64,000 nt of DNA, from positions 790,001-854,000 of the forward strand of contig NZ_CP044230.1 in assembly GCF_008727815.1 (NCBI RefSeq). The letters are read 5' to 3'. How positions within the stretch are numbered: the first letter of the stretch is position 1; the number at the start of each line of letters is the position of its first letter. Positions 1 to 64,000 of this stretch are shown here, piece by piece. The translations under genes and the position numbers were made by a program. Source of the DNA: Streptococcus sp. LPB0220 (lineage in GTDB: Bacteria; Bacillota; Bacilli; Lactobacillales; Streptococcaceae). The notes below the pieces were generated by a model, which made no database searches, was not told the DNA's origin, and saw nothing but the letters and a program-made list of their open reading frames with translations.

Positions 1-44
1 TTAAGACGGAAGTAGGTTACGTCTTCAAGTGATTTTAATCCCAT
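1..44 (-). CDS. nrdE: Class Ib ribonucleotide reductase large subunit, N-terminal fragment
   Basis: Only the first 14 codons lie in the window. They read MGLKSLEDVTYFRL, the usual start of streptococcal NrdE, which reduces ribonucleoside diphosphates together with NrdF. An AAAAAGGAA Shine-Dalgarno sequence sits just upstream (about 50-58). The gene follows nrdH on the same strand, the standard nrdHE order, so it is probably cotranscribed with it. The identification rests on this short match plus the context. Confidence 0.8.
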   Translation of the reverse strand, partial: MGLKSLEDVTYFRL

Positions 45-158
45 AATGTTCCTTTTTCTAGTTCAAAAAATGAAGAGGAGAAGTCCTCTCTTTACAAGTA
101 AAAAGTCTAGTGTTAGGTTGCTAACGCTAGACCCTATTTAAGCAAAATACTGTGTTTA

Positions 159-377
159 TTATGAAAGTTTCTTCAACTTAGCTGGTTGAAAACCAGAAAA
201 TACTTCATCAGGTGTTTGAATAACTGGAGCAGCATTGAATCCAAGATTCTTAACGTGATCTACAAATTCTGGCTGTTCGTCTAAGTTAATTTCACGGTAT
301 TCCACGTGATTGCTATCGAGGAATCGCTTAGTCATTTTACATTGAACACAATTATTTTTTGAATAAATGGTTACCAT
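159..377 (-). CDS. nrdH: Glutaredoxin-like protein NrdH, electron donor to NrdEF
   Basis: A 72-residue thioredoxin-fold protein with the redox motif CVQC at residues 10-13. NrdH proteins are reduced by thioredoxin reductase and pass electrons to class Ib ribonucleotide reductase. Length and the motif near the N-terminus fit the family. An AGGAG sequence lies about 14 bases upstream of the ATG. It is the first gene of an nrdHE operon running off the left edge, behind a clear promoter (419-447) and NrdR-type boxes (455-509). Confidence 0.95.
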   Translation of the reverse strand: MVTIYSKNNCVQCKMTKRFLDSNHVEYREINLDEQPEFVDHVKNLGFNAAPVIQTPDEVFSGFQPAKLKKLS

Positions 378-418
378 TTCTTTTTCGTTCTCCTATCGAA
401 ATATAAATCTGTAAATAG

Positions 419-447
419 TATAAACAAAATCCAGCAACTTGTCAACA
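419..447 (-). promoter_or_regulatory. Promoter of nrdHE
   Basis: Reading the minus strand, TTGACA (447-442) and TATATA (424-419) are separated by 17 bases. This is a near-consensus SigA promoter. It places the transcript start about 35 bases upstream of the nrdH start codon. Confidence 0.75.
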
Positions 448-454
448 AAATAAA

Positions 455-509
455 ACTAAATATTGTGCAAAGAGATGAAATGGAGTTTTCAAAGCACAAT
501 ATATTGTGG
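455..509. promoter_or_regulatory. Pair of NrdR-type boxes upstream of nrdH
   Basis: Two sites resemble the NrdR consensus ACACWATATATWGTGT. The first is AAACTAAATATTGTGC (455-470). The second, GCACAATATATTGTGG (494-509), contains a perfect palindrome at 495-508. Both lie just upstream of the nrdH -35 element. NrdR represses ribonucleotide reductase genes in response to dATP/ATP. The 39-bp offset is longer than the usual ~31 bp, so the weaker box is less certain. Confidence 0.65.
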
Positions 510-623
510 TGAGTGAAAAGTGTGAAAATCTAAGAAATGGGATAGGAATAGGCTTTAAAGCATCTTTAATTAGTTATATTTTTTTGGTGAATCAATATCC
601 TGTGGTTCAGTTGCTTCTTTTCA

Positions 624-653
624 TTGAAAGCGGAGGAAAATGTTACTTATAAT
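624..653 (+). promoter_or_regulatory. Distal promoter of ptsHI
   Basis: TTGAAA (624-629) and TATAAT (648-653) are separated by 18 bases. It could give a transcript with a ~190-nt leader to ptsH. The 475-base gap 378-852 otherwise holds the nrd promoter and boxes, the proximal pts promoter, and no convincing gene. Confidence 0.5.
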
Positions 654-760
654 ATAGTAGAAAATTGAAAAGATATTTTCTCTGTTCTTCAGGTGCTTCT
701 TAAAATGTATCTAAATTGGGATTTTTCGCAGTCTTTTTCTGTAAGTCAGTGATAAAAATC

Positions 761-789
761 TTGAAAAAAATTTCAAAAGATGATATAAT
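761..789 (+). promoter_or_regulatory. Proximal promoter of ptsHI
   Basis: TTGAAA (761-766), a 17-base spacer, and TATAAT (784-789) preceded by TGA form a strong extended -10 SigA promoter. The predicted start is about 56 bases upstream of the ptsH ATG. Confidence 0.8.
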
Positions 790-852
790 ACCAAATTGTA
801 AGGGTTATCAAAAGGTAACTCAAAAACTATTTTTAAAAAGGAGAGTCAAACT

Positions 853-1116
853 ATGGCTTCTAAAGATTTCCACATCGTGGCAGAAACAGGTATCCACGCA
901 CGTCCAGCAACTTTGTTGGTTCAAACTGCTAGCAAATTTGCTTCAGATATTACTCTTGAATACAAAGGTAAATCAGTTAACTTGAAATCAATCATGGGTG
1001 TTATGAGCCTTGGTGTTGGTCAAGGAGCAGACGTTGTAATCTCTGCAGAAGGTGCTGACGCTGATGATGCTATCGCAGCTATCTCAGAAACAATGACTAA
1101 AGAAGGATTGGCTTAA
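853..1116 (+). CDS. ptsH: Phosphocarrier protein HPr of the sugar phosphotransferase system
   Basis: HPr (87 aa) carries phosphate from Enzyme I to sugar-specific EIIA proteins in the cytosol. His15 lies in the GIHARPA motif and is the PEP-dependent phosphorylation site. Ser46, in the KSIMGVM motif, is the site used by HPr kinase; HPr-Ser46-P is the CcpA corepressor in Firmicutes. The start is supported by AAAAAGGAGAG upstream. The ptsI start lies four bases after the stop, so the two are cotranscribed. The cre site before glgB is a likely target of this signalling route. Confidence 0.98.
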
Positions 1117-1120
1117 AAAT

Positions 1121-2854
1121 ATGACAAAAATGCTAAAAGGAATTGCAGCATCTGACGGTGTTGCCGTTGCTAAGGCATATTTGCTCATTCAACCAGACTT
1201 ATCATTTGAGACTGTTTCAGTCGAAGATACAAGTGCAGAAGAAGCTCGTTTGGATGCAGCTCTTGAAGCTTCACAAAACGAGCTTTCTCTTATTCGGGAG
1301 AATGCAGTAGCAAGCCTTGGTGAAGAAGCAGCGCAAGTTTTTGATGCGCATATGATGGTTCTTGCTGACCCTGAAATGATTGGTCAGATCAAAGAAACGA
1401 TTCGTACGAAAAAAATCAATGCAGAAGCTGGCTTGAAAGAAGTCACTGACATGTTCATTGCAATCTTTGAAGGAATGGAAGACAATCCTTACATGCAAGA
1501 ACGTGCAGCAGACATTCGTGATGTGACCAAACGTGTCCTTGCCAACTTGCTTGGTAAAAAATTGCCAAACCCTGCTTCTATCAATGAAGAAGCAATCGTG
1601 GTTGCGCATGACTTGACTCCATCTGATACAGCACAGTTGAACAAAAAGTATGTAAAAGCTTTTGTTACGAATATCGGTGGGCGTACAAGTCACTCAGCTA
1701 TCATGGCTCGTACACTTGAAATCGCAGCTGTTCTTGGTACAAATAACATCACAGAACTTGTCAAAGAAGGCGATGTTTTGGCTGTTTCAGGGATCACTGG
1801 TGAAGTAGTGATCAACCCTACTGAAGAACAAATTGCAGAGTTCAAAGCAGCTGGTGAAGCTTATGCGAAACAAAAAGCTGAATGGGCTCTCCTTAAAGAC
1901 GCTCAAACAGTAACTGCTGATGGAAAACACTTCGAGTTGGCTGCCAACATCGGTACACCTAAAGACGTTGAAGGTGTGAATGACAATGGAGCAGAAGCAG
2001 TTGGTCTCTACCGTACAGAATTCTTGTACATGGATTCTCAAGACTTCCCAACTGAAGATGACCAATACGAAGCCTATAAAGCAGTTCTTGAAGGTATGAA
2101 TGGTAAACCTGTTGTCGTTCGTACAATGGATATCGGTGGGGATAAAGAACTCCCTTACTTCGATCTTCCTAAAGAAATGAACCCATTCTTGGGTTACCGT
2201 GCTTTGCGTATTTCTATCTCTGAAACTGGTAATCAAATGTTCCGTACACAATTGCGTGCCTTGCTTCGTGCATCTGTTCACGGTAAATTGCGGATCATGT
2301 TCCCAATGGTTGCTTTGTTGACGGAGTTCCGTACGGCTAAAGGCATTCTTGAAGAAGAAAAAGCAAAATTGGTTGCCGAAGGTGTTGCTGTGGCAGATGA
2401 TATCCAAGTAGGGATCATGATTGAAATCCCAGCTGCTGCGATGCTTGCGGACCAATTTGCTAAGGAAGTTGATTTCTTCTCAATTGGTACAAACGACTTG
2501 ATCCAATACACAATGGCTGCTGACCGTATGAACGAACAAGTTTCATACCTTTACCAACCATATAACCCATCTATCCTTCGTTTGATCAACAACGTGATCA
2601 AGGCGGCTCACGCTGAAGGCAAATGGGCTGGTATGTGTGGTGAAATGGCCGGTGACCAAACTGCTGTTCCACTTCTTGTCGGAATGGGCTTGGATGAGTT
2701 CTCTATGTCAGCTACATCTGTCCTTCGTACACGTAGCTTGATGAAGAAACTCGACACAGCTAAAATGCAAGAATACGCTAACCGTGCTCTTACTGAATGT
2801 TCAACAATGGAAGAAGTTCTTGAACTTTCAAAAGAATACGTGAACGTAGACTAA
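1121..2854 (+). CDS. ptsI: PTS Enzyme I (phosphoenolpyruvate-protein phosphotransferase)
   Basis: Enzyme I (577 aa, normal length) takes phosphate from PEP onto a histidine and passes it to HPr. The active-site histidine is His191 in [12 protein letters not shown]. The C-terminal half carries the PEP-binding TIM barrel with conserved [21 protein letters not shown] and MCGEMAGD motifs. It follows ptsH directly, and a strong terminator closes the operon. No abnormality is visible. Confidence 0.98.
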
Positions 2855-2863
2855 GAATTCAAC

Positions 2864-2896
2864 AAGACTAAGACAAATCTGTCTTAGTCTTTTTTT
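2864..2896 (+). terminator. Terminator of ptsHI
   Basis: A perfect 12-bp stem (2864-2875 with 2880-2891) and an AATC loop are followed by a run of T. Confidence 0.9.
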
Positions 2897-2976
2897 ACAT
2901 TGTTCATAAAAATGTTCATTTTATTCGTAATAAACTAGTTAGTAATAAAAATAGTGATTTAAATGTTCGGTTTTTG

Positions 2977-3005
2977 TTTGATTTTCCTCGTATATATAGT
3001 ATAAT
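2977..3005 (+). promoter_or_regulatory. Possible distal promoter of the glycogen operon
   Basis: TTTGAT (2977-2982), a 17-base spacer and TATAAT (3000-3005). It would give a ~170-nt leader containing a possible 20-codon frame (3062-3124). The second, cre-associated promoter lies at 3110-3138. Confidence 0.5.
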
Positions 3006-3061
3006 CGTAAGTAAGATAAGGAGGATGACCAAGGAAGGATCGAAAAGGTTCGGGAAAGAAA

Positions 3062-3124
3062 ATGGAAAAACTTTTCCTGATAATTTTACATGATTTTACA
3101 GGAATCAACTTGAAAATTAAGTGA
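3062..3124 (+). CDS. Possible 20-residue leader peptide before glgB
   Basis: An ATG preceded by a purine-rich GGGAAAGAA opens a 20-codon frame (MEKLFLIILHDFTGINLKIK) ending at TGA 3122-3124. It lies in the leader of the distal promoter and overlaps the -35 of the proximal one. The peptide is hydrophobic. I do not recognise it, and it may be a chance frame. Confidence 0.2.
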   Translation: MEKLFLIILHDFTGINLKIK

Positions 3125-3138
3125 TTTTATAGTAGAAT
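3110..3138 (+). promoter_or_regulatory. Proximal promoter of glgBCDA
   Basis: TTGAAA (3110-3115), a 17-base spacer and TAGAAT (3133-3138). The predicted transcript start is near 3145, immediately before the cre site. Confidence 0.7.
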
Positions 3139-3148
3139 AATACCAAAT

Positions 3149-3163
3149 AGAAAACGCTTTCAA
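3149..3163. promoter_or_regulatory. cre operator (CcpA site) at the glg promoter
   Basis: The reverse strand reads TTGAAAGCGTTTTCT, an essentially perfect catabolite-responsive element. It covers about +5 to +19 of the proximal glg transcript, a position where CcpA bound with HPr-Ser46-P normally represses. Glycogen synthesis would then be shut down on preferred sugars. Confidence 0.8.
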
Positions 3164-3182
3164 AAAGTAAAGAGGTGAGTAT

Positions 3183-5090
3183 ATGGATAGAAGCACAGAC
3201 TTATGGACATTTGGAAGAGGGGATAATTTCCATCTTCAAGAGTACTTAGGAGCTCACAAGGAAACAAAGGGAGAACAAGAAGGCTTTACCTTCCGTGTTT
3301 GGGCTCCCAATGCTCAGGCGGTGGATCTGATTGGTGATTTCACTGATTGGGAAGCTCGTAAAATTCCAATGGTTCGTAATGAAGGAGGCGTCTGGGAAGT
3401 CTTCTGTTCCGATGCAAAAGAGGGAGATATATACAAGTATTTGGTGACTCGACAAAATGGTCATCAGGTGCAAAAAATCGATCCTCTAGCATTATGGATG
3501 GAAAAGAGACCCAATACAGGATCTATTATTAAGACCATTCCAGAGAAAAACTGGAAAGATGGTCTCTGGAGAGCACGCCGCAAAAAACTTGGTTTTAAGG
3601 AACGACCTGTTAATATTTATGAGGTTCACGCAGGATCGTGGAAACGTAATGAGGATCACAGTTCCTATACCTTCAAACAACTAAAAGAAGAATTGATTCC
3701 ATATTTGGTGGAGATGAACTACACCCACGTGGAATTTATGCCAGTGATGGCCCATCCATTGGGCTTGAGTTGGGGCTATCAGCTTATGGGCTATTTTGCA
3801 CTCGAGCAGACTTATGGTAGCCCAGAAGAGTTTCAAGACTTCGTGGAAGAATGCCACCTCAACAATATCGGAGTGATCGTGGATTGGGTACCAGGACATT
3901 TCATTATCAATGATGATGCCTTGGCTTATTATGATGGAACACCAACCTTTGAATACCAGGATGAACATCGTGCTCATAACTACGGATGGGGAGCCTTGAA
4001 CTTCGATTTAGGGAAGAATCAAGTCCAGTCATTCTTGATTTCTAGTTTGAAGTTTTGGATTGATACCTATCATTTAGATGGGATTCGGGTCGATGCTGTG
4101 AGCAATATGCTCTATCTTGACTACGATAGCGGTCCATGGACACCAAATATTGATGGTGGAAACCTCAACTACGAAGGCGTTCATTTCCTTAGACGGTTGA
4201 ATGCGATTATCAAGAACGAACACCCAGATGTCATGATGATTGCAGAAGAAAGTTCTGCTGGTCAAAAGATCACGGGTCCTGAAGAAGAAGGTGGACTTGG
4301 CTTTGACTATAAATGGAATATGGGGTGGATGAATGATATCCTTCGATTCTACGAAGAAGATCCCATCTACCGGAAATTTGACTTTAACCTGGTAACCTTT
4401 AGTTTCATGTATGCATTTTCTGAAAACTTCTTACTACCATTTTCACATGATGAAGTGGTGCATGGTAAGAAGAGTTTGATGCATAAGATGTGGGGAGATC
4501 GTTACAATCAATTTGCTGGACTCCGTAACCTCTTGACCTATCAGATTTGCCATCCAGGTAAGAAATTACTCTTTATGGGTTCAGAATTTGGTCAATTTTT
4601 GGAATGGAAGTCAGAAGAGCAATTGGAATGGGGCAATCTAGAGGATGAAATGAATGCTAAGATGCGTCGTTTCACTTCTCAGCTCAATCATTTCTACAAA
4701 GAACACAAGGAATTGTGGGAGATTGATGATAGCTTTGATGGCTTAGAGATTATTGATGCAGATAACCGGGATCAGAGCGTCTTGTCTATGATCCGGAAAA
4801 ATCGTAAGGGTGATCTTTTGGTGTGCGTCTTTAATATGGCACCAGTAGAACGCAAGGACTTTACGATTGGTGTGCCTATATCAGCGGTCTATGAAGAAAT
4901 TTGGAATACAGAATTAGAAGAATGGGGAGGTGTCTGGAAAGAGCACAATCCGACAGTTCAGTCTCAAGATGGACTGTGGAAGGATTATGAACAAACTTTG
5001 ACCTTTACTTTGCCGGCTTTAGGAGCTAGCATTTGGAAGGTGAAACGGAAGGTTCGCAAAACGAAATCTAAAACATCAGATAAAAAATGA
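3183..5090 (+). CDS. glgB: 1,4-alpha-glucan branching enzyme
   Basis: GlgB (635 aa) introduces alpha-1,6 branches into glycogen. An N-terminal CBM48-like domain ([20 protein letters not shown]) precedes a GH13 catalytic domain. The predicted nucleophile is Asp304 (GIRVDAVSN), the acid/base Glu355 (MIAEES), and the third acid lies in [11 protein letters not shown] beta-sandwich and a basic tail ([17 protein letters not shown]) end the protein. It is the first gene of glgB-C-D-A and its start follows GAGGTGAG. Confidence 0.97.
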
Positions 5091-5140
5091 TGATCGGTTG
5101 ACTCTAAGGGAGTCCAAGCTTTAAAAAGAGGAAGTAGTCA

Positions 5141-6283
5141 ATGAAGAATGAAATGCTCGCTTTAATTCTTGCCGGTGGGCAAGGAACACGTCTTGGAAAA
5201 TTAACCAAAAACATCGCGAAACCTGCGGTTCAATTTGGTGGGCGCTATCGGATTATCGATTTTGCTCTCTCAAACTGTGTCAACTCAGGAATTCACAATG
5301 TTGGTGTGATTACACAGTATCAACCACTTGCCATTAACAGCCATATTGGGAATGGTTCCAGCTGGGGTTTAGATGGAATCAATACGGGTGTGTCTATTCT
5401 CCAACCTTATTCAGCTAGTGAAGGAAATCGTTGGTTTGAAGGAACTAGCCATGCCATCCTCCAAAACATCGACTATATCGACAGCATCAATCCTGAATAT
5501 GTCTTGATTCTTTCTGGTGACCATATCTACAAGATGGACTATGATGACATGCTTCAAGCGCACAAGGATAATAACGCAAGTTTGACCGTTGCAGTCCTAG
5601 ATGTACCTTTGAAGGAAGCAAGCCGTTTTGGAATCATGAATACAGATGCCAATAATCGGATTGTCGAATTTGAAGAAAAACCAGCTGAACCAAAATCAAC
5701 TAAGGCTTCCATGGGGATTTACATCTTTGACTGGGCTCGTCTGCGCAATATGTTGGTTGCTGCTGAAAAGAGTGATATCGATATGTCAGACTTCGGTAAA
5801 AATGTCATTCCAACGTATCTAGAATCAGGCGAAAGTGTTTATGCTTATGAATTCAATGGTTATTGGAAAGACGTTGGTACGATTGAGTCTCTTTGGGAAG
5901 CCAATATGGAATATATCGATCCAAATAATGCCTTGGATAGTCGCGATCGTCACTGGAAAATCTATTCACGCAACCTTATTTCACCACCAAACTTCTTTGG
6001 AGAACATGGCCACGTCGAAGATTCTCTTGTCGTCGACGGTTGTTCGGTAGACGGTACAGTCAAACACTCCATCTTATCAACAGAAGCTCAAGTTCGTGAA
6101 GGAGCAGTTGTCGAAGATGCTGTCGTGATGAGCAATGCCATTATCGGTAAAGGAGCTGTCGTGAAACGCGCGATTATCGGAGAAGGCGCAGTCATTGCAG
6201 AAGGTGTCGTGATTGATGGAACAGAGGAAGTACAAGTTGTCGGTTACAATGAAAAAGTGGGGGTAGCAACAGATGAAGATTGA
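5141..6283 (+). CDS. glgC: Glucose-1-phosphate adenylyltransferase, catalytic subunit
   Basis: GlgC (380 aa) makes ADP-glucose from glucose-1-phosphate and ATP, the committed step of bacterial glycogen synthesis. The nucleotidyltransferase motif [15 protein letters not shown] is intact near the N-terminus, and the C-terminus is a left-handed beta-helix of hexapeptide repeats ([20 protein letters not shown]). In Gram-positive bacteria GlgC pairs with GlgD. Here the two genes overlap by 11 bases, which suggests translational coupling. A small hairpin lies in the 50-base gap after glgB. Confidence 0.97.
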
Positions 6284-7409
6284 TAAATATTCAGCCATTT
6301 TAGGAAATACAGTTGGGTATCATGATATGTCCACTTTGACCAGCCATCGTCCGGTAGCATCCCTACCGTTTGATGGGAAATACCGCTTAATCGACTTCCC
6401 ATTGTCTAGTCTTGCAAATGCTGGTATTCGTAGTGTTTTTGGGATTTTCCAACAAGAAAATATTAGTTCGGTCTTTGACCATATTCGTTCAGGTCGTGAG
6501 TGGGGCTTGTCTACTTTATTGAGCCACTATTACCTCGGAATCTATAATACTCCAGTTGAAAATACAACGGTAGGACCAGAATACTACCAACAATTATTAA
6601 CCTATTTGAAACGGTCTGGTTCTAATCAAACAGTTGCTTTGAACTGTGATGTATTAATGAATATTGACCTCAATCAGATTTTCCACCTTCATAATACCAT
6701 TGATCGTCCGATTACAGTGGTTTATAAAAAGTTGCATCTGCAAAACATTTCTGAAGTGAATGCTGTCTTGGAAATTGATGAAACAGACCATGTTACAGAG
6801 CAAAAACTTTTTGATGGTCAGAATCCTGATGAAGTCTACAATATGTCAACAGATGTCTTTATTGTAGATACTCCTTGGTTGATTGAAAAAATTGAAGAAG
6901 AAGCCAAGAAAGAATACCCACAAAAATTGCGCTATATCTTGCGTGATTTGGCGGTGGAATACAATGCTTTTGCCTTTGAATATACAGGTTACTTAGCCAA
7001 TATTCATTCAGTTGAATCATACTACCATGCAAACTTGGATATGTTGGAAAACCAAAAATTCATGAAGCTCTTTTCACCAAACCAAAAGGTGTATACGAAA
7101 GTGAAGAATGAAGAACCAACGTATTATTCCAAGACTTCACATATTAAAACGTCTCAATTTGCTTCGGGTAGTATTGTAGAAGGAACCGTTGAACGTTCCA
7201 TTGTTTCACGTCGGGTACGCCTTTATGAAGGTTCAGAAGTACGCAGTAGCCTTCTCTTCCCTGGTGTAGTGGTTCGTGAAAATGCAATCGTTGAACATGC
7301 TATCCTGGATAAGGGGGTCGAAGTGGCTGCTGGCGTGACGATTCGTGGTACAGAGGAAACACCTGTCGTGGTTAAAAAAGGAACGATTGTTACAGAGGAT
7401 ATTGTCTAA
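6273..7409 (+). CDS. glgD: Glucose-1-phosphate adenylyltransferase-like subunit GlgD
   Basis: GlgD (378 aa) is a paralogue of GlgC. It keeps the Rossmann-like domain and the C-terminal hexapeptide repeats ([22 protein letters not shown]). The catalytic GGxGTRL loop of GlgC is replaced by a degenerate [15 protein letters not shown] segment. In Firmicutes GlgD is known as a partner that activates GlgC in a GlgCD complex, and that role is inferred here. It overlaps glgC by 11 bases and shares one base with the glgA start. Confidence 0.95.
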
Positions 7410-8836
7410 TGAAACTATTATTTGTTGCAGCTGAAGGAGCACCGTTTTCTAAAACAGGTGGTTTGGGAGACGTTATTGGCGCTCTTCCTAAATCCTTAGC
7501 GAAAAGTGGTCATGATGTGCGCGTGATCCTCCCTTACTATGATATGGTAGAGGCTAAGTTTGGAGATCAAATCGAAGATGTCTTGCATTTTGAGACCAAG
7601 GTTGGCTGGAGAAGTCAATATGTTGGTGTGAAACGCATTGTGCGCGATGGAGTCACCTTTTACTTTATTGATAACCAACATTATTTCTTTAGGGGCCATG
7701 TGTATGGTGACTTCGATGATGGCGAACGCTTTGCCTTCTTCCAGCTCGCGGCCTTAGAAACGATGGAACGGGTTGATTTCATTCCAGATGTTCTTCATGC
7801 CCATGATTACCATACAGCGATGATTCCTTTCTTGCTGAAGGAAAAATACCGTTGGATTCAAGCTTATCATGGAATTAAGACAGTGTTGACCATCCATAAT
7901 TTGGAATTCCAAGGTCAGTTCGACCCAGGAATGTTGTGGGATCTTTTCGGAGTTGGATTTGAACGCTATGCAGATGGAACACTTCGATGGAATGATTGCC
8001 TGAACTGGATGAAAGCCGGTATTCTATATGCTGACCGTGTAACAACCGTTTCTCCTAGCTATGCGCATGAGATTATGACTGCTGAATATGGTTGTGGCTT
8101 GGATCAGATCCTTCGAATGGAGTCTGGCAAGGTGACCGGAATTGTTAACGGGATTGATGCGGATCTGTATAATCCTGAAACGGATCCACTCTTGACTCAT
8201 CACTTCAGTCTCTCAGATCTTTCAGGTAAAGCAGCCAGCAAACGAGCTCTTCAAGAACGTGTTGGTCTATCTGTTCGCGATGATGTTCCTTTGTTTGGGA
8301 TCGTCTCTCGTTTGACACGTCAAAAAGGTTTTGATGTGGTGGTAGAAGAGTTGCATCAACTCTTGCAAAAGGATATTCAGATTGTTTTGCTGGGGACAGG
8401 AGACCCTGGATTTGAAAATGCCTTTGCTTGGTTTGGTCAAGCCTACCCAGATAAACTTTCAGCGAATATCACATTTGATGTCCAATTGGCCCAAGAAATC
8501 TATGCAGCGTCGGATGTCTTCTTGATGCCAAGCCGCTTTGAACCATGTGGCCTTTCTCAAATGATGGCCATGCGTTATGGAACCCTTCCTCTGGTGCATG
8601 AAGTCGGCGGACTTCGAGATACAGTCCAACCGTATAATGCTGTTGATGGAAGTGGAACAGGCTTTAGCTTCAATAATTTATCTGGCTATTGGTTTAACTG
8701 GGCAGTTGATGAAGCCTTGGCTGTCTACTACAATGACAAACAGGCTTGGTATGGTCTGCAAGAGCAAGCTATGACGCGTGACTTCTCATGGGATACGGCT
8801 AGTCAACGATACAATGATTTGTACCAATCCTTATAA
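7409..8836 (+). CDS. glgA: Glycogen synthase (ADP-glucose type, GT5)
   Basis: GlgA (475 aa) elongates alpha-1,4-glucan from ADP-glucose. It has the N-terminal KTGGLGDV motif that binds ADP-glucose and a GT-B C-terminal domain with the conserved [20 protein letters not shown] segment. Its ATG overlaps the glgD stop (TAATG). A terminator follows directly, so the glycogen phosphorylase gene glgP, often next in streptococcal glg operons, is not part of this unit. Confidence 0.97.
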
Positions 8837-8851
8837 ATAGATCTATAATAC

Positions 8852-8875
8852 AAACGCCTTTCGAGGCGTTTTTTG
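8852..8875 (+). terminator. Terminator of the glycogen operon
   Basis: An 8-bp stem (8852-8859 with 8864-8871) closes a TTCG tetraloop and is followed by T residues. Confidence 0.9.
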
Positions 8876-8927
8876 TGTTGCTTTCTTCCTATAAAGAAAA
8901 CGGTTTATTTTTTTGAGTTTTAGAGCT

Positions 8928-8936
8928 TGCTAAAAT
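8928..8936 (+). promoter_or_regulatory. Possible extended -10 promoter of the M26 protease gene
   Basis: TTGCTAAAAT ending at 8936 is an extended -10 without a good -35. It would give a leader of about 125 nt. The rest of 8876-9069 holds a weak cre-like sequence near 8898 (two mismatches) and no gene. Confidence 0.4.
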
Positions 8937-9069
8937 AGAAGAAAAAAGATAAGATAGGTAAAGGTAAAAAATCCCGGGAAGGTTCTTATTTCTGGAAAGG
9001 ATCCCATCCTCTCTAAAAATAATCAGGTCCTTGCTCGAGGGTTAAATATTACTATATAGGAATTTTAGG

Positions 9070-12000
9070 ATGAAAAAAGCGAAACAAACGTTTGAAAAAA
9101 TGACCAAATATTCGATTCGAAAATTATCTGTCGGTGTTGGTCCGGTAGCCATTGGAGCCTTTTTATTAGGAGGAAGCCTGTTAGGGGCTCGTCCTGTCCA
9201 AGCAGATCAGGTGACCCTCCCTACTCATGTGCACTTAGGATATGTGACAGAAGAAGAGCTAACTGCTGAAGAAAAAGAACAGGTGATTCATGCAATCCCT
9301 GAAGAGTATCAAAATGAAGATACTTTCTATCTCGTCTATAAGAAGAAGGAAGCAATTCAGTCGGTTCTTCCTCAAACAGGAAGTCAGGAAGTCGCCCTAT
9401 TTGGCCTAAGTCTAGCCACTGCTTCCTTTGCGGTCCTCTTACTCTCTAAAAAGCACCGGAAGAAGGTCATGGGCGTCCTTTTGATTGGAGCCATGGGACA
9501 AAGTCTTCTACTTCCAGTTGAAGTCGCAGCCCTACAAAATCAAGTTTTGCGCGCCTATAATCAGGATCTTGCGATCGCATCGAGCAAAGATCTTGCAAAT
9601 GGCGTGATTCAAATTGACGGCTATGACTATATTGGTTATCTGCGTTACCCGTCAGTCCAAAAGACGAGCTTACAAGAGCCAAAGGCTATGCAGGAAACGA
9701 AACCTTCTGTAGAAGGAACGATCAAAACAAGTATAGGTATTCCACAAGTGGAAGCACAAGCGCGTGTGACCCCAGAAGTCGCTCCAGCCTTTCCTCAAGT
9801 TGAAAAACCAAGCCTGGAAGTCTCTACTGAGCCTGTGCCATTTGAAACTGTCAAACAAGCTGATCCTACATTACCTAAAGGGCAAACCAAGGTGCTGACT
9901 GCTGGTCAAAATGGGGAGCGGACTATATTGACGGAAGTCAGTGTGGTAGAGGGACAGGAAGTTCGTAGAGTAGTTGAAAGTAAGGTCACCAAAGAACCAG
10001 TTTCACAAATTCTTGCTGTTGGGACAAAAGAAGATGCCCAACCAACCCCTCAACCCAGCCCTTCTCCAGTTGTAACAGCAAAGGGGACGCAGGAAGAAGG
10101 TCATGTCGGTGAAGCTATTGTTCAACCGGAGAACCCAGCCTATACAGGTGTGGTGGAAGCCAAAGGAACACAAGAAGAAGGTCATGTCGGCGAAGCTCCT
10201 GTTCAACCGGAGAACCCAGCCTATACAGGTGTGGTGGAAGCTAAGGGAACACAGGAAGAAAGCCATGTCGGCGAAGCCCCTGTTCAACCGGAGAACCCAG
10301 AATATACCAGTGTAGTAGAAGCTAAGGGGACACAGGAAGAAGGCCATGTCGGCGAAGCTCCAATTCAACCGGAGAATCCAGCCTATACAGGTGTGGTGGA
10401 AGCAAAAGGGACACAGGAAGAAGGCCATGTCGGTGAAGCTCCTGTTCAACCGGAGAACCCAACCTATCAAGTAACGGAAGGGACGGTAACAGAGACAGAA
10501 ACGGTAATCCTTCCATATGAAACAGAGTATGTAACGGATGCCAATCGTTACACAGATGAAGAAAGCCTTCTTCAGAAAGGCGAGGCTGGTAGCCAGGAGA
10601 TTCGTCGTGTTTATAAGACGGTCAATGGTGAGAAGATTGGCGAACCCGTGAGCACGACAACTGAAACAGTAAAAGCTCCTGTGACAGAAAAAATTAGTCG
10701 TGGGACTAAGGCGATTGAAGGCCAAACAGAGGATGTTTCGTATGAGGAAATTCCATTTAAGACGGTAACCGAACAAGATGCCACCTTGCTAAAAGGATCC
10801 GAAAGGGTTTCTCAAGTCGGTAAAAATGGGAAGAAGAAAATCACCAAGGTTTACAAGACCATTAAGGGAGTTAAGACAACGGATGCTCCTACAATTTCCG
10901 AAGAAGTGGTAGAACAAGCGCAAGATCAGATCATTCAAAAAGGGACTAAAGAACTTGAAAAGCCAACCTTAACCTTGACCAACATTGATCAGGAAGAGTT
11001 GAAGCGCAGTGCCAAAGCTACTTATCATTTGGATAAACCAGACGGTGTGACCATCAAGTCCATCCAGGCTGTATTGAAGAAGGGTGATCAAGTGGTGAAA
11101 ACCCTGACCCTTTCAGAGACGGACTTAGCAGCTGCTTTAGCGGACTTGGACTACTACAAGGATTATACGCTTGCAACGACCATGGTCTATGACCGTGGAA
11201 ATGGGGATGAAGAAGAAGTTCTCAAGGAAGAACCACTGAGAATTGATCTTAAAAAAGTTGAAATCAAAAACATCAAGGAAACCAGTCTGATTAGCGTGGA
11301 TGACCAAGGTCTTGAGACCGATAGCAGCCTCTTGTCTGAAACACCATCAGATGTGAAGCCTTACTACTTAAAGGTCACTACCCATGATAATAAGGTTACA
11401 AAACTAGCCGTTGATAAAATTGAAGAAGTGACGGTAGATGGCGCGACCCTATACAAAGTAACAGCTAAAGCTCCTGATCTCATCCAACGGACTGCGGACA
11501 ACCAGTTCAGTGAGGACTATGTCTACTATATTGCGAAACCCAAAGCACATGAAGGTGATGTCTACTACAATTTTAACGAACTTGTAAAAGCTATGCAAGC
11601 CAATCCGACTGGCACCTTTAAGCTTGGTAGCAATATGAATGCGGCTAATGTCCAGCCAGCAGGGAAATCCTATGTGACCAATGCCTTCAAGGGAATTTTG
11701 GAAAGTACGGATGGGAATACATTTGCCATCCATAATATTACAAGACCATTATTTGGAAACATCGAAGGTGGCTCGGTTAAGAATCTCTTGCTTGAAAATG
11801 TCAATATTGACCTACCTGGGACAGATCGAGTAGCCCCAATCGCAGGTGTCATCAAAAACAATGCAACTGTCGAGAACGTTAAAGTAACAGGAAGTGTTGT
11901 CGGGAACAATGACGTAGCAGGAATCGTCAATAAAATTGATGGCAGTGGGAAGGTCAGTAATGTCGCCTTTATCGGTAAACTGCACGCTGCTGGGAACAAA

Positions 12001-15000
12001 GGTGGCTATCTAGCGAGTGTTGTTGGTGAGAACTGGAAAGGTGTCGTTGAAAAAGCTTACGTTGATGCTGAAATCACTGGTAATAAAGCCAAAGCTGCAG
12101 GTCTCGTTTATTCCTCTCAAAATGGTGGAAATAACCACACAGTAGGTAAAGAAGGGGTTCTCAGAAACTCCGTTGCTAAAGGTTCGATTGAACTAAAAGA
12201 AGCTGTTCAGTCTGGTGGATTACTAGGGACCAACTGGGCCTTGGGGACTATTGAAGACAACATCACCATGATGAAAGTCAAAACTGGTGAGATGGTCTTT
12301 GGTCACTCAGATATTGACGCAGATGATTATTTCACCTATTCAAGAACCAAGCGCAATTACAGTGTGGAAGGCGTGAGTGAAGGTAAGAAAACCTATAACA
12401 ACTCTCGTAAAATCCCCAGCATTTCCCTTGCAGAAGCTGAGCAGAAAATTGAAGCAATGGGGATTACTGCTGATAAATTTGAAAGCACGAAACCTGTTGA
12501 AGATAAACTCAATAACCTTGTTAACAAAGACGATCAATACAAGGCAATTGATGGCTACGACGCCGCTCGCGAACTTGCTTACCGCAATATTGCTAAATTG
12601 CAACCATTCTACAATAAAGAGTGGCTTGTCGACCAGGGGAATAAATTAGCTGCAACTAGTCCTCTCTTGACCAAGGAAATCTTGTCTGTGACCGCTATGA
12701 AGGGCAATGATTTTGTCACGGAACTAGCGGATGCGGATCATATCCTGATCCATTATGCAGATAAGACAAAAGATATCTTTAGCATTACACCGAAAGACTC
12801 CAAAGTTAAACAAGTCAAAGAGTACAGTGTAGCAGAGCTTGGTGAAGTGGTCTACACGCCGAATATGGTGGACAAGGACCGGAGCGATCTCATTGGTGCC
12901 ATTGTAGAGAAATTAAGCCCTGTAGAATTGCAATCGGATCCAATCTACACACATCTTGGTCGAACAGGTCCTAACAAAGTCAATGCTATTAAGAACCTCT
13001 ATCTGGAAGAATCCTTCAAAGAGGTGAAAGATAATCTGACTCACTTTGTGAAACAGTTGGTTGAAAATGAGGACCATCAATTAAACACAGATGAGGCTGC
13101 TAAACGTGCCCTTATCAAGAAAGTTGATGACAACGAGGCGGCCGTTCTTTTAGGGCTTTCTTACCTCAATCGCTATTACGGAGTGAAGTTCGATGATGTC
13201 AATCTTAAGCAGCTCATGTTGTTCAAGCCAGACTTCTATGGGAAGAATGTTGATGTCTTAGACCGTTTGATTGAAATTGGTTCAAAAGAAGACTACATCA
13301 AAGGAACTCGTACCCATGATGCCTTCCGAGAAGTCGTTGCGAAGTCTACTCTTTCTAGCAACCTAAATGACTTCCTGAAGTACAATATGGACCTCTTTAC
13401 AACTGATACAGACTTGAATGATTGGTTCATCAAAGCAACCAAAGACAATGTCTATATTGTAGAGCCAAAAACAAGGACTCCTGAATTTGCCGATAAGAAA
13501 CATCGAGCTTACGAAGGATTAAATAATGACGTGCACGGTAAAATGATCTTGCCACTCTTGAATCTTAAAGATGCGCACATGTTCTTGATTTCAACATACA
13601 ATACCTTGGCCTATAGTTCCTTCGAGAAATACGGTAAAAACACTGAGGCAGAACGAAATGCCTTCAAGGCGGAAATTGATAAAGTAGCAAAAGCCCAACA
13701 GGACTACTTGGATTTCTGGTCGCGATTAGCAGCTGATAATGTTCGCAACCAGCTCCTAAAGAGCAATAATATGGTGCCGACCCCTGTCCTTGATAATCAA
13801 AACTATAAAGGCATTAGTACAGACCGTTATGGCCATACGAATAGTGGAAAAGATGTCGCTCCAATTCGTGAATTATATGGACCAACCGATCGTTACCATG
13901 CGACTGATTGGCGCATGGGAGCAACTGCTCGCGTCTATGGAAATCCTTATAAAGATGATTCTGTCTTCTTCATGGTGACGGATATGATTAGTGATTTTGG
14001 AGTATCTGCCTTTACGCACGAAACGACGCACGTCAATGACCGAATGGTTTATTTAGGAGGTTGGAGACACCGTGAAGGAACAGATCTTGAGGCATTTGCT
14101 CAAGGAATGCTCCAAACACCATCAGTATCGAATCCAAATGGGGAATACAAAGCCTTAGGTCTCAACATGGCCTATGAACGTCCTAACGATGGCAACCAAT
14201 GGTACAATACCAATCCAAACGATCTTCAATCACGTGATGAGATTGATCGCTACATGAAAGGGTATAACGATACGCTCATGCTTCTAGATTACCTAGAAGG
14301 AGAAGCTGTATTGGACAAACATAGTAAGGACTTAAACAATGCTTGGTTCAAGAAGGTTGATAAACAATACCGAGGAGCTAATACCAAGAATCAATTCGAT
14401 AAGGTACGTCCTTTGAGTGATGAGGAAAAAGCCATCGCCTTGCATACGGTAGATGACCTCATTACTAACAACTTTATGACCAACCGTGGTCCAGGAAATG
14501 GAGTCTATAATCCATCAGACTTTGGTTCAGCCTATGTGACCGTGCCGATGATGTCAGTTATCTATGGTGGGAACACCAGTGAAGGGGCTCCTGGAGCTAT
14601 GTCCTTCAAACACAACACCTTCAGAATTTGGGGTTACTATGGCTATGAAAAAGGCTTCCTAGGCTATGCTTCAAACAAGTATAAACAAGAATCCAAACAA
14701 GCAGGCCATGCGACTCTAGGGGATGATTACATCATTCAAAAGATTTCTGATGGAAGATTCAGTACCCTTGAAGATTGGAAGAAAGCTTACTTCAATGAAG
14801 TTGTGACCAGTGCCAAGAATGGAATTCAGGCTATTGACATCGATGGTAAAACCTACACTAGCTATGAAGACCTGAAACGTGCATTTGCTGAAGCGGTTGA
14901 TAAAGATAAGGCTACTCTAAGTAACGGTTCTGTCAAATTTGACAATACGGTTGCACTGAAAGAAAAAATCTTTAAGAAATTGCTGCAACAAACTGATAGT

Positions 15001-15024
15001 TTTAAAACGTCTATCTTTAAATAA
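9070..15024 (+). CDS. Cell-surface M26-family zinc metalloprotease (IgA1 protease/Zmp type)
   Basis: A 1984-residue secreted protease. A YSIRK-type signal (YSIRKLSVGVGPVAIG) occupies residues ~14-45. The sortase motif LPQTG at 100-104, followed by a hydrophobic stretch, is N-terminal, as is typical of streptococcal IgA1/Zmp proteases. Next come a G5 domain (~238-320), five 27-residue repeats (~334-468), two more G5 domains (~473-548 and 551-627), and a GLUG/beta-helix-like M26 N domain (~870-1080). The catalytic domain has HETTH at 1650-1654 with Glu1674 twenty residues on as the third zinc ligand. M26 members cleave IgA1, mucins or other host glycoproteins. The substrate cannot be told from sequence, so no symbol is given. 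Confidence 0.93.
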   Translation: MKKAKQTFEKMTKYSIRKLSVGVGPVAIGAFLLGGSLLGARPVQADQVTLPTHVHLGYVTEEELTAEEKEQVIHAIPEEYQNEDTFYLVYKKKEAIQSVLPQTGSQEVALFGLSLATASFAVLLLSKKHRKKVMGVLLIGAMGQSLLLPVEVAALQNQVLRAYNQDLAIASSKDLANGVIQIDGYDYIGYLRYPSVQKTSLQEPKAMQETKPSVEGTIKTSIGIPQVEAQARVTPEVAPAFPQVEKPSLEVSTEPVPFETVKQADPTLPKGQTKVLTAGQNGERTILTEVSVVEGQEVRRVVESKVTKEPVSQILAVGTKEDAQPTPQPSPSPVVTAKGTQEEGHVGEAIVQPENPAYTGVVEAKGTQEEGHVGEAPVQPENPAYTGVVEAKGTQEESHVGEAPVQPENPEYTSVVEAKGTQEEGHVGEAPIQPENPAYTGVVEAKGTQEEGHVGEAPVQPENPTYQVTEGTVTETETVILPYETEYVTDANRYTDEESLLQKGEAGSQEIRRVYKTVNGEKIGEPVSTTTETVKAPVTEKISRGTKAIEGQTEDVSYEEIPFKTVTEQDATLLKGSERVSQVGKNGKKKITKVYKTIKGVKTTDAPTISEEVVEQAQDQIIQKGTKELEKPTLTLTNIDQEELKRSAKATYHLDKPDGVTIKSIQAVLKKGDQVVKTLTLSETDLAAALADLDYYKDYTLATTMVYDRGNGDEEEVLKEEPLRIDLKKVEIKNIKETSLISVDDQGLETDSSLLSETPSDVKPYYLKVTTHDNKVTKLAVDKIEEVTVDGATLYKVTAKAPDLIQRTADNQFSEDYVYYIAKPKAHEGDVYYNFNELVKAMQANPTGTFKLGSNMNAANVQPAGKSYVTNAFKGILESTDGNTFAIHNITRPLFGNIEGGSVKNLLLENVNIDLPGTDRVAPIAGVIKNNATVENVKVTGSVVGNNDVAGIVNKIDGSGKVSNVAFIGKLHAAGNKGGYLASVVGENWKGVVEKAYVDAEITGNKAKAAGLVYSSQNGGNNHTVGKEGVLRNSVAKGSIELKEAVQSGGLLGTNWALGTIEDNITMMKVKTGEMVFGHSDIDADDYFTYSRTKRNYSVEGVSEGKKTYNNSRKIPSISLAEAEQKIEAMGITADKFESTKPVEDKLNNLVNKDDQYKAIDGYDAARELAYRNIAKLQPFYNKEWLVDQGNKLAATSPLLTKEILSVTAMKGNDFVTELADADHILIHYADKTKDIFSITPKDSKVKQVKEYSVAELGEVVYTPNMVDKDRSDLIGAIVEKLSPVELQSDPIYTHLGRTGPNKVNAIKNLYLEESFKEVKDNLTHFVKQLVENEDHQLNTDEAAKRALIKKVDDNEAAVLLGLSYLNRYYGVKFDDVNLKQLMLFKPDFYGKNVDVLDRLIEIGSKEDYIKGTRTHDAFREVVAKSTLSSNLNDFLKYNMDLFTTDTDLNDWFIKATKDNVYIVEPKTRTPEFADKKHRAYEGLNNDVHGKMILPLLNLKDAHMFLISTYNTLAYSSFEKYGKNTEAERNAFKAEIDKVAKAQQDYLDFWSRLAADNVRNQLLKSNNMVPTPVLDNQNYKGISTDRYGHTNSGKDVAPIRELYGPTDRYHATDWRMGATARVYGNPYKDDSVFFMVTDMISDFGVSAFTHETTHVNDRMVYLGGWRHREGTDLEAFAQGMLQTPSVSNPNGEYKALGLNMAYERPNDGNQWYNTNPNDLQSRDEIDRYMKGYNDTLMLLDYLEGEAVLDKHSKDLNNAWFKKVDKQYRGANTKNQFDKVRPLSDEEKAIALHTVDDLITNNFMTNRGPGNGVYNPSDFGSAYVTVPMMSVIYGGNTSEGAPGAMSFKHNTFRIWGYYGYEKGFLGYASNKYKQESKQAGHATLGDDYIIQKISDGRFSTLEDWKKAYFNEVVTSAKNGIQAIDIDGKTYTSYEDLKRAFAEAVDKDKATLSNGSVKFDNTVALKEKIFKKLLQQTDSFKTSIFK
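10069..10473 (+). repeat. Five tandem 81-bp repeats in the M26 protease gene
   Basis: Five in-frame 81-bp units encode 27-residue repeats with the core AKGTQEEGHVGEA followed by PVQPENPAYTG. Units differ at few positions (P/I, G/S, A/E). They form a proline- and glutamate-rich spacer between the membrane-proximal region and the G5 domains. Copy number changes would keep the frame. Confidence 0.95.
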
Positions 15025-15031
15025 TTGAATT

Positions 15032-15062
15032 CTCTCATCTGCTGAGCAGGTGAGAGTTTTTT
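15032..15062 (+). terminator. Terminator after the M26 protease gene
   Basis: An 11-bp stem with one G-U pair (15032-15042 with 15046-15056) has a TGA loop and is followed by T residues. Confidence 0.85.
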
Positions 15063-15162
15063 AGAAGAAAAAATGAATAGAGGTGTACAAAGTGTCTAAA
15101 AATTAAAAGGAATCAATCGTAGATCGGAAAATTTATCATATTAAAAAAATAACGTAATTTAA

Positions 15163-15177
15163 CAAAAACGCTTTCTT
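15163..15177. promoter_or_regulatory. cre-like site upstream of the atp promoter
   Basis: CAAAAACGCTTTCTT resembles the reverse strand of a cre site (AGAAAGCGTTTTTG), with deviations at the ends. It lies 14 bases upstream of the -35 element, a place where CcpA might activate. This is tentative. Confidence 0.35.
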
Positions 15178-15190
15178 TTCTAGGAAATAT

Positions 15191-15219
15191 TTGACTATTA
15201 TATCTTTTAGGAGTAAACT
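15191..15219 (+). promoter_or_regulatory. Promoter of the ATP synthase operon
   Basis: TTGACT (15191-15196), a 17-base spacer and TAAACT (15214-15219). The predicted start is about 27 bases upstream of atpE, followed by AAAGGAG before the ATG. Confidence 0.65.
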
Positions 15220-15252
15220 AAGGAGGTAAAATATATAAAAGGAGAATTCATC

Positions 15253-15453
15253 ATGAATTTAACATTTTTAGGTCTTTGTTTAGCCTGCTTTGGTGTATCA
15301 CTGGCAGAAGGTTTGATGATGAGCAGTTTATTGAAATCTGCGTCTCGTCAACCAGAAATTATCGGTCAATTGCGTAGCCTCTTGATTCTTGGTGTTGCCT
15401 TTGTCGAAGGTACTTTCTTCGTTACTTTGGTCATGGCCTTTATTATCAAATAG
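15253..15453 (+). CDS. atpE: F1Fo ATP synthase subunit c
   Basis: A 66-residue hairpin of two membrane helices joined by a polar loop (ASRQPE). The ion-carrying carboxylate is Glu52 in VAFVEGTFF. Multiple copies form the rotor ring. In streptococci the operon begins with atpE, as here. The residues around G20, V48 and A49, where optochin-resistance changes map in the pneumococcus, match my recollection of the wild-type pneumococcal residues, though the flanking sequence differs. Confidence 0.97.
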
Positions 15454-15486
15454 ACGCTTCTGTTTTAGAAAAGGAGGTGTCAAACC

Positions 15487-16200
15487 TTGGAAGAAAGTAT
15501 CAATCCAACGATCACTCTTGGACCTGTAACTTTTAATTTGACCCTACTTGCTATGACCTTGATTGCTGTTTTGGTGGTTTTTGGCTTTATTTATTGGGCC
15601 AGCCGTAAAATGACGATCCGACCAAAGGGCAAACAAAATGTGCTGGAATACGCATATGACTTTGTCGTAGGTTTCACCAAAGGAAATATTGGGGAACATT
15701 ATATAAAGGACTATTCCTTGTTCTTGTTTGTTCTTTTCCTATTCCTTTTAGTGGCCAATAACATTGGATTGATGGCTAAAATCGAAACGACCAATGGTTA
15801 CAATTTGTGGACATCACCAACCGCTAACCTGGGTTATGACTTTGCCTTTTCATTTTTGATCACCTTAATCGCCCATGTAGAAGGAATTCGCCGACGTGGT
15901 GTGAAGGAATATTTGAAGGCTTTTGTGACACCTGGATTTATGACCCCCATGAATATTTTGGAAGAATTAACGAACTTTGCCTCCTTGGCCCTTCGGATCT
16001 TCGGAAATATCTTTGCGGGTGAGGTACTAGCAAGCTTGCTTGTGACTTTGTCGCATCAAGCTGTTTATTGGTATCCATTTGCCTTTATTGGAAGCATGGC
16101 GTGGACAGCGTTTTCGATTTTCATTTCATGTATCCAAGCCTATGTGTTTACCATGTTGTCATCAATCTATATTGGTAAGAAAATTAATGGCGAAGAGTAA
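15487..16200 (+). CDS. atpB: F1Fo ATP synthase subunit a
   Basis: A 237-residue integral membrane stator subunit providing the proton half-channels. The essential arginine is Arg170 in [13 protein letters not shown]. It starts with TTG at 15487 behind AAAGGAGGTG, the only start well placed against a Shine-Dalgarno sequence. It is the second gene of atpEBFHAGDC. In lactic acid bacteria this enzyme mostly exports protons at the cost of ATP. Confidence 0.96.
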
Positions 16201-16219
16201 GTAGAGGAGGAGTAGAAGA

Positions 16220-16714
16220 ATGCATGTATCAATGAGTGAAATTATTGGTAACTTTATTCTCATTGCTGGTTCCTTCCTATTATTAATCTTTTTAATAAAG
16301 AAATTTGCATGGAACAATATCAATGGAATTTTAGAAGCGCGTGCCAAAAAGATTACAGATGATATTGATGGAGCAGAATCAGCTCGTCAAAAAGCTGAGG
16401 AACTAGCAAATAAACGTGAAGAAGAGTTGGCAGGTAGCCGCAAAGAAGCAGCGTCTATCGTCGAAAATGCAAAGGAAACTGCAGAAAAGAACAAATCTCA
16501 GATCCTTTCAGAAGCCACTCAAGAAGCAGTACGTTTGAAAGAAAAAGCGCAACAAGAAATTGCGCATAACAAAGAAGAAGCATTGAACAGTATCAAAGGC
16601 GATGTGGCAGATCTCACTGTCAATCTTGCCAGCAAATTGTTGAGCCAACAGCTGGATGCTGAAGGTCAACGCCAACTGATCGATCGCTATCTTGATGAAT
16701 TAGGAGAAGCCTAA
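16220..16714 (+). CDS. atpF: F1Fo ATP synthase subunit b
   Basis: A 164-residue peripheral stalk subunit with one N-terminal membrane helix (~10-30) followed by a long charged coiled coil rich in Ala, Glu and Lys. It connects subunit a to the F1 head through delta. GAGGAGG lies nine bases before the ATG. Its stop overlaps the atpH start. Confidence 0.96.
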
Positions 16715-17250
16715 TGGACAAAAAGCAACTGATGGTGATTGAGAAATATACCCAGCCTTTTGTTCAATTGGTCTTTGAAAAAGGAGAACAAGACCTGGTC
16801 TTTGAAAAATTAACCCAAATCAAGGGTATTTTTGAGGAAACGGGACTTGCTAACTTCTTAGCTCATATCGGTGTAGAGGATGAAGAGAAAGCAAAAAGTC
16901 TACGACTTTTTCAACCCTCAGATTCACAATTACTCGACCATTTGATTGAAGTGGTTATTCTCAATCATCGTGAAGCCTTATTTTATGACATTGTAACGAT
17001 TTGTTTAGATCAGATCCAACGACTGAGTAATGCTTTTGTCGTGACGGTTACGACAGCTACAGCCTTGGATCCAGCTCAAGAGCAAAAATTGGTACCCATT
17101 ATCGAAAGAAAATTTGGCATCCAGGTTCGCTCAATCCAACAAAAGATCGATCCAGATCTAATTGGTGGTTTTGTCGTGACAGCCAATCATAAAACATTGG
17201 ATACCAGTCTCAAACACCAATTGCAAGTCATAAAATCTAAATTGAAATAG
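16714..17250 (+). CDS. atpH: F1Fo ATP synthase subunit delta
   Basis: A 178-residue soluble subunit linking the b stalk to the alpha/beta crown. The conserved C-terminal pattern ERKFGIQVRSIQQKIDPDLIGGFVV is present. The start overlaps the atpF stop by one base (TAATG), which implies coupling. Confidence 0.95.
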   Translation: MDKKQLMVIEKYTQPFVQLVFEKGEQDLVFEKLTQIKGIFEETGLANFLAHIGVEDEEKAKSLRLFQPSDSQLLDHLIEVVILNHREALFYDIVTICLDQIQRLSNAFVVTVTTATALDPAQEQKLVPIIERKFGIQVRSIQQKIDPDLIGGFVVTANHKTLDTSLKHQLQVIKSKLK

Positions 17251-17262
17251 AAAGTGGTGTGA

Positions 17263-18771
<1,509 letters not shown>

Positions 18772-18786
18772 AAATAGGAGTGGAAG

Positions 18787-19668
18787 ATGGCAGTTTCATT
18801 AAATGATATAAAGAATAAAATTGCATCCACTAAAAATACCAGTCAAATTACCAATGCCATGCAGATGGTGTCTGCTGCTAAACTCGGGAAATCTGAGCAA
18901 GCAGCCAAGGATTTTCAGGTTTATGCTGCCAAGGTACGTAAGTTATTAACAGACTTGCTCCATGGACATGAAACAGAAAATGCCAAGTCCCATCCCATGT
19001 TGGTAAGTCGCCCGGTTAAAAAGACAGCTTATATTGTCATTACATCCGATCGTGGTTTGGTCGGGGGCTACAATGCCTCCATCCTTAAAACCATGATGGA
19101 AATGAAGGCAGAATACCATCCAACTGGAGATGACTTTGAAGTGATCTGTATTGGAAGCGTCGGTGCGGATTTCTTCCGCGCCCGTGGGATTCAGCCGGTT
19201 TATGAATTGCGTGGTTTGCCTGATCAGCCTAGCTTTAAGGAAGTTCGCAAGATCATTTCGAAAACAGTCCAAATGTATCAAGAAGGTTTGTTTGATGAGT
19301 TGTATGTCTGTTACAACCACCACGTCAACAGTTTGACGAGTCAAATGCGGGTGGAACAAATGCTTCCAATTATTGATTTGGACCCCAATGAAGCGGATGA
19401 GGACTATGCATTGAATCTAGAATTGGAATCTAGTCGAGATGCCATTTTGGATCAATTGCTCCCTCAATTTGCTGAAAGCATGATCTATGGTGCCATTATT
19501 GATGCTAAAACAGCTGAAAATGCTGCTGGGATGATGGCTATGCAAACTGCAACAGACAATGCCAAGAAAGTCATTGATGAATTAACGATTCAATACAACC
19601 GTGCTCGTCAAGCAGCGATTACACAAGAAATTACAGAAATCGTTGCGGGTGCTAGCGCCCTTGAATAG
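18787..19668 (+). CDS. atpG: F1Fo ATP synthase subunit gamma
   Basis: A 293-residue central shaft subunit. It has the expected N-terminal helix ([26 protein letters not shown]) and C-terminal helix ([36 protein letters not shown]) that form the rotor coiled coil. An 85-base gap containing a hairpin separates it from atpD. Confidence 0.96.
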
Positions 19669-19700
19669 TTGTCGGATACAATTTTAAATACAAAAACAGA

Positions 19701-19724
19701 TGCTCGAAAGAGAACTTTTGAGCA
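19701..19724 (+). other. Intercistronic hairpin between atpG and atpD
   Basis: A 10-bp stem with one wobble pair (19701-19710 with 19715-19724) and an AGAA loop. There is no T tract, so it is not a terminator. It could protect or mark processing of the downstream beta-subunit message. Confidence 0.55.
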
Positions 19725-19744
19725 GTAGAAATTACTTAGAATAG

Positions 19745-21160
<1,416 letters not shown>

Positions 21161-21173
21161 GAAGAGGTGAAAG

Positions 21174-21593
21174 ATGAGTCAAATGAACGTCCAAATCGTT
21201 ACACCGGATGGACTGGTTTATGATCATCATGCCGCATTTGTATCTGTCAAGACAATTGATGGTGAATTAGGGATTTTACCTCATCATATCAATACCATTG
21301 CGGTTTTGGCTGTAGACCAAGTAAAGGTTCGTCGTGTCGACGATGACAAACATATTGATTGGATTGCAGTCAATGGGGGGATTATCGAAGTAGCAGATAA
21401 TGTCATTACCATTGTTGCTGATTCTGCCGAACGTGCTCGAGATATCGACATTAGTCGTGCAGAACGTGCCAAACTGCGAGCTGAAAAAGCGATTGAAGAA
21501 GCCAAAGATCAGCATTCGGTTGATATGGAACGTCGTGCTAAAATTGCTCTTCAACGCGCCATTAACCGGATTAATGTCGGAAATCGTTTATAA
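21174..21593 (+). CDS. atpC: F1Fo ATP synthase subunit epsilon
   Basis: A 139-residue subunit with an N-terminal beta-sandwich ([33 protein letters not shown]) and C-terminal helices. It regulates ATP hydrolysis by F1. It is the last gene of the operon and is followed by a terminator. Confidence 0.96.
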
Positions 21594-21600
21594 CATATTA

Positions 21601-21637
21601 AAAAATAAGGTAGAGGTCTTGTCCTCGCCTTATTTTT
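21601..21637 (+). terminator. Terminator of the atp operon
   Basis: AAAAATAAGG (21601-21610) pairs with CCTTATTTTT (21628-21637), with an inner GAGG/CCTC stem. The symmetric A and T tracts make it potentially bidirectional. Confidence 0.85.
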
Positions 21638-21676
21638 GTTGAGTGAGAATCAAAAGAAGAAAGTGAGAATCAAATA

Positions 21677-21685
21677 TGGTATAAT
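21677..21685 (+). promoter_or_regulatory. Extended -10 promoter abutting the DUF1146 start codon
   Basis: TGGTATAAT (21677-21685). The predicted start, seven bases downstream, coincides with the ATG at 21692. Two direct copies of GTGAGAATCAAA lie upstream (about 21643 and 21663). No Shine-Dalgarno sequence precedes the ATG. Confidence 0.65.
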
Positions 21686-21691
21686 AGCTGT

Positions 21692-21922
21692 ATGATCCAA
21701 ATGATTTTTAACTTTTCAAGCCATTTATTGTTTATCTTTTTTGCCTATTACCTATTGTTGAACCTAGTTCAATGGGAAAAGTTTTTAAAAGTAAGTACTG
21801 AAAATGCTGTTAAAATCCGTTTTTTGATCTTGATGCTCAGCATTGGAATCGGCTATCTAGCCAGCTCATTTTTTATCAGCGTGTATGAGATGAGTCGGCA
21901 GATTTTTATTGGCCAATTCTAG
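21692..21922 (+). CDS. DUF1146 (YwzB-type) small membrane protein
   Basis: A 76-residue protein with two hydrophobic segments (about 8-25 and 44-62). Its sequence and position between atpC and murA match the DUF1146/YwzB family of Firmicutes, whose function is unknown. The start is set by the promoter geometry and may be leaderless. The alternative start at codon 4 has no Shine-Dalgarno sequence either. A separate promoter for murA follows. Confidence 0.8.
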   Translation: MIQMIFNFSSHLLFIFFAYYLLLNLVQWEKFLKVSTENAVKIRFLILMLSIGIGYLASSFFISVYEMSRQIFIGQF

Positions 21923-21941
21923 CCACATTTTATCAAAAATA

Positions 21942-21950
21942 TGGTATGAT
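21942..21950 (+). promoter_or_regulatory. Extended -10 promoter of murA
   Basis: TGGTATGAT (21942-21950) lies about 38 bases before the murA ATG. GGAG at 21974 is the likely ribosome site. Confidence 0.55.
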
Positions 21951-21988
21951 AGAAGTCGTGACTTTAAGAAATTGGAGAACAATCCCGT

Positions 21989-23272
21989 ATGGAAAAAATA
22001 ATCGTTAATGGTGGAAATAATCGACTAGTTGGAACTGTCAAAATCGAAGGAGCAAAAAACGCGGTCCTTCCGCTTCTTGCTGCAACAGTCCTTGCAAGTG
22101 AGGGCGTGACAACCTTAAAAAATGTCCCTGTTTTATCAGATGTCTTCACAATGAACAATGTCGTTCGTGGCTTGAATGCACAAGTGACCTTCAATGAAGA
22201 AGAAAATACGGTTGTCGTAGATGCGCAAGAAAAATTATCAGAGGAAGCACCTTATAAGTATGTGAGCAAGATGCGGGCCTCTATCGTTGTCTTGGGTCCT
22301 GTCTTGGCACGCAATGGCCATGCTAAAGTCTCCATGCCTGGAGGCTGTACGATCGGTAGTCGTCCGATAGACCTCCATCTCAAAGGTCTGGAAGCCATGG
22401 GGGCTGAAATTACACAAACGGCCGGTTATATCGAAGCGAAAGCAGACCGACTTCATGGAGCGCATATCTATATGGATTTCCCTTCTGTAGGTGCGACACA
22501 AAATATTATGATGGCCGCAACCTTGGCAGATGGAGTCACTGTAATTGAAAATGCAGCTCGAGAACCTGAAATTGTTGATCTAGCACTCTTACTTAATAAA
22601 ATGGGTGCTAATGTCAAGGGGGCAGGAACAGAGACCTTAACCATCGTCGGAGTGGAGAGTTTGCATGGGGCGGACCACAATGTTGTGCAAGACCGTATCG
22701 AAGCTGGAACCTTTATGGTTGGGGCAGCCATGACTGGTGGAGATGTCTTGATCGAAGATGCTATTTGGGAACACAATCGTCCGCTGCTGTCTAAGATGCA
22801 GGAGATGGGCGTGACGGTCACCGAAGAAGAAAATGGGATTCGGATTCAATCCGATATCAGTAAACTTCGTCCAGTGACCGTTAAAACTCTTCCCTACCCA
22901 GGATTCCCAACTGATATGCAGGCTCAATTCACAGCCTTGATGGCCATGGCTAAGGGTGAGTCCACCATGATTGAAACGGTCTTTGAGAATCGCTTCCAGC
23001 ATTTGGAAGAAATGCGTCGAATGGGCGTTCACTCAGATATTATGCGGGATACAGCTCGCATTGTAGGAGGCGAAAGCTTCCAGGGTGCAGAGGTCATGTC
23101 GACCGATTTACGTGCGAGTGCAACGCTTGTTTTGATGGGCTTAGTGGCAGAAGGAGAAACAAAGGTCAGCAAATTAAGTCACTTAGACCGTGGTTATTAT
23201 CAATTCCATGAGAAATTGGTGGCACTAGGTGCAGACGTGAAACGTGTAGAGGAAGAAGACGATGAAAACTAA
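21989..23272 (+). CDS. murA: UDP-N-acetylglucosamine 1-carboxyvinyltransferase
   Basis: MurA (427 aa) transfers enolpyruvate from PEP to UDP-GlcNAc, the first committed step of peptidoglycan synthesis. The catalytic cysteine that fosfomycin alkylates is present (Cys120 in [15 protein letters not shown]), as is the N-terminal EGAKNA motif. Streptococci usually carry two MurA paralogues; this is the one linked to epuA-endA. It overlaps epuA by 11 bases. Confidence 0.96.
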
Positions 23273-23450
23273 TCTTCGCTATGTTGGAAAACAGCTAGGA
23301 ATTGTCCTTCTGTTGGCTGTGATTGGCATTATCATTTTTGCAATTGGTTTGGTCATTGGCTATGGAGTGATTGGCGATGGAAAAAATCCATGGTCCATTC
23401 TCTCTCCGGATACCTGGTCAGAAATCATTGGGAAGCTAACAGGCAAATAA
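23262..23450 (+). CDS. epuA: EpuA family small membrane protein
   Basis: A 62-residue protein with one strong transmembrane segment (about 12-36) and a conserved C-terminal [19 protein letters not shown]. It matches the EpuA family (often annotated as an RNA polymerase beta-like subunit) found between murA and endA in streptococci. It overlaps the murA end by 11 bases. The molecular role is not established. Confidence 0.88.
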
Positions 23451-23476
23451 GATTTAAATAACATTGAGTAAAAAGG

Positions 23477-23522
23477 AGAGCAGCGAATCGAGTCAGTGAC
23501 CCATCTAGCGCTGCTCTTTTTT
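23477..23522 (+). terminator. Terminator between epuA and endA
   Basis: A 9-bp stem (23477-23485 with 23509-23517) and a large loop are followed by T6 ending at 23522. The endA Shine-Dalgarno sequence begins two bases later, so endA either relies on read-through or this hairpin acts as an attenuator. Confidence 0.75.
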
Positions 23523-23532
23523 GGAGAGAGGC

Positions 23533-24372
23533 ATGACAAAACAAACAGTAACCAAACGAACCAAACAAACACTAGCTGGGTTTGTGGTGGCAACAGCCCT
23601 AGCAATCGGTGGTTATTATTTTAACCAACCGACGGTAAAAGAAGCGACAGATCAGGTTGTTTCCGTAGTGACCAGTAGCCAAAATGAAACACCGAGTAAG
23701 GAATTAGCCAGCTCGGTGCTAACGAAATCTGCCCGTTCGCAATTGGGAAATGAGTTGGAATGGAATGGTGCTGGTGCCTTTGTCGTTAAGGGGAATCGAA
23801 CAGATCTGGATGCCAGTGTTGCTAGTCAACCTTATGCGGATAACAAGACTAAAGAAGTGAATGGAAAGACCCTACCGACAGTTGCCAATGCCCTCATGAG
23901 TAAGGCGACGCGGCAGTATAGAGATCGCGATGCAACAGGAAGTGGACTAACCGATTGGAAACCAGCAGGCTGGCATCAGGTCCACAATCTGTCTGGCGAG
24001 TATGACCATGCGGTAGATCGGGGCCACCTATTGGGCTATGCCTTGATCGGTAATCTCAAAGGGTTTGATGCTTCGACTAGTAATCCCAAAAATATCGCTG
24101 TACAAACGGCCTGGTCCAATCAAGCTAATGATCCTCATTCTACTGGTCAAAACTACTATGAGACCCTAGTCCGAAAGGCACTGGATAAGAACAAGCGGAT
24201 CCGCTATCGGGTCACCTTGATCTACAATCAGCCGGAAGATCTGATTCCTTTAGGATCACAGATCGAAGCCAAATCGAGTGATGGAACCCTTGAGTTTAAT
24301 GTTTTTGTTCCTAATGTTCAAAGTGGGATTAGCCTGGATTACCAGACAGGAAAAGTAACCGTTCATCAATAA
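23533..24372 (+). CDS. endA: Membrane-anchored DNA-entry nuclease EndA
   Basis: A 279-residue non-specific DNase of the beta-beta-alpha-metal family. A hydrophobic N-terminal anchor ([17 protein letters not shown]) is followed by the catalytic DRGH motif with His165 and the downstream [17 protein letters not shown] segment that holds the metal-binding Asn. In pneumococcus EndA degrades one strand during DNA uptake and cleaves neutrophil traps. The ATG at 23533 after GGAGAGAGG is preferred to the in-frame TTG at 23521, which lies in the terminator T tract. Confidence 0.95.
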
Positions 24373-24389
24373 GCTGGAAAGTGGATTTG

Positions 24390-24422
24390 CTTAAGCTTTT
24401 TTTAAGCATGAGGTGTTACAAT
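24390..24422 (+). promoter_or_regulatory. CiaR-like direct repeat with extended -10
   Basis: CTTAAG (24390-24395), five bases, and TTTAAG (24401-24406) match the NTTAAG-N5-WTTAAG direct repeat bound by CiaR in streptococci. Ten bases further is TGTTACAAT (-10 TACAAT at 24417-24422), the arrangement seen at CiaR-activated promoters. The repeat overlaps a small hairpin just after endA. Confidence 0.5.
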
Positions 24423-24453
24423 TGCATACCTTCTTTAAGAGAAAGGAGAATGT

Positions 24454-25176
24454 ATGAGAACCATTTTTCGATTTGTCAGAGGAATTCTTCGCATGGCTTG
24501 GAGCCTCTTTTGGGGATTTTTCTGGACAATTGCGATCAGCTTTCTAATCTTAGTGGGGATTATCTATTTCACAGATTCTCCTAGTTCTGGTATGGATGGG
24601 GTTGGACGAGCCGCTCAAAAAGTAGTCTATCAGGTTGGAAATTTATTTGGCGATCAGGGCTTTGCATCGCGCTTCGGAATGGCGCCCAGTTCACAAACAA
24701 CCCAGACGGACAATCATGAGCATAGCGGTGCTCGCTGGGAAAAGGCCGAGGCTACAGTTTATCTAGATCCCAATATCAGTCAAACCTTTATAAAGGCTTA
24801 TCGGGATGCTATTGAGGCTTGGAATCAAACTGGAGCCTTTACCTTTAAATTGGTCACAAATGAAAAAGAGGCCAATGTCGTCTTGACGGAGATGGATAAT
24901 GCTTCGGTTTCTGCTGCAGGAGAGTCTGCCTCACAGACCAACCTCTTAACCAACCGATTCACCCATATCACGATTCGTCTCAATCGCCATTATCTTTTAA
25001 ATTATATCTATAACTACAGTTATGAACGAATTGTGAATACAGCTGAGCATGAGCTAGGGCATGCCATTGGCTTGGACCACAATGATGGAGAATCCGTCAT
25101 GCAACCGGCTGGCTCTTTCTATAGTATTCAAGATTCCGATGTGGAAGCAGTCCGACAATTATACAAGGAAGATTGA
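24454..25176 (+). CDS. Membrane-anchored metzincin-type zinc metalloprotease
   Basis: A 240-residue protein with an N-terminal transmembrane segment (~17-42) and an extracellular catalytic domain. The zinc site HELGHAIGLDH (His199, Glu200, His203, His209) is the HExxHxxGxxH metzincin motif. SVMQP with Met216 is the Met-turn. The domain resembles matrixin-like (M10/M57) peptidases. The substrate is unknown. AGAAAGGAG precedes the ATG, and a CiaR-like site lies upstream, which would tie it to envelope stress. Confidence 0.88.
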   Translation: MRTIFRFVRGILRMAWSLFWGFFWTIAISFLILVGIIYFTDSPSSGMDGVGRAAQKVVYQVGNLFGDQGFASRFGMAPSSQTTQTDNHEHSGARWEKAEATVYLDPNISQTFIKAYRDAIEAWNQTGAFTFKLVTNEKEANVVLTEMDNASVSAAGESASQTNLLTNRFTHITIRLNRHYLLNYIYNYSYERIVNTAEHELGHAIGLDHNDGESVMQPAGSFYSIQDSDVEAVRQLYKED

Positions 25177-25200
25177 GATACAATTGATCATTGAAAAGTT

Positions 25201-25229
25201 CTGGGCCCCAAGGGGCTCGGGATTTTTTT
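25201..25229 (+). terminator. Terminator after the metzincin gene
   Basis: A GC-rich hairpin built on GGGCCCC and GGGGCTC with wobble pairs is followed by T7. Confidence 0.8.
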
Positions 25230-25280
25230 GATGCTTCGTCTTCCCTTGTTTAATCCGTAAAAAGATAGTAAAATAGGGAC

Positions 25281-27188
25281 ATGATTATTTTACAAGCCAA
25301 CAAAATTGAACGCTCTTTTGCAGGGGAGATTCTTTTTGATAACATCAGCCTGCAAGTGGATGAACGGGACCGGATTGCTCTGGTCGGAAAGAACGGAGCC
25401 GGTAAGTCGACGCTCTTAAAAATCTTGGTGGGAGAAGAAGAGCCGACTTCTGGGGAAATCAATAAAAAGCGCGACCTTTCTCTCTCTTATCTAGCCCAGG
25501 ATAGCCGATTTGAGTCGTCCAATACCATCTACGATGAAATGCTCCATGTCTTTGACGATCTTCGTAAGACGGAGATAAGTTTGCGGCAGATGGAGCTTGA
25601 GATGGGGGAAAAAACTGGGGCTGATTTGGAGAAACTCATGCAGGATTATGACCGGCTATCGGAAGAATTCCGTCAAGCTGGTGGCTTCACCTATGAGGCA
25701 GATATCCGAGCTATTCTAAACGGCTTCAAGTTTGATGAGTCCATGTGGCAGATGAAGATTGAAGAGTTATCTGGTGGTCAAAATACCCGTCTGGCTCTGG
25801 CCAAGATGCTCTTGGAAAAGCCAAATCTCTTGGTACTGGATGAGCCGACCAACCACTTGGATATTGAGACCATTTCCTGGTTGGAAAATTACTTGGTCAA
25901 TTATAGTGGGGCCCTCCTCATTGTCAGCCACGACCGGTATTTCTTAGACAAGGTCGCAACCATTACACTGGATTTGACCAAGCATTCCTTGGACCGCTAT
26001 GTCGGCAATTACTCCAGCTTTGTCGAGCAAAAAGAACAAAAATTGCTGACCGAAGCCAAGAACTACGAGAAGCAACAAAAAGAGATTGCCGCTCTTGAAG
26101 ACTTTGTCAATCGTAATTTAGTGCGGGCTTCGACCACCAAGCGGGCCCAGTCTCGGCGTAAGCAGTTGGAAAAAATGGAGCGCCTAGACAAGCCCGAAGC
26201 TGGCACCAAGTCTGCCCATATGACCTTCCATTCTGATAAGGCTTCTGGCAATATCGTCTTGACAGTAGAAGAGGCAGCTGTCGGCTATGACGATCAAGTC
26301 CTATCGGAGCCCATCAATCTGGATATCCGCAAGATGAATGCGGTCGCTATTGTAGGACCAAATGGGATCGGGAAGTCTACTCTGATCAAGTCCATCGTTG
26401 GACAGATTCCTTTTATCAAAGGGGAAGCCCGTTTTGGGGCCAATGTCGAGGTGGGTTACTATGATCAGACCCAAAGTAAGCTAACCCCTCACAATAGTGT
26501 CTTGGATGAACTATGGAACGACTTCAAGCTAACACCAGAAGTGGAAATTCGCAATCGCTTGGGAGCCTTCCTTTTCTCAGGGGATGATGTCAAGAAAACC
26601 GTCGGTATGCTGTCAGGTGGAGAGCGGGCGCGCCTGCTCTTGGCTAAGCTTTCTATGGAGAATAACAATTTCTTGATTCTCGACGAGCCGACCAACCACT
26701 TGGACATCGATAGCAAGGAAGTACTGGAAAATGCCTTGATTGATTTTGACGGAACCCTACTCTTTGTCAGCCACGACCGCTACTTTATCAATAGGGTAGC
26801 CACCCAAGTCTTAGAACTCTCAGTAGAGGGCTCAACTCTTTACCTAGGAGACTATGATTATTATCTGGAGAAAAAAGCAGAGTTAGAGGCACTTGCTGCA
26901 GCGCAAGCAGAAGCTGAGCCCGCTTCTTCAACGGAAGAAGTTACCAGCAATGATTATCACTTACAAAAGCAAAACCAAAAGGAACTCCGTAAAATCACTC
27001 GTCGCATTGAGCAATTGGAAGCAGAGATGGAAGAGCTGGATCAAAAGATCCAAGATATCACCGAAACCATGCATAGCACCAACGATGCAGCCGACTTGGT
27101 CCAACTGCAAAGCGAGCTGGACCAACTGACTGTTCAGCAGGAAGCGGTCATGGAAGAGTGGGCAGAACTGTCAGAGCAGGTGGAATAG
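25281..27188 (+). CDS. ABC-F family ribosome-associated ATPase (YdiF-like)
   Basis: A 635-residue protein with two ABC ATPase domains and no membrane segments. The first Walker A is GKNGAGKST (36-44), the second GPNGIGKST. Both signatures are present (LSGGQ and LSGGE), each followed by LDEPTNHLDI. A charged interdomain linker (~238-322) is the P-site tRNA interaction motif of ABC-F proteins. A C-terminal coiled coil (~545-630) follows, as in B. subtilis YdiF. Housekeeping ABC-F members help stalled ribosomes; some confer antibiotic resistance. This looks like the housekeeping type. Confidence 0.92.
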   Translation: MIILQANKIERSFAGEILFDNISLQVDERDRIALVGKNGAGKSTLLKILVGEEEPTSGEINKKRDLSLSYLAQDSRFESSNTIYDEMLHVFDDLRKTEISLRQMELEMGEKTGADLEKLMQDYDRLSEEFRQAGGFTYEADIRAILNGFKFDESMWQMKIEELSGGQNTRLALAKMLLEKPNLLVLDEPTNHLDIETISWLENYLVNYSGALLIVSHDRYFLDKVATITLDLTKHSLDRYVGNYSSFVEQKEQKLLTEAKNYEKQQKEIAALEDFVNRNLVRASTTKRAQSRRKQLEKMERLDKPEAGTKSAHMTFHSDKASGNIVLTVEEAAVGYDDQVLSEPINLDIRKMNAVAIVGPNGIGKSTLIKSIVGQIPFIKGEARFGANVEVGYYDQTQSKLTPHNSVLDELWNDFKLTPEVEIRNRLGAFLFSGDDVKKTVGMLSGGERARLLLAKLSMENNNFLILDEPTNHLDIDSKEVLENALIDFDGTLLFVSHDRYFINRVATQVLELSVEGSTLYLGDYDYYLEKKAELEALAAAQAEAEPASSTEEVTSNDYHLQKQNQKELRKITRRIEQLEAEMEELDQKIQDITETMHSTNDAADLVQLQSELDQLTVQQEAVMEEWAELSEQVE

Positions 27189-27245
27189 ATGGAAGATCTA
27201 GCGGAGAGAGTGTAGTTTTCTAATTTGCCTAAGGAGAACATTGTG

Positions 27246-27599
27246 ATGACTGAAAATGATTGGTTTATGAAGCAGGTTAAAGGTGTGGCCGATATAATTG
27301 GTACAACTTTGCGCCTACAGATTCAGAATTTAGATTTGGGGCAGTATGAGGATGAGGAAGGAAGACTCATCAACGGGAATCACTATCTTCAGCAAGTTTT
27401 AGAAGAGCAGCGCTTTGCAGAGGCCATTTCTTTTGTTGAAGAACAGATGAAACGCCTACCTCTTCATCAGTATGATCTATTGGTTGATTGGCTGATTTCT
27501 TACTTAAGACAATTAGATTTTTCCGTTAAAGAAGAGCATGGATTCTACGAAGGATACTTGCAAGAGTTAGAAAGGTCCTTAAAGGAATTTAGGTGGTAA
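27246..27599 (+). CDS. Small conserved protein, DUF6483-like
   Basis: A 117-residue soluble acidic protein (MTENDWFMKQVKGVADIIG at the start), predicted mostly helical. I associate the pattern tentatively with DUF6483, a family of unknown function. AAGGAG at 27231-27236 places the start at ATG 27246, or possibly GTG 27243. It precedes the Rgg gene with a four-base gap and is likely cotranscribed with it. Confidence 0.7.
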   Translation: MTENDWFMKQVKGVADIIGTTLRLQIQNLDLGQYEDEEGRLINGNHYLQQVLEEQRFAEAISFVEEQMKRLPLHQYDLLVDWLISYLRQLDFSVKEEHGFYEGYLQELERSLKEFRW

Positions 27600-27603
27600 T
27601 CAA

Positions 27604-28476
27604 ATGGAAGATCTAGGAAAAATTTATCGTGAATTTCGAATGAGTAAAAATTATTCATTGAAAGAAGCTGCAGGAGAAGCCTGCTCAACCTCTCAGTTAT
27701 CCCGCTTTGAATTGGGCGAGTCGGATCTAGCTGCGTCGCGTTTCTTTGAAATTTTGGACAATATCCATGTGACGATTGAGAATTTTATGGATAAGGCCAG
27801 AAATTTTCAACACCATGAGCATGTCGCTTTGATGGCTCAAATTATTCCGCTTTACTACGCAAATGATATTGCAGGTTTTCAAAAACTTCAAAGAGAACAA
27901 CTTGAAAAGGCCAAACATTCCACCAATCCCCTTTATTTTGAATTGAACTGGATCCTGCTACAAGGCTTGATTTGCCAGAGAGATGACAGCTACACGATGA
28001 AGCAGAGTGATCTGGACAAGGTGGCGGACTATCTCTTTCAGACAGAAGAATGGACCATGTATGAGTTGATCCTCTTTGGCAATCTCTATAGCTTTTATGA
28101 TGTGGATTATGTCACTCGGCTTGGTAGAGAAGTGATGGAGCGGGAAGATTTCTACAAGGAAATTGGTCGCCATCGAAAACTAGTCTTGATTCTAGCTCTG
28201 AATTGTTACCAGCATTGTCTAGAACACCGTTCTTTTGAAAGTGCTAGTTATTTTGAAGCCTATGTGGAAAAGATTATCGGCAAGAGCATCAAACTCTACG
28301 AACGCAATGTCTTTCATTATCTCAAGGGATTTGCCCTCTATCAGAAGGGGCAAAAGAAAGAAGGCTGTCAGCAAATGCAAGAGGCTATGCATATTTTTGA
28401 TGTGCTAGGTCTTCCAGAGCAGGTAGATTACTATCAAGAACACTTTGATAAATTTGTAATAGATGAATGTTCCTAA
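27604..28476 (+). CDS. Rgg/GadR/MutR family transcriptional regulator
   Basis: A 290-residue regulator. The N-terminal helix-turn-helix (LGKIYREFRMSKNYSLKEAAGEACSTSQLSRFELGESD, residues ~4-41) is followed by a long helical repeat domain that in Rgg proteins binds peptides. Rgg proteins often pair with a nearby short hydrophobic peptide gene, but none is evident within the flanking gaps. Two MFS transporter genes follow 25 bases downstream, so they are the most likely targets, by inference. Confidence 0.9.
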   Translation: MEDLGKIYREFRMSKNYSLKEAAGEACSTSQLSRFELGESDLAASRFFEILDNIHVTIENFMDKARNFQHHEHVALMAQIIPLYYANDIAGFQKLQREQLEKAKHSTNPLYFELNWILLQGLICQRDDSYTMKQSDLDKVADYLFQTEEWTMYELILFGNLYSFYDVDYVTRLGREVMEREDFYKEIGRHRKLVLILALNCYQHCLEHRSFESASYFEAYVEKIIGKSIKLYERNVFHYLKGFALYQKGQKKEGCQQMQEAMHIFDVLGLPEQVDYYQEHFDKFVIDECS

Positions 28477-28501
28477 ATAGGACAGAGATAAAGGAGATTT
28501 T

Positions 28502-29680
28502 ATGAACCGACATGCGGTCCAATTAATTAGTCGTGGAGCGATTACCAAAATCGGAAATATGCTCTATGATTATGGGAATAGTGTCTGGTTGGCCTCAATG
28601 GGGACTATAGGAAAGACGGTATTAGGAATCTATCAGATTTCTGAGTTAGTGACAGGGATTCTCGTGAATCCTTTTGGAGGAGTGATTTCAGACCGTTTTT
28701 CTCGTCGCAAGATTTTGATGACGACCGACTTGGTGTGTGGACTCCTTTGTTTGGCGATTTCTTTTATCAGAAATGATCGTTGGATGATTGCGGCACTGAT
28801 TGTTGCCAATATTGTTCAGGCCATTGCCTTTGGTTTTTCTCGACCTGCCAATAAAGCCATTATCACAGAGGTGGTAGAGAAAGAAGAGATTGTAACCTAT
28901 AATGCGCACTTGGAGTTGGTCTTACAGGTTGTTAGTGTCAGTTCACCCGTGTTTTCTTTCCTAGTTCTACAATTTACCAGTCTCCATGCGACCCTCTTAC
29001 TAGATGCGCTAACCTTTTTCATTGCCTTTGTCCTAGTGGCATTCCTTCCGAAAGAAGAAGCCAAGGTTCAAGAAAAGAAACAGTTTACGGGGAAAGATAT
29101 TTTTTCTGATATCAAGGAGGGGTTAAACTATATCTGGCATCAGAAAGAAATTTTCTTTCTCCTCTTGGTAGCTTCCGGCGTTAATTTCTTTTTTGCGGCT
29201 TTTGAGTTTTTACTTCCCTTTTCCAATCGACTCTACGGGGTCAAGGGGGCTTATGCGACTATTTTAACACTGGGTGCAATTGGATCTATTCTAGGAGCAC
29301 TTGTTGCCAATAAAATTGCATCAAGTATGAAAATTCTCCTGTTTTTACTGATTATGGCGGGGGTCGGAGTGTTCATGATGGGCTTGCCTCTTCCGCCTTA
29401 TCTTTCCTTTTCGGGAAATCTGGTCTGTGAATTTTTTGTGACCATTTTCGACATCCACGTTTTTACTCAAGTGCAAACCAAGGTGGAAGATGATTATCTG
29501 GGGAGAGTCTTGAGCACGATTTATACTTTGGCTGTTCTCTTTATGCCCATCGCCAAAGGGTTGATGACTTGGTTACCAAGTGTCCGAGTAGAATCCTTTC
29601 TCCTGATTGGAGCTGGAGTTATTCTCTTTTCACTCTTGGCTCAGCTAGTAGCTAAGCAGCTTCAATCAAAAGAACAGTAG
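28502..29680 (+). CDS. MFS drug-efflux-type transporter, first tandem copy
   Basis: A 392-residue major facilitator superfamily protein with about twelve hydrophobic segments and the loop 2-3 motif GGVISDRFSRRK. The fold resembles macrolide-efflux (Mef-type) and related DHA3 transporters. The substrate is unknown. It lies 25 bases after the rgg gene, with AAGGAG before the ATG. The next gene is a near-identical paralogue of the same length, so this is a tandem duplication. Confidence 0.88.
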   Translation: MNRHAVQLISRGAITKIGNMLYDYGNSVWLASMGTIGKTVLGIYQISELVTGILVNPFGGVISDRFSRRKILMTTDLVCGLLCLAISFIRNDRWMIAALIVANIVQAIAFGFSRPANKAIITEVVEKEEIVTYNAHLELVLQVVSVSSPVFSFLVLQFTSLHATLLLDALTFFIAFVLVAFLPKEEAKVQEKKQFTGKDIFSDIKEGLNYIWHQKEIFFLLLVASGVNFFFAAFEFLLPFSNRLYGVKGAYATILTLGAIGSILGALVANKIASSMKILLFLLIMAGVGVFMMGLPLPPYLSFSGNLVCEFFVTIFDIHVFTQVQTKVEDDYLGRVLSTIYTLAVLFMPIAKGLMTWLPSVRVESFLLIGAGVILFSLLAQLVAKQLQSKEQ

Positions 29681-29734
29681 GTATCCTTTTATAAAATTGT
29701 GATTTGTTAATTTTCCCAAATAAGGGACAAAATG

Positions 29735-29789
29735 AAAACCTCTTTCATGAACTGATACAATAGTTTCAGAAAATGAAGGAGGTTTTTTT
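29735..29789 (+). promoter_or_regulatory. Terminator-like hairpin containing the Shine-Dalgarno of the second MFS gene
   Basis: 29735-29748 pairs with 29773-29786 over 14 bp with one wobble pair, followed by T residues to 29789. The 3' arm contains AAGGAGG (29776-29782), the ribosome site of the ATG at 29791. TGATACAAT in the loop (29753-29761) is a possible extended -10. Transcripts reading through from upstream could fold it; transcripts starting in the loop could not. Confidence 0.65.
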
Positions 29790-29790
29790 G

Positions 29791-30969
29791 ATGAATCGAC
29801 ATGCAGTCCAATTAATTGCTCGTGGGGCGATCAATAGAATGGGAAATATGCTCTATGATTATGGGAACAGTGTCTGGCTGGCCTCGATGGGGACTATAGG
29901 AAAGACAGTATTGGGGATTTATCAGATTTCTGAACTTGTCACCTCTATTTTAGTCAATCCCTTTGGTGGCGTGATCTCAGACCGTTTTTCCCGTCGCAAG
30001 ATTTTGATGACAACCGACTTGGTTTGTGGTCTCCTTTGTTTAGCGATTTCCTTTATCAGGAACGATCGTTGGATGATTGCAGCCCTGATTTTTGCCAATA
30101 TTGTTCAGGCCATTGCCTTTGCATTTTCTCGTACGGCTAACAAAGCCATTATCACTGAAGTCGTAGAGAAGGACGAGATTGTGACCTATAATGCCCGCTT
30201 GGAGTTGGTCTTACAGGTTGTCGGTGTTAGCTCACCTGTGTTCTCTTTCCTTGTTTTACAATTTGCCAGTCTCCATGTGACCCTCTTACTGGATGCACTG
30301 ACCTTTTTCATCGCCTTTGTCCTAGTGGCATTCCTTCCGAAAAAAGAGGCCAAAGTTCAAGAGAAGAAACGGTTCACTGGGAAAGATATTTTTGCGGACA
30401 TCAAAGATGGCTTGCACTATATCTGGCATCAAAAAGAAATTTTCTTTCTCTTGTTAGTGGCTTCCAGTGTTAATTTCTTTTTTGCAGCTTTTGAGTTTTT
30501 ACTTCCATTTTCCAATCGCCTTTACGGTGTCAAAGGAGCCTATGCGACTATCTTAACCTTGGGCGCTATCGGTTCCATCATCGGAGCCTTGATCGCTAAT
30601 AAATTTAAATCAAGCATGGAGATGCTGCTCTTCTTATTGATTTTAACAGGAGTGGGAGTGTTCATGATGGGCTTGCCCCTTCCGCCTCTTCTTTCCTTTT
30701 CTGGAAATTTAGTCTGTGAACTCTTTATGACGATTTTTAACATCCACTTTTTTACCCAAGTGCAAACCAAGGTGGAAGGAGACTATCTGGGCAGGGTCTT
30801 AAGCACCATTTTTACCCTAGCCATTCTCTTTATGCCCATCGCAAAAGGCTTGATGACCTGGTTACCAAGTGTACGAGTAGAATCCTTTCTCCTGATTGGA
30901 GCTGGAGTTATTCTCTTTTCACTCCTAGCACAAGTAGTCGCAAAAAAATTGCATGCAAAAAGTCATTAG
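29791..30969 (+). CDS. MFS drug-efflux-type transporter, second tandem copy
   Basis: A 392-residue MFS protein, aligned end to end with the preceding gene. By eye well over 85% of residues match. Long stretches of DNA are identical near the 3' end (GTAGAATCCTTTCTCCTGAT and beyond) while the middle shows many silent changes. The start is ATG 29791, because an upstream in-frame ATG at 29773 lies inside the Shine-Dalgarno region. The substrate is unknown. Confidence 0.88.
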   Translation: MNRHAVQLIARGAINRMGNMLYDYGNSVWLASMGTIGKTVLGIYQISELVTSILVNPFGGVISDRFSRRKILMTTDLVCGLLCLAISFIRNDRWMIAALIFANIVQAIAFAFSRTANKAIITEVVEKDEIVTYNARLELVLQVVGVSSPVFSFLVLQFASLHVTLLLDALTFFIAFVLVAFLPKKEAKVQEKKRFTGKDIFADIKDGLHYIWHQKEIFFLLLVASSVNFFFAAFEFLLPFSNRLYGVKGAYATILTLGAIGSIIGALIANKFKSSMEMLLFLLILTGVGVFMMGLPLPPLLSFSGNLVCELFMTIFNIHFFTQVQTKVEGDYLGRVLSTIFTLAILFMPIAKGLMTWLPSVRVESFLLIGAGVILFSLLAQVVAKKLHAKSH

Positions 30970-30978
30970 AAAAGCATG

Positions 30979-31004
30979 AAAAAAGCACCGATCGGTGCTT
31001 TTTT
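30979..31004. terminator. Bidirectional terminator between the MFS and lapA genes
   Basis: A fully palindromic hairpin (GCACCG / CGGTGC) flanked by A6 and T6, placed between convergent genes. Confidence 0.9.
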
Positions 31005-31287
31005 AGTTGTTATTTTTTTCTTCTATTTTAACTTCTTTCTTTTCTTCCTCTAGTTGCTTTTGAGTGCTCTTGAGTTCTTTTTTTAGTGAGAAGCCCTTTG
31101 AAAAATTAACCAAGGTCATGACAAATGCACCCAAGAGGACACAGAGCAAGATCAGAATGATCAAGGGCAATTTAAATTGGACCAAGAGGAAATTCACAGT
31201 GACTGATTGCATGTTTGCAAGGGAAATACCAGCAATCAATAAAATTAAAAGTAATAAAGCAATGTAGTGTAGATTATTTTTGTTCAT
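31003..31287 (-). CDS. LapA-domain (DUF1049) membrane protein
   Basis: A 94-residue protein with two transmembrane segments (about 8-25 and 35-58) and a charged coiled-coil C-terminus rich in Lys and Glu. It fits the LapA/DUF1049 family of small inner-membrane proteins. AAGGAG (31299-31294 on the minus strand) sets the start at 31287. It follows gatD by 10 bases and is probably the third gene of murT-gatD-lapA. Confidence 0.8.
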   Translation of the reverse strand: MNKNNLHYIALLLLILLIAGISLANMQSVTVNFLLVQFKLPLIILILLCVLLGAFVMTLVNFSKGFSLKKELKSTQKQLEEEKKEVKIEEKNNN

Positions 31288-31297
31288 CATTATCTCC

Positions 31298-32086
31298 TTA
31301 TTGTTCAGTCGGTGCCTTGCTTTTCGCATCAGCATATTCTTCCGGCTGCTCTAGGCTTAGAATCTCCTCATAAGCCGGTAGGGAAAGGTCCTTGTCATAT
31401 TTATTTTTCAAGGCAGTGCTCACTAGGCGATAGGCCAAATTGGCATTTCGGGACAAAATAGGACCGTGGAAGTAGCTCCCAAAGACGTTTTTGTAATGAA
31501 CCCCTTCGCAACCATCTTCTTTGTTGTTCCCATTTCCGTAGACGACCTTACCTAGCGGTTTTTCATCCTCAGCCAGGAAGGTCCGACCTTGGTGGTTCTC
31601 AAAACCATAATAGGTTTCGTTAAATTCTTCGTTATGGATTTTGATATCACCGATATAGCGGTTGTTGACTTGGTTGAGCGTATAGTGGCCCATAATACCG
31701 AGTCCTTCAATGCGTTTGCCAGAAGCTTCAATGTAGTACTGACCCAGAAGCTGAAAGCCACCACAGATAGCAAGGACCACACCATCGTCATGAATGAAGC
31801 GTTCAAGATCTTCTTTTTTATCTGGTAGATCTTCTGATACAATGGTCTGTTCGTAGTCTTGGCCGCCACCGAAAAAGGCGATATCATAGGCATCAGGGTC
31901 GAACCGGTCTTTGAGAGAGACGATATCCACTGTGACATGGGCTCCAAGTTTTTCAGCAACGTACTTGAGCATGAGGATATTTCCATTGTCTCCGTAGGTA
32001 TTCATTAAGTTGCCGTAGAGATGGGCAATGCGCAGGCTGTAGGGATACTGTGCCTGAGCAGAAGATTCTAGAGAAGTATAAGTCAT
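31298..32086 (-). CDS. gatD: Lipid II isoglutaminyl synthase, glutaminase subunit
   Basis: GatD (262 aa) is a class I glutamine amidotransferase-like protein that supplies ammonia to MurT. Together they amidate the alpha-carboxylate of D-glutamate in lipid II. The nucleophile is Cys108 in LAICGGFQ and the partner His207 in GSYFHGPIL. The start overlaps the murT stop by one base. The pair is essential in pneumococcus and needed for peptidoglycan cross-linking. Confidence 0.94.
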
Positions 32087-33429
32087 TAGTGCATCTCCTT
32101 TTCAATCAGGTGTTCTTGGGCCAAGAGTTCACGGAATTCAAGCATGGCCGTATAAGTGGCTAAGATATAGGCGTGAGGGGTTTCCTGTTGCTGGATGCGT
32201 TGGAAGACCTCTTTTAATTCAGCCATTTCTGTGATCTTTTCAGCCGGATAGCCAGTGACCCGAAGTCGCCGAGCAATCTCAGAGTGGCGCACCCCACCAG
32301 CATTGATTTCTGGAATATCCATCTGGGTGATTTGCTCAAAGTCCGCATCCCAAATCCAGCTGGTGTCGATCCCATCCGCATAATTCGCATTGAGGAGGAC
32401 TGATAAGCTAAAGGAATAAGGAGCTAGTTTGATCATTTCAATAGCTTGGGTCGCACCAACTGGATTCTTAATCAAAACCAAGGTACATTCCTTATCCCCA
32501 ATCTTAAAGGTTTCCTGACGACCAAAGACAGCGCGACTGCGATCAAATCCTTGCTTAATCACTTCAGGTTGAACTCCAAAGAATCCAGCAACGGAAACAG
32601 CAGCTAAGGCATTGTAGATGTTGTAGAGACCGCCGATATTGATGTGGTAGTCTTGGCCTTGAATCCGGAATTGGGAAGAGCGATGGGTTAAAGAGAGGAG
32701 GTCTGATACGGCATAAGTCAGAGGAGGCCTGTGGAAACCACAGTGCTCACAGATATAATCCCCAAGATTTGCATAGGTATTGAGCTTGTACTTGAGGATG
32801 TTGTGGCAATGCGGACAGAGGATTCCTTCCGTATTGTAATGAGCTAGTTGTGGCTCTGATTTGTCAGTATCAAATCCATAATATTGGATCGGATTGGACA
32901 AGGTCTGACTATTAAAGAGCGGACTATCACCATTTAACAAGACTGTTGCAGTTGGGACCTTGTGAATGGCATCCAAAATCATTTGGTAGGTCGTATAGAT
33001 CTCTCCATAGCGGTCCATCTGGTCCCGGAAAATATTAGTGATCACAAAAAGGCTGGGCTTAATATAATCACAAATCCGAGAGAGGCTGGCCTCGTCAATT
33101 TCAAGTACTGCAATCGGTCGATTTGATTTCGAATGCTTAGCACGTAAGAAGGTCGTTGTAATCCCAGAGATCATATTGGCCCCACTTGGATTGGTCAAAA
33201 TAGGTCCAAAAGCTTCTTGGAGAATACCTACTGTTAGCGCAGTGGTCAGGGTTTTTCCATTTGTCCCTGTAATCACAACAATCTCATAGTTTTTTGCCAG
33301 TTGACTGAGAATATCTTTATCAAATTTGAGGGCTACTTTACCTGGTAGGGTTGATCCCCGCCCCATCTTTTCTAGAATAGAGCCGGAAAGCTTTCCTGCC
33401 AGAAGGCCCAAGGTTGTATTTATCTTCAT
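32086..33429 (-). CDS. murT: Lipid II isoglutaminyl synthase, Mur-ligase-like subunit
   Basis: MurT (447 aa) is a Mur ligase-fold ATPase that activates the stem-peptide D-Glu carboxylate. The ATP motif GTNGKT lies at 55-60. A four-cysteine zinc ribbon (C205, C208, C227, C230) is inserted in the middle domain, as in characterised MurT proteins. It is the first gene of the minus-strand operon and is transcribed divergently from cdaA. Confidence 0.94.
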
Positions 33430-33532
33430 AAATCATATTTTATCATAAAAAGCATCAGAAGGTTACAGAAAAATCTGTTGAAACGTGTTATAATAAGATG
33501 ATGTCTTTTAGAGAAGTGGTAGGTATGAGAAT

Positions 33533-34381
33533 ATGAATATTCAACAGTTTTCAAATCCACAATTTTGGACCAGTTTGTTCCCGAATTGGTGGAGTGTTAT
33601 TATCAATATCATCGATATTGCCCTGGTGGCTTGGTTGTTGTATTTTTTGATCAAGGCCATCGTCGGGACCAAGATCATGATTTTGGTGCGTGGGGTCATT
33701 ATCTTTTTCTTGGCTCAATTTTTAGCCAATTTTTTGGGTTTAACGACTATTTCTTGGCTGATCAATCAAGTGATTACCTATGGGGTTATTGCGCTGGTTG
33801 TGATTTTCTCCCCTGAAATTCGGATTGGCCTAGAGCGTCTAGGTCGGGCGACAGAATTTTTTACGACGAGTGAAGTCAGTCAGGAAGAGAAGATGGTTCA
33901 GGCCTATGTCAAGGCAGTAGCTTATATGAGCCCACGTAAGATTGGTGCCTTGGTAGCTATTCAAGGAGCCAGAACCCTTCAGGAATATATCTCCACAGGG
34001 ATTCCTCTAGATGCAGATATTTCAGGAGAATTGCTGATTAATATCTTCATTCCTAATACACCCTTGCATGATGGAGCTGTCATTGTCCGCAATGACAAAA
34101 TCGCTGTTTCTTGTGCTTATCTACCCTTGACTGAAAACACTGAAATTTCAAAAGAGTTTGGGACGCGTCACCGCGCAGCCATTGGTTTATCTGAAGTTTC
34201 GGATGCCTTTACCTTTGTGGTATCAGAAGAAACGGGCGGGATCTCTGTGACATACAATGGAACCTTCCGACACGATTTAACCTTAGAAGAGTTCGAGACA
34301 GAATTGAGAGCCTTCTTGGTTCCTGAAGAGAATAAAACGACTAGTTGGAAAGAGCGTCTATTTGGGAGGGTAACAAAATGA
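33533..34381 (+). CDS. cdaA: Diadenylate cyclase CdaA (c-di-AMP synthase)
   Basis: A 282-residue membrane enzyme condensing two ATP to c-di-AMP, the second messenger controlling potassium and cell-wall homeostasis. Three N-terminal hydrophobic segments (~22-95) precede the DAC domain with DGA at 180-182 and RHR at 212-214. The cdaA-cdaR-glmM order is the conserved Firmicute arrangement. The start of cdaR overlaps its stop (ATGA). TGTTATAAT near 33486-33494 is a likely -10. Confidence 0.95.
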   Translation: MNIQQFSNPQFWTSLFPNWWSVIINIIDIALVAWLLYFLIKAIVGTKIMILVRGVIIFFLAQFLANFLGLTTISWLINQVITYGVIALVVIFSPEIRIGLERLGRATEFFTTSEVSQEEKMVQAYVKAVAYMSPRKIGALVAIQGARTLQEYISTGIPLDADISGELLINIFIPNTPLHDGAVIVRNDKIAVSCAYLPLTENTEISKEFGTRHRAAIGLSEVSDAFTFVVSEETGGISVTYNGTFRHDLTLEEFETELRAFLVPEENKTTSWKERLFGRVTK

Positions 34382-35127
34382 GATCGAAAAAAGAATTTCT
34401 TTATGTTTTTGCCTCCGTCTTATTGTCCTTTATCTTGTTTATTAATGCGTCATCCTTTAATTTTCAAAATAATAGTAGCGCTAGACAAGTGAGTTCAGAG
34501 ACCTACACCAATACCTTGACCAATATTCCAATTGATGCCAAGTACAATGACAAGACATACTTTGTCAGTGGGTTAACATCAGAGGTAACGGTCTTTCTAA
34601 AGGGTTCAAACCGGGTCGCTCTAGCAAGCGAAATGCAGCCAGGAACGCGAAAATTTCGCGTGGTAGCCGATCTTCGTAAGGCCAAGGAAGGTACCGTCGA
34701 AGTACCGTTGATTGTAGAAGATCTTCCGGCTGGTTTGACCGCAACCGTAGAGCCTCAGAAAGTTTCTGTAAAAATCGGGAAGAAAGCGAAAAAATCGTTT
34801 GCGGTCAGGGCCACGATCCCGGACAATCAAATTGTGGATGGAATAACGGTTTCGGATATTTCTCTTGAAACCACCAAGGTAGAAGTGACCAGCGATCAAG
34901 AAACCTTGAGTCGCATTGATCATGTCCAAGCGGTCTTCCCATCCAGTGAGATCATTAGTGGAAATTATAGCGGAACTATTTCCTTAAATGCAGTAGATGC
35001 CCAAGGAAATGTTCTACCAGGTCTGGTCAAGCCGAGTGAAACACGGATTCAAGTGACCACAAAGAGTAGCTCGTCTACGTCAAGCTCTAGCAGTTCGTCG
35101 TCGACCTCCTCCAGTTCAAGTAATTAG
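34378..35127 (+). CDS. cdaR: CdaA regulator CdaR (YbbR domains)
   Basis: A 249-residue protein with an N-terminal membrane anchor (~8-26) and extracellular YbbR repeats (for example VEVPLIVEDLPAGLTATVEPQKVSVKI). It binds and modulates CdaA. GGGAGG precedes ATG 34378, which overlaps the cdaA stop. The last ~25 residues are an almost pure serine/threonine tail. Confidence 0.92.
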   Translation: MRSKKEFLYVFASVLLSFILFINASSFNFQNNSSARQVSSETYTNTLTNIPIDAKYNDKTYFVSGLTSEVTVFLKGSNRVALASEMQPGTRKFRVVADLRKAKEGTVEVPLIVEDLPAGLTATVEPQKVSVKIGKKAKKSFAVRATIPDNQIVDGITVSDISLETTKVEVTSDQETLSRIDHVQAVFPSSEIISGNYSGTISLNAVDAQGNVLPGLVKPSETRIQVTTKSSSSTSSSSSSSSTSSSSSN

Positions 35128-35149
35128 AAAGTAAAAAAGGTAATGAAGA

Positions 35150-36499
35150 ATGGGTAAATATTTTGGAACGGACGGTGTCCGTGGAGAAGCAAATGTAGAA
35201 TTAACGCCAGAATTGGCTTTTAAACTAGGCCGTTTCGGTGGCTATGTGTTGAGCCAACATGAAGAAGAAACACCCTTGGTATTTGTTGGACGTGATACGC
35301 GTATTTCTGGTGAAATGTTGGAGCATGCCTTAATTGCTGGGCTCTTATCTGTTGGAATTCGCGTCTACAAGTTGGGTGTGATTGCAACTCCAGGTGTCGC
35401 TTATCTAGTTCGTACGGAAAAAGCCAGCGCCGGAGTTATGATTTCTGCTAGCCACAATCCAGCCTTGGATAATGGCATCAAATTCTTTGGTGGTGATGGC
35501 TTCAAATTGGATGATGATCGCGAACTTGAAATTGAAGCCTTACTTGATGCGGCTGAAGATACGCTTCCACGTCCAAGTGCCCAAGGTTTAGGAACGGTCA
35601 TGGAATATCCGGAAGGCTTGCGTAAGTATCAAGAATTCCTTGTATCGACAGGTGTCCAACTCGAGGGTATGCACGTAGTCTTAGATACAGCAAATGGTGC
35701 AGCCTCTACTAGTGCCCGTCAAATCTTTGCAGATTTGGGAGCTCAATTGACCGTCATCGGTGAAAACCCAGATGGTTTGAACATCAATGATGGGGTTGGT
35801 TCTACTCACCCAGAGCATTTGCAAGAGAAGGTGAAAGAAGTAGGTGCAGCGATTGGTCTTGCCTTTGACGGAGACAGCGATCGCTTGATTGCTGTTGATG
35901 AAAATGGAGAGATTGTAGACGGAGATAAGATCATGTACATCATCGGTTCTTATCTTTCAAGCAAAGGCTTGCTCGAAAAAAATACGATCGTCACAACCGT
36001 CATGTCTAATCTCGGCTTCCACAAGGCATTGGATGCGAAGGGGATTCAAAAAGAAATCACAGCTGTTGGAGATCGTTATGTGGTCGAAGAGATGCGCAAA
36101 TCAGGATACAATCTTGGTGGTGAACAATCTGGTCACGTAGTCATCATGGATTACAATACAACTGGTGATGGTCAATTAACAGGCGTTCAATTGACTAAAA
36201 TCATGCAAGAAACCGGCAAGAAATTATCTGAATTGGCTGCTGAAGTAACCATTTATCCACAAAAACTCGTCAATATCCGGGTTGAAAATAGCATGAAAGA
36301 CAAGGCGATGGAAGTGCCTGCTATTCGTGAAATCATTGAAAAAATGGAAGCGGAAATGGCAGGAAATGGACGCATCCTCGTGCGTCCAAGTGGAACTGAA
36401 CCCCTCCTTCGTGTGATGGCAGAAGCACCTACCCATGAAGAAGTGGACTACTATGTAGATACCATTGCTGCAGTTGTTCAAGCAGAAATCGGACTTTAA
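35150..36499 (+). CDS. glmM: Phosphoglucosamine mutase
   Basis: GlmM (449 aa) converts glucosamine-6-phosphate to glucosamine-1-phosphate on the way to UDP-GlcNAc. The phosphoserine is Ser101 in ISASHNP, metal binding is in DGDSDR, and the sugar-binding loop is GGEQSGH. It follows cdaR by 22 bases. CdaA and CdaR are known to interact with GlmM, linking c-di-AMP to cell-wall precursor supply. No terminator separates it from the LPXTG gene. Confidence 0.97.
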
Positions 36500-36515
36500 C
36501 CTTGTAAAAAACATG

Positions 36516-36533
36516 GCTCGCAAATAGGCGAGC
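36516..36533 (+). other. Hairpin next to the Shine-Dalgarno of the LPXTG gene
   Basis: GCTCGC (36516-36521) pairs with GCGAGC (36528-36533), directly followed by AGAGGAGG. There is no T tract, so termination is unlikely. It may affect translation start of the surface protein. Confidence 0.4.
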
Positions 36534-36546
36534 AGAGGAGGTATAT

Positions 36547-37854
36547 ATGAAACAGGTTCGTCAAATTGTATGGGCACTTGCCTTAGTGCTAACGATTCTA
36601 TTCACAGCTGGTTTGACTAAAACAATACATGCTGCAGAAGTCTCATCATATACACAGACAGCACGTCTAACGAAAGACGGTAACACGCTAACAAATGGGA
36701 GCAAGGTGTTGACGAATGAAAAATTGTCAGCAAGCATTTATTTGACCTTCCCAGATTCGCAAGCTATTCAAGCTGGTGATACCTTAACTCTTAGTTTGCC
36801 AAAAGAATTAGCCCTCTACACAGCATTGGAATTCAATGTTCTTGAGGAAGGCCAATCAAATGGTCAGGCGGTGGGGAAAGCTGTCGTTGATACAGCTAAG
36901 AAAACAGTGACCGTTACCTTTAATGATTATTTCGCATCTCATCCACTCAACAAACGAGTTGCTCTTCATTTTGATGTAAAAGTCGATTCAGAAGTAGTTA
37001 CAAAATCATCTCCAATCCAGTTTAAACTAGGAAATACAGATTTTTCCTTGAATTATGAAAAAACAGCTGGGGAAGCTGGGGACTATGAAATGAAATACGG
37101 CTATCAAGATAAGTCTGATCCAACCATAATCAAATGGCGGATTCTCTTAAATGCCCGTCAAGATATGCTGCGAGGAATGGTCATTAAAGACCAATTCGGA
37201 GATGGTTTAACATTGGTTGAAGGGAGCTTACGTGCGGTTCGCTATGCTCCTGTAGAAGGTGGGATCAAGAACGAAGCTCAGATCTTGAGTCTCCCAGTTC
37301 TAGATAACTTTACTAAAAAAGCTGTTTTCGATAAGAATGCAGATGGAAAGATCACTGGTTTTACAATTGAATTTGGTGATAATTACAAATGGCCAATGTA
37401 TATTGAATATTCTACAAAAGTAGCTCCTGGAACGAAAGTCGGTGATATTGTCCATAATACATTAACATGGAAGGCAACCAATTTCCCAGCACCGCGTAGT
37501 TTAACCCGTGAAGTGCGATTGGAAACAGGATCTGGCGAAGGATTGGGTGAGAAAGAACAAACACCACCGACACCTAGCTCAACCTCCTCATCAAGTTCTA
37601 GTTCATCATCAAGCTCATCATCCTCATCAAGTTCTAGCTCTTCGTCAAGTTCTAGTTCTTCATCAAGTTCTACAACGACAACAAGTTCTTCATCAACCTC
37701 ATCTTCAACTTCTGTCAAAGAAGAAGCTCCAAAACCTGGTAAGAAAAAAGTTCTTCCAAGTACAGGTGAAAAGTTGACACCGGTGGTTCTGGTCATGGGT
37801 GTCTTCCTAGCAGTTCTATCGGTTAGTGTTTTACGTGTAAGAAAAGATTCCTAA
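36547..37854 (+). CDS. LPXTG-anchored surface protein with Ig-like adhesin domains and poly-Ser stalk
   Basis: A 435-residue surface protein. A signal peptide occupies 1-30 (cleavage probably after THAA-type IHAA). Residues ~31-330 form two Ig-like/collagen-binding-type adhesin domains (SLPKELAL, YEMKYGYQDKSDPTIIKWRI, EYSTKVAPGTKVGD). A Ser/Thr-only stalk spans ~343-392. The sortase motif LPSTG at 403-407 is followed by a hydrophobic segment and a positive tail. Binding partner unknown. It sits between glmM and obgE with its own terminator. Confidence 0.9.
   Translation: MKQVRQIVWALALVLTILFTAGLTKTIHAAEVSSYTQTARLTKDGNTLTNGSKVLTNEKLSASIYLTFPDSQAIQAGDTLTLSLPKELALYTALEFNVLEEGQSNGQAVGKAVVDTAKKTVTVTFNDYFASHPLNKRVALHFDVKVDSEVVTKSSPIQFKLGNTDFSLNYEKTAGEAGDYEMKYGYQDKSDPTIIKWRILLNARQDMLRGMVIKDQFGDGLTLVEGSLRAVRYAPVEGGIKNEAQILSLPVLDNFTKKAVFDKNADGKITGFTIEFGDNYKWPMYIEYSTKVAPGTKVGDIVHNTLTWKATNFPAPRSLTREVRLETGSGEGLGEKEQTPPTPSSTSSSSSSSSSSSSSSSSSSSSSSSSSSSSSTTTTSSSSTSSSTSVKEEAPKPGKKKVLPSTGEKLTPVVLVMGVFLAVLSVSVLRVRKDS
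37579..37710 (+). repeat. Serine-codon tract encoding the surface-protein stalk
   Basis: A run of quasi-repeats built from TCA, TCT, AGT and AGC codons (recurring TCATCAAGTTCTAGT-like units) encodes almost only Ser, with a Thr patch (ACAACGACAACA). Such tracts can change length in multiples of three by slippage or recombination and so alter stalk length without a frameshift. Confidence 0.85.
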
Positions 37855-37866
37855 ATCTATTCATAA

Positions 37867-37894
37867 AAGATCAGACCTTTGTCTGGTCTTTTTG
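37867..37894 (+). terminator. Terminator after the LPXTG gene
   Basis: GATCAGAC pairs with GTCTGGTC (one wobble) around a CTTT loop, with flanking A and T tracts. Confidence 0.85.
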
Positions 37895-37971
37895 TGTAGA
37901 CTCGATTTGAAAAATCCCCTATTTCGTGGTAAAATAGGGCTAATGAATTTATAGTAATCGAGGTATTAGAA

Positions 37972-38103
37972 GTGGCTTTTGGAGATAACGGAAAACGTAA
38001 AAAAACACCATTTGAAATGATCACGATGGTTGTTATTGTGATTATGTTGATTGTAACGGTTGGTGCAATCTTTGCAACCGCAATTGGTGCTCTTTCTTAC
38101 TAA
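37972..38103 (+). CDS. DUF4044 family small membrane protein
   Basis: A 43-residue protein that starts at GTG (MAFGDNGKRKKTPFE) and has one transmembrane segment (about 18-40). GAGG at 37960-37963 is well spaced. It matches the DUF4044 family of tiny membrane proteins that precede obgE in streptococci. TGGTAAAAT near 37927-37935 is a likely extended -10. Function unknown. Its non-ATG start and small size make it easily missed. Confidence 0.85.
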   Translation: MAFGDNGKRKKTPFEMITMVVIVIMLIVTVGAIFATAIGALSY

Positions 38104-38136
38104 GACGCACACAGAAATAAAGGAAATCATCTATTT

Positions 38137-39450
38137 ATGAGTATGTTTTTAGATACAGCCAAGATTAAGGTCAAGGCTGGTAATGGTGGCGATGGCATGG
38201 TGGCTTTTCGTCGCGAAAAATATGTCCCTAATGGCGGACCTTGGGGTGGTGATGGAGGTCGTGGTGGCAATGTCATCTTCGTAGTAGACGAAGGCTTGCG
38301 TACCTTGATGGATTTCCGTTATAACCGGCATTTCAAAGCCCAAAATGGGGAAAAAGGAATGACCAAAGGGATGCACGGACGGGGAGCAGAAGATCTCTAT
38401 GTGCGAGTACCGCAAGGAACGACCGTCCGAGATGCCGAGACTGGCAAGGTCATTACGGACCTAGTCGAGAATGGACAAGAGTACATTGTCGCCCACGGTG
38501 GCCGTGGCGGACGTGGAAACATTCGTTTTGCTACTCCTAAAAATCCAGCTCCAGAGATTTCTGAGAACGGGGAACCTGGTCAGGAACGCGAACTTGAATT
38601 AGAGCTCAAGGTCTTGGCAGACGTTGGTTTGGTTGGCTTCCCATCAGTAGGGAAATCAACTCTTCTTAGTGTCATCACTTCAGCCAAACCAAAGATTGGA
38701 GCTTATCATTTCACAACTATCGTTCCAAACTTGGGCATGGTTCGGACACCGTCAGGTGAATCCTTTGCAGTCGCAGACCTTCCTGGATTGATTGAAGGAG
38801 CTAGCCAAGGTGTCGGACTCGGAACCCAGTTCCTTCGTCACATCGAGCGCACCCGGGTTATCTTGCATGTTATTGATATGTCAGCGAGTGAAGGACGCGA
38901 TCCTTACGAAGATTATGTTCAAATCAATAAAGAACTTGAAACCTATAATCTTCGTTTGATGGAACGTCCTCAGATTATCGTGGCAAATAAGATGGATATG
39001 CCAGAGAGCCAAGAAAACTTGAAAGAGTTCAAGAAGAAATTGGCAGCCAATTACGATGAGTTTGATGAATTGCCACAGATCTTCCCGATCTCTAGTTTGG
39101 CACATCAAGGTTTGGACAATTTGTTAGAAGCAACGGCAGAATTGTTAGACAAAACACCAGAATTCCTCTTGTATTCAGAAGACGAAATGGCCCAAGAAGA
39201 AGTCTACTATGGCTTTGATGAAGACCAGCCAGCCTTTGACATCAGTCGGGATGACGATGCCGCTTGGGTCTTGTCTGGTGAAAAACTTGAAAAACTCTTT
39301 AATATGACGAATTTCGATCGTGATGAAGCGGTCATGAAATTTGCTCGTCAATTGCGTGGCATGGGTGTTGATGAAGCTCTCCGTGCGCGTGGGGCAAAAG
39401 ATGGCGATATCGTCCGGATCGGTAAATTTGAATTTGAGTTTGTAGATTAA
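38137..39450 (+). CDS. obgE: Obg GTPase (ribosome assembly and stress control)
   Basis: Obg (437 aa) has the glycine-rich N-terminal domain ([13 protein letters not shown]), a GTPase domain with P-loop GFPSVGKST, switch [12 protein letters not shown] and NKMD motifs, and a C-terminal OCT domain (~360-437). It associates with the large ribosomal subunit and ppGpp signalling and is essential. The ATG follows AAAGGAAA. It is likely cotranscribed with the 54-aa gene downstream. Confidence 0.97.
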
Positions 39451-39501
39451 GATAGATCCCCAGCGGATCAAGGATTCCAAATAAGAAGTGAGGCTTTTTC
39501 A

Positions 39502-39666
39502 GTGGGAGATAAACCAATATCTTTTCGAGATGAAAATGGAAATTTTGTTTCAGCAGCCGATGTTTGGAATGCTGAAAAACTAGAAGAACTCTTTAATACG
39601 CTAAATCCTAAGCGCAAATTGCGCTTACAAAGGGAAAAATTAGCAAAAGAAAACCAGCAGAAGTAA
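39502..39666 (+). CDS. Small conserved hypothetical protein downstream of obgE
   Basis: A 54-residue basic soluble protein starting at GTG (MGDKPISFRDENGNFVSAADVWNAEKLEELF) and ending in a Lys/Arg-rich helix. GTGAGG lies eight bases upstream. I recall a similar short protein after obg in other streptococci but know no function. It was recognised by its start signal and codon pattern rather than length. Confidence 0.7.
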   Translation: MGDKPISFRDENGNFVSAADVWNAEKLEELFNTLNPKRKLRLQREKLAKENQQK

Positions 39667-39683
39667 ATAGACTTGGAGATACT

Positions 39684-40067
39684 ATGGCAAAAACAATTCA
39701 TACAGATAAAGCACCCGCAGCAATTGGACCTTATGTTCAAGGGAAAATCGTAGGCAATCTTCTCTTTGCAAGTGGACAAGTTCCCTTGTCACCTGAAACA
39801 GGCGAAATCATTGGCGAAACCATCCAAGAACAAACAGAACAAGTATTAAAGAATATTGGGGCTATTTTGGAAGAGGCTGGAACAGACTTTGACCACGTGG
39901 TGAAAACCACTTGTTTCTTAAGTGATATGAATGACTTTGTACCTTTTAATGAGGTCTATAAAACAGTCTTTACTACAGAGTTTCCAGCTCGATCTGCTGT
40001 TGAAGTAGCACGCCTGCCACGTGATGTGAAGGTTGAAATTGAAGTTATTGCGGAAATCAAAGCCTAA
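39684..40067 (+). CDS. ridA: RidA family enamine/imine deaminase
   Basis: A 127-residue YjgF/YER057c/UK114 family protein. RidA hydrolyses reactive 2-aminoacrylate and related imines. The conserved arginine lies in FPARSAVEVARLP (about 105), and the IGPYVQG and FASGQ motifs are intact. It lies 17 bases after the small gene downstream of obgE and is followed by a terminator. Confidence 0.94.
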   Translation: MAKTIHTDKAPAAIGPYVQGKIVGNLLFASGQVPLSPETGEIIGETIQEQTEQVLKNIGAILEEAGTDFDHVVKTTCFLSDMNDFVPFNEVYKTVFTTEFPARSAVEVARLPRDVKVEIEVIAEIKA

Positions 40068-40088
40068 TAACCATTCAAAGACAAAAAG

Positions 40089-40129
40089 ACAGAGTGGAGA
40101 GCAGGAAACTGTAGGCCACTCTGTTTTAT
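40089..40129 (+). terminator. Terminator between ridA and rapZ
   Basis: ACAGAGTGG (40089-40097) pairs with CCACTCTGT (40116-40124) and is followed by a short T-rich stretch. Confidence 0.7.
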
Positions 40130-40144
40130 TTATGGGAGGAGAAA

Positions 40145-41035
40145 ATGACAGAAAGTAAGATTCAACTGGTCATGGTAACCGGGATGAGCGGTGCGGGTAA
40201 GACCGTCGCCATCCAATCGTTTGAGGATTTGGGTTACTTTACCATCGATAATATGCCACCGGCGCTCTTGCTGAAATTTATTGAGCTCATGCGCCACAGT
40301 CCCGATAACAATAAATTAGCCGTTGTTGTGGACATGCGGAGCCGTTCTTTTTTCAATGAAATTCGCACTATTTTGGATGAATTGGACAACCAAGAAGACC
40401 TCGATTTCAAGGTCTTGTTCTTGGATGCCACTGACAGTGAGTTGGTAGCACGATACAAGGAAACTCGTCGTAGCCACCCACTAGCGGCAGATGGACGTGT
40501 CTTAGATGGCATTACCCTAGAGCGCGAACTCTTGTCCCCTTTAAAAAATATCAGTCAAAATGTGGTGGATACGACTGAGTTGACACCTCGTAATCTGAGA
40601 AAAACCATCGCAGAACAATTTGCCAGTCAAGATAATCAGCCAGATTTTCGGATTGAGGTCATGTCATTTGGGTTTAAATATGGCCTTCCGATCGATGCTG
40701 ACCTTGTGTTTGACGTGCGTTTTCTTCCAAATCCCTACTATAAATTGGAACTTCGGAATTTAACTGGTCAAGATCCAGCAGTCTATGATTATGTCATGGA
40801 TCACCCTGAATCAGAGGATTTTTATCGTCATCTCCATGACTTGATCGTACCTATTTTACCGTCTTATAAACGGGAGGGTAAATCCGTTCTTACCATCGCT
40901 ATGGGCTGTACTGGAGGTCAACACCGATCAGTAGCCTTTGCAGAGCGCTTAGCGCATGATTTAGAAAAAAATTGGCAGGTCAATTGCAGTCATAGAGACA
41001 AGGACAGACGGAAAGAAACGGTGAATCGCTCATGA
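40145..41035 (+). CDS. rapZ: RNase adapter/nucleotide-binding protein RapZ (YvcJ)
   Basis: A 296-residue P-loop protein (GMSGAGKT at 13-20) with a Walker B-like VVVDMRSR and a C-terminal domain carrying [10 protein letters not shown]. In enterobacteria RapZ controls GlmS synthesis through small RNAs. In Gram-positives YvcJ hydrolyses GTP and affects competence. GGGAGGAG precedes the ATG. It overlaps yvcK by four bases in the conserved rapZ-yvcK-whiA operon. Confidence 0.95.
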
Positions 41036-42009
41036 GAAAACCTAAAGTAACCGTTATTGGAGGAGGAACAGGAATTTCTGTTATCCTCGATAGTCTGAGA
41101 AAGAAACCAGTTGATATCACTGCCATCGTAACCGTTGCAGATGATGGCGGGAGTTCAGGTGAATTGCGGAAGAACATCCAAAAATTGACACCACCTGGAG
41201 ATCTTCGAAATGTGCTGGTTGCCATGTCAGATATGCCTCGTTTTTATGAGAAGGTCTTTCAATACCGCTTTGCAGACGATGATGGTCCTTTAGCCGGACA
41301 CCCTTTGGGAAACTTGATCATTGCAGGGATTTCAGAGATGCAAGGCTCGACCTATAATGCCATGCAGTTGTTAACCAAGTTCTTTCATACGACCGGCAAG
41401 ATCTATCCTTCCAGTGATAGTCCCTTGACCCTTCATGCCGTTTTTCAAGATGGAAAAGAAGTGGTAGGAGAAAGCCACATTGCCAACTACACCGGCATGA
41501 TTGATCATGTTTATGTGACCAATACCTTTGATCAAGAGCGCCCAAAAGCTAGTAAGAAAGTGGTGGAAGCTATTCTTGAAAGTGATATGGTCGTCTTAGG
41601 TCCTGGTTCGCTCTTTACCTCGATTCTTCCTAATTTGATGATCGATGAGATTGGGAAAGCCATCCTTGAAACCAAGGCTCAGGTGGCCTATGTTTGCAAT
41701 ATCATGACCCAAAGAGGGGAAACCGAGCATTTCACAGATAGTGACCACGTTGCCGTTCTTCATAAACATTTGGGAGAGAAGTTCATCGATACCGTCCTTG
41801 TCAATATCAATCAGGTTCCGGCAGCTTACATGAACAGCAATAAATTTGATGAATACTTGGTGCAGGTAGAGCACGATTTTAAGGGGCTGCACTCGCAAGT
41901 TCCCCAAGTGATTTCTTCCGATTTCTTGAAGTTGGTCAATGGAGGAGCCTTTCATGATGGCGAAAAAGTAGTCGAAGAGCTAATGCAGATCGTGCAGGTG
42001 AGAAAATGA
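41032..42009 (+). CDS. yvcK: Gluconeogenesis factor YvcK, UDP-sugar-binding regulator
   Basis: A 325-residue protein of the YvcK/CofD-like family with the N-terminal [10 protein letters not shown] motif and the DDGGSSG segment. YvcK binds UDP-GlcNAc and is needed for normal cell shape and carbon flux. It overlaps both neighbours by four bases. No irregularity is visible. Confidence 0.95.
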
Positions 42010-42923
42010 GTTTTACGGTTCGTGTCAAAGAAGAATTATTGTCTCTCAAGCGATTTGAAAAGAGTGAATTGGCTGCCATTATCAAGATGTCTGGAAGTCT
42101 TGGAATTTCAATGGGGGGCTTGACGCTCTCGGTGACGACGGAAAATGCCAAGATCGCTCGCCATATCTATGAATTGTTGCATCATTTCTATGAGGCCAAA
42201 TCGGATATTCGCCACCACCAAAAAACCAACTTGAAAAAAAATCGTGTCTACACAGTATTCTTGGATGAAAAGGTGGAAGAGATTCTTGCTGACTTGCATT
42301 TGGCAGATGCCTTTTTTGGGATTGAGACAGGCATTGATGCTAGTGTTTTAGAAGATGAAGTAGCCAGTCGTGCTTATCTTCGGGGAGCTTTTCTGTCGAG
42401 TGGTTCCATCAAGGATCCTGAAAAAGGGAAGTACCAGCTGGAAATTCATTCTGTTTATACAGACCACGCGGAAGGAATTGCCCTTCTTATGCAAGGATTT
42501 TTACTAGATGCGAAAACCATCGAGCGGAAAAAAGGAGTGGTGACCTATCTGCAACGAGCGGAAGATATTATTGATTTTCTCATTGTAGTAGAGGCCATGC
42601 AAGCCATGCAGGAATTTGAGTCCATCAAGGTTATGAGAGAGACGCGTAATGACCTCAATCGGGCCAATAATGCTGAGATGGCCAATATCCAGCGCACGGT
42701 TACTGCTAGCATGAAAACCATTAATAATATTAGTAAAATTGTGGATACGGTCGGTCTAGGAAGTTTACCAAGTGATCTGCAAGAAGTTGCCTATATCCGG
42801 ATGAACCATCCAGATTATTCCATCCAGCAGATTGCAGATAGCTTGCAACAACCTATTTCAAAAAGCGGTGTTAACCACCGCTTGCGTAAGATCAATAAGA
42901 TCGCAGACGATTTAGACAAATAA
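42006..42923 (+). CDS. whiA: WhiA family DNA-binding protein
   Basis: A 305-residue protein with an N-terminal LAGLIDADG homing-endonuclease-like fold (catalytically inactive in the family) and a C-terminal helix-turn-helix ([22 protein letters not shown]). In Bacillus WhiA affects division and chromosome segregation. It is the last gene of the rapZ operon, and its stop codon leads directly into a terminator. Confidence 0.95.
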
Positions 42924-42941
42924 AAAAGGCCAAAGGCCTTT
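42922..42941. terminator. Terminator hairpin after whiA (left copy)
   Basis: A6-GGCC-AAA-GGCC-TTT starting in the whiA stop codon. The same sequence recurs at 43189-43211, flanking the structured repeat. Confidence 0.8.
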
Positions 42942-42965
42942 CATAATGAGGATAAAGTCTTTTTA

Positions 42966-43102
42966 AAAACTTTCCTTAGGTGAGTACGGACGTCAGCGAA
43001 CTTCATAGAAGTTCCATGACTTAGTTTTGAGCCTAATGTCTCAAAACTCCCGAGTGCCTGAAACGTAATGTTTCAGGCACTTTTCTCACAGCGGAAAGTT
43101 TT
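42966..43102. repeat. Structured intergenic repeat, copy 1
   Basis: A 137-base element closed by a perfect 10-bp stem (42966-42975 with 43093-43102). Inside are three hairpins: GTCA-gc-GAACTTC with its complement (42992-43020), GTTTTGAG/CTCAAAAC (43024-43047), and an 11-bp stem GTGCCTGAAAC (43054-43080). Copy 2 (59924-60061) keeps all helices with compensatory changes. AT-rich similarity to copy 2 continues to about 43167. It lies between convergent genes. This element accounts for most of the 289-base gap 42924-43212. Confidence 0.9.
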
Positions 43103-43188
43103 GTATTTTCTTGATTCATACTAAAAATAGGAACTCATTTTTACTTCTTTGCAGAATCGATTAACTTAAAATAGTTTGACTTCAATTT

Positions 43189-43211
43189 AAAAAAGGCCAA
43201 AGGCCTTTTTT
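43189..43211. terminator. Terminator of the reductase gene (right copy)
   Basis: A6-GGCC-AAA-GGCC-T6, identical over 20 bases to the hairpin at 42922-42941. It serves the minus-strand gene ending at 43213. Confidence 0.85.
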
Positions 43212-43212
43212 A

Positions 43213-44181
43213 TTATAAACTAGTTGAGTGCGTTGGTTGGACTTTCTTATCTGGATAGATGTAGTTGATGGCATTGTTTACGGCTGTTGGAGCTTCCCCC
43301 AGACCTGTAGCGATGAGATCGATCTTTCCTTCATAGAAGCAGCAGTCTCCACAAGCATAAATTCCAGGAAGGCTAGTTTCTTGTTTTTGGTTGACCTTGA
43401 TTTTATGGCGTTGCAATTCTACACCCCATTCTTTCAGGTTTCCAATAGAAGATTTAAAGCCATAATTGACGAATAAGTGATCAATCGGAATGAGTTCGGT
43501 TTCATCGGTTTTAACTTTTGTGATTTTAAGATGAGTGGCATGACCATTTTCGCCAATCAAACGACTAGGAATAAATGGTGTTTTGATGCTAACAGAAGAT
43601 TGTTTGAGTTCTTCTACACTATGTTCTAAAGCACGGAAGTTATCCCGACGATGAATGATCGTAGTTGGAGCAATCTTGTCAAAAGCAAGAGCCCAGTCTA
43701 CAGCAGAGTCTCCACCACCAAGGACGGTCACCTGCTGTCCTTCATATTGTTGGATGTTCGAAACATGATAGTGGACGTTATCAAAGTCTTCAGCTCCCTC
43801 AATGTCAAGGGCGCGTGGCTTAAAGGCACCACCGCCCATGGCAATAATGACTGCTTTAGACTGATGCACTTGGCGAGAAGTAGTGATGGTGAAGAGATCG
43901 CCTTCTTTTCGGATATCCTCTACAGTTTCATTGAGAAAGATCGGTGTATCAAACCGTTTAACTTGCTCGATCAAGCGGTTGCTCAATTCTTCACCAGTCA
44001 AATTGGTAAAGCCAGGTACATCGAGGATACTCTTTTCTGGATAGAGAATAGCTGGTTGCCCTCCCAGTTGAGGTAAGGAATCAATCAGTTTGACTTTTAC
44101 TTGGCGCATATTGCCATAAAAAGCAGCAAACAGACCAACTGGTCCGCCCCCAACAATTGTAATATCATAAATTTCTGACAT
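43213..44181 (-). CDS. Ferredoxin/flavodoxin-NADP+ reductase (thioredoxin reductase-like type)
   Basis: A 322-residue flavoprotein with FAD motif GGGPVG (11-16), NADPH motif GGGDSA, and the C-terminal YACGDCC segment. It lacks the CxxC redox pair that thioredoxin reductase carries between them (SAVDWA is present instead), which places it in the FNR type 2 (YumC-like) group. It probably moves electrons between NADPH and ferredoxin or flavodoxin. It is a single gene on the minus strand, convergent with whiA. Confidence 0.9.
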   Translation of the reverse strand: MSEIYDITIVGGGPVGLFAAFYGNMRQVKVKLIDSLPQLGGQPAILYPEKSILDVPGFTNLTGEELSNRLIEQVKRFDTPIFLNETVEDIRKEGDLFTITTSRQVHQSKAVIIAMGGGAFKPRALDIEGAEDFDNVHYHVSNIQQYEGQQVTVLGGGDSAVDWALAFDKIAPTTIIHRRDNFRALEHSVEELKQSSVSIKTPFIPSRLIGENGHATHLKITKVKTDETELIPIDHLFVNYGFKSSIGNLKEWGVELQRHKIKVNQKQETSLPGIYACGDCCFYEGKIDLIATGLGEAPTAVNNAINYIYPDKKVQPTHSTSL

Positions 44182-44296
44182 AGTATCTCCTTCAGGGTTT
44201 TCTTTGTTTCCATTGTATCATAAAATGGGAAGAATGAAAAAGTTGGAAAAAGAAATGATATGAAGGCTAGGAGGGCTAGAAAAGTTTCAAAAGATC

Positions 44297-44325
44297 TTGA
44301 CAGCGTCCTTAAAGTGTGATAAAAT
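44297..44325 (+). promoter_or_regulatory. Promoter of rpsU
   Basis: TTGACA (44297-44302), a 17-base spacer and TAAAAT (44320-44325) preceded by TGA. This is a strong SigA promoter. Confidence 0.85.
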
Positions 44326-44359
44326 TATTAAGATTTTAGGCTTGAAGGGAGTGAAAAAT

Positions 44360-44536
44360 ATGTCAAAAACAGTAGTACGTAAGAATGAATCTCTTGACGA
44401 TGCTCTTCGTCGTTTCAAACGTGCGGTTACTAAAGCTGGTACTCTTCAAGAAACACGCAAACGTGAATTCTATGAAAAACCTTCTGTAAAACGTAAACGT
44501 AAATCAGAAGCAGCTCGTAAACGTAAAAAATTCTAA
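44360..44536 (+). CDS. rpsU: 30S ribosomal protein bS21
   Basis: A 58-residue very basic protein ([21 protein letters not shown], ending RKRKKF). S21 binds near the anti-Shine-Dalgarno region of 16S rRNA. The ATG at 44360 follows GGGAGTG. In many bacteria rpsU leads a dnaG-rpoD operon. Here mscL on the opposite strand separates it from dnaG. Confidence 0.97.
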
Positions 44537-44547
44537 TTGAATACAAG

Positions 44548-44569
44548 AACAGACCTCGGTCTGTTTTTT
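44548..44569 (+). terminator. Terminator of rpsU
   Basis: AACAGACC (44548-44555) pairs with GGTCTGTT (44558-44565), then T6. Confidence 0.9.
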
Positions 44570-44598
44570 GTTTTTTTCATCCGTTAAAGACAAAAAAA

Positions 44599-44628
44599 CC
44601 GATCTTCTAGCTAGAAGATCGGATCTTT
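44599..44628. terminator. Bidirectional terminator between rpsU and mscL
   Basis: A 12-bp perfect palindrome (44599-44610 with 44611-44622) with A-rich and T-rich flanks, serving the minus-strand mscL. Confidence 0.8.
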
Positions 44629-44636
44629 TTATCTGA

Positions 44637-45017
44637 TTATTTGTTTGCAAGCAAGTCGCGGATTTCAGTAAGCAACTCTTCTTGAGTAGGAGCAGGAGCT
44701 TCTTCTTCGACAGCTTCTTCTTTTTTACCAAGGTTTTGAGCTTTTTCAGCAGCTTTCACTACGAAGAAAAGAACAGTACCAACAACAAGGAAGTTGATCA
44801 CAGCGCTCAAGAAGCTACCGTATGCAACACCGTTCCATGACAAATTAGCAATCTTATCAACACCAGCAGCTTTCATAGCTGGTTTCAAAATAAGTGGAGT
44901 GATGATATCGTTAACAAGTGATGTTACGATAGCTCCAAATGCAGCTCCGATAACGACTGCTACAGCAAGGTCAACAATATTCCCACGAAGGAGAAAAGCT
45001 TTCAAATCTTTTAACAT
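44637..45017 (-). CDS. mscL: Large-conductance mechanosensitive channel
   Basis: A 126-residue membrane protein with the conserved N-terminal FLLRGNIVDLAVAVVIGAAFG (TM1, pore-lining) and a second transmembrane helix (~70-90), then an acidic C-terminal helix (EEAVEEEAPAP). It opens under membrane tension to release solutes on hypo-osmotic shock. It is monocistronic on the minus strand. AAAGGAC lies 12 bases upstream of the start codon. Confidence 0.96.
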   Translation of the reverse strand: MLKDLKAFLLRGNIVDLAVAVVIGAAFGAIVTSLVNDIITPLILKPAMKAAGVDKIANLSWNGVAYGSFLSAVINFLVVGTVLFFVVKAAEKAQNLGKKEEAVEEEAPAPTQEELLTEIRDLLANK

Positions 45018-45164
45018 ATCCTAAATATGTCCTTTCATAATAATTTTTTACTATGATAGTATAACGGAAAAATATTCGACTGACAAGGAATATGCCTCAT
45101 TTTTTAAAATTAGTGATAAAGGTTGAAAATCTTTTCTTTTATGTGTGAAATCGGTAGGAAAAAA

Positions 45165-45193
45165 TTTACTTTTACTAACTTTTAGTATAAAAT
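45165..45193 (+). promoter_or_regulatory. Promoter of dnaG-rpoD
   Basis: TTTACT (45165-45170), a 17-base spacer and TAAAAT (45188-45193). A second extended -10 (TGGTAAAAT near 45210) lies too close to the ribosome site to serve the same start codon. Confidence 0.55.
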
Positions 45194-45231
45194 ATAAAGT
45201 GATAATCTATGGTAAAATGGAGGCACTGTTT

Positions 45232-47010
45232 ATGGTTGATAAAGAGCTAATTGCAGAAATTAAAAACAGTGTAAACATTGTTGAAGTTATTGGAGAAGTT
45301 GTTTCTTTGACCAAGGCTGGCCGTAATTTTTTAGGGCTCTGTCCTTTTCATGGTGAAAAGACTCCTTCTTTTAATGTCGTTGAAGACAAGCAGTTTTACC
45401 ATTGTTTCGGATGTGGTCGCTCGGGAGATGTCTTTAAGTTTATTGAGGAATACCGTGGAGTCGCTTTTATGGATGCGGTCCAGATCGTAGCAGAAAAAGC
45501 GGGTATTGCGCTTCAGTACCAAGCAAGGCCGGCTCAACCAACGTCTATCAATCCCAACCAAGAACTTTATGAGATTCATCAGGAAGCCAGTAAGTTCTAC
45601 CAGGCGATTCTGATGACGACAAAGATGGGAGAAGAAGCGCGAAATTATCTGCATGAACGTGGATTGACGGATGAGGTCATCCGACATTTTCAATTGGGCT
45701 TAGCCCCAGCAGAAGGGAATTATCTCTATCGAAATCTCTCTGAGAAGTTCTCTGAGAAAGTGATTACCGATTCGGGGTTATTCACAATCTCAGATGCTGG
45801 AACAGTTTTTGATGCCTTTCAGGATCGGATTATGTTTCCTTTGACGGATGATAGTGGACGTGTCATTGCTTTTTCTGGTAGACTGTGGAAACTAACGGAT
45901 GATGGCAGTCATCAAGCCAAGTACAAGAATAGTCGAAGTACCCGTCTATTTAATAAGAGTTATGAACTTTATCATTTGGATCAAGCTAAGACGAGCGCCA
46001 AAAAGCAACATGAAATGTATATCATGGAAGGCTTTATGGATGTCATTGCGGCTTATCGAGCTGGGATTGAAAATGCAGTCGCCTCTATGGGGACAGCCTT
46101 GACACCAGAGCACGTCCAGCACCTGTCTCATTTTACCAAAAAGGTCATTTTGACCTATGATGGGGATAAGGCGGGACTTAAAGCAACCGCTAAGGCCTTG
46201 GATGTCTTGCAGGATCTGGAGTTGGAGATCGTCCGTATCCCTGATCAGATGGATCCCGATGAGTACCTCAAAAAGACCTCCCCAGAAGATCTAGCTTCCC
46301 TCTTGAAGAATTCGCGGATCAGTAAGGTTGAATTCTTGATGCACTACTGGAAACCCCAGTATATTGAGAACTTGCAGGCACAGATTGAGTTTGTCGAGAA
46401 GCTGGCACCGATGATCGCCCAGACGCGCTCCATCACAGCGCAGAACACTTATATTTATAAGTTGGCCGATTTATTGCCGGACTTTGATTACTTGCAGATT
46501 GAGCAAATTGTCAATAATAGTCGCTTGCATCAACGGCAAGAAGAGCAAGAAGGTGGACGATCCAAAACGTCGAATTTTTCAGTGGAGCTCTTGCCGAATC
46601 GTGGGATGACGCGCTTGATCAAGGCGGAAAATCATTTGTTAAGTAGGATGAAGGATTTTCCAATGGTCCTCAATGATTACCGTTTGCGACCTGATTTTGC
46701 CTTCGACACACCGGAGTTACAGATCTTGTATAAATTGCTCTGTCAAAATGGAGAAGTCACATCTCAGGATTTGTCCGAGCAACCTGAAGGGGTCCAGCAC
46801 GCCTGGTACCGCATGTTAGAAGAAGATTTACCAGATGAGATAGCAGATGGTGAATTAGAAGAAGTGGAAGAAACGCGAAATCGTGAGCTTCTTCGCAAAG
46901 AAAGTCAACAAATTGGAAATAAAGTGAAGGAAGCTTCCTCGACAGGGGATGCGGAAAAAGCTTTATTGGAACTCGAGCGTTTGATCGCTCAAAAAAGAAG
47001 AATGGAGTAG
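45232..47010 (+). CDS. dnaG: DNA primase
   Basis: DnaG (592 aa from this start) synthesises RNA primers for replication. The CHC2 zinc finger is Cys37, His40, Cys58, Cys61. The Toprim domain shows [13 protein letters not shown] and [13 protein letters not shown]-terminal helicase-binding region follows. The ATG at 45232 ([11 protein letters not shown]) after GGAGG is chosen over longer upstream in-frame starts. rpoD follows two bases after the stop. Confidence 0.96.
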
Positions 47011-47012
47011 GA

Positions 47013-48122
47013 ATGGCTAAAGAACAAAAAGATATTACAACATTGGACGTTCAAATTGCAGAGTTTATTCGCAGCCACAAGAAGAGTGGAACTGCAACAG
47101 ATGATGAAATTAATGACAAGTTGGTTATTCCATTCACACTAGATGCAGATGGGATTGAAGATCTTTTGCAACGTATTCAAGATGCAGGAATTTCGATCAC
47201 GGATAAAGATGGTAACCCAAGTGCGCGTGTGTTGAACAATGAAGAAGAGCCAGAATTGTCAGATGAGGAATTGCTTGGAAGCAACTCTGCCAAGGTCAAC
47301 GACCCAGTACGGATGTACTTGAAAGAAATTGGGGTTGTTCCTCTTTTGACCAATGAAGAAGAACAAGAATTGGCTATCTTAGTGGAACAAGGTGATTTGG
47401 AAGCTAAGCAACGTCTTGCAGAAGCCAACCTTCGTTTGGTTGTATCCATTGCGAAACGTTACGTTGGTCGTGGAATGCAATTTTTGGATTTGATCCAAGA
47501 AGGAAATATGGGCTTGATGAAGGCCGTTGATAAGTTTGACTATACCAAAGGGTTCAAGTTCTCTACCTATGCGACTTGGTGGATTCGTCAGGCTATCACT
47601 CGTGCCATTGCAGACCAAGCACGGACCATTCGGATCCCTGTTCACATGGTGGAAACCATTAACAAGTTGGTTCGTGAACAACGCAATCTCTTGCAAGAAT
47701 TGGGACAAGATCCAACGCCTGAACAAATCGCTGAACGCATGGATATGACGCCTGATAAGGTGCGCGAAATCTTGAAGATTGCCCAAGAGCCTGTTTCTTT
47801 GGAAACGCCAATCGGGGAAGAAGACGATAGCCATTTGGGAGATTTCATCGAAGATGAAGTGATTGAAAATCCAGTAGACTACACCACTCGTGTGGTTCTA
47901 CGTGAACAATTAGATGAAGTCCTCGATACCCTGACAGACCGGGAAGAAAACGTACTTCGTTTACGTTTCGGTTTGGATGATGGAAAAATGCGGACCTTGG
48001 AAGATGTGGGTAAAGTCTTCAACGTGACCCGTGAACGGATCCGTCAGATCGAAGCCAAAGCCCTCCGCAAACTCCGCCACCCAAGCAGAAGCAAACCATT
48101 GCGTGACTTTATAGAGGATTAA
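47013..48122 (+). CDS. rpoD: Primary sigma factor SigA/RpoD
   Basis: A 369-residue sigma-70 with a short region 1.1, region 1.2 ([11 protein letters not shown]), region 2 with the -10 recognition segment [20 protein letters not shown], region 3, and region 4.2 helix-turn-helix [18 protein letters not shown] for the -35. It directs housekeeping transcription. Cotranscribed with dnaG. Its stop codon abuts the first unit of a 49-bp terminator-like repeat array. Confidence 0.98.
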
Positions 48123-48441
48123 AAAGGTCCGGGGGACCTTTTTAACGGTCGCCTAGAAATGTAAAAGCGACCCAGGTCCGGGGGATCTTTTTAACGGTCG
48201 CCTAGAAATGTAAAAGCGACCCAGGTCCGGGGGATCTTTTTAACGGTCGCCTAGAAATGTAAAAGCGACCCAGGTCCGGGGGATCTTTTTAACGGTCGCC
48301 TAGAAATGTAAAAGCGACCCAGGTCCGGGGGACATTTTTAACGGTCGCCTAGAAATGAAGAAGCGACCTAGGTCCAGTGGACATTTTTAACGGTCGCCAA
48401 GAAATGAAAAAGCGACCTAGGTCCGGAGGACCTTTTTAACC
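48121..48441 (+). repeat. Tandem array of 49-bp terminator-like units after rpoD
   Basis: Units begin at 48126, 48175, 48224, 48273, 48322 and 48371, with a seventh partial copy from 48420. Each contains GGTCC-loop-GGAYC followed by T5 (a terminator-like hairpin) and GGTCGC...GCGACC (a second hairpin with a 14-base loop). Units 2-4 are identical; the edge units differ. Hairpin pairing is kept by G-U wobble in units 2-4 and shortened in 5-6. The first and last hairpins are perfect. No gene is seen in 48123-48492. Confidence 0.95.
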
Positions 48442-48492
48442 CGAGCCAAGCAATTCTATCGAGAGTAACATAACAAAAAAAGGAAGTGTCAT

Positions 48493-48822
48493 ATGGCATA
48501 TACAACTGAGCAAATTGAAGAAATTAAAAATAAAATCTTAAATGCTTTGGAAGAGGTAATCGATCCTGAGCTTGGGATTGACATTGTTAATTTAGGTCTT
48601 GTTTACGAGATCCATTTTGATGGTGAAACTGGAGCGACCATTATTGATATGACGCTAACGACCATGGGATGTCCATTAGCGGATCTTCTGACAGATCAGA
48701 TTCATGATGTTTTAGCAGAAGTAGAAGAAGTGACATCTGTGGATGTGAAGTTGGTCTGGTATCCTGCTTGGACGGTTGAAAAAATGAGCCGCTATGCACG
48801 GATTGCACTTGGAATTAGTTAA
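48493..48822 (+). CDS. DUF59/MIP18-type iron-sulfur assembly factor
   Basis: A 109-residue protein of the metal-sulfur cluster assembly family (SufT/PaaD-like). The motif DPELGIDIVNLGLVY and the conserved cysteine in TLTTMGCPLADLL are present. Family members help mature Fe-S proteins. AGGAAGTG precedes the ATG. A perfect 20-bp terminator follows, so it appears to be a single-gene unit insulated from rpoD by the repeat array. Confidence 0.9.
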   Translation: MAYTTEQIEEIKNKILNALEEVIDPELGIDIVNLGLVYEIHFDGETGATIIDMTLTTMGCPLADLLTDQIHDVLAEVEEVTSVDVKLVWYPAWTVEKMSRYARIALGIS

Positions 48823-48837
48823 ACATTCTATTCATCA

Positions 48838-48881
48838 AAACAAATCAGAGGTTAGGGGCTTCCCTAACCTCTGATTTGTTT
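48838..48881. terminator. Terminator after the DUF59 gene
   Basis: A perfect 20-bp stem (48838-48857 with 48862-48881) with a GCTT loop and flanking A3/T3. Confidence 0.9.
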
Positions 48882-48920
48882 ACACCTGTATTTTTGAACA
48901 ACCATTTTCAAATTCTTAGC

Positions 48921-48965
48921 AAATTTTCAGATAAAGTTGCAATCATCAAGAGGACAAGGTATAAT
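48921..48965 (+). promoter_or_regulatory. Promoter of the ABC exporter with a weak CodY-like box
   Basis: TTGCAA (48937-48942), 17 bases and TATAAT (48960-48965). Upstream, AATTTTCAGATAAAG (48921-48935) matches the CodY consensus with three mismatches. The promoter is convincing; the CodY site is tentative. Confidence 0.65.
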
Positions 48966-48994
48966 AGCATAAATAGAAAATAAAGGAGATTTAC

Positions 48995-49702
48995 ATGAAT
49001 CAGTATCCTTTGGTCTACTTGGACCATGTGACAAAGAATTATGGGCATGAAGTTGCTCTCATGGATGTTAGTTTGAACATCCAACCTGGCCGTATTATTG
49101 GCCTTTTGGGGCCTAATGGTAGCGGGAAAACAACCATCATTAAATTGATTAATGGTTTGTTGCAACCAAGCCTTGGAAATATCTATATTCATGGTCAATT
49201 ACCATCCCCAGCTTCTAAAAAAGTTGTTTCCTATTTGCCGGATACGACTTATCTGAGTGAAAATATAAAAATTAGTGATGCTATTAGCTATTTCCAAGAT
49301 TTTTATTCAGATTTTAATGTCCAACGAGCTTACCAATTGCTCAACGATTTGCATTTGCATCCAAATCAAAAATTGAACAGCCTTTCAAAAGGGAACAAGG
49401 AAAAAGTACAATTGATTTTGGTGATGAGTCGTGAAGCTGACTTGTATGTCCTTGATGAACCAATCGGTGGGGTCGACCCAGCAGCGCGTGATTATATTTT
49501 GCGGACCATTATTCAAAACCGACGTCCAAACTCTTCTGTCTTGATTTCTACTCACTTGATTGCGGATATTGAGCAAGTTTTGGATGAAGCGATTTTCATC
49601 AACCAAGGAAGAATCCTCTTGCATGAAAATACGACTGTTTTGCGCAATCAACACGGAAAATCAATCGATGAGATCTTCCGTGATCAATTCCGTGTTTATT
49701 AG
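48995..49702 (+). CDS. ABC-2 type transporter ATP-binding protein
   Basis: A 235-residue single ABC ATPase with Walker A GPNGSGKT, the variant signature LSKGN, Walker B LYVLDEP and the H-loop STHL. It resembles YtrB-type exporters usually controlled by GntR regulators, though no regulator gene lies beside it. It partners the membrane protein encoded 10 bases downstream. Substrate unknown. Confidence 0.88.
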   Translation: MNQYPLVYLDHVTKNYGHEVALMDVSLNIQPGRIIGLLGPNGSGKTTIIKLINGLLQPSLGNIYIHGQLPSPASKKVVSYLPDTTYLSENIKISDAISYFQDFYSDFNVQRAYQLLNDLHLHPNQKLNSLSKGNKEKVQLILVMSREADLYVLDEPIGGVDPAARDYILRTIIQNRRPNSSVLISTHLIADIEQVLDEAIFINQGRILLHENTTVLRNQHGKSIDEIFRDQFRVY

Positions 49703-49711
49703 GAGGACCCC

Positions 49712-50506
49712 ATGTTTGGTAAATTATTAAAATATGAATTTAAATCGACAGCTAAGTGGTATTTATTGATCACCCTGATCGCACTAGGTTTGTCAGTGAT
49801 TACAGGTGTTATTGGTGGAAGTGCTACAAACGGTTTTGTGGATATGGAAACCAATAGTATGCAAATCATAACTGGGACTCTTGGGATTCTCATTTTTGGA
49901 GGAGTCATTGGTCTTTATCTTAGTAACTACTATATTATTATTCGTCGTTTCTATTCCAACTTATACGGACGTGAAGGTTACTTGACCTGGACCCTTCCAG
50001 CTAGCCCTCATGCGATCATTTTGTCTAAATTTGTGGGAGCTTTAGTAGCGAGTCTTTACTGCCTATTCCTTCTATTTTTTAGTGGTTTTATCACAATTAT
50101 TGTGATGGGCGCTGTCATTGGTCAAGACCTCTCTCCTGTATTTAGTATTATCGCTGAGGCTTTTAGTCATTCTATTGCTTATTGGATTATCATCTGGTGG
50201 ATTTTTACCACAGCTTCAGGAATCTTACTATTTTATGTATCAATCGCACTTGGCCAACTGTTCCAAAATCGTCGTGGATTGAAAGCGATTCTGTTCTTCT
50301 TTCTTTTGTGCCTTGTCTTAAGTATCATTGGTACAGCGGTCAATCCATTTAAGGATTCATATGCTGTCGGGTATGCATTGGTTTATGGAAAGTTTGATGA
50401 ATTTGGAGCAAACTTCATTCCAGGTCTTATCTATGAAGTCATTAAGATTGTTTCTATGTACTTCACCATCCACTATATCAGCAAGTACAAGTTGAATCTT
50501 CAATAA
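49712..50506 (+). CDS. ABC-2 type transporter membrane protein
   Basis: A 264-residue protein with six hydrophobic segments (about 17-37, 53-73, 109-131, 137-155, 167-195, 203-222, boundaries approximate), the expected partner of the preceding ATPase. The conserved extracytoplasmic stretch YGREGYLTWTLPASPHAIILSK is typical of these exporters. AGGAGG precedes the ATG. Substrate unknown. Confidence 0.85.
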   Translation: MFGKLLKYEFKSTAKWYLLITLIALGLSVITGVIGGSATNGFVDMETNSMQIITGTLGILIFGGVIGLYLSNYYIIIRRFYSNLYGREGYLTWTLPASPHAIILSKFVGALVASLYCLFLLFFSGFITIIVMGAVIGQDLSPVFSIIAEAFSHSIAYWIIIWWIFTTASGILLFYVSIALGQLFQNRRGLKAILFFFLLCLVLSIIGTAVNPFKDSYAVGYALVYGKFDEFGANFIPGLIYEVIKIVSMYFTIHYISKYKLNLQ

Positions 50507-50514
50507 GTACAGTA

Positions 50515-50562
50515 AATTGAGCAAGGAGCTTCCCGGTGGAAGCCTTCTTGTTCAATTTTTTT
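50515..50562 (+). terminator. Terminator after the ABC exporter
   Basis: AATTGAGCAAG (50515-50525) pairs with CTTGTTCAATT (50547-50557), with an inner GCTTCC/GGAAGC stem and a T tract. Confidence 0.88.
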
Positions 50563-50585
50563 CTTTTGCATTTTTGGCTACATTT

Positions 50586-50594
50586 TGATATACT
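50586..50594 (+). promoter_or_regulatory. Extended -10 promoter of ssrA
   Basis: TGATATACT (50586-50594) lies about 16 bases upstream of the mature tmRNA 5' end. Confidence 0.6.
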
Positions 50595-50609
50595 AATTGT
50601 ATTCGTTTT

Positions 50610-50955
50610 GGGGTCGTTACGGATTCGACAGGCATTATGAGGCATATTTTGCAACTCATCTAGCGGATGTAAAACGCCAGTTAAATATAACTGCAAAAAA
50701 TAATAATTCTTACGCTTTAGCTGCCTAAACACCAGCAGGCGTGACCCGATTCGAATCGCTCGTGTTTGATGACAGGTCTTTATTTTAGCGAGATACGATC
50801 TAACTTTGTCTAGAAGTTAGATAAGAGATTGATAGACTCGCAGGTACAGGGCTTGAGTTATGTGTCATGTAGCTGTTAAACTAAGACATAACCTATGGTT
50901 GTAGACAAATATGCTGGCAGGTGTTTGGACGTGGGTTCGACTCCCACCGGCTCCA
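50610..50955 (+). ncRNA. ssrA: Transfer-messenger RNA (tmRNA)
   Basis: The mature ends GGGGTCG (50610-50616) and CGGCTCC plus A (50948-50955) form the alanine tRNA-like acceptor, with the T-arm GTGGGTTCGACTCCCAC. The tag frame begins at GCA 50693 and reads AKNNNSYALAA before TAA at 50726-50728, a streptococcal-type degradation tag. tmRNA with SmpB rescues stalled ribosomes. CCA is not encoded. Confidence 0.97.
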
Positions 50956-50969
50956 TATTTTTTATTCAT

Positions 50970-51057
50970 GGAAGATTACTCAAGAGGCTTAAGAGGCCGT
51001 GTTGGAAACGCGGTAGGCGTGTAATAGCGTGCGTGGGTTCGAATCCCATGTCTTCCG
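50970..51057 (+). tRNA. tRNA-Ser (anticodon GGA)
   Basis: An 88-nt cloverleaf with acceptor GGAAGAT/GTCTTCC, anticodon loop TTGGAAA giving GGA (codons UCC/UCU), a long variable arm typical of serine tRNA, and T-arm GTGGGTTCGAATCCCAT. The discriminator is G and CCA is not encoded. It lies 14 bases after ssrA and is probably cotranscribed. Confidence 0.95.
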
Positions 51058-51065
51058 TTGTTGAG

Positions 51066-51094
51066 ACATCATTGTGTAGCAGTGGTGTTTTTTT
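51066..51094 (+). terminator. Terminator of the ssrA-tRNA-Ser unit
   Basis: ACATCATTG (51066-51074) pairs with CAGTGGTGT (51080-51088) through wobble pairs, then a run of T. Confidence 0.75.
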
Positions 51095-51152
51095 GTACAA
51101 AAAGGAGTGACCAAAGGAGGCACCAAAATAGACAATGCAGAAAGGAGAAAAA

Positions 51153-54100
51153 GTGATTACACAGCTAGATACCAAATCAGTCTATACCTTTATGGAAAGT
51201 CTTGTGACCATAAAAGACTATGTCCAAGCGGCTAAAAGCATGGGGTATGGCGCATTGGGAATCATGGATGTAGATAATTTGTATGGTGCTTATGAATTTA
51301 TCGAAGCCTGTCAAGCCCACAACCTCAGTCCCTTGGTCGGTTTAGAAATTGGACTAAAAGTAGACAATGAAACAATTCCGTTTCGGATGATGGCCCTGTC
51401 AACGAAAGGCTACCAGAATCTGATGAAGATGTCGACCGTCAAAATGATGGGGAAAAACAATTGGGAAGATGTGAAGCACCTTACAGAAGGAGTAGCGGTC
51501 ATTGTCCCAGCGCCTTTTGCTAGTGAAGACATACCGCTTGGTCTAGATTACTTCATCGGAGTTTTTGCCGATACGCCGGACCAAGAGTTTAGCCACCCTG
51601 TGCTTCCTCTTCATACTGTGCGTTTTTTTGAGGCGGAAGATATGGAAGCCATGCAGATGCTCGCGGCCATCAAGGACAATCAAAGCTTGACAGAAACAGG
51701 ACAAATTGATCCTAGAACAGTCCTAAAAACTCCTCAGGATTTACAGAATGATTTTGCTGAGCGATTTCCTCAAGCCATCCCAAATCTTGAAAAACTTGTC
51801 CAAGGGATTCAATACGACATTGATACTCAGTTGAAATTGCCTCGCTTCAATCCTCAGAAACCAGCTGTTGCGGAATTGAGAGAATTAGCCCAAGCCGGTC
51901 TTCTTCGAAAGAACTTGACTAGTCCGGTCTATCAAGAACGTTTGGAGCATGAATTAGACATTATTCACCAAATGGGCTTTGATGATTATTTCTTGATTGT
52001 CTGGGATCTTCTTCGTTTCGGACGAAGTCAGGGATATTATATGGGAATGGGGCGTGGGTCTGCTGTCGGCTCACTGGTAGCTTATGCCCTGGAGATTACA
52101 GGGATTGATCCAGTGGAGAAGAACCTCCTCTTTGAACGCTTTTTAAATGTGGAGCGCTACACCATGCCGGATATTGATATTGATATTCCTGATATCTATC
52201 GTCCAGAATTTATCCGTTATGTGAGAGACCGTTATGGGAGTTACCATGCGGCTCAGATCGTGACCTTTTCAACCTTTGGGGCCAAACAAGCCATTCGAGA
52301 TGTTTTTAAACGTTTTGGGGTACCAGAGTACGAATTAACCTCCATTACCAAGCGGATTGGCTTTAGGGATACACTGACGACAGCGTATGAACAGAATCTA
52401 GCTTTTCGACAAGTGATTCATAGTCGAACAGAATTTGAACGTGGCTTTGAAATTGCCAAAAGAATTGAGGGCCAACCTAGACAGACCTCGATCCATGCGG
52501 CGGGTGTTGTGATGAGTGACCAGGATTTGACGGATCACATTCCTCTCAAGTATGGAGAAGACATGTTTGTTACCCAGTACGATGCTCATGCGGTTGAAGC
52601 CAATGGTCTATTGAAGATGGATTTTTTGGGTCTGCGAAACTTAACCTTTGTTCAAAAAATGAAGGAAGCCGTCTATGAAAAGTACCAAGAAGAGATCGTG
52701 ATTGAAGCCATTGATTTAGAAGATCAAGAAACCTTGGCCTTATTTGCTGCTGGGGATACCAAGGGGATTTTCCAATTTGAACAAGCAGGAGCTATCCGCC
52801 TTTTGAGACGTGTGAGACCCAATCATTTCGAAGAAGTGGTAGCGACCACCTCTCTCAATCGTCCAGGAGCTAGTGATTACATTGATAATTTCGTCAAAAG
52901 AAAGCACGGCCAGGAAAAAGTTGACATTCTGGATCCAGCTATTGAAGAAATCTTACGGCCCACTTATGGGATCATGCTTTACCAAGAGCAGGTTATGCAA
53001 GTTGCCCAGCATTTTGCAGGCTTTAGCCTTGGGAAAGCCGATATCTTACGTCGGGCCATGGGCAAAAAAAATGCGACTGAAATGCACAAGATGGAAGACG
53101 ATTTTGTCACGGGTGCTCTTAAACTTGGTCATACGGAAGAAAAAGCCAAAGAGGTCTTTGCGATCATGGAAAAATTCGCAGGCTATGGGTTTAACCGTTC
53201 CCATGCCTATGCCTATTGTGCCTTGGCCTTTCAGATGGCCTATTTCAAGGTCCATTATCCAGATGTTTTCTTTGATGTTATGCTCAATTATTCGAGTAGC
53301 GATTATCTGACAGATGCTCTCCAGTTTGATTTTAAAGTCGCGCCATTATCCATCAATACCATCCCTTACAGAGATAAGTTTCAGGATCGAAAAATTTACT
53401 TGGGAATGAAAAATATCAAGGGACTTCCAAGAGATTTAGCGTATTGGATCATTGACAATCGTCCCTTTGAAAGTGTCGAAGATTTTATTTTACGCCTTCC
53501 TAATCAGTATCATAAATTACCTCTATTGACGCCTTTAGTAGAACTAGGGTTGTTTGATAACTTTGAGAAGAATAGACGCAAGGTGCTTCACAATTTGCCG
53601 AATTTATTTGTCTTTGCAGATGAGCTAGGCAGTTTGTTTGCGGATTCTAACTATTCCTGGACAGAAGTGGAAGACTTTAGCCAGGCTGAAAAATATGAGA
53701 AGGAAGAGGCCATTATTGGCATCGGGCTCAGTACCCACCCTTTGGTTGCGATTGGGCAAACGAGTCCCTACGAGATCCAACCAATTTCTCAACTCATACA
53801 AGGAGAGCAGGCGCGAATCCTCGTAGAAGTGCAAGCCATCCGGACCATTCGAACCAAGTTGGGGGAACTCATGGCTTTCTTACAAGTCAGCGATATCAAG
53901 AAAAAACTAGATGTGACCCTTTTCCCTGAAACCTACAATCGATTTTCCTCCTTGATAAAAGAAGGTGGCTTTTATTACTTGACGGGGAAGGTACAGGAGC
54001 GTGATGGGCGCTTACAGATGATTCTAGCAGAGGCTCAACTAGCGACTAATGAGAAATTCTGGATTCAGTTGCTCGATCATCGTCAGGATCAAACGATTCT

Positions 54101-54233
54101 TTCTATCTTGAAAAAATATCCAGGGCCATATCCTGTGGTATTACGCTATGAAGATGAGAAAAAAACTCTTCAATTGAAGGGCTATACAGTTCAGAAAAAC
54201 AAAGAATTGGAAGATGAACTAAAGAATCTCGTT

Positions 54234-54254
<21 letters not shown>
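51153..54254 (+). CDS. dnaE: DNA polymerase III alpha subunit DnaE
   Basis: DnaE (1033 aa from this start) is the second replicative polymerase of low-GC Gram-positives, extending primers before PolC takes over. An N-terminal PHP domain (MESLVTIKDYVQAAKSMGYGALGIMDVDNLYG) precedes the polymerase core with GRGSAVGSLVAY and the catalytic aspartates in MPDIDIDIPD. A C-terminal OB-fold region follows. GTG 51153 with AAAGGAG five bases upstream is preferred to ATG 51135, whose spacing is poor and which adds residues unlike the family. Confidence 0.95.
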
Positions 54255-55352
<1,098 letters not shown>

Positions 55353-55421
55353 TTTTATTTCATTAATTCGTTAACCTTGTCTTAAAAAGACAGATATATT
55401 AAAAAAGGAGTCATATATATC

Positions 55422-56927
55422 ATGAACAAACGTGTAAAAATCGTTGCAACTTTAGGTCCTGCGGTAGAAATCCGTGGCGGTAAAAAATTCGGTGAAGATG
55501 GATACTGGGCTGAAAAACTTGACGTTGAAGCTTCAGCACAAAACATTGCTAAATTGATCGAAGCTGGCGCTAACACTTTCCGTTTCAACTTCTCACACGG
55601 TGACCACCAAGAACAAGGTGAACGTATGGCGACTGTTAAACGTGCAGAAGAAATCGCTGGTAAAAAAGTTGGTTACCTTCTTGATACAAAAGGTCCTGAA
55701 ATCCGTACTGAATTGTTCGAAGGCGAAGCTAAAGAATATTCATACAAGACTGGTGAACGTATCCGCGTTGCTACAAAACAAGGCATCAAATCAACTCGTG
55801 ATGTTATCGCATTGAACGTTGCTGGTGCGCTTGACATCTTTGATGATGTTGAAGTTGGTCACCAAGTATTGGTTGATGATGGTAAATTGGGTCTTCGCGT
55901 TGTAGAAAAAGACGCTGCAAAACGTGAATTTGTTGTTGAAGTTGAAAACGATGGTATCATCGCTAAACAAAAAGGTGTAAACATCCCTAACACTAAGATT
56001 CCTTTCCCCGCACTTGCTGAACGCGATAACGACGATATCCGCTTCGGTTTGGAACAAGGTATCAACTTCATCGCGATCTCATTCGTACGTACTGCAAAAG
56101 ACGTTCAAGAAGTTCGTGCTATCTGTGAAGAAACTGGTAACAGCCACGTTCAATTGTTTGCGAAAATCGAAAACCAACAAGGTATCGAAAACTTGGATGA
56201 AATCATCGAAGTAACTGATGGTATCATGATCGCTCGTGGTGACATGGGTATCGAAGTACCATTCGAAATGGTTCCAGTTTACCAAAAAATGATTACTTCT
56301 AAAGTAAATGCTGCTGGTAAAGTTGTTATCACTGCAACAAACATGCTTGAAACAATGACTGAAAAACCACGTGCTACTCGTTCTGAAGTATCTGACGTCT
56401 TCAACGCTGTTATCGATGGTACTGATGCTACAATGCTTTCAGGTGAATCTGCAAACGGTAAATACCCACTTGAATCTGTAGCTACAATGGCGAAAATCGA
56501 TATGAACGCTCAAACACTTTTGAAAGAATATGGTCGTTTGAACCCAGCTTCATTCGAACGTAACTCTAAGACAGAAGTTATGGCTTCAGCTGTTAAAGAT
56601 GCTACAAACTCAATGGATATCAAATTGGTTGTAACATTGACTAAGACAGGTCACACTGCACGTTTGATCTCTAAATACCGTCCAGATGCTGATATCTTGG
56701 CATTGACATTTGACGAATTGACTGAACGTGGATTGATGTTGAACTGGGGTGTTATCCCAATGTTGACAGATGCTCCTTCATCAACTGACGATATGTTCGA
56801 AATTGCTGAACGTAAAGCAGTTGAAGCTGGTCTTGTTAAATCTGGTGATGATATCGTTATCGTTGCTGGTGTACCAGTTGGAGAAGCTGTTCGTACAAAC
56901 ACAATGCGTATCCGTACAGTACGTTAA
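55422..56927 (+). CDS. pyk: Pyruvate kinase
   Basis: Pyruvate kinase (501 aa) makes pyruvate and ATP from PEP and ADP. The N-terminal VKIVATLGPAVEIRGG differs slightly from the usual TLGPSSE start, as in streptococcal enzymes. The active-site segment IMIARGDMGIE is intact. The C-terminal allosteric domain closes the protein. It is second in the pfkA-pyk unit and competes with PTS Enzyme I for PEP. A hairpin terminator follows. Confidence 0.97.
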   Translation: MNKRVKIVATLGPAVEIRGGKKFGEDGYWAEKLDVEASAQNIAKLIEAGANTFRFNFSHGDHQEQGERMATVKRAEEIAGKKVGYLLDTKGPEIRTELFEGEAKEYSYKTGERIRVATKQGIKSTRDVIALNVAGALDIFDDVEVGHQVLVDDGKLGLRVVEKDAAKREFVVEVENDGIIAKQKGVNIPNTKIPFPALAERDNDDIRFGLEQGINFIAISFVRTAKDVQEVRAICEETGNSHVQLFAKIENQQGIENLDEIIEVTDGIMIARGDMGIEVPFEMVPVYQKMITSKVNAAGKVVITATNMLETMTEKPRATRSEVSDVFNAVIDGTDATMLSGESANGKYPLESVATMAKIDMNAQTLLKEYGRLNPASFERNSKTEVMASAVKDATNSMDIKLVVTLTKTGHTARLISKYRPDADILALTFDELTERGLMLNWGVIPMLTDAPSSTDDMFEIAERKAVEAGLVKSGDDIVIVAGVPVGEAVRTNTMRIRTVR

Positions 56928-56947
56928 TAGACAATTTGATCTTAAAG

Positions 56948-56996
56948 CCTTGCTGGTTGGTCCGAAAGGATTGACCGCGAGGTTTTTCTTTTTCTT
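56948..56996 (+). terminator. Terminator of pfkA-pyk
   Basis: CCTTGC (56948-56953) pairs with GCGAGG (56977-56982), with an inner GGTTGGTCC/GGATTGACC wobble stem closed by GAAA, then a T-rich tract. Confidence 0.8.
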
Positions 56997-57059
56997 CTGG
57001 TGTGTGTTGACAAGAATTCTCACTAATGCTTACTTTCTCTTTTTTAAAGATCAAAAACA

Positions 57060-57068
57060 TGGTATAAT
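57060..57068 (+). promoter_or_regulatory. Extended -10 promoter of the signal peptidase-like gene
   Basis: TGGTATAAT (57060-57068) lies 24 bases before the ATG, with AAGGAAGGGAG as the ribosome site. Confidence 0.65.
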
Positions 57069-57092
57069 AAATAAAAAGGAAGGGAGACATTC

Positions 57093-57653
57093 ATGCCAAG
57101 GAGAGATTTAATTAGAAATGTCATCATTGTCGGTGTACTGGTTTTGGCACTGATTTTGCTTCGAATCTTTGTATTTCATCCATTTAGTATCAATGATAAG
57201 ATGGCCAATGCTTCTGTGAAAACTGGAGATCTTGTGGTAGCGACTAGAAATGCTCAGGTAGATCGCAGTGATTTGGTCTTATACAAGGTCGGTGGAAAAG
57301 AATACCTTGGACGTGTCATTGCCAAAGAAAACGATGAAGTCAGCTACGTAGATGACGTCCTCTATTTGAATGGACAGGCAACACCAGAACCTTACCTGAA
57401 CAAAATGCTCAACAAACATCTAGCTGCTCCTACGAGTAATGGGTATTATACGGATGATTTCTTCTTATCAGAGTTAAAAGGGACCAAGGCTGGTCGTGTA
57501 CCATCGGATACTTATCTAGTCTTAAATGATAACCGTGGGGATACAGAAGATAGCCGTGAGTTTGGTTATATCCATAAAAATCAGATTGAAGGAGTCGTGA
57601 ATCTGCGTCTCTATCCTCTCAATAAATTTGGTTTTATAAAAGTAGAAGAATAG
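57093..57653 (+). CDS. Signal peptidase I-like protein lacking the catalytic Ser-Lys dyad
   Basis: A 186-residue S26-fold protein with one N-terminal transmembrane helix (~8-28). The fold motifs survive: KTGDLVV, GRVIAKENDEV, YLNGQ and NDNRGDTEDSREFG. Where active enzymes have SM followed by PT, this has Lys36-Met37-Ala. Where they have the general-base lysine in KRVIG, it has Gly73-Arg74. Both catalytic residues are therefore missing. A similar loss is known for S. pyogenes pilus-locus SipA, which acts without protease activity. Commonly annotated lepB from homology alone. The gene follows pyk but has its own promoter and terminator. Confidence 0.85.
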   Translation: MPRRDLIRNVIIVGVLVLALILLRIFVFHPFSINDKMANASVKTGDLVVATRNAQVDRSDLVLYKVGGKEYLGRVIAKENDEVSYVDDVLYLNGQATPEPYLNKMLNKHLAAPTSNGYYTDDFFLSELKGTKAGRVPSDTYLVLNDNRGDTEDSREFGYIHKNQIEGVVNLRLYPLNKFGFIKVEE

Positions 57654-57672
57654 CCGAAAGGCTATTTTTTTT
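57650..57672 (+). terminator. Terminator after the signal peptidase-like gene
   Basis: ATAGCC-GAAA-GGCTAT (57650-57665), which includes the stop codon, followed by T8. Confidence 0.9.
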
Positions 57673-57752
57673 ATAAATATCAAAATGAACTAGTTATTTT
57701 TCCATTTTTGTGGTAAGATGTTCATTAAATAATTTTTTAGGAGGAGAATGCT

Positions 57753-58394
57753 ATGCAGTATGCTTTGGAAATTTTACCAAGTTTGTTAAAGGGAGCAAGC
57801 CTCACCTTGCAAGTGTTTGCTTTCGTATTGATTTTATCGATTCCACTAGGAATCGTTGTTGCCTTTTTGCTTCAATTGCGCTCAAAGATCCTGCATGGAC
57901 TCCTAACAATTTATATCTGGATCATGCGAGGAACTCCTCTTTTGCTTCAGTTGATCTTTATTTATTACGTCCTTCCAAGTATCGGGATTCGGATTGATCG
58001 GTTGCCTGCGGCTATTACAGCCTTCACCCTCAATTATGCAGCCTATTTTGCGGAAATCTTCCGTGGAGGAATTGTTGCCATTCCGACAGGTCAGTATGAG
58101 GCGGCCAAGGTCTTGAAATTGAGTTCATGGCAAACAATTCGCTATATCATTTTGCCTCAGGTGGTGAAGATCGTTCTTCCAAGTGTCTTCAATGAAGTCA
58201 TGTCCTTGATTAAAGATACCTCCTTGGTCTATGCTCTGGGAATTAGTGATTTGATCCTGGCTAGTCGGACGGCAGCCAATCGTGATGCCAGTCTTGCACC
58301 CATGTTTTTGGCGGGAGCTATTTATTTAATCCTCATTGGGATCGTGACCATCATTGCTAAGCGAGTTGAAAAGAACTTTTCATATTATAAATAG
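57753..58394 (+). CDS. Polar amino acid ABC transporter permease
   Basis: A 213-residue HisM/GlnP-type membrane protein with about five membrane segments. The family motif with RGTPLLLQLIFIYY is followed by the cytoplasmic EAA loop (EIFRGGIVAIPTGQYEAAKVL) that docks the ATPase. First gene of a three-gene importer (permease, ATPase, binding protein) separated by 12 and 9 bases. AGGAGG precedes the ATG. Confidence 0.94.
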   Translation: MQYALEILPSLLKGASLTLQVFAFVLILSIPLGIVVAFLLQLRSKILHGLLTIYIWIMRGTPLLLQLIFIYYVLPSIGIRIDRLPAAITAFTLNYAAYFAEIFRGGIVAIPTGQYEAAKVLKLSSWQTIRYIILPQVVKIVLPSVFNEVMSLIKDTSLVYALGISDLILASRTAANRDASLAPMFLAGAIYLILIGIVTIIAKRVEKNFSYYK

Positions 58395-58406
58395 GAGGAG
58401 AAGTAT

Positions 58407-59036
58407 ATGTTAGAATTAAAACAAATTTCGAAACGGTTTGGGGATAAGCAGATCTTATCAGATTTCAATCTTCTCGTTCCTGAAAAACAAATCGTCGCCA
58501 TTGTTGGTCCTTCTGGGGGAGGAAAGACCACCTTGCTTCGCATGCTAGCTGGTCTTGAAACCATTGATTCTGGTCAGATCATCTATAATGGTGAAAACTT
58601 GCCTCTGGATGCCTTAGAAAAACGAAATCTTCTCGGTTTTGTCTTTCAAGATTTTCAATTATTTCCACATTTATCGGTCATGGAAAACCTGATCTTGTCC
58701 CCTATCAAGACCATGAATGTGACTAAGGGAGAAGCGAGTAAAAAAGCCATGAGCTTACTGGAGCGCTTGGGGCTCGAACAACATGCGGATGCTTATCCAT
58801 TCTCTCTATCTGGTGGTCAGAAGCAACGGGTGGCATTGGCTCGTGCTATGATGATCGATCCAGAAATTATTGGCTATGATGAGCCGACTTCGGCCTTGGA
58901 TCCAGAATTGCGATTAGAAGTTGAGAAGTTAATCTTGCAAAACCGTGAACTGGGGATGACTCAGATCGTTGTTACCCATGATATTCCATTTGCAGAAGCA
59001 ATTGCGGATGTTCTTCTCAAGGTTGAGCCTAAATAG
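58407..59036 (+). CDS. Polar amino acid ABC transporter ATPase
   Basis: A 209-residue ABC ATPase with Walker A GPSGGGKTT, Q-loop FVFQDFQLFPHLSV, signature LSGGQKQRVALARAM and Walker B IIGYDEPTSALDP. It energises amino acid import with the flanking permease and binding protein. At 209 residues it is shorter than the usual ~240, ending after ADVLLKVEPK, which suggests loss of the C-terminal regulatory extension. Confidence 0.94.
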   Translation: MLELKQISKRFGDKQILSDFNLLVPEKQIVAIVGPSGGGKTTLLRMLAGLETIDSGQIIYNGENLPLDALEKRNLLGFVFQDFQLFPHLSVMENLILSPIKTMNVTKGEASKKAMSLLERLGLEQHADAYPFSLSGGQKQRVALARAMMIDPEIIGYDEPTSALDPELRLEVEKLILQNRELGMTQIVVTHDIPFAEAIADVLLKVEPK

Positions 59037-59045
59037 GAGGAGAGG

Positions 59046-59873
59046 ATGAAACGAGTAATACCATGGCTGCTAGGTGTCCTTAGTCTCGCTCTTCTGACTG
59101 CCTGTGGACAGACAGTGAGTGATCCTAAAGTGGACAACTGGCAAAAATACCAAAAAGAGCAGTCCATCACGATTGGTTTTGATAATACTTTCGTTCCCAT
59201 GGGCTTTGAGCAAAAAGATGGGAGCTACGCTGGTTTTGATATTGATTTGGCTAATCAAGTCTTTGAATCTTATGGGATTCATGTCAACTGGCAACCCATT
59301 GATTGGGATATGAAAGAGACGGAACTGAAAAATGGTACCATTGATGCCATCTGGAATGGCTATTCGGCTACAGATGAACGTCGGGAGAGTGTTGCTTTTA
59401 CCAAGCCCTATATGAAAAATGAACAAGTCTTGGTCACTAAGAAAGCCTCTGGGATCCAATCAGTCGATGGGATGAAAGAGAAGCGATTAGGTGCCCAGAC
59501 TGGATCGTCTGGCTATATGGATTTTGAAGCCAATCCTAAAATCTTGAAAAATAAGGTTAAAAATCAAAAGGCTACCCAATACCAGAGTTTCAACGAGGCG
59601 CTGATCGATCTTCAGAATGATCGGATCGATGGGCTCCTAATCGACCGTGTCTATGCCAACTATTATTTGCAAACGGAAGGAATTTTAAAAGACTACAATG
59701 TCTTTCCTGTCGGTTTTGAAACTGAATCCTTTGCGGTAGGGGTGCGCAAGGCGGATAAAACCTTGAAGAAAAAAATTGATGAAGCCTTCGTAAAACTCTA
59801 TCAAAAGGGCCAGTTCCAAAAGATCTCTAAGAAGTGGTTCGGAACGGATGTAGCAACAGACGATATCAAGTAA
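59046..59873 (+). CDS. aatB: Amino acid ABC transporter substrate-binding lipoprotein (AatB-like)
   Basis: A 275-residue type 3 solute-binding protein. The signal peptide ends in the lipobox LLTAC with Cys20 as the lipidated residue. The SBP signature GFDIDLANQVFE and WNGYSATDERRESV are present. Its sequence and gene order closely resemble pneumococcal AatB and its partner genes, reported in amino acid uptake; the exact substrate here is inferred. A terminator starts at the stop codon. Confidence 0.88.
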   Translation: MKRVIPWLLGVLSLALLTACGQTVSDPKVDNWQKYQKEQSITIGFDNTFVPMGFEQKDGSYAGFDIDLANQVFESYGIHVNWQPIDWDMKETELKNGTIDAIWNGYSATDERRESVAFTKPYMKNEQVLVTKKASGIQSVDGMKEKRLGAQTGSSGYMDFEANPKILKNKVKNQKATQYQSFNEALIDLQNDRIDGLLIDRVYANYYLQTEGILKDYNVFPVGFETESFAVGVRKADKTLKKKIDEAFVKLYQKGQFQKISKKWFGTDVATDDIK

Positions 59874-59903
59874 AAAAGCTAGGAAATGATTCCTAGCTTT
59901 ATA
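59874..59903. terminator. Terminator after aatB (left copy)
   Basis: AAGCTAGGAA (59876-59885) pairs with TTCCTAGCTT (59890-59899) around ATGA. A near-identical hairpin lies at 60144-60167. Confidence 0.8.
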
Positions 59904-59923
59904 TTAAAGACAAAGTTATCTCA

Positions 59924-60061
59924 AAAACTTTCCTTAGGTGAGTACGGACGTCAGCGAACTTCTACGAAGTTCCATGACTTAGTTTTGAACCTAAGGTTTC
60001 AAAACTCCCGAGTGCTAGAAACATCACTGTTTCTAGCACTTTTCTCACAGCGGAAAGTTTT
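59924..60061. repeat. Structured intergenic repeat, copy 2
   Basis: A 138-base element with the same closing stem as copy 1 (59924-59933 with 60052-60061). Internal hairpins are at 59950-59978, 59982-60005 (GTTTTGAA/TTCAAAAC) and 60012-60039 (GTGCTAGAAAC and complement). Relative to copy 1, paired bases change together on both arms. AT-rich similarity continues to about 60116. It lies between convergent aatB and mntE and fills the 295-base gap 59874-60168 together with its flanking terminators. Confidence 0.9.
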
Positions 60062-60143
60062 GGTATACTTTTGATTCATTTTAAAAATTAGAAAATTTTT
60101 AGAGGATCAATTAACTTTTTTTATAAGGTTTGGCTGCTCTCTC

Positions 60144-60171
60144 AAGCTAGGAAATACTTCCTGGCTTTTTA
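60144..60171. terminator. Terminator of mntE (right copy)
   Basis: AAGCTAGGAA (60144-60153) pairs with TTCCTGGCTT (60158-60167), differing from the left copy at only three positions. Confidence 0.8.
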
Positions 60172-61359
60172 ATCTGTTTTATTAGTAATTTGATGGAAAA
60201 TCTTTTGCCAAGTTTCGTGGCGACGCCAGAGACTGGTATGGATTTGACCGTCTAGTTCATAACGTATGAGTTTGGTTTTTTGGCTGATGGACTCTAGTTC
60301 AAAGTTTTGGAATTGAACTTGGTCACTTGCGAGAGCCTCTATTAATTCTGCCTTGTTGTGTTCGTGACCGGTATCGTCAATCAAGGTATAATTATCTGCT
60401 AACAGTGTATCAAATTCTTGCTTAGCATAGAGGCGTTTTTCGTAGGTTAAGAGTTTCTTTTCAACGTTTTCGATCAACTCATCCTCAGGAATTGAGCTAG
60501 GTTCCACATGGACGTCAATGTCAAAGACTCCAAATTCTTCTTTCAGAAGATCCTCGACTTCTTCTGTGATCGCATGGCTTTCATAGACGGAAAGATCGGG
60601 ATTCATCTCCAAGACAACGTCCAGATAGATATTGCTTCCGTAGGTCCGTCCGCGTTGGTATTTCACACGTGCAATCTTAGGGAGTTTTAAAATTGCTTTT
60701 TCGTAATCTTCGAGGAGACTATCGTCAAAGCCGTCTGAAAGACTAAAGGAAGATTCCATAAAAATATCGTAGGCTGTTTTGAGGATAAAGAAGGTGATGA
60801 TGATGGCTACGATTTTATCGACAATTGGATAGTTAAAAGCACTAGCAGCGATCGCGATCGACGTTCCAAGAGAAGTGACGACGTCTGAAAGATTGTCTTT
60901 TGCGGCTGCTTTTAAGGCTTTGGATTTGGCTCGTTTGGCTAAGCGAAGATTGTAGAAATAAACGCCTAGCATGACAAGGGCTGAAACCACTCCGACACCA
61001 GCACCGAGTGGATCAATGCTAACTGTTTCATTGCTGAAGATCTTTTGGAGGGTATCGCGTAAGACATCAAAACCGACATAAAACATAATGATGGAGGTGA
61101 CTAGACTAGCTAGATCCTCAATTTTCCAGTGACCAAACTTGTGATCACGGTCAGCTGGTTGGCGAGCGAGACGAATCCCGATGAGCAGGGCAGCATTGCT
61201 GATAATATCTGATAAGTTGTTAAATCCATCGGCTACCAAACTAGAGGAGTGAAGCAGATGGCCAGTAGCTAATTTTGCTGAAGAAAGTAGTAAATAGGCT
61301 AAAATACTGATGATGGCACCACGTTCGGCCAGTTTTAAGTTACTGTATGGTTTTTCCAA
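60169..61359 (-). CDS. mntE: Cation diffusion facilitator, manganese efflux MntE-like
   Basis: A 396-residue CDF transporter with about six membrane segments and the paired metal-site aspartates in LVADGFNNLSD (TM2) and AAKDNLSDVVTS (TM5). A cytoplasmic CDF C-terminal domain (~205-285) is followed by an extra ~110-residue tail. Sequence and tail closely resemble pneumococcal MntE, which exports manganese and guards against Mn toxicity. It is monocistronic and convergent with aatB. Confidence 0.9.
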   Translation of the reverse strand: MEKPYSNLKLAERGAIISILAYLLLSSAKLATGHLLHSSSLVADGFNNLSDIISNAALLIGIRLARQPADRDHKFGHWKIEDLASLVTSIIMFYVGFDVLRDTLQKIFSNETVSIDPLGAGVGVVSALVMLGVYFYNLRLAKRAKSKALKAAAKDNLSDVVTSLGTSIAIAASAFNYPIVDKIVAIIITFFILKTAYDIFMESSFSLSDGFDDSLLEDYEKAILKLPKIARVKYQRGRTYGSNIYLDVVLEMNPDLSVYESHAITEEVEDLLKEEFGVFDIDVHVEPSSIPEDELIENVEKKLLTYEKRLYAKQEFDTLLADNYTLIDDTGHEHNKAELIEALASDQVQFQNFELESISQKTKLIRYELDGQIHTSLWRRHETWQKIFHQITNKTD

Positions 61360-61510
61360 AATTTCCTCCTACAACCTCGGATATGAACCTGTTTTCTTTA
61401 AGCTACTATTATATCGTTTTTGGAAGGGAAATTCAAATGAGTCCTTTTTTAAAAGAAGCTAGGCCGGTTTTGTGGTATAATAGAACGATTGAATGAATGA
61501 GGAGTATGAG

Positions 61511-63796
61511 ATGAATCCTTTATTGAATGGTATGAATGATCGCCAGGCAGAGGCGGTCCAAACGACAGAAGGTCCCCTCTTGATCATGGCGGGGGCTGGT
61601 TCTGGTAAGACACGTGTCTTGACCCACCGCATCGCTTACTTGATCGATGAAAAAATGGTCAATCCTTGGAATATTTTGGCCATTACCTTTACCAATAAAG
61701 CCGCTCGGGAGATGAAGGAGCGGGCTTATCAGTTGAATCCAGCCACCCAAGATTGCTTGATTGCCACCTTCCACTCCATGTGTGTGCGCATCCTCCGTCG
61801 AGATGCGGATCATATTGGCTACAATCGTAACTTCACTATTGTCGACCCAGGTGAGCAACGGACCTTGATGAAGCGGATCTTGAAGTCCTTGAATTTGGAT
61901 CCTAAGAAATGGAATGAACGGACCATTTTGGGAACTATTTCCAATGCTAAAAATGACTTGATCGATGAAGTGGCCTATGCCGCCCAGGCTGGCGATATGT
62001 ACACCCAGATCGTCGCTAAGTGTTATGAGGCTTACCAAAAGGAACTCCGTCAGTCAGAAGCAGTGGACTTTGATGATTTGATTATGCTGACCTTGCGTCT
62101 TTTTGATCAGCATCCAGATGTGCTGACCTATTACCAGCAGAAGTTCCAATATATCCACGTGGATGAGTACCAAGATACCAACCATGCCCAATACCAGTTG
62201 GTCAAACTCTTGGCTTCACGCTTTAAAAATATCTGTGTCGTTGGGGATGCGGACCAGTCTATTTATGGCTGGCGGGGAGCAGATATGCAGAATATCCTGG
62301 ACTTTGAGAAGGATTATAAGGAAGCTAAGGTCGTCCTCCTAGAAGAGAATTATCGCTCGACCAAGACGATCTTGCAAGCAGCCAATGATGTCATCAAAAA
62401 CAATCGCCACCGCCGTCCGAAGAATCTCTGGACACAAAATGAAGACGGGGAAGAGATTGTCTATTACCGGGCTAATGACGAGCAGGATGAAGCAGTCTTT
62501 GTTGCTAAAACGATTGAAGAGCTTAGTCGCGAAGCTGGCTACAAACACCGTGATTTTGCGGTTCTCTATCGGACCAATGCCCAGTCACGGACCATTGAAG
62601 AAGCGCTACTCAAGTCTAACATTCCCTACACCATGGTAGGGGGCACCAAGTTCTACAGCCGGAAGGAAATTCGGGATGTCATTGCTTATCTAAACTTGAT
62701 TGCCAACCTCAGTGACAATATCAGTTTTGAGCGCATTATCAATGAACCCAAGCGGGGAATCGGGCCAGGTACAGTGGATAAGATTCGCGACTTTGCTCAA
62801 ATGCAAGAGTCCTCACTCCTGGATGCTTCAGCCAATATCATGCTCTCTGGCATCAAAGGAAAGGCAGCCCAAGCCATCTGGGACTTTGCCAATCTCATTC
62901 TTGATTTGAGAGAAAGATTGGACCAGCTGACCATTACAGAGTTGGTCGAAGAAGTCCTTGACAAGACAGGTTATATGACAGCCCTAACCAATCAGGGAAA
63001 TTTGGAAAGTCAGGCCCGCATCGAGAATATCCAAGAGTTCCTATCTGTTACCAAGAATTTTGATGAAAATGGAGAGACCGTCGAAGACGAATCAGGTGTG
63101 GATACCTTGAGTCGTTTCTTGAACGATTTGGCTTTGATTGCCGATACAGATGATGGAGCCCAAGAGACTTCAGAAGTCACCTTGATGACCCTTCACGCAG
63201 CCAAAGGATTGGAGTTCCCAGTCGTCTTCCTGATTGGGATGGAAGAAAATGTCTTTCCTCTTAGTCGTGCGGCTGAGGATCCAGATGAATTGGAAGAAGA
63301 GCGTCGCTTGGCTTATGTAGGGATCACGCGGGCAGAGAAGGTTCTCTTCTTGACCAATGCCAACTCACGTTTGCTTTTTGGACGGACCAGCTACAATCGC
63401 CCGACACGTTTCATCAATGAAATTAGCTCGGATTTATTGACCTACCAGGGATTAGCCCGTCCAGTTAATACCAGCTTTAAGGCTTCTTATAGTAATGGTG
63501 GCGGAACGACCTTTGGAAAAGGCATGAGCCTGTCACAAGCCCTTCAAGAGCGCAAGAGACAAGCAGCTCCAAGTGCCCTCACGTCATCAAGCCTCCCCTT
63601 TGGCAATAGCAACCGTTCTAGCGCCAAAGAGAGCGTCGCTTGGTCCATTGGCGACATTGCCATTCACAAGAAGTGGGGCGAGGGGACTGTCTTAGAAGTC
63701 TCTGGTAGTGGTAGTACCCAAGAGCTCAAGATCAACTTCCCAGAAGTGGGTCTCAAAAAACTCTTGGCCAGTGTCGCTCCGATTGAAAAGAAATAA
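61511..63796 (+). CDS. pcrA: ATP-dependent DNA helicase PcrA (UvrD/Rep family)
   Basis: PcrA (761 aa from this start) is a 3'-5' SF1 helicase that clears RecA and transcription complexes and acts in repair. It has Walker A GAGSGKT (28-34), [21 protein letters not shown] and [14 protein letters not shown], plus the C-terminal [14 protein letters not shown] and YVGITRA motifs. A Tudor-like C-terminal fold ends it ([12 protein letters not shown]). GAGGAG six bases before ATG 61511 decides the start over the upstream in-frame ATG 61493. Confidence 0.97.
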
Positions 63797-63922
63797 ACTA
63801 AAGCCAGTAAGCTAAGTCCACTGTTTCAGATTATAAATAATCAACATCTTTTCAGAAATCTAAAGTTATTACTGAATGAGACTATTGAAAAAAATATTTT
63901 GGAACTAGTGCAAAATAGATTG

Positions 63923-64000
63923 AGACTTTTCGCCGTGAGGAAAGCATCAGAAACGCATTAGTTTCTGGTGCTCGGTAGATTTGAGACGTAAGGATCAAAT
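63923..64000 (-). repeat. Structured intergenic repeat, diverged copy 3 (partial, reverse orientation)
   Basis: The reverse strand aligns with the 3' two-thirds of copies 1 and 2: CTCAC-GCG-AAAAG after the long hairpin GCACCAGAAAC...GTTTCTGATGC (63944-63971), and ATTTGA/TCAAAT (63979-63984 with 63995-64000). The sequence differs at many positions but the stems are kept. It is cut by the window end. The stretch 63797-63920 shows nothing else recognisable. Confidence 0.7.

Follow-up and report, generated by a model that had tools for sequence, protein, structure and literature searches.

The window analysed here, a stretch of 64,000 nucleotides from the genome of Streptococcus sp. LPB0220, contains two full copies of a folded intergenic repeat, which raises the question of what kind of element the repeat is. 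The preliminary description of this DNA had proposed either a structured RNA or a miniature element. Our results indicate that it is very probably an IS1182-family MITE that inserts into terminators, duplicates their stem-loops in doing so and carries the folded core as a separate and older cargo.

The folded core and its copies

Each core folds into a 10-bp closing stem, a 5-bp inner stem (GTGAG/CTCAC) and three hairpins, with fold energies at z = -8.85 for copy 1 and z = -9.49 for copy 2 that were reached by 0 of 200 dinucleotide shuffles in either case. A covariance model of the copies places both cores exactly where the preliminary description had put them (Table 1), and the closing stem and three internal hairpins it reported are present in the fold. 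The inner stem had been overlooked, and part of the block TAGGTGAGTACGGAC, taken to be unpaired, is therefore paired.

Table 1. Coordinates of the repeat copies and of the hairpins that border them in the window.
Feature	Position	Strand	Basis or remark
Folded core, copy 1	42966..43102	+	Genome 832966-833102; covariance model, fold energy, pairing counts
Folded core, copy 2	59924..60061	+	Genome 849924-850061; covariance model, fold energy, pairing counts
Diverged third core copy	63922..64000	-	Past the pcrA gene; cut by the window end, runs to genome 854059
Whole MITE, copy 1	42942..43187	+	246 bp, between duplicated hairpins; flank alignment, filled-minus-empty length
Whole MITE, copy 2	59900..60143	+	Flank alignment; one empty orthologous site by match spacing
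Left target terminator hairpin, copy 1 (TAAAAAAGGCCAAAGGCCTTT)	42921..42941		Identical to 43188-43208; single in empty sites
Right target terminator hairpin, copy 1	43188..43208		Flank alignment, empty-site comparison
Left terminator hairpin, copy 2	59876..59899		Flank alignment; terminator-like on the minus strand
Right terminator hairpin, copy 2	60144..60167		Flank alignment; terminator-like on the plus strand

BLAST found 58 matching pieces of the repeat in the 2.13-Mb genome, which has about 40 copies. The covariance model gave 56 hits; 12 of these duplicate a copy by reading it on the opposite strand, and some others represent one half of an interrupted copy. Forty places were read with their flanks and 30 full-length copies were aligned, the other 10 being partial, interrupted or too diverged. 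Two cores, at 1931540-1931860 and 1607720-1608031, are split by roughly 160 bp that do not belong to the repeat and that may be nested insertions.

The earlier claim that differences between copies fall in pairs that preserve the helices is upheld over these 30 copies: 97.1% of cells are paired, 22 of the 50 pairs show two-sided changes, and the covariation score of 0.189 compares with 0.075 in shuffles, none of 500 of which reached any of the measures. When partners were slid out of register, 3-7 two-sided pairs remained. Among 95 distinct rows from 40 other genomes, an alignment that leans towards the structure because it was fitted to the model, 47 of the 50 pairs covary (shuffle mean 37.3) with a score of 0.643 (shuffles 0.166). 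Of five measures, four were beyond all 500 shuffles and the fifth was matched in a single one. These statistics are pair counts set against shuffle and slide controls, neither of which fully models relatedness (the tree).

Terminator hairpins and IS1182-family partners

The core is the inner part of a longer element. Alignment of the flanks gives AGATTGAAGACAAAG as the left end and TTTGTCTACATTCTA as the right end. These are imperfect terminal inverted repeats, the right one a poor copy, and they bound a MITE of about 245 bp with no frame of at least 100 aa listed inside it. The preliminary description had delimited the core correctly and had missed both the full extent and the duplicated hairpins at its borders. 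Outside both ends of many copies stands the same terminator-like hairpin, which varies by locus. Local alignment of left with right flanks exceeded the 99th percentile of 400 mismatched-locus pairs in 16 of the 40 copies, mostly by matches of whole hairpins, and was not significant in the other 24. Where the left repeat is recognisable, a hairpin adjoins the left end in 17 of 28 copies; at the right end the count is 17 of 30, and the baseline is 19 of 800 random positions. The flank alignments place both window copies between two direct copies of a locus-specific, putative terminator hairpin, AAAAAAGGCCAAAGGCCTTT at copy 1 and AAGCTAGGAAATGATTCCTAGCTT at copy 2, where the right-hand hairpin differs at two loop bases and one stem base. 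At another locus (L019), the two duplicated hairpins differ on both arms with pairing kept, and duplicated hairpins seem to covary as well. Transposon-end remnants without a core were also observed in this genome, at 244737, 1495548 and 2052340.

Copy 1 lies between whiA and a gene for a pyridine nucleotide-disulphide oxidoreductase, and the nearest records at this site come from S. parasanguinis and close Streptococcus sp. strains, which places the window in that clade. In the S. parasanguinis clade (neighbouring protein 93-99% identical), 8 of 12 sites are filled, with intergenic regions of 249-293 bp, and 4 are empty (HSISM1, HMSC072G04, 886_SPAR and F0442), with 25-28 bp and one hairpin. 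Four of the eight filled records measure 292-293 bp, and subtraction of 25 bp leaves 267-268 bp, which is the 246-bp element plus a 21-bp duplication; in the other four (249-255 bp) the right end and the second hairpin are gone. Five outgroup species are empty and one record was not assessable. In five further relatives the flanks of copy 1 are 28-33 bp apart with one hairpin, compared with 290-297 bp in the query, while the remaining relatives with a match had one flank only, or flanks far apart, and were uninformative for this copy. One orthologous site of copy 2 is empty (G008), as judged by match spacing only (a gap of 39 versus 313 bp). Within the species, empty sites could also have arisen if the two hairpin copies recombined and removed the insert precisely. 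The presence or absence of the insert and the duplication of the hairpin suggest transposition, and the repeat can be regarded as the miniature element of the earlier proposal, being multi-copy, variably present among strains, bounded by IS1182-type terminal inverted repeats and inserted in a duplicated target.

Transposases matching PF13751 are present in 81 of 147 Streptococcus genomes. A profile search of the LPB0220 genome gave no PF13751 match, and therefore no resident transposase of the IS1182 type was found. From the many PF13751 matches, 30 loci were fetched and their flanks read; in 20 of them both ends were found, each with at most 2 mismatches to the MITE repeat, 1.5-1.7 kb apart. 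The left end CAGATTGAAGACAAAGTC is common to the IS1182 loci and the MITE, and the right ends have GACAAAC in common, read inwards. In the LPB0220 genome, allowing 2 mismatches, the end pattern occurs 46 times and the reversed pattern 12 times. The transposase of one partner (L078) was compared with the IS1182 model of NCBIfam, NF033551, and scored 443.9 bits (cut-off 270), in addition to matching PF13751 and PF05598. The MITE resembles the IS1182 family in its terminal inverted repeats and hairpin targets, and differs from its IS in having no transposase gene and in having a folded core that the IS loci examined do not have. Five words of the core were looked for in the 30 loci and all were absent, and the core as a part of the IS was rejected; the core may have been captured by the IS ends.

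Twelve of the 20 IS with both ends lie between direct hairpin copies of 20-38 bp, a length that tracks the hairpin. The first and last bases of the duplication pair with each other in 11 of these, and in the twelfth (L098) one base on each side is unpaired; the two hairpin copies of L088 and of L095 differ at one base. The other eight IS either have two unlike hairpins at their flanks or had no hairpin found on one or both sides, and at L094 the contig stops at the IS. We tentatively read the MITE copies and IS without a matching hairpin pair as products of decay or rearrangement. A hairpin adjoins at least one end in 19 of the 20 IS, compared with 11 of 800 random positions. At the level of sequence comparison, the relatives' sites without the insert have a single hairpin, and the 20-38 bp duplications of the autonomous relatives span the hairpin from one foot to the other.

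A DDE transposase normally generates a duplication of fixed length. Here the duplication has the length of the stem-loop, and the points of strand transfer are therefore placed at the two feet of the hairpin. We propose that the transposase recognises an extruded hairpin or cruciform and not a sequence, that the element ends would be joined at the two 5' feet of the stem-loop, and that repair would then copy the hairpin, giving one on each side. The MITE is probably mobilised in trans by an IS1182-family transposase, with the older folded core as its cargo. Such an insertion would keep a terminator on each side for the flanking genes and would put the insert in a poorly transcribed spot.

In the available part of PMC5678879, an attack on cruciforms has been proposed for IS1272. 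If the ends are joined to the 3' feet, the stem-loop is lost, which is what that element shows; if to the 5' feet, it would be duplicated, a route (pathway b) drawn there without an example. Judging from their flanks, the streptococcal elements are what pathway b predicts. IS1272 and TnSha1 of staphylococci also belong to the IS1182 family and target stem-loops, often transcription terminators, according to the sections of PMC5678879 and PMC4923244 at hand. In the first of these, IS1272 deletes or replaces the stem-loop without duplication, whereas the streptococcal elements duplicate it; replacement of the IS1272 type was rejected for them, as the stem-loop is on both sides in 16 of 40 MITE copies and 12 of 20 IS. 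The accessible text of PMC4923244 states that TnSha1 partially deletes terminator hairpins, and refers to a review for the targeting of palindromes by other members of IS1182; that of PMC10383233 names ISSmi2, found truncated in a pneumococcal island, as belonging to the IS1182 family. The literature consulted, which was without most subscription journals and ISfinder entries, contained no description of streptococcal IS1182 elements duplicating a stem-loop.

The core across Streptococcus

The core covariance model matches 127 of 147 Streptococcus genomes, LPB0220 included, in a survey with up to 22 matches listed per genome. A selection among the matches listed, 161 copies from 60 genomes chosen as those without saturated hit lists, was classified by gene context, taken crudely from the longest open frame within the 700 bp to either side, a rule that brings some strand errors. 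Of copies without recognisable transposon ends, among the matches listed, 107 of 130 lie between co-directional genes, 16 between convergent and 7 between divergent ones, a class that still includes decayed MITE copies, above all convergent ones; of those with at least one transposon end, again among the matches listed, 17 of 31 are co-directional, 12 convergent and 2 divergent. Four hits that are echoes of the opposite strand were left out of this count, and three of them remain in alignment A2 and one in A3.

The genes downstream of the core belong, by Pfam family, to purE, dnaK, glyS, rmlB, yhbY, purB and dnaJ where the core is in minus sense, and to rbfA and lplA where it is in plus sense; the precise names, and the upstream partners purD, grpE, glyQ, rmlC, infB and pdhD, were recognised by eye and are presumptive. 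The core often lies 14-44 nt ahead of the start codon, and the closing stem differs in sequence from gene to gene with complementarity kept. LPB0220 itself has a core before purE (44212-44343) and another before dnaK (385966-386079), neither with recognisable transposon ends and both at positions that recur in many other streptococci. Since such leader positions recur in many genomes, they are probably older than the MITE. No description of the core beyond SSRC8, and no report of it between operon genes, was found in literature that was without most subscription journals. Two cores are enlarged by about 50 bp, L169 (186 bp) and L181 (188 bp), and the extra sequence of L169 lies within the second hairpin and holds a further hairpin. 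To the right of the core at L154 is what we take to be a BOX repeat of the pneumococcal type, and the first 26 bases at L185, L208 and L224 are the same as the start of that sequence.

With the structure fixed and the classes summed, the core has 206 G-U cells, 29 of which belong to one doubtful closing pair in the LPB0220 copies, and 238 A-C cells (G-U on the other strand) among 9,055. In the SRP RNA of the same genus (RNAalifold, 25 distinct sequences, with 2 of 30 loci left out as cut by contig ends), G-U pairs account for 94 of 575 cells and A-C for 0 of 575. The wobble share is accordingly 2-3% for the core, with its fixed structure, against 16.4% for SRP RNA, the structures having been derived differently. 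Given so few wobbles on either strand, the core appears to evolve by Watson-Crick exchange with little strand preference. In copies that precede genes in minus sense, wobbles number 47 cells on the minus strand and 23 on the plus strand; in plus-sense operon copies there is no plus-strand excess (34 cells, against 46 on the minus strand). When RNAalifold chose the structure for each strand, the minus strand had the lower consensus energy in 4 of 5 groups, and its own structure contained 2.0-5.7% G-U. The lower minus-strand energies and the minus-strand wobble excess in leader copies are a hint of an RNA sense.

The preliminary description had seen in this pattern selection on RNA or DNA structure. 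That reading is supported in part: the covariation is strong, but the rarity of wobble is unlike the ordinary evolution of an RNA on one strand. The pattern makes simple one-strand RNA selection less likely, and the core may or may not be a structured RNA. As pairing is nearly pure Watson-Crick with no clear strand bias, maintenance at the level of DNA explains the pattern no worse than selection on RNA does. The core hairpins may be kept, at least in part, as DNA palindromes, either because the mobile copies need them or because arm-to-arm correction restores them. Correction alone seems insufficient, because junctions are conserved: divergence is 0.57 in hairpin loops, 0.12 in stems and 0.12 in junctions. 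Any function assigned to the core is an interpretation of such patterns; it might also act on the RNA of host operons.

Alternative explanations and significance

At the gathering score, an Rfam scan of the window returned only tmRNA and a tRNA. The family of the element had not been recognised with certainty, and Rfam provides no gathering-level match to it and one clear relative below threshold, SSRC8_2 (RF02616), on the opposite strand: 60.2 bits at copy 1, against a gathering score of 72. SSRC8_2 matches 13 of the 14 LPB0220 copies scanned (47.6-63.3 bits, all opposite strand), 8 of them over the whole model from terminator to terminator, as well as the core at each of the 8 loci scanned in leaders and operons (32-45 bits); no other Rfam family was convincing in the window, the LPB0220 copies or the leader and operon loci. 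It might be supposed from these matches that the copies are a family of small RNA genes, each giving an opposite-strand transcript that is folded, ended by a flanking terminator and acts in trans. In S. pyogenes, SSRC8 gave a Northern signal and RACE ends, and Table 4 of the same paper lists part of it as similar in many streptococci including S. parasanguinis, with no copy number or position in the portion available (PMC3675131). We consider this improbable, given that all 13 matches are below 72 bits, that wobble pairs are rare, that a promoter scan gave one site per window copy against 0.9 and 0.6 in shuffles, and that the repeat behaves as a mobile element does, with about 40 copies, presence in some strains and absence from others, IS1182-type ends, and duplicated hairpins that are specific to each locus. 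SSRC8_2 and the element have the same overall architecture and core region, and differ in that the element stays below threshold (at most 63.3 bits against 72) and SSRC8_2 is filed as a small RNA gene. Because its consensus has a terminator-like hairpin at each end, the family is probably at least partly the same mobile element, and mobile copies may be mixed into the RF02616 seed. Among mobile elements, the IS1202 family, with a founding pneumococcal member that makes a 27-bp duplication, has duplications of 16-28 bp in some of its members (PMC10132070, as far as its available text goes). It was rejected as the source, and an origin there is extremely improbable: after a search of 147 genomes and inspection of nine loci, the sole clear duplication, at L042, borders an element that starts with TGTCAATCGAAAATGACAATGTC, unlike the MITE ends, a ground that holds as far as this element stands for the family.

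Two further explanations concern the core rather than the MITE that carries it. Selection on RNA, with the core acting between cistrons across the genus as a leader or processing element that the MITE captured later, has a real but somewhat less than even chance of being correct. The core's repeated occurrence between genes of the same direction, in many cases 14-44 nt ahead of a start codon, speaks for it, as do the closing stem, which varies by gene yet stays complementary, and the minus-strand wobble of minus-sense leaders (47 cells against 23). Nevertheless, the core occurs in both orientations to transcription, plus at infB-rbfA and pdhD-lplA and minus elsewhere, the plus-sense class has no plus-strand excess (34 against 46), and wobble at 2-3% is far from the 16.4% of SRP RNA, a comparison between structures derived in different ways. 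Template switching, by which the arms of a palindrome are copied onto each other in replication with no selection involved, is rather unlikely to be the explanation. Stem variants private to single LPB0220 copies comprise 17 two-sided Watson-Crick changes and 23 one-sided ones, double changes thus being frequent even in single copies, and loops diverge freely (0.57) next to stems at 0.12; yet the junctions (0.12), which arm copying cannot protect, are conserved like stems, and the closing stem, with arms more than 110 nt apart, covaries too. A wider reading, somewhat less likely than not, is a genus-wide core that serves as a signal for mRNA processing or for balancing expression in operons, or as a DNA structure, and that was captured and spread into terminators by IS1182-family ends.

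Palindromic repeats between operon genes, in either orientation, are known from enterobacteria as REP or BIME, which depend on another type of transposase and behave differently towards their targets. The core is similar to these in its palindromic form and its intergenic operon positions in both orientations. BOX, RUP and SPRITE are folded intergenic repeats of streptococci as well, judged parasitic in the accessible part of PMC3049150; by its description they are rare beyond S. pneumoniae, except in S. mitis and for a BOX type in S. suis, while the core is in 127 of 147 genomes. What is new is an IS1182-family MITE that duplicates whole terminator hairpins and has a core that recurs between operon genes.

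Several implications follow for mobile elements and their hosts. In the duplicated hairpins there is evidence, at the sequence level, that transposition is aimed at a DNA structure, as the duplication equals the stem-loop and has no fixed length. This opens the cruciform-attack models proposed for IS1182 to testing in a simple assay. Insertion into terminators with their duplication would also explain how about 40 copies are accommodated in one genome, with a terminator left on each side. The Rfam family SSRC8_2 is in doubt as a plain small RNA gene. Most Streptococcus genomes examined have a folded element at recurring operon positions and, if our interpretation is true, the same fold would form the body of a mobile element whose insertion duplicates hairpins of any length, and would at the same time be a conserved component of host operons.
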